NCBI GenBank assembly: GCA_017428055.1
Contig: JAFRRN010000022.1
Span: 1 to 43,906 of the forward strand
Direction: 5' to 3'
Length of the DNA stretch: 43,906 nt
Source: Prevotella sp.
GTDB taxonomy: Bacteria; Bacteroidota; Bacteroidia; Bacteroidales; Bacteroidaceae
The position numbers and the translations under genes were made by a program. Under the pieces are notes generated by a model, which searched no databases, was not told the DNA's origin, and was given only the letters and a program-made list of their open reading frames with translations. Every line of letters starts with the position of its first letter. The stretch's first letter is position 1. Shown here in pieces: positions 1-43,906 of the stretch.

Positions 1-46
1 ATAGGCTCTCGCCCATCGGCTTGCGGTATATCGTCGGTTTATCCAT
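1..46 (-). CDS. 5' end of an outgoing gene, product unknown (partial)
   Basis: Reading leftward from an ATG at 46 gives an open frame of 15 codons (MDKPTIYRKPMGESL) that runs off the window. A Bacteroidota-type promoter lies just upstream on the same strand, which supports a real start. Too little is visible to identify the protein. Confidence 0.55.
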   Translation of the reverse strand, partial: MDKPTIYRKPMGESL

Positions 47-67
47 CTTTTCGTCTGATTTATACCA

Positions 68-98
68 CAAAGGTACGACTTTTTCTCGAATTACGCAA
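68..98 (-). promoter_or_regulatory. Promoter of the outgoing minus-strand gene
   Basis: On the minus strand the -7 box is TACCTTTG (plus positions 68-75) and a TTG -33 element lies 20 nt upstream (96-98). This fits the Bacteroidota primary sigma-factor consensus TTTG-N19-TAnnTTTG. The predicted transcript starts about 20 nt before the ATG at 46. Confidence 0.6.
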
Positions 99-158
99 GT
101 AACTTGTTGATTATTAACAACTTAATTTATAGAACATCCCTAAAGATTAACGAAAAAA

Positions 159-848
159 ATGGAAGAAAACAGCAATATGACTGCCGAGCGCAGTCTGGAA
201 ATCATCACCGAGCAGATAGAGCGCAGCCGCCAGATGGTCGCCAAGGACACAGGGCTGACGCTCTATGTAGCGGGTCTTTGCACGATGGGAATGGCTATCT
301 TTATTGGTTTATGTATCTATTTCTCAGGCAATGCGGCTTTTTACCTATTATATATAGCGTTGCCAATCCTTATCTATCTGGCCGACCGCTATGCCAAGAG
401 AAACAAGCCTAAAGTCCCTGCCAGCTTCGTGGGGACGATGGTAGATAAGACATGGAAGACTTTCGGCATTTTCATCTTTTTATTCTTTGTTTTTGTCTTT
501 CTTTATAATTCCTTGATGGTGCGGATGGAAAGCCCTGAAGTCTATGCACGTCTGCAGATTAGCCCTTTCCGCATCATACTCTTACTCATGGGCATGGCCA
601 TCACCATCAATGGCTATACACTCAAGAGTCGTTGGATGGTGTGGTGCGGCATTATTGGAGGCATCGGTGGATTCATCTGGGAGTCGTTTTATGTGACGCA
701 GACGATAGTCGGTCGGCTCTACTCCTATCTCAACGAAACCTACATCGGTATTACTCATGGTCTAATACCTGGCATCATGATTGCCGTCTTCGCCTTTATC
801 GGCCTGACGCTGCCAGGCATAAAACTTAAAAACAAGCAGAGCCTATGA
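159..848 (+). CDS. Six-helix inner membrane protein, function unknown
   Basis: This 229-residue protein begins with a charged, probably cytoplasmic stretch (residues 1-30). About six hydrophobic segments follow, near residues 33-55, 58-76, 98-116, 134-150, 158-175 and 196-217, and the tail is short and basic. There is no signal peptide and I recognise no catalytic motif. Its stop codon overlaps the start of the next gene in an ATGA arrangement, so the two are almost certainly co-translated. Pairs of a multi-pass membrane protein and a one-domain winged-helix regulator are common in Bacteroidota, which suggests that the regulator controls, or signals with, this membrane protein. That role is inference only. 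I chose the ATG at 159 because the only other upstream start in the area lies in a different frame. Confidence 0.8.
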   Translation: MEENSNMTAERSLEIITEQIERSRQMVAKDTGLTLYVAGLCTMGMAIFIGLCIYFSGNAAFYLLYIALPILIYLADRYAKRNKPKVPASFVGTMVDKTWKTFGIFIFLFFVFVFLYNSLMVRMESPEVYARLQISPFRIILLLMGMAITINGYTLKSRWMVWCGIIGGIGGFIWESFYVTQTIVGRLYSYLNETYIGITHGLIPGIMIAVFAFIGLTLPGIKLKNKQSL

Positions 849-1150
849 TGTTCCCATCATTAGACCCCCTGTTGCACTCAGAGTTGCGCCTTGCCGTCAT
901 GTCACTTCTCGTCAGTAGTGAAGAGGCAGAGTTCCCGTATATCAAGGAACAGACGGGAGCCACGGCGGGCAACCTGAGTGTGCAGATTGACAAACTATCG
1001 GCGGCAGGGTACATTGAAGTGGAAAAAACTTTCAAGGGAAAGCGTCCTTGCACGCTCTGCCGCATCACTCCCAAAGGGCTCAAGGCATTTGAGGAATACG
1101 TGGAGGCACTGAAAAGTTATCTTCGTGTGTCAAATATGACAAGTATATGA
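845..1150 (+). CDS. Winged-helix (HTH_34 / MarR-like) transcriptional regulator
   Basis: A 101-residue protein consisting of a single winged helix-turn-helix. It contains LDPLLHSELRLAVMSLL, a recognition-helix region around TGATAGNLSVQIDKLSAAGYI (residues 37-57), the basic wing EKTFKGKRPCTLCRITPKG, and a C-terminal helix suited to dimerisation. This matches the small HTH_34 transcriptional regulators of Bacteroidota, often described as MarR-like. It starts inside the stop codon of the preceding membrane-protein gene (ATGA overlap), so translation is likely coupled. It probably regulates that operon. No target site is evident, although the spacer at 100-125 has a short TTGTT/AACAA inverted repeat. 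Confidence 0.82.
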   Translation: MMFPSLDPLLHSELRLAVMSLLVSSEEAEFPYIKEQTGATAGNLSVQIDKLSAAGYIEVEKTFKGKRPCTLCRITPKGLKAFEEYVEALKSYLRVSNMTSI

Positions 1151-1153
1151 GAA

Positions 1154-1371
1154 GATGCACTTCGTGCAGAAATTTATTCAAAATTGAATTCAAATTGTTC
1201 AAAATGATTTGTGAGATGTTGAAGATGCACTTCGTGCAGAAATCTATTCAAAATTGAATCCAAATTGTTCAAAATGATTACATGAGTTATTGAAATGATT
1301 TTGTGAGATGTTGATGATGCACTTCGTGCAGAAATTTATTCAAAATTGAATTCAAATTGTTCAAAATGATT
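1154..1371 (+). repeat. Three 56-bp direct repeats in the spacer before tcdA
   Basis: Three near-identical 56-bp units lie at 1154-1209, 1224-1279 and 1316-1371, separated by 14 and 36 nt. Units 1 and 3 look identical and unit 2 differs at two positions. Each unit opens with the short hairpin GCAC-TTC-GTGC and contains TTGAATTCAA, which is a perfect palindrome in units 1 and 3. The gaps and the sequence to about 1445 hold further related pieces of the form TGAAATGATTTTGTGAG. The spacer of 386 bp from 1151 to 1536 is otherwise AT-rich and without a gene. Its far end carries another three-base-loop hairpin, TCGCC-GAA-GGCGA, at 1448-1460. Confidence 0.85.
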
Positions 1372-1536
1372 ATATGTGTCTTTGAAATGATTTTGTGAGT
1401 TATTGAAATGATTTTGTAAAATTTTGAAATGGATTTTGTAGAATTTCTCGCCGAAGGCGATTGACTTTCTTCGAACCATATTTGAAGAATTTTGTCTTAT
1501 CAATTATCAAGAAACGTATTAAAGAATTGTATTTTG

Positions 1537-2268
1537 ATGAGTTATTTAACAGAAAAGGAAATATTCCAACGCACGGAGTTGCTCATCGGCAGCGATGCCC
1601 TGGCACGGCTACGGCAACTCCGTGTCATCATCTTCGGCGTGGGTGGCGTGGGTAGCTGGTGCGCCGAGAGCCTCGTGCGCTCGGGTATCGGCAGCCTTAC
1701 CATCGTCGATAGCGACCATGTATGTGCATCAAACATCAACCGCCAACTGATGGCAACCACCGAGACGGTGGGGCTGGCCAAGGTGGATGTGCTCCGCCAA
1801 CGCCTCCTCACCATCAACCCCTCCGCCGAGATCATCCCACTCCAACGGAGATTCAACGCCGAGACCGCCGACTCATTCGACCTTGCGGGCTATGACTACA
1901 TCATCGATGCCATCGACTCGTTGAAAGACAAGATGCTACTCATCGAGATGGCATGTGACACCAAGGCGCAATTCTTCTCGTCTATGGGGGCGGCAAGGAA
2001 GATGGATCCCACGCACATACAAGTGGATGAGTTCTGGAAAGTGCATGGCGACCCACTCGCCCGCACCCTCCGCAAGCGGTTCAATCAGCAAGGAAGACTC
2101 CCTTCCCGCAAGTTCCAGTGTGTCTTTTCAGATGAATTGTTGCCCAACCAAGGTGCCCCCACCGACACCGTGAACGGCACCCTGGCACACATCACCGCCA
2201 TCTTCGGTTTCATGTTGGCGGGACAGGTCATCAAGGATGCCGTAGCACGATGCTCCCAAAAGACATGA
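1537..2268 (+). CDS. tcdA: tRNA threonylcarbamoyladenosine dehydratase (TcdA/CsdL type)
   Basis: This 243-residue E1-like enzyme of the ThiF/MoeB/HesA fold has a Rossmann nucleotide-binding motif at residues 34-40 (GVGGVGS), the following WCAESL, an acidic VDSD at 57-60 and the NINRQ motif at 66-70. The SSMGAARKMDPT segment and the overall length match TcdA rather than MoeB or ThiF. TcdA uses ATP to cyclise t6A37 of ANN-decoding tRNAs to the hydantoin ct6A. The frame is open from 1492, but family proteins begin close to the EKEIFQRTELLIG segment, so the ATG at 1537 is preferred. The gene is monocistronic in appearance, with a repeat-filled spacer upstream and a partial copy of a dispersed repeat beginning 9 nt after its stop. 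Confidence 0.9.
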   Translation: MSYLTEKEIFQRTELLIGSDALARLRQLRVIIFGVGGVGSWCAESLVRSGIGSLTIVDSDHVCASNINRQLMATTETVGLAKVDVLRQRLLTINPSAEIIPLQRRFNAETADSFDLAGYDYIIDAIDSLKDKMLLIEMACDTKAQFFSSMGAARKMDPTHIQVDEFWKVHGDPLARTLRKRFNQQGRLPSRKFQCVFSDELLPNQGAPTDTVNGTLAHITAIFGFMLAGQVIKDAVARCSQKT

Positions 2269-2276
2269 AAAATCAT

Positions 2277-2345
2277 GACAAAAAGACCATCGCGAAAAAT
2301 CTTGAAATAGAAATCACAGGGGGATAAAATGTCCCTTTCGCCCAC
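2277..2345 (+). repeat. Partial third copy (C) of the ~370-bp dispersed element
   Basis: The first 38 nt match the terminus of the copy at 33006 at 31 positions by hand count, sharing GACAAAA, GACC, TCG, GAAAA and GAAATAGAAAT. Similarity fades after about 2330. As with the other copies, the GACAAAA end faces the 3' end of a gene (here tcdA). The remainder of the element appears lost or replaced by the gene remnant that follows. Confidence 0.65.
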
Positions 2346-2385
2346 CCCAAAATGGGTCATCTGCGGCGAAGAGTGTGAAAAATAA

Positions 2386-2928
2386 TCCCGCCAAGCTTTT
2401 GACTATGGCGACTACTTTGCATGGGGAGAAACAGAGGGTTTTGAAAGTGGTAAGAAGAAATATACTTGGAGCAACTACCGATATTGTAAAGGCTCTAATA
2501 AGACCATGACCAAATACTGTAACAAAAATGAATTTGGTTATGAAGGCTATACTGATGATTTGACAGAACTGGAGCTTTCAGATGACGCTGCATACATGAA
2601 TTGGGGCAGTAAATGGCAAACGCCTTCTGACGAGCAGTGGACAGAACTTCGCACTGAATGTACATGGACATGGACCAAACAAAACGATGTGAATGGTTAT
2701 CTTGTATCAAGCAAGATAAACGATAATACTATTTTTCTTTCTGCTGGCGGATACCATTACAATAATTCGCTTTATGATACTGGAACCAGCGACTACTATT
2801 GGTCTCGCACAGTCAATGCAGACAATCCGTCAAACGCATACGGGATATACTTCAATTCGAGCAATGTATACAGAAACGGGTCCATTCGTTTCAACGGTCA
2901 ATCCATCCGACCCGTCCGTTCAAAGTAA
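2386..2928 (+). pseudogene. C-terminal remnant of a Fibrobacter-type paralogous domain protein
   Basis: The open frame follows a TAA at 2383-2385 and starts directly inside a domain (DYGDYFAWGETEGF), with no start codon until Met at 2506. The order DYGDYFAWGET, YTWSNYRYC, WQTPSDEQWTEL, LSAGGY, YYWSRT, AYGIYFNSSNV and QSIRPVRSK is that of the Fib_succ_major domain (TIGR02145), found in many secreted or lipoprotein surface proteins of Bacteroidota. Normally a signal peptide, repeats or an N-terminal domain precede it. Here they are missing, so this is probably the decayed 3' part of a larger gene. Expression from 2506 as a 140-residue fragment is possible but would lack a signal peptide. The frame ends just before a strong bidirectional terminator shared with thrS. 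Confidence 0.75.
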
Positions 2929-2947
2929 CGATACTACATAAATGAAC

Positions 2948-2984
2948 AAAAAGGTGTGTCACTTCAATTTGACACACCTTTTTT
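2948..2984. terminator. Bidirectional intrinsic terminator between the remnant and thrS
   Basis: A perfect 14-bp inverted repeat, AAAAAGGTGTGTCA paired with TGACACACCTTTTT, has an 8-nt loop. It is flanked by A and T runs, so it would terminate transcription from both sides. It lies between the converging gene remnant and thrS. Confidence 0.9.
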
Positions 2985-3008
2985 AGTATCTACATGTAAA
3001 GCAACTCT

Positions 3009-4973
3009 TTAGTCCTTTGGTTTCAGATTTGTTGCCTTCAGCATCTCTGCCACTTCCTCGTTGATACGGGCGGCAAAGTCTGCCATTGGCATGGTGGCCT
3101 GCTCGCCCCCACCCTGCTTGCGCATAGAGACAAGACCTTCGGCGGCTTCCTTCTCTCCCACGATGACCATGTAAGGCACCCGCTTCAACTCGTTGTCGCG
3201 AATCTTGCGGCCAATCTTCTCGTTACGGTCATCGACGCTGGCACGTACTCCCCGTGCGCTTAGATAGTTGGCAACCTCGTTGGCATAGTCGTTATACTTC
3301 TCCGAAATGGGGAGGATGGCGACTTGCTCGGGTGTGAGCCAGAGTGGGAAATGCCCTGCTGTATGCTCGATGAGTACGGCGGTGAACCGCTCCATGGAGC
3401 CGAAAGGCGCACGGTGTACCATGACGGGTGTCTGCTTGCTGTTGTCCTCGGCGGTATATTCCAACTGGAACCGTTGCGGTAGGTTATAGTCCACCTGGAT
3501 GGTACCGAGTTGCCAACGGCGACCGATGGCATCCTTCACCATGAAGTCCAGCTTCGGTCCATAGAATGCAGCCTCGCCCAATTCCACCTTGGCATTAAGC
3601 CCCTTCTCCTTACAAGCGTCGATAATCGCCTTCTCACTCTCTGCCCATACCTCGTCGGAACCGATGTACTTTACCTTGTCCTTCGGGTCGCGGAGCGAAA
3701 TCTGCGCCTCCACGTTCTCGAACTTGAAGATGGAGAATACCGCCTGGATGATGTCCATAACACGCAGGAACTCGCCTTTCACCTGTTCGGCACGGCAGAA
3801 GATGTGGGCATCGTCTTGCGTAAACGAGCGTACACGGGTCAGTCCATGCAACTCGCCGCTCTTCTCATAACGATACACCGTGCCAAACTCGGCGATTCGG
3901 AGCGGCAGGTCCTTATAAGAACGCGGCTTCGAGGCGAAGATTTCGCAATGGTGCGGGCAGTTCATCGGCTTCAACATGTACTCTTCTCCCTCCTCCGGCG
4001 TGGTGATGGGGCGGAAAGCATCCTTGCTATAGTGGGCATAGTGTCCGCTGGTGACATAGAGATTCTTGCCGCCGATATGTGGGGTGATGACCTCTTGATA
4101 GCCGAAGTTCTTCTGTATCTTGCGGAGCATCTCCTGGAGACGGAGGCGCAAGTCGGTTCCCTTGGGTAGCCAAATGGGGAGTCCCTTCCCCACCCGGTCG
4201 CTGAACATGAACAATTCCATCTCCTTGCCTATCTTCCTGTGGTCACGCTTCTTCGCCTCCTCCAACATCACGAGATACTCATCGAGCATCTTCTTCTTGG
4301 GGAACGAGATACCATATAGACGTTGCATCTGTTGACGCTCTGCATCGCCACGCCAGAAAGCACCCGCCACGCTCGTGAGTTTCACCGCCTTGATGAGACC
4401 CGTAGAGACGAGGTGCGGTCCGCGGCAGAGGTCGGTAAATGCACCCTGTGTATAGGTAGAGATGCTGCCATCTTCCAAGTCCTCCTCGATATGTTCACAT
4501 TTATAAGTCTGGCCATCGGCACCAAACTCCTTCAAGGCATCGGCTTTCGACACCTCGCGGCGCACGACGGGTTCGTCCTTCCGTGCCAATTCCAACATTT
4601 TCTGCTCAATCTTGGGGAAGTCACTCTCCTTGACCATCTCGCCATCTTTCAGCAACACGTCATAGAAGAAGCCATTTTCCACGGCAGGACCGAAGCCAAA
4701 CTGGATGCCGGGATATAACTCCTGCAATGCCTCTGCCAGCAAGTGGGCGCTGGTATGCCAAAAAGTGTGCTTACCCTCATCATCATCAAACTTGTAGAGG
4801 GCGATGGTGGCATCCTCGTTGATGGGTCGGTTGAGTTCCACTGTCTCACCATTGACGGCGCAAGATACAACGTTGCGTGCGAGAGCTGGCGAGATGCTCT
4901 CGGCGATTTGAAAGCCAGTCACGCCCTGCTCATACGAGCGAACAGAGCCGTCTGGGAATGTGATTTTTACCAT
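3009..4973 (-). CDS. thrS: Threonyl-tRNA synthetase
   Basis: This class II synthetase charges tRNA-Thr. In order it shows an N-terminal TGS domain (residues 1-62), an editing domain with HTSAH (His73 and His77) and the FTDLCRGPH segment, and the catalytic core with the zinc-binding MNCPHH region, motif-2 residues around [17 protein letters not shown] and the DDAHIFC segment. The [11 protein letters not shown] motif 3 region and a C-terminal anticodon-binding domain follow. At 654 residues it is full length for the family. The frame is open further upstream to 5048, but homologues begin [10 protein letters not shown] and the promoter lies at 5005-5012, so the ATG at 4973 is the start. It is transcribed alone, divergently from the TlpA-like gene, and ends at the bidirectional terminator. 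Confidence 0.97.
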
Positions 4974-5004
4974 AATACAAAAATAGTTGTTTGTTAATCG
5001 GATG

Positions 5005-5012
5005 CAAAGGTA
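5005..5012 (-). promoter_or_regulatory. -7 box of the thrS promoter
   Basis: TACCTTTG on the minus strand matches TAnnTTTG exactly and lies about 32 nt before the thrS ATG. I see no clean TTTG -33 element at the expected distance. No T-box or other leader structure is visible in this short 5' region. Confidence 0.6.
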
Positions 5013-5033
5013 GACAAAAATATTTACATTGCT

Positions 5034-5064
5034 TTTGATGATTTCCAAATATTTGCTACTTTTG
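5034..5064 (+). promoter_or_regulatory. Promoter of the TlpA-like lipoprotein gene
   Basis: TTTG at 5034-5037, a 19-nt spacer and TACTTTTG at 5057-5064 form a perfect Bacteroidota promoter. It is divergent from, and interleaved with, the thrS promoter region. The start codon is about 32 nt downstream. Confidence 0.8.
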
Positions 5065-5095
5065 TGGCAAAATCATTAACAAAAATCTTTACATC

Positions 5096-5659
5096 ATGAG
5101 AAAATCACTATGGAGTATGGTATTGGTGATGTCGTCATTACTCATCCTCTCATGCTCACAACAAGGAAAAGGGAATGCCGACCAAGCCGCCAACGAAGGG
5201 CAAGGAAACGGCACGGAGGAGTTGGCTCAGCAAGAACAAGCAAACGACATGGGGAAGAACCTTGCACCCGACTTCACCCTCAAGGACATGGATGGCAACC
5301 CGCTACGCCTTTCCTCGCTCAGGGGCAAGTACGTGGTATTGGACTTCTGGGGGTCGTGGTGTGTTTGGTGTATCAGGGGGATTCCCAAGATGAAAGAATA
5401 TTACACCAAGTATGACGGCAAGTTTGAAATCGTCGGAGTCGACTGCCATGACTCGCAGGAGGATTGGCAAGAGACCGTGAAAGCCCAGCAAATGCCTTGG
5501 CTCCACGTATACATGCCCGATGATTCACCATTGTTGCAAGCCTATCAGATACAAGGCTTCCCCACCAAAGTCATCATTGCTCCCGATGGGACGCTCGTAC
5601 AGACGTTCATAGGTGAGAGCGACGACTTCTACACCACGTTGGATAGCCTCTTCCAATAA
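5096..5659 (+). CDS. TlpA/ResA-like thioredoxin-fold lipoprotein
   Basis: The 187-residue protein has a lipoprotein signal peptide (lipobox LILSC, Cys20) and a low-complexity Gly/Asn/Gln/Glu linker to about residue 52. A thioredoxin-fold domain of the AhpC-TSA/TlpA type follows: APDFTLKDMDGNPLRLSSLRGK, the redox motif WCVWC with Cys89 and Cys92, and the cis-proline loop QGFPTKVI. It is probably tethered in the periplasm, where such proteins reduce disulfides, for example during cytochrome maturation. The exact substrate is unknown. The CVWC active site differs from the CEPC/CGPC seen in many TlpA and thioredoxin proteins. It has its own promoter, and the next gene starts 26 nt downstream, so the two may be co-transcribed. 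Confidence 0.9.
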   Translation: MRKSLWSMVLVMSSLLILSCSQQGKGNADQAANEGQGNGTEELAQQEQANDMGKNLAPDFTLKDMDGNPLRLSSLRGKYVVLDFWGSWCVWCIRGIPKMKEYYTKYDGKFEIVGVDCHDSQEDWQETVKAQQMPWLHVYMPDDSPLLQAYQIQGFPTKVIIAPDGTLVQTFIGESDDFYTTLDSLFQ

Positions 5660-5685
5660 TTGGCAAACCCTAAACCCACAAAACT

Positions 5686-6906
5686 ATGGCAATATTCACA
5701 TTAACATCCGAACTGCATGACGAGAAGGCTATCGCAACAGCCACATGGGACTTTTTGAAGAGTTTGAGACAAGCATCCAAAATGGAATGGATGGGCGAAG
5801 ACCCATACTTGTTCATGGGAAACGACTACACGGACTACGGCACTCATGCCCTCGACATCATCTATGTACGCACGGGCGGCACGGAAGGGATTTTCAAGAA
5901 CATGCTGCCAGAATTGCGCAAGAAGTCGAAAAGACCATTCTACTTGCTGACATCTGGCAAGAGCAATTCGCTCGCCGCCTCTTTGGAAATCCTCTCTTTC
6001 CTCTGCCAACAAGGCATCAAGGGCGAGGTTATCCATGGCAAAGCCGATTTTATCGCCAAGCGGATCGACACCCTTGCCAAGGTGGGTAAGGCTCGGCGCG
6101 AACTCAACGGTTGCCGACTTGGCATCATCGGCAAACCTTCTGACTGGCTCATCGCCAGCCATGCTGACCCTGAGCTGGTGAAAGAAACCTTGGGAATCAA
6201 CCTCATCGACATTCCGATGCAGGAGTTGTTGGAAGAAATAGCAGCCACACCCTTACGAGAAGTGGATGAAACCACCACAGAGGAGAGCATCAAGAAAGCA
6301 CTGCCTGGTGCCAACCAAATCTATGAGGCACTGAAAGCCATCATCGAAAGACATCGTCTGCAAGGGTTCACCATCCGATGCTTCGACCTATTGACCGCCG
6401 TACACAACACGGGATGCTTGGCTTTGGCAAGACTCAATGCCGAAGGGATTGTGGCGGGCTGCGAGGGAGACGTACCCACAATGCTCACGATGAAGATTGC
6501 ACAATCGTTGGTGGGCATGACGGGATTCCAAGCCAACCCCTCAGCCATTGACCCCGAAACGGGCGAACTGTTGTTTGCCCATTGCACCATACCATTCAAT
6601 ATGGTAGAGCGATACGAATACGACACCCATTTTGAGTCAGGCATCGGCGTGGGCATCAGGGGATTTATGAAAGAAGGTCCCGTCACGATATTTAAGGTAT
6701 CGGGAGATTTGTCACGCCATTTCGTCGCACAAGGCGACCTTGTACGCAACCAGGCGCAGCCCGACCTGTGCCGCACCCAACAAGTGATACAATTGGAAGA
6801 CCCCACCGTCGCCAACTATTTCCTCAAAGACCCCATCGGTAACCACCATGTCATCTTGCCGGGACACCATGCCGAACTCATCCAATCATTCGTAGGACAA
6901 CCATGA
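5686..6906 (+). CDS. L-fucose isomerase-like protein, substrate unknown
   Basis: A 406-residue soluble protein without a signal peptide. It resembles the FucI/AraA-like isomerase superfamily: N-terminal Rossmann-like domains (HALDIIYVRTGGTEGIFK, PFYLLTSGKSNSLAASLEIL) are followed by FDLLTAVHNTGCLALARLN, the metal-site-like GCEGDVPTMLTM segment and a C-terminal domain with AHCTIP. Classical L-fucose isomerase is about 590 residues, so this is the shorter, poorly characterised branch. No sugar-utilisation genes are nearby. The stop overlaps the start of the radical SAM gene by 4 nt (ATGA), implying co-translation and perhaps linked roles. The isomerase activity is inferred from family resemblance and the physiological substrate cannot be told from sequence. 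Confidence 0.75.
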   Translation: MAIFTLTSELHDEKAIATATWDFLKSLRQASKMEWMGEDPYLFMGNDYTDYGTHALDIIYVRTGGTEGIFKNMLPELRKKSKRPFYLLTSGKSNSLAASLEILSFLCQQGIKGEVIHGKADFIAKRIDTLAKVGKARRELNGCRLGIIGKPSDWLIASHADPELVKETLGINLIDIPMQELLEEIAATPLREVDETTTEESIKKALPGANQIYEALKAIIERHRLQGFTIRCFDLLTAVHNTGCLALARLNAEGIVAGCEGDVPTMLTMKIAQSLVGMTGFQANPSAIDPETGELLFAHCTIPFNMVERYEYDTHFESGIGVGIRGFMKEGPVTIFKVSGDLSRHFVAQGDLVRNQAQPDLCRTQQVIQLEDPTVANYFLKDPIGNHHVILPGHHAELIQSFVGQP

Positions 6907-7673
6907 ACGAATACCAAACCTATCCATCTCCCATCTTCGGACCTGTGCATAGCCGCAGGTTAGGTATCTCCTTGGGCATCAACCTCATGCCAGCGGACGG
7001 CAAAGTGTGTACCTTTGATTGCATCTATTGCGAGTGTGGGTTCAACAAGGACTTCCGCCCCACCCTGCCCCGTCCCACCCGTGAGGAGGTGGCATCGGCG
7101 TTGGAGGCGCAACTCATCACGATGGTTGGCGAGGGGCGATTACCCGACGTATTGACCTTTGCGGGCAATGGCGAGCCGACGGCGCATCCCGACTTCGCCG
7201 CCATCATCGACGACACCATCATGCTACGTGACAGGTATTGCCCTAAAGCCAAGGTTAGTGTATTGAGCAATGCCACGATGCTCCACCGCAAGGAGGTGTT
7301 TGAGGCATTGTTGAAGGTAGATAACAACATCCAAAAACTTGATACTGTAGACCCCCAATATATAAATAAGGTGGATAGACCTACTTCAAAGAATTATGAT
7401 GTAAGGAAAGTCATCCATCACCTCAAGGCTTTCCAAGGTCATGTCATCATCCAGACGATGTTCATGAAAGGCGAGGGTGTGGACAACACGGGCGACGAGT
7501 ATGTCATCCCATGGATGGAAGCCCTCAAAGACATCCGTCCCCAACAAGTGATGGTTTACACCATCGACCGCAACACTCCCGACCACCATTTACAAAAAGC
7601 GACGCGCGAGGAACTCGACACCATCCGCGACAAGGTTATCGCTTGTGGCATCCCATGCTCTGCATCGTATTAA
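6903..7673 (+). CDS. Radical SAM protein (COG0731-like)
   Basis: This 256-residue protein opens with GPVHSRRLGISLGINL and the iron-sulfur motif CTFDCIYC, a CxxxCxxC with Cys36, Cys40 and Cys43. It continues with a SAM-binding TFAGNGEPTAHPDF segment (the GGE-like motif) and VLSNATML. This layout resembles the COG0731 group of small radical SAM proteins, which are annotated by distant similarity to wyosine-tRNA synthases, although their function in bacteria is not settled. There is no C-terminal auxiliary cluster. It begins inside the stop codon of the fucose-isomerase-like gene, so the two proteins are likely made together. The gene ends before a strong inverted repeat shared with the converging lpxA-like gene. 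Confidence 0.85.
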   Translation: MNEYQTYPSPIFGPVHSRRLGISLGINLMPADGKVCTFDCIYCECGFNKDFRPTLPRPTREEVASALEAQLITMVGEGRLPDVLTFAGNGEPTAHPDFAAIIDDTIMLRDRYCPKAKVSVLSNATMLHRKEVFEALLKVDNNIQKLDTVDPQYINKVDRPTSKNYDVRKVIHHLKAFQGHVIIQTMFMKGEGVDNTGDEYVIPWMEALKDIRPQQVMVYTIDRNTPDHHLQKATREELDTIRDKVIACGIPCSASY

Positions 7674-7681
7674 ACAAAAGG

Positions 7682-7716
7682 TGCAGTTTCCTTTACTATA
7701 CGTTCAGGAAACTGCA
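7682..7716. terminator. Hairpin between the radical SAM gene and the lpxA-like gene
   Basis: A perfect 11-bp inverted repeat (TGCAGTTTCCT with AGGAAACTGCA) has a 13-nt loop and is followed after a few bases by a short T run. It sits between two convergent genes and is probably an intrinsic terminator, although the T tract on the plus side is weak. The remaining spacer to 7839 shows nothing else. Confidence 0.6.
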
Positions 7717-7839
7717 TCTCTCACATTTTTGTCACGGACACGAAACACACAAATGAAACGTCTTATTCATCATATAGCCATCAATGACTAATATGACGAA
7801 TAAGACGAATACGTAAATCATCTTGGATTGATTTCCGCT

Positions 7840-8619
7840 CTAAATCTTTCCGATAATGCCCGCCTTGGTGGAACTGAGGAAGTTCACGATGTTGCGAATC
7901 TCCGGACTGTCAGGCACCTGGTCGTTGATTTGCAAGATGGCATCAAAGACGCTGATTTGCCCATTGAACACCAAGCGATAAGCGTTGGCGATATGCTTTT
8001 GCACCTTCTCGCTGATACCATACGTGGTCATCATCGTGTTATTGGGTCCCATATAACCAATGGGTTTCCCTCCAGCGATGATGTATGGCGGCACATCCTT
8101 CGAGAAGGTCGTGCCAGCCTGAATCATGGCACCCTCTCCCACTCTCGTCTTGGCATTCTCGATGACACTCGACGAGAAGATGACACCATTACCAATCTCG
8201 CAGTCACCCGCAATCTTCGTTCCATAGCCAAACACGCAATGGTCTCCCACCTTCGTGTCATGGCTGATGTGCGCTCCCTCCATGAGGAAGTTGCTATTGC
8301 CAATGACTGTTTGGCATCCGCGATGCGTGGCGCGGTTGATGACGACGTTCTCACGTATCACGTTACCGTCGCCTATAATCAGCTCGCTCTTCTCGCCACG
8401 GAAATTGAAATCCTGTGGCAAGGCGGCGAGAACGGAACCTTGGTGTACCTTATTTCGCGCCCCCATGCGTGTGCCATTGAGGATGCTCACGAAAGGGAAG
8501 ATGATGCAATTGTCGCCAATCACCACGTCGTCCTCGATATAGACGAATGGGAATATCTTGCAATTGTTGCCAATCTTTGCTTTTGGCGATATTTCTGCTC
8601 TTGGACTAATTTCGCTCAT
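7840..8619 (-). CDS. LpxA-family acyltransferase, divergent paralogue
   Basis: The 259-residue product is a left-handed beta-helix of hexapeptide repeats, followed by the helical C-terminal domain of UDP-N-acetylglucosamine O-acyltransferases. Family motifs are present: QDFNFRGEKSELIIGDGNVIREN, MEGAHISHD with the His-x-x-His-Asp catalytic region, and DVPPYIIAGG. The usual GLKRRG segment after the PPY motif is replaced by NTMMTTYG, so substrate or acyl-chain preference may differ from lipid A synthesis. In Bacteroidota the lipid A lpxA normally sits with lpxD and lpxC-fabZ, whereas here it is the last gene of an efflux operon. A GTG at 8643 overlapping the upstream stop (GTGA) could add eight residues. 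The ATG at 8619 is preferred because MSEISPRAEISPKAKIG fits the beta-helix start. Confidence 0.85.
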   Translation of the reverse strand: MSEISPRAEISPKAKIGNNCKIFPFVYIEDDVVIGDNCIIFPFVSILNGTRMGARNKVHQGSVLAALPQDFNFRGEKSELIIGDGNVIRENVVINRATHRGCQTVIGNSNFLMEGAHISHDTKVGDHCVFGYGTKIAGDCEIGNGVIFSSSVIENAKTRVGEGAMIQAGTTFSKDVPPYIIAGGKPIGYMGPNNTMMTTYGISEKVQKHIANAYRLVFNGQISVFDAILQINDQVPDSPEIRNIVNFLSSTKAGIIGKI

Positions 8620-8639
8620 GATATTTGAATTAGGAGTTA

Positions 8640-10025
8640 TCACTTGCCCCCTCCTCCGAGGGCTTGGTAAAGATTCACGACGGCCTGTAGCCTATAGAAA
8701 TCGTCGGAGACCTTGGAAATCTCAGCATTGAGCAAACTCGACTGCGCCGAGATTATCTCAAGGTAGGTAGTAGCATTCAAACCGTAAGATGCCTTGGTGT
8801 CCTCCACGTTCTGTCGGAGCACTTCGATCTGCTTCGCTTCGATAAGGCTCTTCTCCTGACTCGCATTGTACAACACCAACGCATTCGACACCTCGTTGCC
8901 CGCTTTGAGGATGGTGTTCTGCCACGTGTTATAAGCCTGTTCATATTGCATCTTCGCAACCTTCAAGCCAGCGACAATCTGTCCATGCTGGAACACGGGC
9001 TGCACAAGGCTTCCCACTGCGGAAAGAAGAATCTTCCCTGGGTTGACCAAGCCGTTGTTGTTGGTAAACGCCCCCGTTCCCGTAATGGTGATGTTGGGAT
9101 AGAAACGGCTGCGGGCAACGTTGATGTCATAGAAACATTGTGCCAACGACAGCTCCGCCGCGTGTACATCGGCACGGTTGTTGAGCAGTTGGATGCCCAC
9201 GCCCGTACTCAAGTATGAGGGGAATGTCTGGTTTTCCATCTTCCCACGGGCAATGGCATGTGCCGGCTCGCCCATGAGGAGTGTCAGCGAGTTCTCCACC
9301 TCGCGGATTTGCCGTTTTAAGTCCACTGCCTGTGCCTGTACGGAGAGATAACTTGCCTCAGCACTTTGCACGGCGGTGGAGCGATAGCCGGCACGGGTCT
9401 CCTTGAGCAATTTCATGCGTTCCCATGTCTGCTTGGTGAGGTCGGTCATCTCGTCAATAATCTCCCCTTGGCGGTCGAGCATCAACAAAGTATAATACAA
9501 GTTGGCAATCCCAGAGATGATATTGCATTGCACCACCGTCTGGTAGTCTTTCATCGCCAACAATTGCATCTGAACACTACGTTTGGAATTGAGCAAGTTG
9601 CCAAACAAGTCCAAGTTCCACGACGCTGAAACCGGCAACGTATACGCCTTGATGACTGCGGCGCCGTCGAAGGACGACAATGTCCCTTGGGGCGAGATGG
9701 CAACAGAAGGCAAGAAAGCGAGTTTGGCAACCTTCAACTGCTCCTCCACCATCTTCACGTTGAGCGCGGCATTGAGCAAGTCGGCATTGTTGGCAAGAGC
9801 CTTCTCGATAAGGGTTTGCAGTTGCGGGTCGGTGAACACCTCTCGCCAAGGCATGTTGCCAAACGAGGTGGTGTCGTTGACCGTCAGGGTGTCCGTCATC
9901 GATACCGGGTCGCGATAAATCCCTTCGGTATTGACATCCGGACGCTCATACGTTCCATAGAGGGTCTTGCACCCCGTCATCATGACGGTTGCAAGACCTA
10001 TAATCATTACATTTATCTTTTTCAT
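8640..10025 (-). CDS. RND efflux outer membrane channel, NodT/OprM-type lipoprotein
   Basis: A 461-residue outer membrane factor of the TolC superfamily. It has a lipoprotein signal (lipobox MMTGC, Cys19), an N-terminal region with PWREVFTDPQLQTLIEKALANN typical of NodT-family proteins, and two repeated halves of long amphipathic helices with beta-barrel strands. Conserved segments include NVKMVEEQLKVAKLAFLPSV in the first half and ARSRFYPNITITGTGAF in the second. It forms the exit duct of the tripartite pump. Its start lies 3 nt after the pump stop codon, and its stop overlaps the possible GTG of the lpxA-like gene. Together with the neighbours it should export toxic compounds, but the substrate range is not visible. 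Confidence 0.93.
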   Translation of the reverse strand: MKKINVMIIGLATVMMTGCKTLYGTYERPDVNTEGIYRDPVSMTDTLTVNDTTSFGNMPWREVFTDPQLQTLIEKALANNADLLNAALNVKMVEEQLKVAKLAFLPSVAISPQGTLSSFDGAAVIKAYTLPVSASWNLDLFGNLLNSKRSVQMQLLAMKDYQTVVQCNIISGIANLYYTLLMLDRQGEIIDEMTDLTKQTWERMKLLKETRAGYRSTAVQSAEASYLSVQAQAVDLKRQIREVENSLTLLMGEPAHAIARGKMENQTFPSYLSTGVGIQLLNNRADVHAAELSLAQCFYDINVARSRFYPNITITGTGAFTNNNGLVNPGKILLSAVGSLVQPVFQHGQIVAGLKVAKMQYEQAYNTWQNTILKAGNEVSNALVLYNASQEKSLIEAKQIEVLRQNVEDTKASYGLNATTYLEIISAQSSLLNAEISKVSDDFYRLQAVVNLYQALGGGGK

Positions 10026-10028
10026 ATC

Positions 10029-13000
10029 TTATTCCTCCACTATATAATCTACTGGCGCACCGTGTGCGTATTGGTCTAACTCGGCAGCCGCCTCATCATT
10101 CATCTCATTCTCAAACACCATGGGTCTGAACTTCTCCTGCAAAGACTGGAAGATGACAAACAGCGTCGGAACGACAAGAATCTGGCACAAAGTACCGATA
10201 AGCATACCACCCACGGCGGCGGCACCCAACGTCTGGTTTCCGTTCTTACCCACTCCGCTGGCGAACATCATCGGCAGCAAGCCAATGACCATTGCCAACG
10301 AAGTCATCAAGATAGGACGCAAACGGGCGGCGGCTCCAAGAACCGCAGACCATGAAATCGCCATACCCAACTCGCGACGCTCCAAGGCGAACTGTACAAT
10401 CAGGATGGCATTCTTCGCCAAGAGGCCTATCAACATGATTAAGGAAATTTGCATGTAGATGTCATTGGAATGGCCGAACAGTTGCGTAAACAGGAATGCG
10501 CCCGCCAAACCGAATGGCACGGAGAGGACAACTGCCAACGGCAGGATATAACTCTCATACTGTGCCGACAAAATCAAGTAGATAAAGATGAAGCAAAGGA
10601 CGAAAATCAATGCCGTGGAGTTGCTCGATGCTGCCTCAGAGCGCGTCAAGCCCGAATAGTCGTAGGTATAGCCCTGCGGCAGATAGTCGGCAGCCACCTC
10701 TTGCACCGCCTTGATTGCCTCACCCGTCGAGTAGCCGTCGGCAACCGTTGCCGTCACGGTGATAGAGGTGAAGAGGTTGAAGCGGGTGATGTTGGTGGGG
10801 CCATACACACGTTCCAAGGAACAGAACTCCTGAATGGGTGTCATCCCAGAGGGTGTGCGCACATACACGCTATTGAGCGACTCGGGTGTCATACGTGTCT
10901 CAGGAGCCCCTTGCACCATCACGCGATAGAGTTTTCCGAAAGCGTTGAAGTTGGAAGCGTATAGACCTCCATAGTACCCTTGCAGGGTCGTGAGCACGGT
11001 TGAGGGTGAGATGCCCGCCTGCTTACACTTGGCTACATCCACATGGATCATGTATTGTGGATAGTTCGGGTTGTAGGAAGTCATGGCCGTCTGGATTTCG
11101 GGACGCTTGTTCAGTTCTGCCAAGTATTCTTGTACGACATCGAAGAACTTGGTAAGCGAGCCACCAGTGCGGTCTTGCATCACGAGCGACACACCACTGT
11201 TGGCAGAGAAGCCAGGAATCATCGGCGGTGCAAACGCCAAAATCTTGGCATCCTTGATATGGGCGGTCTTCAGGTAAATCTGTGCCAAGACACCGTTTGC
11301 CTCGTAAGGATTGAGGAAGAAGCGATAGATGCCGTCGCCTTGCCACAAGCCCGAGAGTTTCCACCAGAATCCCTTTTGCCGCTCCTCAAAGGGCTTCAAC
11401 TTGATGATGAACGTCGCCTGGTCGGAACCGGCACCCGCGATGAAGTTGTAGCCTTGTATCTGCTCACGCGACAAGATGGCGGGGTCGGCAGCAAGGATGG
11501 AGTCCACTTGGTTGATGACCTGCGTCGTGCGGGCGACCGATGTGGCGGGTGGCATGGAGATGGTGCAGAAGAGCGTACCCGTATCCTCATCGGGCACCAG
11601 TCCCGTCTTCGTCGTCAACATCGTACCAATAAGCACGGCGATACCAATCACCACGGCAATGCCAATGGCAATGGGCTTGCGCACCAGTTTCTCGACACGG
11701 GTCTTGTATTTGCCCAACACCTTGTCGTAAGCCGTGTTGAACGACGTATGGAACCGCTCCATTCGCGACATCTTGACCTCCTTGCCATCCTCGTCCTTCG
11801 GTTTGAGGAATATCGCACAAAGGGCTGGCGACAGGGTGAGGGCGTTCAATGCCGAGATGAAGATACTCACAGCCATCGTCACACCAAACTCACGATAGAA
11901 TGTACCACTCGTTCCACCAATGAACGACACGGGGATGAACACCGATGCCATCACAAGCGTGATGGAGATGATGGCTCCCGAGATCTCGTTCATGGCATCT
12001 ATAGAGGCCCGTAACGAACTCTTGTAACCTTGGTCCAACTTGGCGTGTACCGCCTCCACCACCACGATGGCATCGTCCACCACGATGGCGATGGCCAAGA
12101 GCAATGCCGAGAGGGTAAGCAAGTTGATGGAGAACCCAAATATCTTCAAGAAGAAGAACGTACCGATCAATGACACCGGCACGGCAATCAGCGGGATCAA
12201 CGTGGAACGGAAGTCTTGCAGGAAGATATATACCACGATGAACACCAACACCAAGGTCATCAGCAACGTGAACACCACCTCCTCGATAGAGGCATAGAGG
12301 AATTCCGTCACATCGTAGTTAATCTTATAGAACATGCCCGGCGGGAACAACTTGGCTTGCTCCTCCAGCTCCGCCTTCACCTTGACGGCGATGTCGTTGG
12401 CATTGGAACCGGCGATCTGCTGCACCATACCCATCACCGAAGGGATGTTGTTGTTCTTCATCGACACGGAATATTGCAAGCCGCCAAGCTCAATCTGCGC
12501 CACGTCTCTCAACTTCAAGGTGGAGCCGTCGGCATTGCTCTGGATGATGATGTTGCCAAATTCCTCCTCGCTCTTCAGGCGACCCGTGTAGCGCATGGTG
12601 TACTCGTATGCCACGTTAGACTGCTCACCGAAAGTACCAGGGGCCGCCTCGATGTTCTGTTCTGCCAACACGTTGGAGATGTCACTCGGCATCAAGCCAT
12701 ATTGTTTCATCACGTCGGGCTTCAGCCAGATACGCATGGAGTAGGTCTTTACACCCGGGCTCTGCACGTCTCCCACACCTTGAATACGCTTGATGGCGGG
12801 AATGATGTTGATATTGGAATAGTTGGTGAGGAACTTATCGTCGTACCGTCCGTCGCTGGTCAGGGTGAACATCATCACCTGAGAGGTCTGTCGCTTCATG
12901 ACGGTCACACCGATACGTGTCACCTCGGCGGGCAACAACGCTTGCGCCTGTTGCACTCGGTTCTGCACGTTCACCGCACACATGTCGGGGTTCATGCCTT

Positions 13001-13286
13001 GGCGGAACAGGATGGACAAGCTTGCCGACCCCGAGGAGGCAGACGAACTGATGTAATCCATACCCTCCACACCATTGATGCTCTCCTCAAGCGGCACCAA
13101 CACGGAGTTTTTCACTGTCTCGGCATCGGCACCAGGGTAACTGGTGAATACCACCACCGTAGGCGGGGCAATGTCTGGGTATTGCTCGATAGGCAATGTA
13201 GCCAGCCCGATGAATCCCAGCAACACGATGACGATGGATATCACCGTCGAGAGTACCGGGCGTTTGATAAATGTCGTAAAAGTCAT
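10029..13286 (-). CDS. RND multidrug efflux permease, HAE1/AcrB family
   Basis: The 1085-residue inner membrane transporter has the full AcrB architecture: a TM1 signal (RPVLSTVISIVIVLLGFIGL), a first periplasmic porter loop (YPGADAETVKNSVLVPLEESI), TM2-TM6 including the proton-relay VVDDAIVVVEAVH with paired aspartates, a second periplasmic loop and TM7-TM12. It is a proton antiporter that captures drugs, bile salts or metabolites from the periplasm or inner leaflet. It sits in a four-gene minus-strand operon between the membrane fusion protein and the outer membrane channel, with short gaps (27 and 3 nt). No frameshift is seen. No dedicated regulator gene is adjacent, which is unusual for acr/mex-type loci. 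Confidence 0.96.
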   Translation of the reverse strand: MTFTTFIKRPVLSTVISIVIVLLGFIGLATLPIEQYPDIAPPTVVVFTSYPGADAETVKNSVLVPLEESINGVEGMDYISSSASSGSASLSILFRQGMNPDMCAVNVQNRVQQAQALLPAEVTRIGVTVMKRQTSQVMMFTLTSDGRYDDKFLTNYSNINIIPAIKRIQGVGDVQSPGVKTYSMRIWLKPDVMKQYGLMPSDISNVLAEQNIEAAPGTFGEQSNVAYEYTMRYTGRLKSEEEFGNIIIQSNADGSTLKLRDVAQIELGGLQYSVSMKNNNIPSVMGMVQQIAGSNANDIAVKVKAELEEQAKLFPPGMFYKINYDVTEFLYASIEEVVFTLLMTLVLVFIVVYIFLQDFRSTLIPLIAVPVSLIGTFFFLKIFGFSINLLTLSALLLAIAIVVDDAIVVVEAVHAKLDQGYKSSLRASIDAMNEISGAIISITLVMASVFIPVSFIGGTSGTFYREFGVTMAVSIFISALNALTLSPALCAIFLKPKDEDGKEVKMSRMERFHTSFNTAYDKVLGKYKTRVEKLVRKPIAIGIAVVIGIAVLIGTMLTTKTGLVPDEDTGTLFCTISMPPATSVARTTQVINQVDSILAADPAILSREQIQGYNFIAGAGSDQATFIIKLKPFEERQKGFWWKLSGLWQGDGIYRFFLNPYEANGVLAQIYLKTAHIKDAKILAFAPPMIPGFSANSGVSLVMQDRTGGSLTKFFDVVQEYLAELNKRPEIQTAMTSYNPNYPQYMIHVDVAKCKQAGISPSTVLTTLQGYYGGLYASNFNAFGKLYRVMVQGAPETRMTPESLNSVYVRTPSGMTPIQEFCSLERVYGPTNITRFNLFTSITVTATVADGYSTGEAIKAVQEVAADYLPQGYTYDYSGLTRSEAASSNSTALIFVLCFIFIYLILSAQYESYILPLAVVLSVPFGLAGAFLFTQLFGHSNDIYMQISLIMLIGLLAKNAILIVQFALERRELGMAISWSAVLGAAARLRPILMTSLAMVIGLLPMMFASGVGKNGNQTLGAAAVGGMLIGTLCQILVVPTLFVIFQSLQEKFRPMVFENEMNDEAAAELDQYAHGAPVDYIVEE

Positions 13287-13313
13287 TGTCTTGCTTTTTT
13301 ACGTTTCCCCTTC

Positions 13314-14501
13314 TTATTTCTTCATCGCGTTCACGATGTCGCCAGCAGACATCTCCTTGGCTTGCTCCTTGATCTTCTGCTGGTAACGCTCGGGAGTGAT
13401 GGGCTTAATCTCCTGTCCGTCAGTCAACTTCGTGATGCCATTGGTGACGTAACGGTCGCCTACGCTCAATCCCTCTGTCACGACATAATTGTTTCCATCG
13501 TTCTGTGAAGCCACCTTGATCTCCGTGAACTTCACCTTGTTGTCCTTACCCACGGTGTACATGAACTTCTTATCTTGCACTTCACTCACGCACGACTGGG
13601 GAATGACGATGGCGGAGGCGTTGTCGTGGGGCACGACAATGGCACCCGAACCACCGCTCTTCAACAGGCGTTCAGGATTGGGAAAGACGGCTATCAGTTG
13701 TGCCGACCCCGTGGCGGCGTCCAACACGCCGCTCATCTTCGCCACCTTTCCGGGATGGTTGTATAGCGTCCCGTCTGCCAATTGCAGTTTCACGGTGGGC
13801 ATAGCGGCAATGGCGGCCTGTGCCGACCCATTGGTCTTTGCCATGTCGAGGATGTCTTTCTCGTTCATCGAGAAATAAACTTCCATCGAGGAGTTGTTGG
13901 AAACGGTGGTCAGGGCGGGCGTGCTCGACGCGCTCACCATGGCTCCCACCTTGTAAGGAAGGCTTCCGATGACACCGCTGGCAGGGCTTTTCACATAGCA
14001 GAAGCTCAATGTCTCACGGGCGGATGCCAATGCTGCCTGGGCTTGCGCCACAGATGCCTGTGCCGTCTCGTATGAGTTCTTGGCGGTGGAAAGCTCATAA
14101 TCGCCAATGATGTTCTGCTCAAACAACTTCTGGTTGTTCTCATACGTCAGCTTGGCGGTGTTCATTTGGGCGCTTGCCGTGTTCACGGCAGCCTGTGCCT
14201 GACGTACTGCGGCTTGGTAGGTAGCGTTATCAATCACGAAAAGCACCTGGCCAGCCCTAACGAATTGCCCCTCCCTCACATTGATACGGGTGATGAATCC
14301 CGACACTTTCGGGCGGATCTCCACGTCTTGCACACCCTTGATGGTGGCTGGATAAGATGACTGTGAGGCTGAAGACGATGTTCCCACGGTCACCACGGGG
14401 TATTCATCGTCGCCGAAACTGGGCATTCCGCCTCTCTTCCCCCCACACGAAACGAGCAGGGTTGCTACTGTCGCAATGAATAAAAGTCTCTTCATTTTCA
14501 T
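13314..14501 (-). CDS. RND efflux membrane fusion protein (AcrA/HlyD type)
   Basis: A 395-residue periplasmic adaptor with a lipoprotein signal peptide (lipobox LLVSC, Cys19). It shows the usual order of a membrane-proximal strand (YPATIKGVQDVEIRPKVSGFI), a split lipoyl half-motif (GQFVRAGQVLFVIDNATYQAAVRQA), an alpha-hairpin with heptads rich in Ala, Gln and Asn, the second lipoyl half (SPASGVIGSLPYKVGAMV) and a beta-barrel. It bridges pump and outer membrane channel. It is the first gene of the operon and is preceded by a leader of about 110 nt from a predicted promoter. The start could be the ATG at 14501 or the in-frame ATG at 14495. Both keep the signal peptide intact. Confidence 0.94.
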   Translation of the reverse strand: MKMKRLLFIATVATLLVSCGGKRGGMPSFGDDEYPVVTVGTSSSASQSSYPATIKGVQDVEIRPKVSGFITRINVREGQFVRAGQVLFVIDNATYQAAVRQAQAAVNTASAQMNTAKLTYENNQKLFEQNIIGDYELSTAKNSYETAQASVAQAQAALASARETLSFCYVKSPASGVIGSLPYKVGAMVSASSTPALTTVSNNSSMEVYFSMNEKDILDMAKTNGSAQAAIAAMPTVKLQLADGTLYNHPGKVAKMSGVLDAATGSAQLIAVFPNPERLLKSGGSGAIVVPHDNASAIVIPQSCVSEVQDKKFMYTVGKDNKVKFTEIKVASQNDGNNYVVTEGLSVGDRYVTNGITKLTDGQEIKPITPERYQQKIKEQAKEMSAGDIVNAMKK

Positions 14502-14612
14502 TTTGCTGTTATGTTTATTGATGATTTCTTTATCCTTCTACTCTCATATAATAACAAATAAGGTGAAACTCCCTTATTGAAAACCGACCCGTCTGTTTCA
14601 GTTTTCGAGTTG

Positions 14613-14641
14613 CAAAGTTACGAATAAATCCATGAACACAA
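14613..14641 (-). promoter_or_regulatory. Promoter of the RND efflux operon
   Basis: On the minus strand TTG at 14639-14641, an 18-nt spacer and TAACTTTG at 14613-14620 match the Bacteroidota consensus. The predicted leader is about 110 nt long. I saw no clear operator palindrome in it. Confidence 0.6.
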
Positions 14642-14727
14642 CCATATACGAATGCCATTTTAACAATTATTATTGCGATTTATCACCTATTGATAACTTC
14701 CATCGATAAAAACTCCAATCCAAAGGA

Positions 14728-14756
14728 TTGAAACACAAAATTATTGCCTATCTTTG
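14728..14756 (+). promoter_or_regulatory. Promoter of the DUF3667 gene
   Basis: TTG at 14728-14730, an 18-nt spacer and TATCTTTG at 14749-14756 form a good Bacteroidota promoter. It is divergent from the efflux promoter about 110 nt away. The start codon lies 24 nt downstream of the -7 box. Confidence 0.7.
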
Positions 14757-14780
14757 CAGGATTAAAAACCGCAATCCCAC

Positions 14781-15977
14781 ATGTCTCTAAGAGAAAGATA
14801 CACCAGCTTCAAGCAATGGCAACGCCAGCCAGTACAATACAGCGAAAGCCAGGAACAACACAAGTGCAACAACTGCGGCAGGGTCTTCACGGACAACTTC
14901 TGTCCCACTTGCGGGCAAAAAGCCACCGTGGGACCCGTCACATGGGATAGCATCCGACAGGGCGTGATGGACCTCTGGGGCATGGGAACACGCTCTTTGC
15001 CCTACACCATCTGGCAACTATTTGCCCGCCCGGGCTATCTCATCGGCGACTATATCAGCGGTCGGCGTCAGATTAGCTTCCCCCCTGTCAAGATGTTGGT
15101 CATCGTCGCCCTCGTCACTTACTTGGTAAGTAGCCTATGGGGAGTGGACATCATGGGGGGAGATGAGGGGATGGTAGGGCTCAGCGATGATGAAAGGTCT
15201 CTCTTAAATTCATTCTCCCGATGGCTCTCGAAGCATTACGACTGGGCGAGCCTTTTCATCTTCATGATGATGGTGCTGCCCACTTACATCGTGTTCCGCT
15301 ACGCCCCACGCAATCCACACCACACCCTTCCCCAAGGGTTCTTTATCCAAGTGTTCAACAGCACACAATTCCTTTGTCTCATGGTGTTATGGAGTATCAT
15401 CATCAAACAGACGGGTTTTTACTATGACATAACCACTACGGCAACCCTCTTTGTCATTCCCGTACTCCTTTTCTACAACTACAAGCAGCTCTTTGGCTAT
15501 GGATTTTGGGGTACGTTATGGCGCATGAGCGTCTGTTGGTTGCTTTGGGTACTCACTGTTCTTATCGTGAACATCATCGACTCCATTATCATCGACATCC
15601 GTTACCATACTGGGCTGCAAGAATCCGCAGTGGACATACATGCCCTATCGACCTGTGTCATCTTGTTCGCCTATGTCGCATTCTACACCAATATCATCAA
15701 CATGAGTGGCAAGAGGGGCAAAAGGCAACAAGAAGGAAAGGGCATCAAGCGTCTATTCGCGATAACGGTGACGGCAATCATCCACACCACTATGGCTCTC
15801 GTCTTCATAAGAAGTATTTTTACAACTATCGCCCGCAACGACACGACTTATTGCAAGGTAGCCGCCATCACCCTTGTCATCTTTGCCATCACGGGCTATT
15901 ACCTCTTTTCGACATATAGGAAATGGAAAAAAACAAATAACGAAAAACCAAGCGGACAAGAAGGGGGAAGCGACTGA
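14781..15977 (+). CDS. DUF3667-type zinc-ribbon membrane protein
   Basis: The 398-residue protein begins with a cytoplasmic zinc ribbon (CNNCGRVFTDNFCPTCG, Cys29, Cys32, Cys41 and Cys44). The conserved DUF3667 stretch with TIWQLFARPGYLIGDYI and RRQISFPPVKM follows, and then about eight hydrophobic segments, including near residues 95-117, 152-172, 245-270 and 328-350. It has no signal peptide and ends in a hydrophilic Lys/Glu/Gly tail. The family is widespread in Bacteroidota and its biochemical role is unknown. Here the gene is alone, divergent from the efflux operon and convergent with the CCA-adding enzyme, with a structured repeat element starting 5 nt after its stop. No further inference about function is justified. 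Confidence 0.85.
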   Translation: MSLRERYTSFKQWQRQPVQYSESQEQHKCNNCGRVFTDNFCPTCGQKATVGPVTWDSIRQGVMDLWGMGTRSLPYTIWQLFARPGYLIGDYISGRRQISFPPVKMLVIVALVTYLVSSLWGVDIMGGDEGMVGLSDDERSLLNSFSRWLSKHYDWASLFIFMMMVLPTYIVFRYAPRNPHHTLPQGFFIQVFNSTQFLCLMVLWSIIIKQTGFYYDITTTATLFVIPVLLFYNYKQLFGYGFWGTLWRMSVCWLLWVLTVLIVNIIDSIIIDIRYHTGLQESAVDIHALSTCVILFAYVAFYTNIINMSGKRGKRQQEGKGIKRLFAITVTAIIHTTMALVFIRSIFTTIARNDTTYCKVAAITLVIFAITGYYLFSTYRKWKKTNNEKPSGQEGGSD

Positions 15978-15981
15978 ATTT

Positions 15982-16346
15982 GTCAAATAAAAGTCACGGA
16001 TTGAGCCTCCGTGGCTGCGTTATTTGCCACCAACCTCTCCTTTGGTCGGAAATAACCCCGTTTTTCCGCATTTTCTTAACTTGCTGAATGCCAACTACTT
16101 GCATTTTTAAGGCATCATTTACCGCCCGTAAACGCGGCATTTTAACACTTTTTGGGGGGCATCCGCGCCCCACAAATGCCCCATTTACGAATGGCGGATG
16201 TGGCATCCGCCGGCGACGGATGCCCCCCAAAAAATGTTAAATGGATATTTTCGCCCGGATTTTCCGGATTTCTCGGAATATCCGGATGATTCGGTAAACA
16301 ATAATCAACCTATTTCGCGGATTTTCACGGAGGTGCTTTTGTCAAG
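15982..16346 (-). repeat. Dispersed intergenic element, copy A (365 bp)
   Basis: This fills the spacer between the converging DUF3667 and cca genes. It is homologous, in opposite orientation, to the copy at 33006-33378. One end matches at 66 of 83 positions by hand count, including the shared GCGTTATTTGCC and CCTTTGGTCGGAAA. The other end aligns over 115 nt without gaps. The centre holds an inverted repeat with 22-nt arms (16144-16165 and 16217-16238) differing at one position, around a 51-nt loop that contains a second perfect hairpin, GGCGGATG-TGG-CATCCGCC (16193-16211). Small open frames across it are not convincing genes. The GACAAAA end lies 8 nt from the cca stop. Confidence 0.85.
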
Positions 16347-16354
16347 AAAATTCA

Positions 16355-17812
16355 TCAAGAAACGACAAGCCCCATGTCGCGTGCCTTCTCCAATAAGAGC
16401 TTCATCAGCGGCTCACGCTCATTGGCCACTTGGTTGTCGAGCACCGCGTCTTTCATCACTTGCTTGAGCATACCCACCTCCCTTCCGGGCGGTAAGTGGA
16501 ACAATTCCATGATCTCGTTGCCGTCGATGCAGGGCTGGAGGAGCCGTTTGTAGTCGCGCTGCTTGAGGTCTTCGAGTTTCTCGCGTACCTTTTTGAAGTT
16601 GTCGAGAAACATCTGCTTGCGCTGGCTGTTCTTGCTGGTGATGTCTGCCTCGCAGAGGAGCATCAAGTCGTCGATGTCATCACCCGCATCGTTGAGCAGC
16701 CGACGCACCGCGCTGTCGGTCACTTCGGCATCGGCGATGGCGATGGGTCGCATGTGCAAGTCCACCAACTTTTGCACATACTTCATCTTCATGTCAAGGG
16801 GGAGTTTCAAGCGACGGAAGATATTGGCGACCATCTTGGCACCTATGTAGTTGTGGTTGTGGAAAGTCCAACCCAAAAGTGGGTCCCAACGCTTGCACTT
16901 GGGCTTGCCGATGTCGTGCAGGAGTGCCGCCCAGCGGAGCCAGAGGTTCTCTCCGCCGCTCTTGACGACATTCTCCAGCACCTCCAACGTGTGGTAATAA
17001 TTATTCTTATGCGACTTGCCATTGCGGGTCTCCACCACGTCGAGGGCGCACAATTCGGGCAGGAGGATGTCTAACAGCCCACTCTCGCGCAGGTAATAGA
17101 ATCCTTTGCTGGGAAACGCCGCCAAAAGAATCTTGTTTAACTCCTCCTGAATGCGCTCGCCACTGATGATGCGGATGCGCTCGGCATTGCGCCGAATGGC
17201 ATCAAAAGTCTCCTCCTCAATATAAAAACCCAACTGGGTGGCAAAGCGGATGCAGCGCATCATACGCAGGGGGTCATCGTCAAACGTGACTTCAGGGTCA
17301 AGGGGTGTGCGGATGATGCCGTCTTCCATATCGGAAAGACCATCGAAAGGGTCCACCAACTCGCCAAACCGACCCTTGTTGAGGCACACGGCAAGGGCGT
17401 TGATGGTGAAATCGCGGCGGTTCTGGTCATCCTCCAACGTGCCGTCTTCCACAATGGGTTTGCGAGAGTCGTGACTGTAACTCTCCCTCCGCGCACCGAC
17501 AAACTCCACCTCCACCTCGCGGCGACCATCGCCGTCACGCTGCCAAAACTTCACCTGGGCGGTGCCAAAGTTGCGGAAAACAGACAGGTGCGCCTTCCTG
17601 CCCAGCCGCTCCTTGAGCATCTCTGCCACGCGAATGCCGCTGCCCACCACCACGACATCAATGTCGTTGGTAGGCCTTTCAAGAAACAAGTCACGCACAT
17701 AGCCTCCCACGACATAGCATTCCACGCCCAAGGTGTCTGCCACATCGGAGATTTTCAGGAAAATATCATGGTTGAGAATTTGCGCCAAGTCGGCATCGCT
17801 CAGGTATTTCAT
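16355..17812 (-). CDS. cca: CCA-adding tRNA nucleotidyltransferase with HD domain
   Basis: The 485-residue enzyme builds or repairs the 3' CCA end of tRNAs. Its class II nucleotidyltransferase head has VVGGYVRDLFLERPTNDID with the catalytic Asp50 and Asp52. An RRDFTINALA motif, the DDPLRMMRCIRFATQLGF segment and the ERIQEELNKIL tail of the nucleotide-binding region follow, and then an HD domain with LLHDIGKPK. That composition fits bacterial CCA-adding enzymes with an HD phosphohydrolase domain. Poly(A) polymerase is less likely given the HD domain. It is monocistronic. A candidate -7 box lies about 26 nt upstream. Its 3' end abuts copy A of the dispersed repeat, which may supply the 3' processing or termination signal. 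Confidence 0.92.
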   Translation of the reverse strand: MKYLSDADLAQILNHDIFLKISDVADTLGVECYVVGGYVRDLFLERPTNDIDVVVVGSGIRVAEMLKERLGRKAHLSVFRNFGTAQVKFWQRDGDGRREVEVEFVGARRESYSHDSRKPIVEDGTLEDDQNRRDFTINALAVCLNKGRFGELVDPFDGLSDMEDGIIRTPLDPEVTFDDDPLRMMRCIRFATQLGFYIEEETFDAIRRNAERIRIISGERIQEELNKILLAAFPSKGFYYLRESGLLDILLPELCALDVVETRNGKSHKNNYYHTLEVLENVVKSGGENLWLRWAALLHDIGKPKCKRWDPLLGWTFHNHNYIGAKMVANIFRRLKLPLDMKMKYVQKLVDLHMRPIAIADAEVTDSAVRRLLNDAGDDIDDLMLLCEADITSKNSQRKQMFLDNFKKVREKLEDLKQRDYKRLLQPCIDGNEIMELFHLPPGREVGMLKQVMKDAVLDNQVANEREPLMKLLLEKARDMGLVVS

Positions 17813-17837
17813 TCCGCCCTCTTCATTATTGCGGCTG

Positions 17838-17845
17838 CAAAAATA
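17838..17845 (-). promoter_or_regulatory. Candidate -7 box upstream of cca
   Basis: TATTTTTG on the minus strand matches TAnnTTTG and lies 26 nt before the cca start. No clear -33 element is present, so this is a weak call. The rest of the spacer to 18056 shows no other feature I can support. Confidence 0.4.
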
Positions 17846-18056
17846 CGAATAAAAATTGGTTTTTCACCATCCAAAAGAAAAACTTTTGACATCGTTTGCT
17901 GTGGGTAGAGGGTTCTGTTTGTGGTGACGTTGTCGCATCTTGCGGGACGGCTGTGGAACGGTCAGAAGGAAAGGGCATCGTCTCCATCAGCCAAAATTTT
18001 TAGGGTTAATAACGTTAATGTTCCCAAAAATTATGCGCTATTAGGGCAATTATTCG

Positions 18057-18064
18057 TAATTTTG
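18057..18064 (+). promoter_or_regulatory. -7 box of the lipoprotein/DUF1599 operon, very close to the start codon
   Basis: TAATTTTG matches the consensus and ends only 5 nt before the ATG at 18070. With the usual spacing between this box and the transcription start, the mRNA would begin at or within a few bases of the start codon. The -33 element is poor. If this is the true promoter the message is leaderless or nearly so. Confidence 0.45.
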
Positions 18065-18069
18065 TCCCC

Positions 18070-18483
18070 ATGAAGAAAGGAGTATGGATATTATTGTTGG
18101 TTTTGTTGGTCTCATGCGCCAAGGAAATGAGTGAGGACGACAAGGCGGCACCATTACTTTCACAAATCGACTCATTATATAATAAAGGTGAATACCGGGC
18201 CACCCTCGACTCTATCGAGTCGCTACGCTCGAAATTCCCGCGCGCCATCGAGTCGCGCCGACATGCCCTCGTCGTCTGGCAAGAGGCATCATTGCGCATG
18301 GCACAGGAAGACATTGCCCGCACCGACTCCGCCTTGCAAGTCGCCACGAGGATGATTGAACGGGAGACCGACATCTACAAACGCAACATGATGGGCGTGA
18401 GACGCGACTCTCTCAAGGCACGTTACGAGGCGATGTGCGGCGTGGTGAGGATGATCCGCTTACGTCAGAAAGAAAACAAATGA
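18070..18483 (+). CDS. Small helical lipoprotein, function unknown
   Basis: A 137-residue protein with a clear lipoprotein signal peptide (hydrophobic core ILLLVLLV, lipobox LLVSC, Cys16). Its mature part is strongly helical, charged and rich in Arg, Asp and Ser: SQIDSLYNKGEYRATLDSIESLRSKFP looks like one tetratricopeptide-like helical hairpin, and a second long helix ends in a basic tail. I do not recognise a named domain. The next gene begins inside its stop codon (ATGA at 18480), so it leads an operon with the DUF1599 and DoxX-like genes. A role in envelope assembly or scaffolding would be a guess. Confidence 0.8.
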   Translation: MKKGVWILLLVLLVSCAKEMSEDDKAAPLLSQIDSLYNKGEYRATLDSIESLRSKFPRAIESRRHALVVWQEASLRMAQEDIARTDSALQVATRMIERETDIYKRNMMGVRRDSLKARYEAMCGVVRMIRLRQKENK

Positions 18484-19040
18484 ACATAACGAACATGGCA
18501 GACAACCCAAATACCGAACAGCAATTTAAGGATGTCATCCAAGAATGTCGCTCCTTATTTGAAAAGAAACTACACGACTACGGTGCCTCGTGGCGCATCT
18601 TGCGCACCTCGTCCCTGACAGACCAACTCTTCATCAAGGCGAAGCGCATCCGCTCATTGGAAATCAAGAAGGAGGCGATGGTAGACGAAGGAATCCGCCC
18701 AGAATTTATCGGGCTTATCAATTACGGCATCGTCGGACTCATCCAGTTGGAAAAGGGTTTCGTGGATGAGGTGGACACCACCCCGGAAGAGGCTCTCGCC
18801 CTTTACGACCAACATGCCCACGATGCCTTGGAACTGATGTTCAAGAAAAACCACGACTACGACGAGGCGTGGCGAGGCATGAGGGTGACGAGCTATACCG
18901 ACCTCATCCTGACCAAGATCCAGCGCATCAAGGAGATGGAAGACTTGCAGGGGGCGACGCTCGTTAGTGAGGGCATCGATGCCAACTATATGGACATTAT
19001 CAACTATGCCGTGTTTGGCGTTATCAAGTTAAGTGAATAA
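18480..19040 (+). CDS. DUF1599 protein with an internal duplication
   Basis: This 186-residue soluble protein belongs to the DUF1599 family, typical of Bacteroidota. It consists of two similar halves: HDYGASWRILRTSSLTDQ with KAKRIRSLE and LINYGIVGLIQL in the first, and HDYDEAWRGMRVTSYTDL with KIQRIKEME and IINYAVFGVIKL in the second. Each repeat carries a His-Asp-Tyr and a conserved Trp, and an acidic residue pattern suggestive of an all-alpha metal or nucleotide pocket. That idea is inference. The ATG at 18480 overlaps the previous stop as ATGA, while an in-frame ATG at 18495 gives 181 residues. The 3' end overlaps the GTG start of the next gene by 8 nt. Confidence 0.85.
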   Translation: MNITNMADNPNTEQQFKDVIQECRSLFEKKLHDYGASWRILRTSSLTDQLFIKAKRIRSLEIKKEAMVDEGIRPEFIGLINYGIVGLIQLEKGFVDEVDTTPEEALALYDQHAHDALELMFKKNHDYDEAWRGMRVTSYTDLILTKIQRIKEMEDLQGATLVSEGIDANYMDIINYAVFGVIKLSE

Positions 19041-20331
19041 GGTCGTTTCCATATTGGTCAACCTGTGCCGCATCGTATTGGCTTGCGTGTTCATTTTCTC
19101 AGGGTACGTGAAAGCCATCGACCCACTCGGCACACAATACAAGATACAAGACTACCTCACGGCGTGGGGGATGGAGGGTGTGTTCCCCGACTTCGTGTGC
19201 CTCGCCCTGTCCATCGCCCTCTCCACTTTCGAGTTTACAATTGGCATCATGCTATTGTTCGCCATCCAGCGGAGGGCGACATCCAAGGTGGCATGGGCTT
19301 TCCTGTGCCTGATGACGCTGCTCACCCTGTGGATTTGGATAGCCAACCCCGTCTCCGACTGTGGCTGTTTTGGCGACGCGATTGTCTTGACGAATGCACA
19401 GACTTTCTGGAAAAACATCATCCTCTTGGGACTCTGCACCGTCGTGGCGGTATGGCCACTCAAGATGGTGCGGTTCATTTCCCAAACAAACCAATGGATC
19501 GTGACCAACTATGCCGTGTTGTTCGTGTTGGTGTCGAGTATCTATAGCTTGTTTTACCTGCCCATCTTCGACTTCCGCCCTTACCATGTGGGAGCCAACA
19601 TCAAGAAAGGCATGGAGATTCCCGAGGGTGCCAAGCAACCACGGTTTGACACGACGTTCATCATGGAGAAGGACGGGGTGCGCAAGGAGTTTACCCTCGA
19701 TGACTACCCAGATAGCACTTGGCAATTCATCGATAGCAAGACCACGATGGTCGAACAAGGCTACGTGCCGCCCATCCATGACTTTACCATCGACCTGGAA
19801 GGAAGGGAAGACATCACCGAAGAGGTGCTTAACCGCAAGGGATACACATTCCTCCTCGTATCGCCCCACCTCGAAAGAGCCGACGACAGCAACTTTGGCA
19901 AGATCGATCTCATATACGAATATGCGCAAGAAGAGGGCATCCCCTTCTATTGCCTCACGGCAAGCGGCGAACAAGCGCAAAGGAGATGGCAAGACTTGAC
20001 GGGAGCGGAATATCCTTTCTGCCTCATGGACGAGGTCACGTTGAAGACCATCATCCGCAGCAACCCCGGCTTGGTGTTGCTGAAGAATGGCACCGTCATC
20101 CGCAAATGGAGCCACCACAACCTTCCTTCCTCGGAAGAGATGGAGGGAAAGCTATCGTCGTTGCCTATCGGACAGATGCCCGCCGACAGTGTACCCACCA
20201 AACTGTTGGCTATCCTGATGTGGTTCGTATTGCCGCTTACCATCCTAACCCTTGCCGACCGCACATGGGCTTGGAGCAAATGGTTTCGCTTACGACAGTC
20301 TAAAAAAGCCCCTGCGGATAAAAATATCTGA
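19033..20331 (+). CDS. BT_3928-like protein: DoxX/MauE-type membrane domain plus thioredoxin-like tail
   Basis: The 432-residue protein starts with a four-helix DoxX/MauE-like membrane domain (LCRIVLACVFIFSGYVKAIDP; residues 1-145) bearing the redox-type motif DCGCFGD. A periplasmic region with a thioredoxin-like fold (FLLVSPHLERAD, FYCLTASGEQ, NPGLVLLKNGTVIRKWSHHN) comes next, and a final membrane segment near the C terminus. Related DoxX and MauE proteins are linked to membrane redox or disulfide chemistry, which is the likely theme here. It begins at a GTG (19033) that overlaps the DUF1599 gene by 8 nt. The order DUF1599, BT_3928-like, tpiA, SPOR, folE recurs in Bacteroidales genomes, from general knowledge. 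Confidence 0.85.
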   Translation: MNKVVSILVNLCRIVLACVFIFSGYVKAIDPLGTQYKIQDYLTAWGMEGVFPDFVCLALSIALSTFEFTIGIMLLFAIQRRATSKVAWAFLCLMTLLTLWIWIANPVSDCGCFGDAIVLTNAQTFWKNIILLGLCTVVAVWPLKMVRFISQTNQWIVTNYAVLFVLVSSIYSLFYLPIFDFRPYHVGANIKKGMEIPEGAKQPRFDTTFIMEKDGVRKEFTLDDYPDSTWQFIDSKTTMVEQGYVPPIHDFTIDLEGREDITEEVLNRKGYTFLLVSPHLERADDSNFGKIDLIYEYAQEEGIPFYCLTASGEQAQRRWQDLTGAEYPFCLMDEVTLKTIIRSNPGLVLLKNGTVIRKWSHHNLPSSEEMEGKLSSLPIGQMPADSVPTKLLAILMWFVLPLTILTLADRTWAWSKWFRLRQSKKAPADKNI

Positions 20332-20358
20332 CAAGATAAGGCTTTTGTCAGTTTTTTT
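20328..20358 (+). terminator. Intrinsic terminator overlapping a stop codon
   Basis: CTGACAA pairs with TTGTCAG around a 10-nt loop and is followed by seven T residues. The TGA stop of the BT_3928-like gene lies within the left arm. The T tract runs almost into the tpiA -7 box at 20362, so terminator and next promoter are packed together. Confidence 0.75.
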
Positions 20359-20361
20359 GCG

Positions 20362-20369
20362 TACCTTTG
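20362..20369 (+). promoter_or_regulatory. -7 box of the tpiA promoter
   Basis: TACCTTTG is a perfect -7 match. It lies just after the T tract of the preceding terminator, so the -33 region falls inside the terminator hairpin. No exact TTTG is found at 19-20 nt. The leader to the tpiA ATG is about 50 nt. Confidence 0.6.
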
Positions 20370-20424
20370 CACCCTTGACAAGACTATCACACATAACACA
20401 TAGATTATTAAACACATTACGGAA

Positions 20425-21183
20425 ATGAGAAAAAAGATTGTGGCAGGCAACTGGAAGATGAACATGACCCTGCAAGACGGTATCGCTCTGGCTAAAGAGT
20501 TGAATGAGACATTGGCAGCAGACAAGCCCAACTGCGGCGTGGTGATATGCACTCCTTTCATCCATTTGGCATCTATCGCCCAATTCCTCGACCAAGACAT
20601 CATCGGACTCGGTGCAGAGAACTGCGCCGACAAGGACAAGGGAGCCTTCACGGGCGAGGTGTCAGCAGAGATGGTGAAGAGTACTGGGGCGCAGTATGTC
20701 ATCCTCGGTCACTCAGAACGTCGCGAATACTACAAGGAGACTTACGAGATCTTGAAGGAGAAGGTGCTGTTGGCACAAAAGAATGGGCTGAAAGTCATCT
20801 TCTGCATTGGCGAGAGCAAGGACGAGCGAATGGCCGGCAAACAGAATGAAGTGGTGAAAGCAGAGTTGGAAGGCAGTGTTTTCAACCTTCCCGAAGAGGA
20901 CTTCCGCAAGATCATTATCGCTTATGAACCCATTTGGGCGATAGGTACAGGATTGACCGCCACCGCTGAGCAAGCCGAGGAAATCCACGCTTTCATCCGC
21001 AGCCTCATCGCTGAGAGGTATGGCAAAGACGTGGCAGAGGACATAACCATCCTCTATGGCGGCTCCTGCAAGGCAAGCAACGCCCCCGAACTATTCGCCA
21101 AACCCGACATCGACGGTGGCCTCATCGGCGGTGCCTCATTGAAGGCTGCCGACTTCAAGGGCATCATCGACGCTTGGAAATAA
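20425..21183 (+). CDS. tpiA: Triose-phosphate isomerase
   Basis: This 252-residue TIM-barrel enzyme interconverts dihydroxyacetone phosphate and glyceraldehyde 3-phosphate. The catalytic residues are in place: Lys in AGNWKMN near the N terminus, His in LGHSERR, Glu in [11 protein letters not shown], and phosphate-binding glycines in LYGGSCK and [10 protein letters not shown]. Length and start ([13 protein letters not shown]) are standard. It has its own promoter directly after a terminator, although it follows the BT_3928-like gene closely. A hairpin separates it from the SPOR gene. Glycolytic use is expected. Confidence 0.97.
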
Positions 21184-21208
21184 TATCCACAAAGCATCAT
21201 ACCTAACC

Positions 21209-21262
21209 AAGGAAAAGGATTGGGCGGTAAGGAGAGAACGCCTTTCGTCCATCCTCTTCCTT
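21209..21262 (+). terminator. Long imperfect hairpin after tpiA
   Basis: AAGGAAAAGGAT pairs with ATCCTCTTCCTT at 11 of 12 positions, and an inner GGCG/CGCC pair lies in the loop. Four T residues are contiguous with the end of the right arm. It may be a weak terminator or an RNA structure separating tpiA from the SPOR and folE genes. No -7 box is evident between it and the SPOR start. Confidence 0.45.
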
Positions 21263-21310
21263 TTCACATTGTTACGATAGTATTTTTTTTATCACAATTT
21301 CCAAAGAAGA

Positions 21311-21994
21311 ATGAAACAGTTCTTACTCCTATTGATGCTTGCCTCATGCCCTCTTGCCATATTGGCACAGAGTTATACGGAACATATCCAGCAACAAACA
21401 CAAGGAAAAGGCACCGTAACCGTCACGCACAGCAAGGAAATCGATGACCTCGTCAATGCCAAGGGTATGGTGGTGCCACAAAAACAGAACACCACTAAAC
21501 CTAACACCACGAATGGGAATGTAACACCTACCCCGCAGATAAGCCAAGAAGAGGCTGACAAGAAAGCGGAGGAAGCCAAGAAAGAGGAACAAGAGAAAAA
21601 GGAAAAAGAGGAACAGTTGCGCAGGGAGAAAGAGGAATTGGCACGGAGAATCGCCGAACAGCGGCTACAAGAGGCCGAGGAGAATGGCGAGACGACCATC
21701 GACACCAGCAAGAAGGTGATGCGCAAGAGCTACAAGATGAACGGCTACCGTGTGCAGGCATACCTCGGAGGCAACTCACGCGCCGACCGTGAGAAAGCGG
21801 AACAGATAGGCAATGCCATCAAGAAGAAATACCCCTTGGAGCCAATCTACGTACATTTCTACTCCCCTCGCTGGACCTGTCGCGTGGGCAACTACCGCAC
21901 ATACGAGGAAGCGAACAAGATGCTCAACAACCTCCGCAAGATGGGATATAAGCAAGCGACCATCCTCAAGGGTAAAATCACCGTTCAATATTAA
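21311..21994 (+). CDS. SPOR-domain periplasmic protein
   Basis: A 227-residue protein with a cleavable signal peptide ([20 protein letters not shown]). A polar Thr/Asn/Pro stretch and a highly charged coiled coil (about residues 78-125, rich in Glu, Lys and Arg) follow, and then a C-terminal SPOR domain (about residues 145-227, [21 protein letters not shown] to ILKGKI). SPOR domains bind denuded septal peptidoglycan, so the protein is probably recruited to division sites. Its start is fixed by the signal peptide. It precedes folE by 8 nt and the two are likely one transcript. A hydrophobic N-terminal LASC could be read as a lipobox, but the signal continues to AILAQ, so signal peptidase I cleavage is favoured. 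Confidence 0.88.
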
Positions 21995-22002
21995 CAGGCA
22001 AC

Positions 22003-22596
22003 ATGAATCCGGAGACAGAATTTAGGGAGGGATTGGACGAATTGGTTGTCCATTACCGCGAGATTATCCGACTGTTAGGCGAGGACATCGACCGCGAGGG
22101 GCTGCAAAAAACACCCCTGCGTGTCGCCAAGGCGATGCAGATCCTGACGCGCGGCTATTACCAAGACCCCCACAAGGTGCTGCGCGATGCCCTCTTTGAG
22201 GAGAAATACAACCAGATGGTCATCGTGAAAGACATCGACTTCTTCTCCCTCTGCGAGCACCATATCATCCCCTTCTACGGTAAGGCACATGTGGCATATA
22301 TCCCCAACGGGTACATCACGGGATTGAGCAAGATTGCCCGGGTGGTGGACATCTTCAGCCATCGGCTACAGGTACAAGAGCGTCTGACCCAACAAATCAA
22401 GGACTGCATCCAAGAAACCTTGAAGCCATTGGGCGTGATGGTGGTCATCGAGGCCAAGCACATGTGTATGCAGATGCGCGGCGTGGAGAAGCAGAATGCC
22501 ATCACGACGACGAGCGATTTCAGCGGCGCGTTCAACCAAGCGAAGACCCGCGAGGAATTTATGAACCTGTTGCGGGGGGAATCCAAGAAAATTTAA
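22003..22596 (+). CDS. folE: GTP cyclohydrolase I
   Basis: The 197-residue enzyme converts GTP to 7,8-dihydroneopterin triphosphate, the first step of folate synthesis. Zinc ligands are visible in [10 protein letters not shown] and in the later MCMQMRGV cysteine. The substrate-binding [25 protein letters not shown] motif and the N-terminal [15 protein letters not shown] helix are also intact. Length is typical of the single-domain FolE form. It directly follows the SPOR gene with an 8-nt gap. FolK, a later folate enzyme, is encoded elsewhere in this window in the ftsX operon. Confidence 0.96.
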
Positions 22597-22638
22597 TCAT
22601 ACAACAAAGCTGATAAACAGATTCACTTGACATTGAAT

Positions 22639-23286
22639 ATGAAAAGACTCACACTTTACATCATGTCTATTGCCATCGTCGCTTTCGCTTTTTCATCATG
22701 TCTCAAAGACGATGACAACAATACTGTCACCAACAGGATATTGACCCAATCAGAAAAAGTCAAGTCACTGATCGATTCACAAGGTGCATACACAGGCAAA
22801 TTGTATTATTATAACAATTCAAGCCAGTCTGACTCCATTGACATCCATTGGACTGTTTCGGGTAGTGACTCAATACTTACCATCACAGATTTTCCTATCA
22901 GTGCCTTCTCAAACAGTGCCTATACTGACGCCGCAACTACCACCTTGCTGAAAAATGCGCCTACAAGGGAACTGACATTCACGCTTCATGGTTATTACAA
23001 CACAGGGTTTGATGGAGGGTTTTATTCGTTCACATTGGCTCCAAACATCACTGGTGTCATCATTAACCCCGATAAAACAGAAGATGACAAAGGGAACAAC
23101 ATCACCATCAGTTATGCCAATTACATCCAAGACTATACGGTTTATGGCTAGAGCATCTATACCTATCCCATCTGCGAATACTTCGACAAGAAAATGCAAG
23201 GCTATATCCTCGTCGAAAAACTGACGGTCAACAACACTACCGTCACTGTGGGCAAGGCATATTATTTTTTCGGAAAGAAAGACTGA
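22639..23286 (+). pseudogene. DUF4840-type lipoprotein gene interrupted by an in-frame TAG
   Basis: The frame from ATG 22639 codes for a lipoprotein (signal peptide ending FSSC, then KDDDNN) with the pattern QSEKVKSLIDSQGAYTGKLYYYNN, typical of the DUF4840 family of Bacteroidota lipoproteins. It meets TAG at 23149-23151. The same frame then continues without a break for 44 residues (SIYTYPICEYFDKKMQGY onward to YYFFGKKD) and ends in TGA at 23284, 9 nt before the next gene. The continuation looks like genuine protein, so a single nonsense change has probably truncated a 215-residue protein to 170. Suppression or a sequencing error cannot be excluded. Function is unknown. Confidence 0.8.
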
Positions 23287-23295
23287 GCATCGCGT

Positions 23296-24045
23296 ATGAG
23301 ATTGGTTTCATGGAACGTCAATGGCCTACGAGCATGTGTAGGCAAGGGATTTGAGGAGAGTTTCAAAGCCTTGGATGCGGACTTTTTCTGCCTCCAAGAA
23401 ACAAAAATACAAGAAGGACAGTTGGAATTGACCTTTCCTGGCTATCACGCCTATTGGAACTATGCCGACAAGAAAGGGTATTCCGGCACCGCCATCTACA
23501 CAAAGCATCAACCATTAAGCGTCACGTATGGTATAGGTATCGACGAGCATGACCATGAAGGGCGGGTCATCACCTTGGAGATGGAAAGCTTCTATCTCGT
23601 GACATGCTACACCCCAAACTCGCAAGACGGGTTGAAAAGGTTGGAATATCGCATGAAATGGGAGGATGATTTCCGCGCTTACTTGATGAAACTTGATGAG
23701 AAAAAGCCCGTCATCATCTGTGGCGACTTGAATGTCGCACACGAGGAAATTGACTTGAAAAACCCCAAGACCAACCGCCGAAACGCTGGTTTCACGGATG
23801 AGGAGCGTGAGAAGATGACCACTTTGTTGGGAAAAGGGTTTACGGACTCTTTCCGCAAGAAATACCCCGAGCGGGTTACATACTCATGGTGGTCATACCG
23901 ATTCCATGCCCGCGAGAAGAACGCAGGGTGGCGTATCGATTATTTTCTCTATTCCAACCGAATGGAGGAGCATATTTTAGATGCGAAAATCCACACGGAA
24001 ATCATGGGCAGCGACCACTGCCCCGTTGAACTGGAAATCTCCTAA
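23296..24045 (+). CDS. xth: Exodeoxyribonuclease III
   Basis: A 249-residue Mg-dependent AP endonuclease/3'-5' exonuclease of the EEP superfamily, used in base excision repair. Conserved motifs are WNVNGLRA, the metal-binding Glu in LQETKIQ, Tyr in VTCYTPNSQ, GDLNVAHEEIDL, WWSYRFHAREKNAGWRIDYF and the terminal GSDHCPVELEI. Length matches the ExoA/Xth form of Gram-positives and Bacteroidota. The start at 23296 puts it 9 nt after the final stop of the interrupted DUF4840 frame. It converges on the His-rich protein gene with only 15 nt between them, and no terminator is visible there. Confidence 0.96.
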   Translation: MRLVSWNVNGLRACVGKGFEESFKALDADFFCLQETKIQEGQLELTFPGYHAYWNYADKKGYSGTAIYTKHQPLSVTYGIGIDEHDHEGRVITLEMESFYLVTCYTPNSQDGLKRLEYRMKWEDDFRAYLMKLDEKKPVIICGDLNVAHEEIDLKNPKTNRRNAGFTDEEREKMTTLLGKGFTDSFRKKYPERVTYSWWSYRFHAREKNAGWRIDYFLYSNRMEEHILDAKIHTEIMGSDHCPVELEIS

Positions 24046-24060
24046 AGAAGTATTTGAACA

Positions 24061-24363
24061 CTATACACGAACAGCCTCGTGGCATTCATTCCAATGGATG
24101 GTACGAGGTTGTTGCGTTTGGCTGACCTTGTCTTCCTTTGGAATCATGTCATAATCCATCACTTTATGGTGGAAAAACTTATCAATAAGCTTTTTGTACG
24201 TGTCTGGGAAGAATGTCACGAAAACCAGGAACAAGAAGAAAAGAATGGCAATAGGCCATATAATCTTCCTCAACAACCGCTTGTTCCTACTAAAACGATG
24301 CTTATCACGATGGTGATGGTGGTGGTGATGATGACTGCTGCTTGATGATGTTTTCTCACTCAT
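24061..24363 (-). CDS. Small His-rich single-pass membrane protein, function unknown
   Basis: This 100-residue protein has a striking N terminus: five serines, then eight consecutive histidines (residues 11-18), then a basic region. One hydrophobic helix (about residues 34-52, IIWPIAILFFLFLVFVTFF) and a hydrophilic tail with more His residues complete it. By the positive-inside rule the His stretch should be cytoplasmic. Such a tract could bind nickel, zinc or copper, but it may equally be a neutral repeat expansion. The ATG is 24 nt after the DUF4251 stop on the same strand, so the two probably form an operon. I know no named family for it. Confidence 0.7.
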   Translation of the reverse strand: MSEKTSSSSSHHHHHHHHRDKHRFSRNKRLLRKIIWPIAILFFLFLVFVTFFPDTYKKLIDKFFHHKVMDYDMIPKEDKVSQTQQPRTIHWNECHEAVRV

Positions 24364-24387
24364 GACGTATATCTTTTATTTTATTAT

Positions 24388-24903
24388 TCATTCATTGATG
24401 ACCATTTCCCCGTTGAAACGGATGTCTTCACGGTTAAGGCTACGGACATATAGTGTTGCCACTCCGTTTTCAAACACCTCAATCTGGTACAAAATCTCAT
24501 CCAACGGCTTCTTGGCAAGGATATTCACACGATAGAGATCCTTCTTGACGGGTAATACCTCATATCCACTCATCGGCCCTTTGTACTTCAAGCCTTCGTC
24601 CTGGATGCCATACTCGGCACGGTATGCCTCGCCAAAGAACGGGATATAGGCATCTACGGAGTCACCTTTCACCTGGATGGAATAGCCATACTCCAATGAA
24701 TGCGCCCGCATCCTGCGTGGAATGACATAATTAAGGTCAATCTTGAAAGTGCGGTTATCCAACGAGTCCTTGACTTTCTGCGCAATCATCATTCGCTTCA
24801 TACGCTTTTCTTCACTCGTCATTTTCGACACCGAGCAAGCCAACAGGCAAAAGACCATCGCCAAGAAAGCACCGAAAAAGAATCCCTTACGTATCTGTAC
24901 CAT
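24388..24903 (-). CDS. DUF4251 lipoprotein
   Basis: A 171-residue protein with a lipoprotein signal peptide (lipobox LLAC, near residue 23) and a compact beta-rich domain. FKIDLNYVIPRRMRAHSLEYGYSIQVKGDSVDAYIPFFGEAY and the later KGPMSGYEVLPVKKDLYRVNI are characteristic of DUF4251, a Bacteroidota family of unknown function. It has its own promoter at 24920-24950 and is followed by the His-rich membrane protein gene. Nothing in the neighbourhood indicates a pathway. The family is probably periplasmic and anchored to the inner or outer membrane. Confidence 0.87.
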   Translation of the reverse strand: MVQIRKGFFFGAFLAMVFCLLACSVSKMTSEEKRMKRMMIAQKVKDSLDNRTFKIDLNYVIPRRMRAHSLEYGYSIQVKGDSVDAYIPFFGEAYRAEYGIQDEGLKYKGPMSGYEVLPVKKDLYRVNILAKKPLDEILYQIEVFENGVATLYVRSLNREDIRFNGEMVINE

Positions 24904-24919
24904 ATTTATAATTATCGTG

Positions 24920-24950
24920 CAAAGGTAGAAAGATTATTTCAACCCGCCAA
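24920..24950 (-). promoter_or_regulatory. Promoter of the DUF4251 gene
   Basis: On the minus strand TTGG at 24947-24950, a 19-nt spacer and TACCTTTG at 24920-24927 fit the Bacteroidota consensus. The start codon follows after about 16 nt. Confidence 0.65.
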
Positions 24951-25044
24951 TTTTATTCACAACAAATTTAGCTTATATCACATTATATCAGGCATTTAAT
25001 CATTTTTTTTGTCAAAGAATTGTCATATATTCACATAAAAACAC

Positions 25045-25052
25045 TATCTTTG
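25045..25052 (+). promoter_or_regulatory. -7 box of the hflX promoter
   Basis: TATCTTTG matches TAnnTTTG and lies 21 nt before the ATG. A TTG at 25020-25022 is 22 nt away, slightly too far for a canonical -33 element. Confidence 0.55.
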
Positions 25053-25073
25053 CACATTATTATAAAAATGTGA

Positions 25074-26321
25074 ATGAAAGAATTTATCATCTCTGAAGCA
25101 AAAGCTGAAACTGCCATCCTCGTAGGCCTAATCACACAGGCACAGGATGAAGCCAAGACCAAGGAATATCTCGACGAATTGGAATTTCTCGCTGACACGG
25201 CAGGAGCGGTGACCGTGAAGCGGTTTACACAAAAGGTAAACGGGCCAAGCAGCATCACTTACGTCGGGAAAGGCAAACTGGAAGAGATACGATCTTTCAT
25301 CCAAGCAGAGGAAGACGCAGAGCGCGAGATAGGCATGGTCATCTTCGATGACGAACTATCCGCCAAGCAGTTGCGCAACATCGAGGCGGTCTTGAAAGTG
25401 AAAATCCTCGACCGCACCACCCTCATCCTCGACATTTTCGCCATGCGGGCACAGACCGCCAACGCCAAGACACAGGTGGAACTGGCACAATATCGCTACA
25501 TGCTGCCACGCCTGCAACGCCTATGGACCCACTTGGAACGCCAGGGAGGCGGCTCTGGGTCAGGCGGAGGCAAGGGAAGCGTGGGACTCCGTGGCCCTGG
25601 CGAGACGCAGTTGGAAATGGACCGCCGCATCATCCTGCAACGCATCACCCTGCTCAAGCAACGCCTTGTCGAAATCGACAGGCAAAAGAACACCCAGCGC
25701 AAGAACCGCGGGCGGATGATCCGCGTCGCCTTGGTCGGATACACCAATGTGGGAAAATCCACCCTTATGAATCTCATCGCCAAGAGCGAGGTGTTCGCCG
25801 AAAACAAGCTTTTTGCCACCTTGGACACGACTGTCAGGAAGGTAGTCATCGAAAACCTCCCCTTCCTGCTCGCCGACACGGTGGGATTCATCCGCAAATT
25901 GCCCACAGACCTGGTTGACTCGTTCAAGTCCACTTTGGACGAGGTGCGTGAAGCTGACCTCCTTTTGCATGTGGTAGACATCTCCCACCCCGACTTTGAG
26001 GAGCAAATCCAAGTGGTGGAGAAAACATTAGGCGAACTCGGATGTGCCGACAAACCATCAATGATTGTCTTCAATAAGATAGACAATTACACTTGGATTG
26101 AGAAAGAGCCCGACGACCTCACCCCCATGACCAAGGAGAACATCCCCCTTGACGAATTGAAAAAGACCTGGATGGCAAAGCTTAACGACAATTGCCTCTT
26201 CATCTCTGCCAAGGAAAAGGTGAACATCGACGAGTTCAAGGACGTGCTATACAAGACCGTAAGGGAGCTGCATGTGCAGAAATACCCCTACAACGACTTC
26301 TTATATCCCATTGAAGAATAA
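25074..26321 (+). CDS. hflX: GTPase HflX
   Basis: The 415-residue GTPase binds the 50S subunit and splits stalled or stress-damaged ribosomes. It has the N-terminal HflX domain with the glycine-rich linker GSGGGKGSVGLRGPGETQLE, then the GTP-binding domain: P-loop GYTNVGKST, switch region LDTTVRKV, G3 DTVGFIRKLP and G4 NKID, with a C-terminal region ending near the expected length. The start at 25074 gives MKEFIISEAKAE, a normal N terminus. The DUF4954 gene begins 30 nt downstream and they are probably co-transcribed. Confidence 0.96.
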   Translation: MKEFIISEAKAETAILVGLITQAQDEAKTKEYLDELEFLADTAGAVTVKRFTQKVNGPSSITYVGKGKLEEIRSFIQAEEDAEREIGMVIFDDELSAKQLRNIEAVLKVKILDRTTLILDIFAMRAQTANAKTQVELAQYRYMLPRLQRLWTHLERQGGGSGSGGGKGSVGLRGPGETQLEMDRRIILQRITLLKQRLVEIDRQKNTQRKNRGRMIRVALVGYTNVGKSTLMNLIAKSEVFAENKLFATLDTTVRKVVIENLPFLLADTVGFIRKLPTDLVDSFKSTLDEVREADLLLHVVDISHPDFEEQIQVVEKTLGELGCADKPSMIVFNKIDNYTWIEKEPDDLTPMTKENIPLDELKKTWMAKLNDNCLFISAKEKVNIDEFKDVLYKTVRELHVQKYPYNDFLYPIEE

Positions 26322-26351
26322 CAATCACAAACATAAAAAAAAGAAAAAAAC

Positions 26352-28205
26352 ATGGATTACAGAAACCTAACAGAACAAGAGATTATTATCTTAGAGAATA
26401 ATAGTTGTTGGTCGGAAGACTGGACACACGTGAAAGTGGCAGAGAACTTCAAGCCCAACTATTTCCATCGAGTGATGTTCTACGGCGACATCAGGCTTGG
26501 CAACTTCGAGAAAAGCGTCGAAGTGAGCAAGGGATTCGTCAAACACTCAGGCATCAACAATGCTGCCCTGCGCAATGTCTCCGTCGGTGACAACTGTTTG
26601 ATAGAGAATATCGGCAACTACATCAACAACTACACCATCGGCGACGATTGCTACATCTCCAACGTATGCACCATGGAGACAACCGAGGGAGCCACTTACG
26701 CACAGGGCAACCTCATCTCCGTATTGAACGAAGTGGGTGATGGAAACCTTATTTTGTTCAATGACCTCAACAGCCAATTCGCCTCTTTCATGGTGAAACA
26801 TTTCAGCAACAAGCCATTGAAAGACGCTATCCGCCGACTCATCAACGAGAAAATCCAACGCTCATTGCCCGAAAGGGGTACGATATATAATAATGTGAAG
26901 ATTGTCAATTCCAAGGAAATCACCAACACCGTGATTTGCGAGGGATGTGAAATCAGCGGCGCAGCCCGCCTAAGCGACTGCTCCATCATGAGTTCTTCCA
27001 ACAACAGCGTGTTTATTGGCACGGGTGTGATCTGCGAGAACTCCATCATCTCCGACGGCTGTTCCATCATCAATAGCGTGAAGATGCAAAACTGCTTCGT
27101 CGGGGAGGCTTGCCAAATCAGCAATGGATTCACGGCAGAGGCAAGCGTGTTCTTTGCTAACTCCTACATGTCTAACGGCGAGGCGTGTGCCGCCTTCTGC
27201 GGTCCGTTCTCGGCAAGTCACCACAAAAGCTCGTTGCTTATCGGTGGCATGTTCTCATTCTATAATGCTGGCAGTGGCACCAACTTCTCTAACCATGCCT
27301 ATAAGATGGGACCGATGCACTACGGTACATTGGAAAGGGGAACGAAGACGGCGAGTGGTGCCTACCTGCTGATGCCGGCGACCATCGGAACGTTCTCTGT
27401 ATGTTTCGGTAAATTGATGTACCACCCCGACACACGCGACCTTCCTTTCTCCTATCTCATTGCCTACGGCGACACGATGTATCTCTCGCCAGGCCGCAAC
27501 CTCACCACCGTGGGACTGTATCGTGACATTCGCAAATGGCCCAAACGTGACATGCGCCCCCGCGAAGGCCGTAAGAGCATCGTCAATTTCGACTGGCTAA
27601 GCCCTTACTCCGTGGGAGAGATTGTCCGCGGAAAGAAGATTCTGGAGAACCTTCGCGCCGCCTCTGGCGACAACGTTTCGACCTATAACTATCACGAATA
27701 TGTCATTAACGCCAGCTCCCTGCGCAAAGGCATCAAATACTATGACATCGCCCTGCGCATCTACATGGGTGCCGTGCTGAAACGTCACGCCCTTGAAGAA
27801 CCCAAGACAGACGTTGGCACAGGTAACTGGTGCGACCTCTCGGGACTCTTGCTGCCCGAGTCAGAGGAGCAACGGCTCATCAATGACATCGAGACGGGCA
27901 ACATCGAGTCGATAGAAGAGGTATTGGAACGCTTTGACGAGATCAACCGCAACTACTCCGAATACCGCTGGGCTTGGACCTACAAGCTCATCTGCGACTA
28001 CTACGGGTTGGAGACCATCACGGAGAAAGATGCCGAAAAGATCCGCGAAGACTATATCACAGCCCGCCGCGCATGGATCACCGAGATCCGCAAAGACGCA
28101 GAAAAGGAATTCTCTCTCGGCGACGTGGAAGAGGAAGTGTTGGAGAATTTCATCGGCCAACTCGACCGTGAGGTGGACTTTGAAAACCAGAAACTATACA
28201 TGTAA
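26352..28205 (+). CDS. DUF4954 protein with left-handed beta-helix repeats
   Basis: A 617-residue soluble protein without a signal peptide. After an N-terminal segment (MDYRNLTEQEIIILENN) it has imperfect hexapeptide-type repeats: FVKHSGINNAALRNVSVGDN, then a stretch such as SDCSIMSSSNNSVFIGTG and NCFVGEACQISNGF. These are expected to form a left-handed parallel beta-helix as in acyl- and sugar-nucleotide transferases. The C-terminal third is helical and acidic, with WAWTYKLICDYYGLETI. This matches DUF4954, a Bacteroidota family of unknown function. The repeats suggest a transferase, but no acceptor motif is recognisable. It follows hflX by 30 nt and ends before a strong terminator. Confidence 0.85.
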   Translation: MDYRNLTEQEIIILENNSCWSEDWTHVKVAENFKPNYFHRVMFYGDIRLGNFEKSVEVSKGFVKHSGINNAALRNVSVGDNCLIENIGNYINNYTIGDDCYISNVCTMETTEGATYAQGNLISVLNEVGDGNLILFNDLNSQFASFMVKHFSNKPLKDAIRRLINEKIQRSLPERGTIYNNVKIVNSKEITNTVICEGCEISGAARLSDCSIMSSSNNSVFIGTGVICENSIISDGCSIINSVKMQNCFVGEACQISNGFTAEASVFFANSYMSNGEACAAFCGPFSASHHKSSLLIGGMFSFYNAGSGTNFSNHAYKMGPMHYGTLERGTKTASGAYLLMPATIGTFSVCFGKLMYHPDTRDLPFSYLIAYGDTMYLSPGRNLTTVGLYRDIRKWPKRDMRPREGRKSIVNFDWLSPYSVGEIVRGKKILENLRAASGDNVSTYNYHEYVINASSLRKGIKYYDIALRIYMGAVLKRHALEEPKTDVGTGNWCDLSGLLLPESEEQRLINDIETGNIESIEEVLERFDEINRNYSEYRWAWTYKLICDYYGLETITEKDAEKIREDYITARRAWITEIRKDAEKEFSLGDVEEEVLENFIGQLDREVDFENQKLYM

Positions 28206-28217
28206 CCCATCATTCTC

Positions 28218-28258
28218 ATCTGTCCTTAAAGCCCACAAAGACTTTAAGGACAGATTTG
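28218..28258 (+). terminator. Intrinsic terminator after DUF4954
   Basis: A perfect stem of 14 bp (ATCTGTCCTTAAAG with CTTTAAGGACAGAT) has a 10-nt loop and is followed by TTTG. It closes the hflX-DUF4954 unit, so the M16 gene probably has its own promoter, although none is clear in the 20 nt before its start. Confidence 0.75.
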
Positions 28259-28277
28259 CCTAAACAATAATAACACA

Positions 28278-31184
28278 ATGAGAAAAACAAAGATGACCCT
28301 TCTCGCTTGCCTATTGGCAATCGGGATGAATGTTGCCGCCAAGGACTATGTCTACCAGACAATAGACGGCGACCCCATGAAAACCCGTATCTACACGTTG
28401 GACAACGGCCTAAAAGTCTACCTGTCCGTCAACAAGGAGAAGCCGCGCATACAGACATACATCGCCGTGCGCACGGGAAGCAAGAACGACCCTGCCGAGA
28501 CAACGGGCTTGGCGCACTATCTGGAACACTTGATGTTCAAGGGGACAAAACTCTTCGGTACCAACAACCCCACGGCGGAGGATCCCCTCTTGGATGACAT
28601 CACGGCTCGTTATGAGGAATACCGCCTCATCACCGACCCCGAACTGCGTCGCCAAAAGTACCACGAGATAGACTCCGTGAGCCAGTTGGCAGCCCAATAT
28701 TTCATCCCAAATGAATATGACAAGCTCATGGCGGCGATTGGGGCGCAAGGCACCAATGCCTTCACGTCCAACGACGTGACTTGCTACACGGAGGACATCC
28801 CATCTAACGAGATTGAGAACTGGGCGAAAATCCAGTCCGACCGTTTCCAAAACATGGTCATTCGAGGATTCCATACGGAGTTGGAAGCGGTCTACGAGGA
28901 GTACAACATCCACCTTACCAACGACATGGACAAGCAGTTCAATGCCATCATGGCCAAGCTGTTCCCCAACCACCCGTATGGCACACAGACCACGATTGGC
29001 ACTCAGGAACACCTGAAAAACCCCTCCATCGTCAATATCAACAACTATTTCAACAAGTGGTACGTACCCAACAACTGCGCCATCATGATGGCGGGCGACT
29101 TCAACCCCGACCAAACGATAGCCATTCTCGATAGGTACTTCAAGGACTGGAAGCCCTCCGCCAATGTCAGCCAGCCCATCTTCCCTGCCCTCAAACCGCT
29201 TACCGCGCCCGTTGACACCACCGTCATGGGCCAACAGGCGGAGAACATCTGGGTGGGATGGCGAGCCAAAAAGGCGGCAGACCTACAAATCGACACGCTT
29301 GATGTCATCGGCGACATGCTGTCGAATGGCAGGGCGGGGCTGTTCGACCTCGACCTCAACCAAAGCATGAAAGTGCAAAGTGCCTGGGCTGGCAGCGAGT
29401 CGATGCAAGACCATTCATTCTTCCTGCTTGGCGGAACGCCCAAGGAGGGGCAGTCGCTTGACGAGGTGAGAACCTTAATGTTCTCGGAAATAAGCAAACT
29501 CAAACGTGGCGAGTTCTCCGATGACCTGCTGCCAAGCGTCGTGAACAACAAGAAATTGCAATATTTCCAGTCGCTCGACAACAACCGCGCCCGCGTCAGC
29601 GAGTTCCTCAATGCCTTCATCAACGGCGAGGAATGGCAGACCAAGGTGAAGAAACTGGACCGCATCGCGGGAATCACCAAACAACAAATCGTTGACTTCG
29701 CCAACCGCTATTTCACGGATGGCTACGTGACGGTCTATAAGAGGCAGGGCGTCGACTCCACCCAAAAGAAGATCGACAAGCCCGCCATCACGCCTATCCC
29801 CGCCAACCGCGACATGGTGAGCCAATTCGTCAAGGACATCCAGAACAGCCAGGTGGAACCCATCCAGCCCCAGTTCCTCGACTTCACGAAAGACCTCACA
29901 CTCACCCAGACCAAGCGCAAGCTACCCATCATCTACAAGAAGAACACGGACGACGGTCTCTTCAACCTCGTTTTCCGCTATGAGTTTGGGCATGAAGACG
30001 ACAACCGCTATGATGTGGCAAAGAATTACATCGACTACCTCGGTACCGACAAGATGACTGCGGCACAAGTCAAGCAACAGTTCTACAAGTTGGCTTGCAA
30101 CTACTACCTTTCCGTTGGCAGCGATTTCATCAACATTTCCCTGAGTGGATTGAGCGAAAACATGACAGAAGCCCTTGCCCTCATGGAAAACTTCCTCGCC
30201 AATGCCAAGGTGGACAAAGACGCATATAAGCAATACGTGGACCTTGAACTCAAGGAACGCCAAGACCGCAAGCAACAACAGCGCACTTGCTTCGACTACT
30301 TGTATCAGTATGCAGTATATGGCAAGCACAACATGCGCCGCGACGACATGACCGAACAGCAACTGCGAGATGCCGACCCACAGGCATTGCTCAATCTGCT
30401 CAAGGACATCAAGCAATACGAACACACCGTATTATACTATGGACCGATGAGCGAGAAGGAACTCGCTGCCACCATCAACAAATGGCACAAGACATCCAAG
30501 CGACTCGCTCCCGTGCCGGAGGGCACGCCATTCACCATGCAGCAGACCCCAAGCAATGAAATTCTCATCGCCCCATACGATGCCAAGAACATCTACATGC
30601 GCATGTTCCACAACGAAGGACGGGCATTCAACGTCAACGAGGCACCCACCATCAGCATCTTCAACGAATACTTCGGGGGTGGCATGAACGGCATCGTCTT
30701 CCAAGAGCTGCGCGAGGCACGAGGCCTGGCATACAACGCCTCAGCCATCTATAGCCGCCCGTCGAAGAAAGGACAGCCCGAAAGTTATTTCACGCACATC
30801 ATCACGCAAAACGACAAGATGATGGATTGCGTCAAGCAATTCCATGAAATCCTCAACCAGTTCCCACAGAGCGAGGCGGCATTCAACATTGCCAAGGAGG
30901 GTGTCATCAAGCAATTCGCCAGCCAGCGCACCACAAAGTTCGGGGTCATCAACGCCTATCTCATCGCCAAACGCCTTGGCATCGACTACGACATCAACGA
31001 ACGGATCTATAACGGTTTGCAGAGCGTCACGCTCCAAGACATCGCCAACTTCGAGAAACAGCAGATGGCAAACAAGCCCTACCGCTACATCATCCTTGGC
31101 GATGAGAAGGATCTCGACATGCCATCATTGGAGAAGATTGCACCCATCCGCCGCATCTCCCTCGAAGAAATCTTCGGTTACTAA
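28278..31184 (+). CDS. M16 family zinc metallopeptidase, two-domain
   Basis: A 968-residue secreted peptidase with a signal peptide (TLLACLLAIGMNVAA, residues 7-21). The inverted zinc motif HxxEH lies at residues 80-84 (HYLEHLMFKGT) and the third ligand Glu in the TELEAVYEEYN region. It carries both the active N-terminal and the inactive C-terminal M16 halves, the latter including FGGGMNGIVFQELREARGLAYNASA. The length is that of pitrilysin/insulysin-like single-chain enzymes. It should degrade oligopeptides in the periplasm. The gene stands between a terminator and the fumarase gene, which starts 46 nt after its stop. Confidence 0.94.
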   Translation: MRKTKMTLLACLLAIGMNVAAKDYVYQTIDGDPMKTRIYTLDNGLKVYLSVNKEKPRIQTYIAVRTGSKNDPAETTGLAHYLEHLMFKGTKLFGTNNPTAEDPLLDDITARYEEYRLITDPELRRQKYHEIDSVSQLAAQYFIPNEYDKLMAAIGAQGTNAFTSNDVTCYTEDIPSNEIENWAKIQSDRFQNMVIRGFHTELEAVYEEYNIHLTNDMDKQFNAIMAKLFPNHPYGTQTTIGTQEHLKNPSIVNINNYFNKWYVPNNCAIMMAGDFNPDQTIAILDRYFKDWKPSANVSQPIFPALKPLTAPVDTTVMGQQAENIWVGWRAKKAADLQIDTLDVIGDMLSNGRAGLFDLDLNQSMKVQSAWAGSESMQDHSFFLLGGTPKEGQSLDEVRTLMFSEISKLKRGEFSDDLLPSVVNNKKLQYFQSLDNNRARVSEFLNAFINGEEWQTKVKKLDRIAGITKQQIVDFANRYFTDGYVTVYKRQGVDSTQKKIDKPAITPIPANRDMVSQFVKDIQNSQVEPIQPQFLDFTKDLTLTQTKRKLPIIYKKNTDDGLFNLVFRYEFGHEDDNRYDVAKNYIDYLGTDKMTAAQVKQQFYKLACNYYLSVGSDFINISLSGLSENMTEALALMENFLANAKVDKDAYKQYVDLELKERQDRKQQQRTCFDYLYQYAVYGKHNMRRDDMTEQQLRDADPQALLNLLKDIKQYEHTVLYYGPMSEKELAATINKWHKTSKRLAPVPEGTPFTMQQTPSNEILIAPYDAKNIYMRMFHNEGRAFNVNEAPTISIFNEYFGGGMNGIVFQELREARGLAYNASAIYSRPSKKGQPESYFTHIITQNDKMMDCVKQFHEILNQFPQSEAAFNIAKEGVIKQFASQRTTKFGVINAYLIAKRLGIDYDINERIYNGLQSVTLQDIANFEKQQMANKPYRYIILGDEKDLDMPSLEKIAPIRRISLEEIFGY

Positions 31185-31230
31185 CCCCCATTCACCCCAT
31201 TAATCCCATTAACCCCATAATAAAAATAAT

Positions 31231-32874
31231 ATGTCAACACCAGCATTCAAGTACGCTCCCATGTTCCAAGTCGGGAAAGACGATACCCAATATCGCCTTC
31301 TCTCCAAGGAGGGAGTCACCATCAGCGAGTTTGAAGGCAAGGAAATCGTGAAAGTGTCGAAAGAGGCACTCACTCTCCTCGCCCAACAGGCATTCCACGA
31401 CGTGGAATTCATGCTGCGCCGCGAGCACAACGAGCAAGTGGCAGCCATCCTCAATGACCCCGAGGCCAGCGAAAACGACAAGTATGTAGCCCTCCAGTTC
31501 CTACGCAACGCAGAGACGGCTGCCAAGGGCATCCTGCCTTTCTGCCAAGACACTGGCACCGCCATCATCCATGGCGAGAAGGGACAGCAGATTTGGACGG
31601 GCTTCGAGGACGAAGAGGCTCTCTCCCTCGGTGTCTTTAACACCTTCACACAAGACAACCTGCGCTATTCGCAAAACGCCCCGCTCAACATGTACGACGA
31701 GGTGAACACCCGTTGCAACCTCCCCGCACAGATTGACATTGAGGCGGTAGAGGGCGCAGAATACCGCTTCGTAATGGTCGCCAAGGGCGGCGGCTCCGCC
31801 AACAAGACCTACTTCTACCCCATGACCAAGGCTACCATCCAAAACGAAGGCACTCTCCTGCCTTTCTTGGTGGAGAAAATGAAGACGCTCGGCACGGCAG
31901 CCTGCCCGCCCTACCACATCGCTTTCGTCATCGGAGGAACGTCGGCAGAGAAGAACTTGCTCACCGTCAAGCTCGCCAGCATCAAGTTTTACGACAACCT
32001 ACCCACCACGGGCGACGAGACGGGACGGGCGTTCCGTGACATCGACCTCGAGCAAAAGTTGTTGGTGGAGGCACAGAAGATCGGCCTCGGTGCGCAATTC
32101 GGTGGAAAACACCTCGCACACGACATCCGCGTGATACGCCTGCCACGCCACGGCGCATCATGTCCCATCGGCATGGGAGTGTCATGTTCTGCCGACCGCA
32201 ACATCAAGGCGAAGATCAATCGTGACGGCATCTGGCTCGAAAAGATGGACGACAACCCCACCGAACTGATTCCTGAAGAATTAAGGAAGCCTGGCGAAGG
32301 AACGAAGGGCATAGAAATCGACCTCAACCAAGGCATCGATGCCGTGCGCCAGGAACTCACGAAATATCCTGTCAGCACCCGCGTCAACCTCCGTGGAACC
32401 ATCATCGTGGCGCGTGATATCGCCCACGCCAAACTGAAAGCCCGCCTCGACAACGGCGAGGGGATGCCGCAATACTTCAAGGACTATCCCGTGCTCTACG
32501 CCGGTCCCGCCAAGACTCCCGAGGGCTATCCCTGCGGGTCGATGGGTCCCACCACCGCCAACCGCATGGACCCCTACGTGGATGAGTTCCAAGACAATGG
32601 CGCATCGCTCGTGATGATTGCCAAGGGCAACCGCTCGCAATGCGTCACCGACGCTTGCAAGAAACACGGCGGGTTCTACCTCGGCACCATCGGCGGCGTG
32701 GCAGCCGTGCTCTCGCAGAGCAGCATCAAGAGCATCGAATGCGTGGAATACCCCGAACTCGGCATGGAAGCCATCTGGAAAATCGAAGTAGAAGACTTCC
32801 CTGCCTTCATCCTTGTGGACGACAAAGGCAACGACTTCTTCCAACAGCTGAAGCCGTGGTGTCCAAAAAAGTAA
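31231..32874 (+). CDS. Fumarate hydratase class I, iron-sulfur type
   Basis: The 547-residue enzyme hydrates fumarate to malate and holds a labile [4Fe-4S] cluster. It joins the alpha and beta domains of class I fumarases in one chain, as FumA and FumB do. Cluster cysteines are in [24 protein letters not shown] and GVSCSADRN. The beta domain contains [22 protein letters not shown] and [10 protein letters not shown]. In anaerobic Bacteroidales this enzyme usually runs in reverse, in the reductive branch from malate to fumarate and succinate. The gene follows the M16 peptidase with 46 nt of C-rich spacer and is followed by an imperfect terminator hairpin. Confidence 0.95.
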
Positions 32875-32898
32875 CCGTATACCATTTAATGATTCATC

Positions 32899-32936
32899 AT
32901 GGGGGTGTGCCAGAATGAAATTGGCTCACCCTCATT
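32899..32936 (+). terminator. Probable terminator after the fumarase gene
   Basis: ATGGGGGTGTGCCA pairs with TGGCTCACCCTCAT, with a few mismatches, around a 9-nt loop. The downstream sequence is AT-rich but has no long T run. The segment from here to the repeat element at 33006 shows nothing else. Confidence 0.55.
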
Positions 32937-33005
32937 TCATATAAAAACACATAACCCCATACGTTGAGCAATAGGATTTCCTGATTAAATGATGTGAAAA
33001 AAGCG

Positions 33006-33378
33006 GACAAAATGACCTTCGGGAAAAGTTGCGAAATAGAAATGCATGGGGTGGATATATGGTCGGAAAAACCCGAATTCTCCTATTATTCAGAGTCAAT
33101 ATATGCGTTTAACATTTTTTCTGTGGCATTTATCGGTGATAACCGTATGGGTTATCGCGCATCAATGTGGCATTTGTCACGGATAAAGGTATCAGAAAAA
33201 ACGTTAAAATGCCGCATTTGGGAATGAAAAAGGAAGCATGAAAAACGTAGAATCTGCGAAAGCGATTGATTTTCAGCATATTATAAAACATGCAAAAAAC
33301 GGGGGTCTTTCCGACCAAAGGCAAGGTTGGAGGCAAATAACGCAACCATGAAGACCCAATTCGTGACAAAATCTTGAC
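33006..33378 (+). repeat. Dispersed intergenic element, copy B (373 bp)
   Basis: Homologous to copy A in reverse orientation and occupying most of the 613-bp spacer between fumarase and the methyltransferase. The ends align with A as described there. The centre keeps an inverted repeat (AACATTTTTTCTG at 33111-33123 with CAGAAAAAACGTT at 33193-33205, one mismatch) around a 69-nt loop that contains the hairpin GATAACC-GTATG-GGTTATC (33138-33156). The GACAAAA end faces the 3' end of the fumarase gene. A 37-codon frame (33238-33351) shares SDQR-x-GW-x-QITQP with a frame in copy A, but this probably reflects nucleotide homology. Confidence 0.85.
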
Positions 33379-33405
33379 TTTTCCATCAAATATCTTCCCA
33401 TAGTG

Positions 33406-33437
33406 TTTGGCGTTGGCAGGGGTTTTTCGTATTTTTG
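33406..33437 (+). promoter_or_regulatory. Promoter of the adenine methyltransferase gene
   Basis: TTTG at 33406-33409, a 20-nt spacer and TATTTTTG at 33430-33437 match the Bacteroidota consensus. The predicted leader is about 45 nt. Its position rules out the upstream start at 33407 and supports the ATG at 33488. Confidence 0.7.
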
Positions 33438-33487
33438 CATCGGGGGTATTCCTCCCAATAGAAAAACAATTAACGACCGACCGCATA

Positions 33488-34525
33488 ATGGCAAACAAGA
33501 ACCTCAATGCTGCCAAAACAGCCAAGAAAGACGAATTCTACACGCAGTTGTCTGACATCAATTGTGAAATGAGACACTATCGGGTACATTTCCGTGGGAA
33601 GACAGTGCTATGCAATTGCGACGACCCAAGGGTATCCAACTTCTTCACTTACTTCGCTTACAACTTCGAGTTTCTCGGCTTGAAGCGGCTCATCACCACT
33701 TGCTACAAGAATCAAGACATGGACCTCTTCAGCCAAAACAAGAGCGAGAAGGCGATATACTTGATATACGACGGTGACAAGAACGGCAACAACATCCCCG
33801 ACCCGGAGGAGATAGGCATCCACCCTTTGAAAGGCGACGGCGACTTTCGTAGCCAAGAGTGCATCGAACTGCTTAAGCAAGCGGACATCGTGGTGACCAA
33901 CCCACCCTTCTCCTTGTTCCGTGAATACGTGGCACAATTGATGGAATATGACAAGAAATTCTTGATTATCGGTAGCCAGAATGCCGTGAAATACAAGGAG
34001 ATATTCCCCTTGTTCATGCAAAACAAGATGTGGCTTGGTAACAACTCTGGCGATATGTCATTCAAAGTTCCACAAGAATATGAGCCAAGGGAAACGAGAT
34101 TTTGGCAAGACGAGACATGGCAGAAATGGCGTAGTATGGGGAATATCTGTTGGTTTACAAACCTTGAAATCCAGAAGAGGTATGAAGACATCATCCTTTA
34201 CAAACATTACACTCCCGAAGAATACCCTAAATACGACAATTACGATGCGATTGAGGTTAGCAAGACCGACGAGATACCCGAAGATTATGATGGATTGATG
34301 GGAGTTCCCATCACTTTTATGGATAAATACAACCCTAACCAATTTGAAATAGTTGCCCTTGCAGACAGGGATTGCCCACTATGTACGAAGAAATATACGG
34401 CTGCCGACGGTAAGAATTACAGTGATTTGAACCGAAATGCCGTAATCATCAAGAATGGTCAATATAAATCCCTCTACACACGCATCATCATTCGCAACAA
34501 GCATCCCCATAAATCCTGTATATAA
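33488..34525 (+). CDS. EcoRI-family adenine-specific DNA methyltransferase, orphan
   Basis: A 345-residue member of the EcoRI methylase family (M.EcoRI-type adenine methyltransferases). It has the N-terminal NAAKTAKKDEFYTQLSDI, a SAM-binding-like VLCNCDDPRVSNFF (residues 40-53), the catalytic motif IVVTNPPFSLF (NPPF at 138-141), GSQNAVKYKEIFP and the family-typical NICWFTNLE and YTRIIIRNK near the end. It should methylate adenine within a palindromic site. No restriction endonuclease gene is adjacent: upstream is the repeat and downstream is gene-free spacer. The last residues differ from a repeated NKHP-coding stretch 45 nt downstream, hinting at a rearranged C terminus. It looks like a recent accessory gene between housekeeping loci. 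Confidence 0.88.
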   Translation: MANKNLNAAKTAKKDEFYTQLSDINCEMRHYRVHFRGKTVLCNCDDPRVSNFFTYFAYNFEFLGLKRLITTCYKNQDMDLFSQNKSEKAIYLIYDGDKNGNNIPDPEEIGIHPLKGDGDFRSQECIELLKQADIVVTNPPFSLFREYVAQLMEYDKKFLIIGSQNAVKYKEIFPLFMQNKMWLGNNSGDMSFKVPQEYEPRETRFWQDETWQKWRSMGNICWFTNLEIQKRYEDIILYKHYTPEEYPKYDNYDAIEVSKTDEIPEDYDGLMGVPITFMDKYNPNQFEIVALADRDCPLCTKKYTAADGKNYSDLNRNAVIIKNGQYKSLYTRIIIRNKHPHKSCI

Positions 34526-34652
34526 TTAGCAGAGGAAATCCACAACAAGCATCCCCAAAAGTTCGCATAGGAATCTGGCTTTTGATGATAAAGCTGTACA
34601 AACATACCCACTTTCTCGCCCATTCTGGGCTTTTCCCTTACCGACAAAAAAA

Positions 34653-34696
34653 CGGGGGTTACACCCCCGCCTATGTTTCTTACGGGCTTTCAGCCC
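34653..34696. repeat. Pair of three-base-loop palindromes
   Basis: CGGGGGT-TAC-ACCCCCG (34653-34669) is followed 14 nt later by GGGCT-TTC-AGCCC (34684-34696). Compact paired palindromes like these resemble REP-type intergenic repeats. They lie in the 461-bp gap after the methyltransferase (34526-34986), which holds no convincing gene. A T-rich context could also let them act as a terminator. Confidence 0.6.
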
Positions 34697-34763
34697 TTAT
34701 AAAAAACTGATGTCCTTATAAAAATTAAATGTCTAATAATCAATGGCGTTTGTCAAAAATCCA

Positions 34764-34862
34764 TTATATCAATATCACACGGCGAGAGAAGTCTTCAGGC
34801 TTCATGTTGAGCAGTTATTCTAACTTGGCAAGTTTATGCTTTCTAAGCTCCTGTATGGTCAT
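34764..34862 (-). pseudogene. Possible short gene remnant
   Basis: From an ATG at 34862 the minus strand reads MTIQELRKHKLAKLE, a TAA, and then in the same frame LLNMKPEDFSRRVILI and another TAA. The frame upstream of the ATG is also open. A single stop within otherwise protein-like sequence suggests a decayed coding piece, but I do not recognise the family and chance is not excluded. Confidence 0.25.
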
Positions 34863-34986
34863 TATTACCCTCTCTGAAGGATTGCTCACAATCAATGTTT
34901 CTTTCGTGTATGACATAGAATTTCATATTTAACACTTCAAAAACACGGACTTTTATCGTAATCTCCAAACTATTTGAAGATTATTA

Positions 34987-36789
34987 TTATTCCTTATTCG
35001 CCCTCTTGCGGTCGTTATGGTCGAGGATGGTCTTGCGCATACGGATGGACTTGGGTGTGATTTCCACGTATTCATCCGCCTTGATGTATTCAAGACATTC
35101 CTCCAAACTCATCACCACCTTGGGTATGATACGGGCTTTCTCATCGCTGCCGCTTGCACGGACGTTGGTCAACTGCTTCGCCTTGGTGACATTGATGACC
35201 AGGTCATTGTCGTGTACATGCTCGCCGACGACCTGTCCGATGTACACTTCCTCGCCCGGGTCGATGAAGAACTTGCCACGGTCTTGCAGCTTGTCGATGG
35301 AATAGGCGAAGGCGGTACCCGTCTCCAAGGCAATCATCGAGCCATTCACGCGGCGGGTGATGTCGCCTTTATAAGGTTGGTATTCCTTGAAACGGTGTGC
35401 CATGATGGCTTCGCCTTGGCTGGCAGTAAGCAGATTGGTGCGCAGGCCGATGATGCCACGCGAGGGAACATCGAACTCGATGTTCACGCGGTCAACTTGC
35501 GACTCCATGGAAGTCATCTCTCCCTTGCGCCTCGTCACCATGTCAATCATCTTCGAGGCGAACTCCTCTGGCACGTTGATGGTCAACTCCTCAATGGGTT
35601 CACACCGCTGCCCGTCGATTTCCTTGTAGATGACTTGCGGCTGACCCACCTGCAACTCATACCCCTCGCGGCGCATGGTTTCAATCAAGACGCTGAGATG
35701 CAACACGCCACGACCGCTGACTATCCAGCTATCCGTGGCATCCTCGAAGGGTTGCACCCGCAGGGCGAGGTTTTTCTCCAGTTCCTTTTGCAAGCGGTCG
35801 TTGATATGGCGGGAGGTACAATACTTCCCTTCCTTGCCAAAGAAAGGCGAGTCGTTGATGGTGAATAGCATCGACATGGTCGGCTCATCAACGGCAATGG
35901 GAGGCAATGGTTCGGGATTTTCGGCATCGCACAGGGTATCGCCAATCTCAAACTTCTCCAACCCGATGACGGCACAGATGTCGCCCGAGTCCACATGTTC
36001 GGTCTTGGAATGGCCCATTCCCTCAAACGTATGCAATTCTTTTATCTTCGTGCGCTCATGGGAGCCGTCGCGATGCCAAATGGTGACGGGCATCCCGTCA
36101 CGCAACGTACCCCGATGCACACGCCCCACGGCGATGCGCCCCGTGTAATTGGAATAATCGAGCGACGTGATGAGCATCTGTGGCGTACCTTCAATCTGGC
36201 GAGGGGCGGGAATCACTTCCACGATTTTGTCCAACAGATATTCTATATTGTCGGTCGGCGTGTTCCAGTCCTCCCCCATCCATCCATTCTTGGCGGAGCC
36301 ATACACCACGGGGAAGTCCAATTGGTCTTCCGTGGCATTGAGCGAGAACATCAAGTCGAACACCATCTCATAGACCTCCTCGGGGCGGCAGTTGGGCTTG
36401 TCCACCTTGTTGACCACCACGATGGGCTTCAGTCCTATCTGCAATGCCTTCTGCAAGACAAAGCGTGTCTGAGGCATCGGTCCCTCAAAGGCATCGACCA
36501 ACAGTAAGCAACCGTCTGCCATATTGAGCACACGCTCCACCTCTCCACCGAAGTCGGCGTGTCCCGGGGTATCTATGATATTGATTTTGACCCCTTTCCA
36601 GTTGATGGAAACATTCTTGGAAAGGATGGTGATGCCACGTTCACGTTCCAAGTCATTGGCATCGAGTACTTGATTACTATTATCCTGGCCTTCACGGAAG
36701 AGTTTCCCGGCAAGCATCATCTTGTCAACGAGCGTCGTCTTCCCATGGTCCACATGTGCGATTATCGCAATGTTTCGTATGTCTTGCAT
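34987..36789 (-). CDS. typA: Translational GTPase TypA/BipA
   Basis: The 600-residue ribosome-binding GTPase acts in 50S assembly and translation under stress or cold. It shows G1 [10 protein letters not shown], the switch region around [15 protein letters not shown]3 [16 protein letters not shown] and G4 [13 protein letters not shown]. Domain II, the EF-G-like domains III and V ([30 protein letters not shown]-like segment) and the BipA-specific C-terminal domain with [18 protein letters not shown] follow. Length and start ([17 protein letters not shown]) are standard. It is monocistronic and divergent from rpsO, with a -7 box at 36813-36820. No terminator is obvious in the AT-rich sequence after its stop. 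Confidence 0.97.
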
Positions 36790-36812
36790 AAAAATACCTT
36801 AAAAAATCGGCG

Positions 36813-36820
36813 CAAAGGTA
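36813..36820 (-). promoter_or_regulatory. -7 box of the typA promoter
   Basis: TACCTTTG on the minus strand lies about 23 nt before the typA ATG. No clear TTTG is found at the usual distance upstream. Confidence 0.55.
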
Positions 36821-36841
36821 CAAATTATTTTTGTAAAAAAC

Positions 36842-36871
36842 TTGCTATATCAATAAAAAACCGTATCTTTG
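36842..36871 (+). promoter_or_regulatory. Promoter of rpsO
   Basis: TTG at 36842-36844, a 19-nt spacer and TATCTTTG at 36864-36871 match the consensus closely. The transcript would have a leader of about 105 nt, long for a single small gene. Confidence 0.75.
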
Positions 36872-36879
36872 CACCCGCA

Positions 36880-36926
36880 TTTCGGAAAGTCCGAAGCATT
36901 CGACAACGTTTCCCGTTGTGATTAAG
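36880..36926 (+). promoter_or_regulatory. Structured rpsO leader, candidate S15 autoregulatory site
   Basis: Two perfect 6-bp hairpins stand in a row in the leader: TTCGGA-AAG-TCCGAA at about 36881-36895 and ACAACG-TTTCC-CGTTGT from about 36903. S15 autoregulates through leader RNA in several phyla using unrelated structures, so a leader of this kind fits that role. The regulatory role here is inference. Confidence 0.4.
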
Positions 36927-36982
36927 GCGGTTAGGCGTTTGAAGGATGTATTTGTGCAAACAATTATTAATCAAAAAACAAC

Positions 36983-37255
36983 ATGTATTTAGACAAAGCA
37001 AAGAAAGCAGAGATTTTCGAGCAGTACGGCAAGAACGGCGTTACTGACACAGGTTCACCGGAGAGCCAGATTGCCCTTTTCACCTATCGCATCGCCCACT
37101 TGACGGAGCACTTGAAGAAGAACCACAAGGACCATGTGACCGCCCGCTCATTGACCCTCTTGGTAGGAAAGCGTCGCAGACTGCTCTCTTACCTCAAGGA
37201 TCGCGACATCGAGCGTTACCGCGCCATCATCAAGGCTCTTGGTTTGCGCCGATAA
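36983..37255 (+). CDS. rpsO: 30S ribosomal protein S15
   Basis: This 90-residue protein binds 16S rRNA helices 20-22 early in small-subunit assembly. Conserved segments are [33 protein letters not shown] (residues 19-51), then [34 protein letters not shown]. Length and start are standard. It is monocistronic, with a long hairpin-bearing leader upstream and an intrinsic terminator after it. Confidence 0.98.
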
Positions 37256-37281
37256 GCAAATGCTTGGAATATCAAAAATTT

Positions 37282-37322
37282 ATCCCCACTGCCCAATCAG
37301 GACGGTGGGGATTATTCTTTTC
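37282..37322 (+). terminator. Intrinsic terminator after rpsO
   Basis: ATCCCCAC pairs with GTGGGGAT around a 15-nt loop and is followed by TATTCTTTTCC. It lies between rpsO and the converging folK gene and, by symmetry, could help end the folK operon too. Confidence 0.8.
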
Positions 37323-37336
37323 CTTTGTCTAAACTG

Positions 37337-37792
37337 TCAAGACCGAGTACATTCATATAACTCCTCCATCACTTCAGATAAAGGTATCATCACAAAATCA
37401 CGTTGGCTCATCAAGGGATGGGGAATCTTCAAGTCGGGTTCATCTATCGTAATATCGTCGTAAAGCAGGATGTCGATGTCTATGACCCTATCTTGGTAGA
37501 TGGGCGAAATGCCATCTGATGCCATCTGGCTTTTATGCCGCCGACCCATCTCACGCTCTATCTCCTGAGTCATCTCCAACACTTCCCTTGGCAGGAGGGT
37601 TGTCCGCACCTTCACGACGGCATTGACGAAACGGTTTTTGCTCTCAAATCCCCACGGCTCTGTCTCATAGAAGGACGATTGGCACAACACGTCACCTACC
37701 CTCTCCCCTATCAGACGAATGGCGCGAGAGATATGGTGCTTGCGGTTTCCCAGATTGGAGCCAAGCCCTAAGAACACACAATGTGTCCCCAT
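37337..37792 (-). CDS. folK: 2-amino-4-hydroxy-6-hydroxymethyldihydropteridine pyrophosphokinase
   Basis: The 151-residue HPPK transfers pyrophosphate from ATP to hydroxymethyl-dihydropterin in folate synthesis. Family motifs are FLGLGSNLGNR, the substrate-contacting YETEPWGF, FVNAVVKV, EREMGRRH and the metal-binding DRVIDIDILLYDD, followed by IPHPLMSQRDFVMIPL. Its start is 6 nt downstream of the queA stop, and it is the last gene of the ftsX operon. The link to queA and truB is positional rather than metabolic. Confidence 0.96.
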   Translation of the reverse strand: MGTHCVFLGLGSNLGNRKHHISRAIRLIGERVGDVLCQSSFYETEPWGFESKNRFVNAVVKVRTTLLPREVLEMTQEIEREMGRRHKSQMASDGISPIYQDRVIDIDILLYDDITIDEPDLKIPHPLMSQRDFVMIPLSEVMEELYECTRS

Positions 37793-37798
37793 AAACCG

Positions 37799-38965
37799 TT
37801 AGTCGTTGACGATGAGCAGGGCATCGCCGAAGCATCCAAACATATATCCATTGTTCACGGCGAGGTCGTAAGCCTCCATCACCAGGTCGTAACCGCCAAA
37901 GGCAGCCGTCTCCATCAACAACGTGGAATACGGATGATAGAAATTGGCCACCATGGTGTCGGCAAGCCCGAAGTCGTATGGCGGGAAGATGAATTTGTTG
38001 GTCCACCCCTCATATTCCTTCAACATGCCATCGGTGCCAACAGCGGTCTCAGTGGCTTTCACCACGCTCGTTCCCACGGCGCAAATGTGATGGCCAGCTT
38101 GTTTGGCTGCATTCACGATTTCGCAAGCCATACTGGAGATAATCATTTGCTCGGAATCCATCTTATGCTTGGTAAGGTCTTCCACTTCTATGCTATGGAA
38201 GCATCCCAAACCACAGTGAAGGGTGATAAAAGCACTGTTTATCCCTCGTATTTCCATGCGTTTCATCAGCTCGCGGCTGAAATGAAGCCCCGTGGCAGGG
38301 GCGGTGACGGCACCCTCATTGGTGGCATAGATGCACTGGAAGTCTTCCATATCCTGTTCGGTGCCATGATGCGACTTACGGGAGTCCACGATGTAACGTG
38401 GGAGGGGTGCCTCTCCGAGGGCAAACAGTTCACGCTTGAACTCATCGTGGGGACAGTCATAAAGGAATCGGAGGGTACGGCCACGGCTGGTGGTATTGTC
38501 AATCACCTCGGCCACCATCGCCCCACTCTGGTCAAAAAACAACTTGTTGCCTATGCGTATTTTACGCGCGGGCTCCACCAACACGTCCCAAAGGCGCATC
38601 TCCTCGTTCAGTTCACGCAGCAAGAACACCTCTATCTGTGCGTCGGTCTTCTCTTTCGTGCCATAAAGTCGGGCAGGAAACACCTTGGTATCATTGAAGA
38701 TGAAAGTGTCTCCCTCGTCAAAATAGTCAATGATGTTGCGGAATTCCAAGTATTCTCCCTCGATAGGATTTCCCTCGGCATCACGTTTATACATGTCAAT
38801 GGTCTGCGACTTGCGGTGCAGCACCATCAACCGACACTCATCGCGGCGGGTGATACGGAACATTTCTTTCTCTCCCTGCTCATTCTCAAACTCATGCCAG
38901 ATGCTATGAGGATAGAGTGCGATTTGTTCTTTAGGTAACGTAAACTTAAACTGTGATAACTTCAT
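37799..38965 (-). CDS. queA: tRNA preQ1(34) S-adenosylmethionine ribosyltransferase-isomerase
   Basis: A 388-residue enzyme that moves the ribosyl part of SAM onto preQ1 in tRNA to make epoxyqueuosine. It starts with MKLSQFKFTLPKEQIALYP and contains GDTFIFNDTKVFPARLYGTK, a long central region and the conserved EGAVTAPATGLHFS motif, then CGLGCFHSIEVEDLTKHKMDSE and the C-terminal GTSVVKATETA and TNKFIFPPYDF. The frame is open for 67 codons upstream through the truB 3' end, but homology and spacing place the start at 38965. Neighbours truB upstream (22-nt gap) and folK downstream (6-nt gap) share the transcript. Confidence 0.96.
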   Translation of the reverse strand: MKLSQFKFTLPKEQIALYPHSIWHEFENEQGEKEMFRITRRDECRLMVLHRKSQTIDMYKRDAEGNPIEGEYLEFRNIIDYFDEGDTFIFNDTKVFPARLYGTKEKTDAQIEVFLLRELNEEMRLWDVLVEPARKIRIGNKLFFDQSGAMVAEVIDNTTSRGRTLRFLYDCPHDEFKRELFALGEAPLPRYIVDSRKSHHGTEQDMEDFQCIYATNEGAVTAPATGLHFSRELMKRMEIRGINSAFITLHCGLGCFHSIEVEDLTKHKMDSEQMIISSMACEIVNAAKQAGHHICAVGTSVVKATETAVGTDGMLKEYEGWTNKFIFPPYDFGLADTMVANFYHPYSTLLMETAAFGGYDLVMEAYDLAVNNGYMFGCFGDALLIVND

Positions 38966-38987
38966 AAGAATAATATGTACGGGATAT

Positions 38988-39689
38988 TCAATATTCAATC
39001 GTCTGACGGTCGAGCCATTCATAGATATGGTCGAAGTCGATGCAGTCTTCCACGCGGATGTCGCCCACACGTGTCCTCCGTAACGAGGTAAGGAAGACAC
39101 CGCTTCCCATTGCCTCACCGATGTCGCGAGCCAACGCCCGAATGTATGTGCCTTTTCCACAGACAACGCGAATGGCCACTTCTTTTCTCACCGGGTCATA
39201 ATGCAGCAACTCTATCTCATCGATATGGATGGGCTTGGCTTGCAGTTCCACGTCCTCTCCCCTGCGTGTAAGCTTGTATGCACGATGCCCGTCAATCTTA
39301 CAAGCGCTATACGAGGGGGGAACTTGTAGGACATCGCCTTCAAACTGCCGTAATGTTTCCAAGACCAGACTCTTGGTGATATGGCGGGTGGGAAAGGTGA
39401 AGTCAACGGTGTGTTCACGGTCAAAACTGGCAGTGGTGGCACCCAATTGCAACGTTGCCACATACTCCTTTGTATGCTGTTGCCACGTCTCGATTTGCTT
39501 GGTTGCCTTTCCGGTACAGAGGACAAGTACCCCCGTCGCCAAGGGATCCAACGTACCGGCATGTCCCATCTTGACTCTCTTCACGCCCATCTTCTTGGAG
39601 ACCAGGTACCTGACATGTGCCAAGGCTCCAAAACTCGACATGCGGTAAGGCTTGTCAACCGCAAAAATAACACCCTCCGTGAAATTCAA
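38988..39689 (-). CDS. truB: tRNA pseudouridine(55) synthase
   Basis: The 233-residue enzyme isomerises U55 in the T-arm of tRNAs. The catalytic Asp48 lies in GHAGTLDPLATGVL. Further motifs are VDKPYRMSSF near the N terminus, KEYVATLQLGATTASFDREH, QVPPSYSACKIDGHRAYKLTRRGE, and the later VVCGKGTYIRALARDIGEAMG with LRRTRVGDI. It lacks the C-terminal PUA domain of longer TruB proteins, as is usual in Bacteroidota. It sits between uppP (18-nt gap) and queA. Confidence 0.96.
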   Translation of the reverse strand: MNFTEGVIFAVDKPYRMSSFGALAHVRYLVSKKMGVKRVKMGHAGTLDPLATGVLVLCTGKATKQIETWQQHTKEYVATLQLGATTASFDREHTVDFTFPTRHITKSLVLETLRQFEGDVLQVPPSYSACKIDGHRAYKLTRRGEDVELQAKPIHIDEIELLHYDPVRKEVAIRVVCGKGTYIRALARDIGEAMGSGVFLTSLRRTRVGDIRVEDCIDFDHIYEWLDRQTIEY

Positions 39690-39707
39690 ATCCTATGGTT
39701 TATGGTT

Positions 39708-40511
39708 TTATATTACACTCATTACAATGGTGACGGCACCTACAATGGCACAGTAGATGGCAAAATAGATCAGCTTGCCTTTCTTCACGATGTTTATCAT
39801 CCACTTGCAGGCAAAGCAACCGGCGAGGAATGCGGCGGCGAAGCCTATCGCCAGAGCGGAAAGAGACAGGTCGCCAACAGCAGCTTCAGCCCCGCCTTTC
39901 ACGGCTTTCACCACATCCAGGAGGGCTTCGCCGAGGATGGGAGGTATAACCATGAGGAACGAAAATTGCGCCAACTTCTCCTTCTTGTTACCAAGCAACA
40001 AGCCCGTGGCTATGGTTGAGCCAGAACGAGAGAGCCCTGGCATCACGGCAGCAGCCTGTGCCACGCCGATGATAAAGGCATCCTTGACGGAAATTTTCTC
40101 CTTCTGACGCGGACGGGAATAATAGGAGAAAGCCAGCAATGCCGCCGTGAGAAGCAACATCAAACCCACAATGAACAGCCCGGAGCCAAAAATCTCCTCT
40201 ACATAGTCCTTGAAAAAGATGCCTACGATGCCCACAGGAATCATCGAGACAAGAATATTGACAACATATTTCGTCTCTTCATTCCACTGCCATTTGAATA
40301 GCCCCTTGAAAATCCATGACACCTCTTTCCATAAGATGACCAATGTAGAAAGCACCGTGGCAACATGGACTGCCACGTCAAACGTGAGATTGTCATCGCC
40401 ACTCACACCCAAAAGCTCTTGGCCGATAGTCAAGTGCCCGCTGCTACTCACGGGCAAATATTCCGTAAGACCCTGGATGAGTCCTAACAGTAATGCTTGC
40501 AAATCACTCAT
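39708..40511 (-). CDS. uppP: Undecaprenyl-diphosphatase (BacA/UppP)
   Basis: A 267-residue polytopic membrane enzyme that recycles the peptidoglycan lipid carrier by removing phosphate from undecaprenyl diphosphate. The signature regions are [18 protein letters not shown] near the N terminus and [17 protein letters not shown] in the second half, with roughly eight membrane segments. It typically confers bacitracin tolerance. It lies 6 nt after the DUF3098 gene and 18 nt before truB in a conserved minus-strand operon. Confidence 0.96.
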
Positions 40512-40517
40512 CTCGCC

Positions 40518-40748
40518 TTACTCCTCAGATTTAGGCTTACGGATGATGGCATAAACCATCGAGATAAACCCGAAGAAACAAATCAGTGGTGCCACCTTGA
40601 TACGCATGGCGTTGAAAATCTCCGGGTCGTATGTGTTCTCGTCAGACCCACCACCACTCATTAAGATGAAACCAATGATGACGACGACCATTCCTATAGC
40701 CAATAGGATGAAATTCATTTTGTCGAAAGCGAAATTTCTCTTGTCCAT
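40518..40748 (-). CDS. DUF3098 small membrane protein
   Basis: A 76-residue protein with two hydrophobic helices (near residues 12-30, NFILLAIGMVVVIIGFILMS, and 51-68). They flank a loop with the family pattern SGGGSDENTYDPEIFNAMRI. DUF3098 is restricted to Bacteroidota and is nearly always next to ftsX and uppP. Its role is unknown, but the context suggests division-site or cell-wall function. Gaps are 17 nt from ftsX and 6 nt to uppP. Confidence 0.92.
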   Translation of the reverse strand: MDKRNFAFDKMNFILLAIGMVVVIIGFILMSGGGSDENTYDPEIFNAMRIKVAPLICFFGFISMVYAIIRKPKSEE

Positions 40749-40765
40749 AATATAATAATGTGTGT

Positions 40766-41644
40766 TTAAATCTTATATAATTCCCCCGCCTTCATACGCA
40801 GGAACTTGTTGACAGAGATATTGGCGCAGAAGGTTGTGATGATGATACCAAAGAACAACACCACAGCTGCCGTAATGGCAAGAACCTGCCAATTGAGGAC
40901 CGTCAACACCTCGGGCTCATAATGATAGACGGCATAAATCAACCCCGTCAACACCACAATGGCTATGATGGCAGCGACAATGCCCACCCACAAAGCCTGT
41001 CGGAGGAAGGGCCGTCGGATAAATCCCCACGACGCCCCTACCAGCTTCATCGTATGGATGGAGAAACGGCGGGCATAGATTCCCAAGCGGACGGTATTGT
41101 TAATCAATGAGAATGAGACGATGGTGAGCAGCACTGCCAACACGAGAAGCACCAGGCTAATCTTGGCTATCGTCTTGTTGACGGCATCAACCAAATCCTT
41201 TTGATAGGTGATTTCGTTCACCTTGGGATGGTTCTTCAGCTCTTTCGTTATCCATCGAAGGGAGTCACTATTGGCATATTGGGCATTCATCGTCAACTCA
41301 ATGGAGGACAGGAAAGGGTTGCCATCGGCGAATTCCGACGGGTCGGCACCCAAATCCTTGATGCCTTCCTTCAAGGCCTGTTCCTTGCTCACATATTGCA
41401 GGCTATTGATAAAGGGGCGCGTCTGGAGCTTTTGGCAAAACTGCTTCGCCTCGGTGTCAGACATGTCTTGGTCTAACATCATGGTCACAACTAAGTTTTC
41501 TTTGACGTAAGATGAAAGGTTCTTACCCACCAAAACAGAAAACACCACCAATCCCAAAAGAATAAGCACCATCGCCGTGCTAATGCACAATGTAATTCCT
41601 TGCAACCTAAAGCGGTTGCGAGGCGTCTTTCGTCTCTTTCCCAT
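40766..41644 (-). CDS. ftsX: Cell division permease-like protein FtsX
   Basis: The 292-residue protein has four transmembrane helices (about residues 18-40, 161-184, 213-237 and 250-275). A large extracytoplasmic loop after the first contains the FtsX pattern VTMMLDQDMSDTEAKQF and YVSKEQAL, and the C-terminal FtsX domain has NTVRLGIYARRFSIHTMKLVGAS. With FtsE it regulates peptidoglycan hydrolases at division. FtsE is not encoded in this window. It is the first gene of the operon and has a perfect promoter upstream. Confidence 0.93.
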   Translation of the reverse strand: MGKRRKTPRNRFRLQGITLCISTAMVLILLGLVVFSVLVGKNLSSYVKENLVVTMMLDQDMSDTEAKQFCQKLQTRPFINSLQYVSKEQALKEGIKDLGADPSEFADGNPFLSSIELTMNAQYANSDSLRWITKELKNHPKVNEITYQKDLVDAVNKTIAKISLVLLVLAVLLTIVSFSLINNTVRLGIYARRFSIHTMKLVGASWGFIRRPFLRQALWVGIVAAIIAIVVLTGLIYAVYHYEPEVLTVLNWQVLAITAAVVLFFGIIITTFCANISVNKFLRMKAGELYKI

Positions 41645-41677
41645 CTCTAATAAGGCTACATTTCACCAAATTTGTTG

Positions 41678-41708
41678 CAAAGGTAGCATAAACATAACAA
41701 TTTGCAAA
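41678..41708 (-). promoter_or_regulatory. Promoter of the ftsX-folK operon
   Basis: On the minus strand TTTG (41705-41708), a 19-nt spacer and TACCTTTG (41678-41685) are an exact match to the Bacteroidota consensus. The leader is about 30 nt. It drives six closely spaced genes. Confidence 0.85.
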
Positions 41709-41735
41709 ACAAATTAAGAATTATTAAAAGACTAC

Positions 41736-43835
41736 TTACTTCACAACCTTTCTTCCCTGGTGGATATAGATGCCCTTGGGCAAGGAATGCCAGTCGGAAC
41801 CCAAACATTTTCCATCCAATCCATAGTAAGATAAGTCCATGGCTCTGTTTGTGCGTGATACAGTCATGTCCACGATGCCCGTCTCCGTGTTTCTGACCAC
41901 CTTCACCTCGTCAAGGAAGAACCGCTGGTCGGGGATGAACGACAAGATAGTCTCTCCTTTTCCAGACACCGCAAACGTGAAATCAGTCCATTCTGTATTG
42001 GAAAGGGTAACGACATCCAGCAATTCATCGTTGATGCGCACGTCAAGGGTCTTGTCGTCATTGCCAAAGGAGGCAGCCTTAAATGTCAGGATGCCATCGC
42101 CATCCATGTTAAAAGGCGGCGAGTCGGTAAACCCATTAGAGTTCGACGTGCCAAACTTGGCACAACGGTCTCCCCCATATTTCTTACTATTCGTCCAACC
42201 ATCATTATCGGGACGGAAGGTTGACGATGCCACACTACCGCTAAAACGTCCGTCATTGCCGCCCGTGCCATTGCATTGGTCAAACGACTCATAGAACCAT
42301 ACCTCCTCATCGATATGTTGGACATGCCCGGTGAAATCGAAGGAGATTGTCCCGTCATCATGTTGCGTGATGTTCTCGATGCCCTTATTCATGAAAAAGG
42401 AGCCATCGGTATTCGCGTTATAGAGAGAGGCAGAGGGCGTGGAGGTGTTGGTCAACCTGTTGTTATCGTTATATGGATAAGGGTCGCCGATGAGTCCCCA
42501 TCCCGAGGTCACGGCGTTATTGTCGGCGTGGAAGATGGTGAGACGTTGGTGGTCGTTGGTGAAATCTGCCGTGTAGCCCCAACTTTTATAGAACGAACCC
42601 GTCGAGTTGATGACATTATTTTCCCAAATGAGCGCATCGTAATCAACATGCAGCACCAACATGCCCTTGCCATAATTGGAGGCATCCCACCCCGTGAGCT
42701 GCCTGTTTTCTATCAGATAATACTCGTCTTTGTGGTTGTCGTTGTAGATGATATAAGCCTCGCCACCTTCGCTGAGGGGCTTCATGCCCGTAATGGTGGT
42801 ATCGTTCGTCAGCTCAATGGGTTGCAGCCATCCGCTCACCCATTTCTCATAACTCGTATAACCACATGGCTGGTAGCCGTCGTCATTATAGCAACCATAG
42901 TCCATCAAGTCCCAACTGTCCATGCCGAATAGTTCATCATTGACCGTGTCATACATATCCATGATGCCTAAGCAATGAGAATACTCATGGCACATCAATC
43001 CGATGCCCTGCACATTGTTCTCGCTATCCAACTCGCAGCCACAAGCGTATGTGTTGACATACATGTTGTCAACCTTGAGCAAGGACTCGCCATTCTCCGC
43101 CAACGACCATTCGTGGGGATAGATGGTAGACGAGCCGCCGCCGTCATGCTGTCCCAATCCCGCATAGAGGAGATAGACTTGCTCCACCTCGCCGTCGCCA
43201 TCCCAGTCGTAATCGGCAAAGTCAACCATGCCCTCCACTAACTGACATGCCTCGCGGAGCAATTCCGTCACATTCTGCGTGCCGTCATACCCCGCATAGT
43301 AACGGCTGTTTTGGGAGACGGTAACGGGACCTACCACGTCGAAATCCAGTTCAAAAGCACCACCGCTCTGCGCGAGAAAATAGTCTTTGATGCTACCCTT
43401 GAACTTCCCATCACTATACCCTATCTCATTGCAAATCCGCGAAAAGAGCCGGGCATCATGCCCTGAGGCAAACGACTTGGTGGGGAAATTCACCATGATG
43501 ACAAGCCCTTTCCTCATGCCCGTATAGGTGGCGGCCCGCTTTTCACGGCTCTTCATGGAATGACGTGGCGTGGAAAGGGAGGCGTTGCGGCGTAGGCGTA
43601 TCCTCGATCGCAACATCTCGGCATCGGCTTTCACAAAACTGCCTTCGCTCTCGATAAACCTTTCTCCATCGGCATCTTCCCAGAAATGCAATCGCTCGTC
43701 GCCTTTAAACTGCACTGTCACTGTCTCCCCACTCGCCAAGGTGACAGTCTTCCATTGTCCTGGACGTACCGGCACGGCATAGGCTGACAAGTAAGAAAAA
43801 ACACATGTCAGCAATACAAATAGTTTTGTTTTCAT
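41736..43835 (-). CDS. Secreted M6-family metalloprotease with type 9 secretion-like C terminus
   Basis: A 699-residue secreted protease with a signal peptide (KLFVLLTCVFSYLSAYA, cleaved near residue 20) and an N-terminal propeptide-like region with LHFWEDADGERFIES. An M6 catalytic domain follows (GLVIMVNFPTKSF through YLLYAGLGQHDGGGSSTIYPHEW) with the zinc motif HEYSHCLGIMDMYD. A beta-sandwich domain with FNMDGDGILTFKAASFGNDDKTLDV comes next, and the C terminus is LSYYGLDGKCLGSDWHSLPKGIYIHQGRKVVK. Tails of this kind are common on type 9 secretion cargo in Prevotella-like bacteria. It is probably extracellular or surface-bound and degrades host or dietary protein. It has its own promoter and is not in an operon here. 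Confidence 0.92.
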   Translation of the reverse strand: MKTKLFVLLTCVFSYLSAYAVPVRPGQWKTVTLASGETVTVQFKGDERLHFWEDADGERFIESEGSFVKADAEMLRSRIRLRRNASLSTPRHSMKSREKRAATYTGMRKGLVIMVNFPTKSFASGHDARLFSRICNEIGYSDGKFKGSIKDYFLAQSGGAFELDFDVVGPVTVSQNSRYYAGYDGTQNVTELLREACQLVEGMVDFADYDWDGDGEVEQVYLLYAGLGQHDGGGSSTIYPHEWSLAENGESLLKVDNMYVNTYACGCELDSENNVQGIGLMCHEYSHCLGIMDMYDTVNDELFGMDSWDLMDYGCYNDDGYQPCGYTSYEKWVSGWLQPIELTNDTTITGMKPLSEGGEAYIIYNDNHKDEYYLIENRQLTGWDASNYGKGMLVLHVDYDALIWENNVINSTGSFYKSWGYTADFTNDHQRLTIFHADNNAVTSGWGLIGDPYPYNDNNRLTNTSTPSASLYNANTDGSFFMNKGIENITQHDDGTISFDFTGHVQHIDEEVWFYESFDQCNGTGGNDGRFSGSVASSTFRPDNDGWTNSKKYGGDRCAKFGTSNSNGFTDSPPFNMDGDGILTFKAASFGNDDKTLDVRINDELLDVVTLSNTEWTDFTFAVSGKGETILSFIPDQRFFLDEVKVVRNTETGIVDMTVSRTNRAMDLSYYGLDGKCLGSDWHSLPKGIYIHQGRKVVK

Positions 43836-43859
43836 AGATTATAAAAGATAAAATGTATG

Positions 43860-43891
43860 CAAAATTACGTTTTATATTACTTTTGTGCAAA
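43860..43891 (-). promoter_or_regulatory. Promoter of the M6 protease gene
   Basis: On the minus strand TTTG (43888-43891), a 20-nt spacer and TAATTTTG (43860-43867) match the consensus. The leader is about 20 nt. Confidence 0.65.
43878..43885 (+). promoter_or_regulatory. -7 box of a divergent gene beyond the window
   Basis: TACTTTTG on the plus strand fits TAnnTTTG and points out of the window, overlapping the M6 promoter on the other strand. No coding sequence is visible in the last 20 nt, and the -33 element is weak. Confidence 0.4.
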
Positions 43892-43906
43892 AAATTCAAT
43901 AAAAAA

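What the first reader, a model, noticed from the sequence alone, without database searches (positions are those of the whole stretch)
15982..16346. Dispersed ~370-bp intergenic element with two long inverted copies and one partial copy
Copy A (15982-16346) and the reverse complement of copy B (33006-33378) are homologous along their length. By hand, 66 of 83 positions match at one end. The other end is 115 nt in both copies without a gap, conserved at its two edges and diverged in the middle. A third partial copy at 2277-2345 matches B at 31 of its first 38 positions. Divergence of about 20 percent or more at the conserved parts says these are old copies, not assembly duplicates. No transposase is encoded, so this is either a non-autonomous mobile element, a structured RNA family, or a 3'-end signal. 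I cannot tell whether it has been described.
Basis: seen in the sequence. Interest (0 to 1): 0.75.

Follow-up and report, generated by a model that had tools for sequence, protein, structure and literature searches.

The report
Brick-cored dispersed intergenic DNA element
The repeat is one of about sixty copies of a roughly 0.36-kb, probably mobile DNA element without a recognisable protein, whose ends recur in a few other species of the genus while its repeat-built middle differs, and whose lengths vary almost only in steps close to one turn of the DNA helix.

Summary
Anatomy: ~150-bp leader (WWW-TGTCAA-N7-TCACGAAA...), a core of ~22-bp palindromic bricks, a ~45-nt stretch random in sequence but nearly fixed in length, and a ~60-bp tail (CTATTTC-N20-TTTTGTC..TTTCAT). 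Copies average 59% identity (maximum 79%, 47 copies), yet all 61 spans fall at 339/340, 351/352, 360-363, 372-374, 382-384 or 402/404 bp, steps of ~10.7 bp. A leader profile not used to find them recovers the family in other species of the genus (12/13, 17/18, 7/7, 1/1, 2/4 loci; 0/4 in G215; 0/44 controls); the core profile recovers none. Ends are shared, bricks are species-specific. No fixed-offset target duplication, autonomous copy, mobilising enzyme or empty site was found. Best reading: a non-autonomous mobile element whose ends must synapse in helical register. Main rival: a maintained protein-binding site; at least eight of 109 neighbouring genes are restriction-modification genes, each with the element upstream, but this was not seen in other species. 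Closest published kinds: BrickBuilt, BOX.

The parts
15977..16362 (+). Copy A, whole element (leader, brick core, variable stretch, tail)
   Evidence: Alignment of 47 copies and end information profiles; 361/362-bp length class
15977..15999 (+). A: left end, WWW-TGTCAA-AT-rich 7 nt-TCACGG; begins at the stop codon of the DUF3667 gene
16042..16102 (+). A: inner leader: TTGG..GAAATAACCCCGTTTTT motif, then gapped dyad TAA-N5-TGA-N4-CA-N5-TT(A/G)C; similar motifs seen by eye in other species
   Evidence: leader profile as a whole:
16140..16241 (+). A: central long palindrome made of about three 22-bp dyad-symmetric bricks (GGCATCCG..CGGATGCC type), bounded by TTTTAACACTTTTTGG / CCAAAAAATGTTAAA
   Evidence: (reverse-strand self match of query 164-264)
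16261..16306 (+). A: variable stretch, 34-36% mean column identity among 47 copies but nearly constant length (approximate limits)
16310..16362 (+). A: tail, CTATTTC-N20-TTTTGTC-AAGAAAATTCATC; overlaps the end of the PolyA_pol gene on the other strand
32987..33383 (-). Copy B, whole element; its left end is about 0.1 kb upstream of an EcoRI-type adenine methyltransferase gene, its right end beside the fumarase gene
33108..33211 (-). B: central palindrome
2258..2345 (-). Copy C, tail-only fragment (CTATTTC..TTTTGTCATGATTTTTCAT) at the end of the ThiF-family gene

Best explanation
A long-lived family of non-autonomous, MITE-like mobile DNA elements. The ~0.36-kb unit is moved in trans by an enzyme encoded elsewhere (not identified; inferred). 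The enzyme and its helpers recognise the leader and the tail, which carry related sites (TTTTGTC followed by an AT-rich 7-10 nt stretch, plus a gapped dyad in the leader) in an arrangement that is neither a clean terminal inverted repeat nor accompanied by a fixed target duplication. The palindromic bricks and the variable stretch act as a spacer that holds the two ends on the same face of the helix, so that only copies of permitted length (steps of ~10.7 bp) synapse well and move, while brick sequence is free to turn over within each species. Shown: copy number, anatomy, ends, length classes, conserved ends with species-specific cores, no coding version among the copies inspected. Inferred: mobility itself, synapsis, trans mobilisation.
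For: 61 full copies in all four gene arrangements (19 ++, 15 -+, 8 +-, 8 --, 11 with one side unknown). No DNA-level match to A in 39 relatives; patchy tail-motif counts over 398 genus genomes. A leader profile not used to find them scores in G136 12/13, G143 17/18, G266 7/7, G093 1/1, G045 2/4 loci and in 0/44 control loci (166 kb), while the core profile scores in none. Copies within G266 are 87-89% identical to one of them and in G136 74-87% pairwise, i.e. closer than in the own genome, as separate amplification would give. Spans: 61 copies, R=0.88 at 10.7 bp; less three bases for the different anchor, G143 gives 359-361 (12 of 18 copies measured) and G136 384 (5 of 13), matching own-genome classes. 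Smallest gap between copies 11 kb in the own genome and 16 kb in G143, simulation P=0.0009 and 0.003, as an insertion-immunity effect would give.
Against: No enzyme found: 14 tail-motif loci inspected hide no longer coding version; the genome's RAYT-type Y1 gene goes with other palindromes. No fixed-offset target duplication in 46 copies, and none seen by eye in 7 younger G266 copies. No empty site was shown. In the own genome all copies are old yet nearly all intact, odd for a dead mobile family. Length steps may largely be descent: brick gain or loss of 22 bp plus one old 10-bp indel. One shortened G136 copy (L114; 311 or 347 after correction) does not fit the classes, and 7 G136, 6 G143 and all 7 G266 copies were not measured. 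One neighbour is shared between species: a pectinesterase gene, 47% identical, lies on the same side in the same orientation 56 and 17 bp from the left end in own genome and in G215, a possible common old insertion, G215 being a borderline member. The spacing test is post hoc; a looser pattern gives a second hit 0.5 kb from a G143 copy, judged chance by eye, and G384, which failed the family test, has a 6.4-kb gap.
Confidence: 0.5

Rival explanations
1. Each copy is maintained by selection as a host site: a phased array of dyad-symmetric bricks binds a dimeric protein and forms a compact loop that regulates the adjacent gene (for example restriction-modification genes) or organises the chromosome. 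Mobility, if any, is ancient.
For: Copies diverge to 59% mean identity but keep length, ends and intactness. At least eight of 109 neighbouring proteins are RM genes (two EcoRI-type MTases, two MmeI, HindVP, N6_Mtase, two N6_N4_Mtase), all eight starting towards the element, against 63 of 111 neighbours overall. Two EcoRI-type MTase loci share DNA from the gene through the intergenic stretch into the element's left end (72% over 305 nt) although their elements are only 61% identical. Dispersal in own genome and G143. A pectinesterase neighbour shared with G215.
Against: Most genus members show no more tail motifs than control; apart from the pectinesterase case the compared neighbours share no position between species; brick sequence not conserved between species. 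RM excess not seen in 61 neighbour proteins of other species. Of families counted genome-wide only 2 of 8 PF01555 and 1 of 16 PF02384 genes are adjacent.
Confidence: 0.25
2. Site-specific recombination site: the TTTTGTC cores at both ends are attL/attR-like sites of a tyrosine-type recombinase; elements excise as minicircles, and gene cassettes such as RM genes can join at the cores.
For: Same-orientation TTTTGTC cores at both ends with imperfect inverted arms (TTTTGTC-N9..10-CACGAAA; TTTTGTC-N9-GACNNNA in G136; by eye); no target duplication; helical length classes expected for small circles; EcoRI-MTase junction at the core with dissimilar element bodies.
Against: Spacers of left and right cores within a copy do not agree (by eye); the outer flanks of the cores are themselves conserved, so they seem to belong to the element; no recombinase gene linked in the flanks scanned (25 most frequent families shown).
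Confidence: 0.12
3. A structured non-coding RNA gene family.
For: Consensus fold pairs 77% of cells (plus) or 82% (minus) against 37-45% for slid versions, with 128 and 83 two-sided changes against 42-67 (26 copies; structure derived from the same alignment).
Against: No Rfam match in the window; much of the pairing lies in a palindrome that pairs on either strand; core not conserved between species; random stretch of nearly fixed length; loose orientation.
Confidence: 0.08
4. Decayed remnants of a known protein-coding insertion sequence, or an assembly artefact.
For: Small size only.
Against: Intact ends and length classes in 61 copies; same ends in other species; 10 ORFs inside copies match no Pfam family; copies on dozens of contigs.
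Confidence: 0.05

Closest known systems
BrickBuilt MITE of Porphyromonas gingivalis (PMC4596501; outline with abstract and 12 passages read)
   Same: [quoted passage not shown] described from one species; number of bricks varies.
   Different: BrickBuilt has short terminal inverted repeats (GAGACC.../...GGTCTC type) matching IS5-family elements; here the ends are TGTCAA... and ...TTTCAT, bricks are ~22-bp palindromes, and the ends recur in several species with different bricks.
BOX elements of Streptococcus (PMC3049150; abstract and passages seen)
   Same: Modular: 5' and 3' modules around a variable number of central modules; many copies per genome.
   Different: That paper says BOX elements have TIRs (similar to ISSpn2) and cause target duplications; box sequences were not compared here.
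REP/BIME with RAYT (Y1) transposases (PMC2817692, PMC3733652; search listings only)
   Same: Palindromic intergenic repeats in high copy; a RAYT-type gene exists in this genome.
   Different: Unit is ~360 bp, not 20-40 bp; the genome's RAYT lies among another palindrome family.
Classical MITEs (as described in PMC4596501)
   Same: Size, high copy, intergenic, no transposase recognised.
   Different: No clean terminal inverted repeats and no fixed target duplication found.

Membership tests
MITE (features as given in PMC4596501) | 50-1000 bp, many copies, no transposase | tested here: met
   about 0.36 kb, 61 copies; no longer version in 14 tail-motif loci; 10 inside ORFs without Pfam match
MITE (features as given in PMC4596501) | Terminal inverted repeats | tested here: inconclusive
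   Only weak complementarity of subterminal motifs (ACGAAA with TTTTGT); the TGTC-type motifs at the two ends are in direct orientation
MITE (features as given in PMC4596501) | Target site duplication | tested here: not met
   Fixed offsets, windows of 3-10 bp, 46 copies paired against mispaired: best excess 0.17, outside the boundaries; copies are old, so decay is possible
BrickBuilt | GAGACC/GGTCTC-type IS5-like TIRs | tested here: not met
   Ends are TGTCAA... and ...TTTCAT, not the TIRs listed
BrickBuilt | Tandem ~23-nt bricks between unlike leader and tail | tested here: met
   22-bp units in own genome and G136, 21-bp in G143, read by eye; own-genome lengths differ by 22
BOX | boxA/boxB/boxC sequences | not tested
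   Sequences not fetched; only architecture compared
REP/RAYT | Same palindrome flanks the RAYT gene | tested here: not met
   RAYT at G000:C28 lies among ATGCCGTAGGCAT-type repeats; no element end motifs (one stray TTTTGTC), and BLAST matches only the flank part of one G136 library entry. In G143 a full element does lie about 0.7 kb from a RAYT gene
Rfam RNA families | Match at gathering score | tested here: not met
   0 matches in the window
Tyrosine-recombinase integrative element | Linked recombinase and matching core spacers | tested here: inconclusive
   No linked gene among families shown; spacers differ within copies

The most novel reading that the evidence does not exclude
The element is a DNA 'ruler' unit: two conserved ends must be joined in helical register, so selection keeps length in whole helical turns while almost everything between drifts or is replaced by species-specific palindromic bricks; such units were spread through the genome with local insertion immunity and now sit as phased nucleoprotein loops upstream of restriction-modification and other genes.
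Probability: 0.18. Interest if true: 0.8.

Novelty: new variant of a known kind. Interest (0 to 1): 0.55.

Why it matters
If the length classes reflect a physical constraint, natural sequence families can be used to read out the helical phase needed for end synapsis or looping in vivo, a property otherwise studied with engineered spacers (recalled). The design of conserved ends with a replaceable core across species gives a handle for finding the unknown machinery that moves or binds such elements, and the position upstream of RM genes is testable.

Tried and rejected
Rfam and tRNA scans of the window: nothing. Phage and plasmid collections with copy A: nothing; viral contigs with a tail pattern: nothing. 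A coding origin was rejected: the tail read backwards can be read as ATGAAAAAN..., but stops and shifted frames occur in several copies (by eye); 21 of 47 copies do hold an ORF of 80 aa or more lying largely inside, and 10 ORFs (nine of these and one overlapping B) match no Pfam family at E 0.01. Target duplications: none at fixed offsets; the best diagonal lay outside the element and I take it as chance. Autonomous copies: of 15 tail-motif loci inspected 14 were ordinary full-size copies and one (C14:29588) had no element features. RAYT/REP: strong Y1 hits (E below 1e-18) occur in 6 of 7 element genomes and 2 of 15 others, but own and G143 RAYT loci carry other palindromes, so I dropped it as the mobiliser, although the co-occurrence is unexplained. 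G384, G148, G363, G206 and G062 share the tail motif but failed all three profiles and are not counted; G190 resembles G384 and was not profiled; G155 proved to be another element with its own inverted repeats. G215 passed the tail (4/4) but missed the leader threshold (best 11.8 against 12). Empty-site search with one G266 copy and its flanks: none of the 39 other genomes matched the element part, but matches to the two flanking genes lie apart there, so no empty site. A DUF4294 neighbour shared by own genome and G266 is not a shared site: same side, opposite orientation. A pectinesterase neighbour shared with G215 may be one. The neighbour comparison used 46 of the 61 other-species neighbour proteins for BLASTP, plus other-species loci for TBLASTN.

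In one search the comparison of the two MmeI loci used the wrong side of one copy and says nothing. In one search the BLAST listing was cut before the own RAYT locus; it was rerun. Dropped before counts: of 52 listed places 3 were not fetched at first (C33 and C69 came in later through the tail motif), and 2 of 49 copies failed the end finder (C16_82277, no left end; C39_40146, CTATTAT instead of CTATTTC). GTCA and TTTGT were used to anchor the end profiles, so their own invariance is partly by construction. Neighbour genes come from a simple ORF picker (80-100 aa minimum) that sets aside ORFs overlapping the element.

Full report
Observation. Copies A and B are homologous end to end (223 of 387 aligned columns; local score 84, shuffle maximum 15), and C is a tail fragment. 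With A as query the window's own genome (4.2 Mb, 106 contigs) gave 59 matches and with B 60, reverse-strand self matches of the palindrome included. The tail motif occurs 53 times against one for the reversed control, the left-end motif 39 times against one. I aligned 47 BLAST-found copies with both ends and added 14 found by the tail motif: 61 full copies. None of 39 relatives matched copy A at DNA level.

Anatomy. Information falls to background within a few bases at both ends (46 and 48 copies). Left end: RWWW-TGTCAA-N7(AT-rich)-TCAC(G/A)AAA. The leader continues with a TTGGGCGAAAATAA..CCCGTTTTT-like motif and a gapped dyad TAA-N5-TGA-N4-CA-N5-TT(A/G)C. The centre is a long palindrome that matches its own reverse complement and is built of ~22-bp dyad-symmetric units. 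Next comes a stretch with only 34-36% mean column identity but nearly constant length, apart from a 10-bp-shorter class and one copy with a larger gap. The tail is CTATTTC-N20-TTTTGTC-AANATTTTTCAT.

Length classes. Copies are diverged (mean pairwise identity 59%, nearest neighbour 58-79%, 47 copies), yet the span from the left GTC to the right TTTTGTC takes only the values 339/340 (3 copies), 351/352 (9), 360-363 (33), 372-374 (8), 382-384 (6), 402 and 404 (2) in 61 copies; the phase statistic is R=0.88 at 10.7 bp, and 0.81 at 10.6 bp when each distinct length is counted once. Most steps are whole bricks (two turns) and one old 10-bp change (one turn), so descent explains part of it; the near absence of other indels at 40% divergence is what needs a constraint. 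After subtracting three bases for the different anchor, 12 of 18 G143 copies measured 359-361 and 5 of 13 G136 copies 384, although their cores are unrelated; one shortened G136 copy (311 or 347) fits no class; 6 G143, 7 G136 and all 7 G266 copies were not measured.

Family. The tail motif is rich in a few of 398 genus genomes (own 53; G384 30; G143 28; G136 14; G045 and G266 10; G215 5; four genomes with 4); 128 of 398 have at least one, but most of those have one to three, as reversed-pattern controls also do. To avoid circularity I built profiles from own-genome copies for leader, core and tail separately. The leader profile, not used to find the other loci, scored at least 12 in G136 12/13, G143 17/18, G266 7/7, G093 1/1, G045 2/4, G215 0/4 (best 11.8), G384 0/10, G148/G363 0/4, G206/G062 0/4, and 0/44 control loci of 166 kb (best 7.0). 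The tail profile scored in G136 13/13, G143 13/18, G266 0/7, G215 4/4, G093 1/1, the rest 0, controls 0/44. The core profile scored in none. So leader and tail are shared, bricks are species-specific; the units read by eye are 22 bp in own and G136 and 21 bp in G143. Copies are closer to each other within G266 (87-89% to one copy) and G136 (74-87% in BLAST pieces) than in the own genome, which fits separate amplification.

Context. Of 61 copies 19 lie between genes both running with the element, 15 between diverging genes, 8 between converging genes, 8 between genes both running against it, and 11 have one side unknown (simple ORF picker). Thus it is not a 3'-end signal. The smallest gap between neighbouring copies is 11 kb on 12 own contigs with two or more copies (15 gaps, fragment C included; simulation P=0.0009) and 16 kb in G143 (11 gaps, P=0.003, two contig lengths being minima). 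The test was devised after seeing the data; a looser pattern in G143 gives a hit 0.5 kb from a copy that I judge chance by eye, and G384, not a member, has a 6.4-kb gap.

Neighbours in other species. Comparing own-genome neighbours with other-species neighbours gave nine pairs checked for side and orientation. One agrees: a pectinesterase gene (47% identical) ends 56 bp before the left end in the own genome and 17 bp before it in G215. It may be an old shared insertion or coincidence; the other eight differ in side or orientation.

RM neighbours. Of 109 neighbouring proteins at least eight are restriction-modification genes: EcoRI-type MTase at B and C36, MmeI at C4 and C97, HindVP endonuclease at C83, N6_Mtase at C51, N6_N4_Mtase at C14 and C87 (tables show only the 25 most frequent families). 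In all eight the gene starts towards the element; overall 63 of 111 neighbours do. The genome is rich in such genes: 8 PF01555 loci (2 adjacent) and 20 PF02384 matches in 16 ORFs by my grouping (1 adjacent); totals for EcoRI, MmeI and HindVP types were not counted, so the excess is not calibrated. It was not seen in 61 neighbour proteins of other species, where single members matched AbiEi, PDC-S02 and Cas9 models. The B and C36 loci share DNA from the MTase gene to the element's left end (72% over 305 nt), while their elements are only 61% identical, 28 other copies being nearer to C36 than B is: either the bodies were exchanged or the association is very old.

Mechanism. I favour a mobile element moved in trans because distribution is patchy, insertion contexts are varied and each species has its own version. 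No enzyme was found; the RAYT gene of this genome goes with other palindromes, although Y1 genes co-occur with the element in 6 of 7 against 2 of 15 genomes. A structured RNA is less likely: pairing is real in the consensus (77-82% of cells against 37-45% when slid) but much of it sits in a strand-symmetric palindrome that is not conserved between species. A maintained host binding site is the strongest rival because copies are old but intact.

Known kinds. BrickBuilt of P. gingivalis has the same leader-bricks-tail plan but IS5-like terminal repeats that are absent here. BOX has the same modular plan. I found no description of this family in six paper searches, of which I saw the listings and opened two papers; subscription papers are mostly not held.

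Noticed in passing
L219 (G000:C28) 1-1100: A RAYT-type Y1 gene (157 aa; the only Y1 match in this genome) lies in a tandem array of ~78-bp repeats with ATGCCGTAGGCAT and GTAGCCAGCC palindromes; a close relative with the same kind of palindromes sits in G143 (L218). This looks like a separate REP/RAYT system.
   Followed up: partly
L218 (G143) 396-770: A full element copy lies about 0.7 kb from that RAYT gene in G143; I estimate the chance for one gene at roughly 2%.
   Followed up: no
L115-L124 (G384), L134-L136 (G190): Another dispersed repeat with 22-bp units (GCATTTAGCACCAAAACGC type) and CTATTTC-N19-TTTTGTC inside; about 30 copies in G384; not matched by leader, core or tail profiles in the 10 G384 loci tested.
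   Followed up: partly
L166, L173, L180, L187 (G155): Identical short elements with ends GTAACTACTCAGTCAT / ATGACTGAGTAGTTAC; looks like a separate classical MITE or IS end.
   Followed up: no
L164, L171, L178, L197-L200 (G266): Younger copies extend about 40 bp further at each end and carry the direct repeat ATTGTAAGCAC-N7..8-GAGTTTTC at both ends, with A-rich left and T-rich right flanks (by eye).
   Followed up: partly
window 33407-34525 and L004 1912-3018: Two EcoRI-type methyltransferase genes, 51% identical, each with an element just upstream.
   Followed up: partly
L151 1175-2155 and L165 657-1697: Pectinesterase genes of own genome and G215 each end close to an element's left end, same orientation.
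   Followed up: partly
own-genome contig ends (C39, C87, C16, C103, C29, C12, C67): Several copies lie only 0.2-0.8 kb from contig ends; whether another repeat breaks the assembly there was not examined.
   Followed up: no
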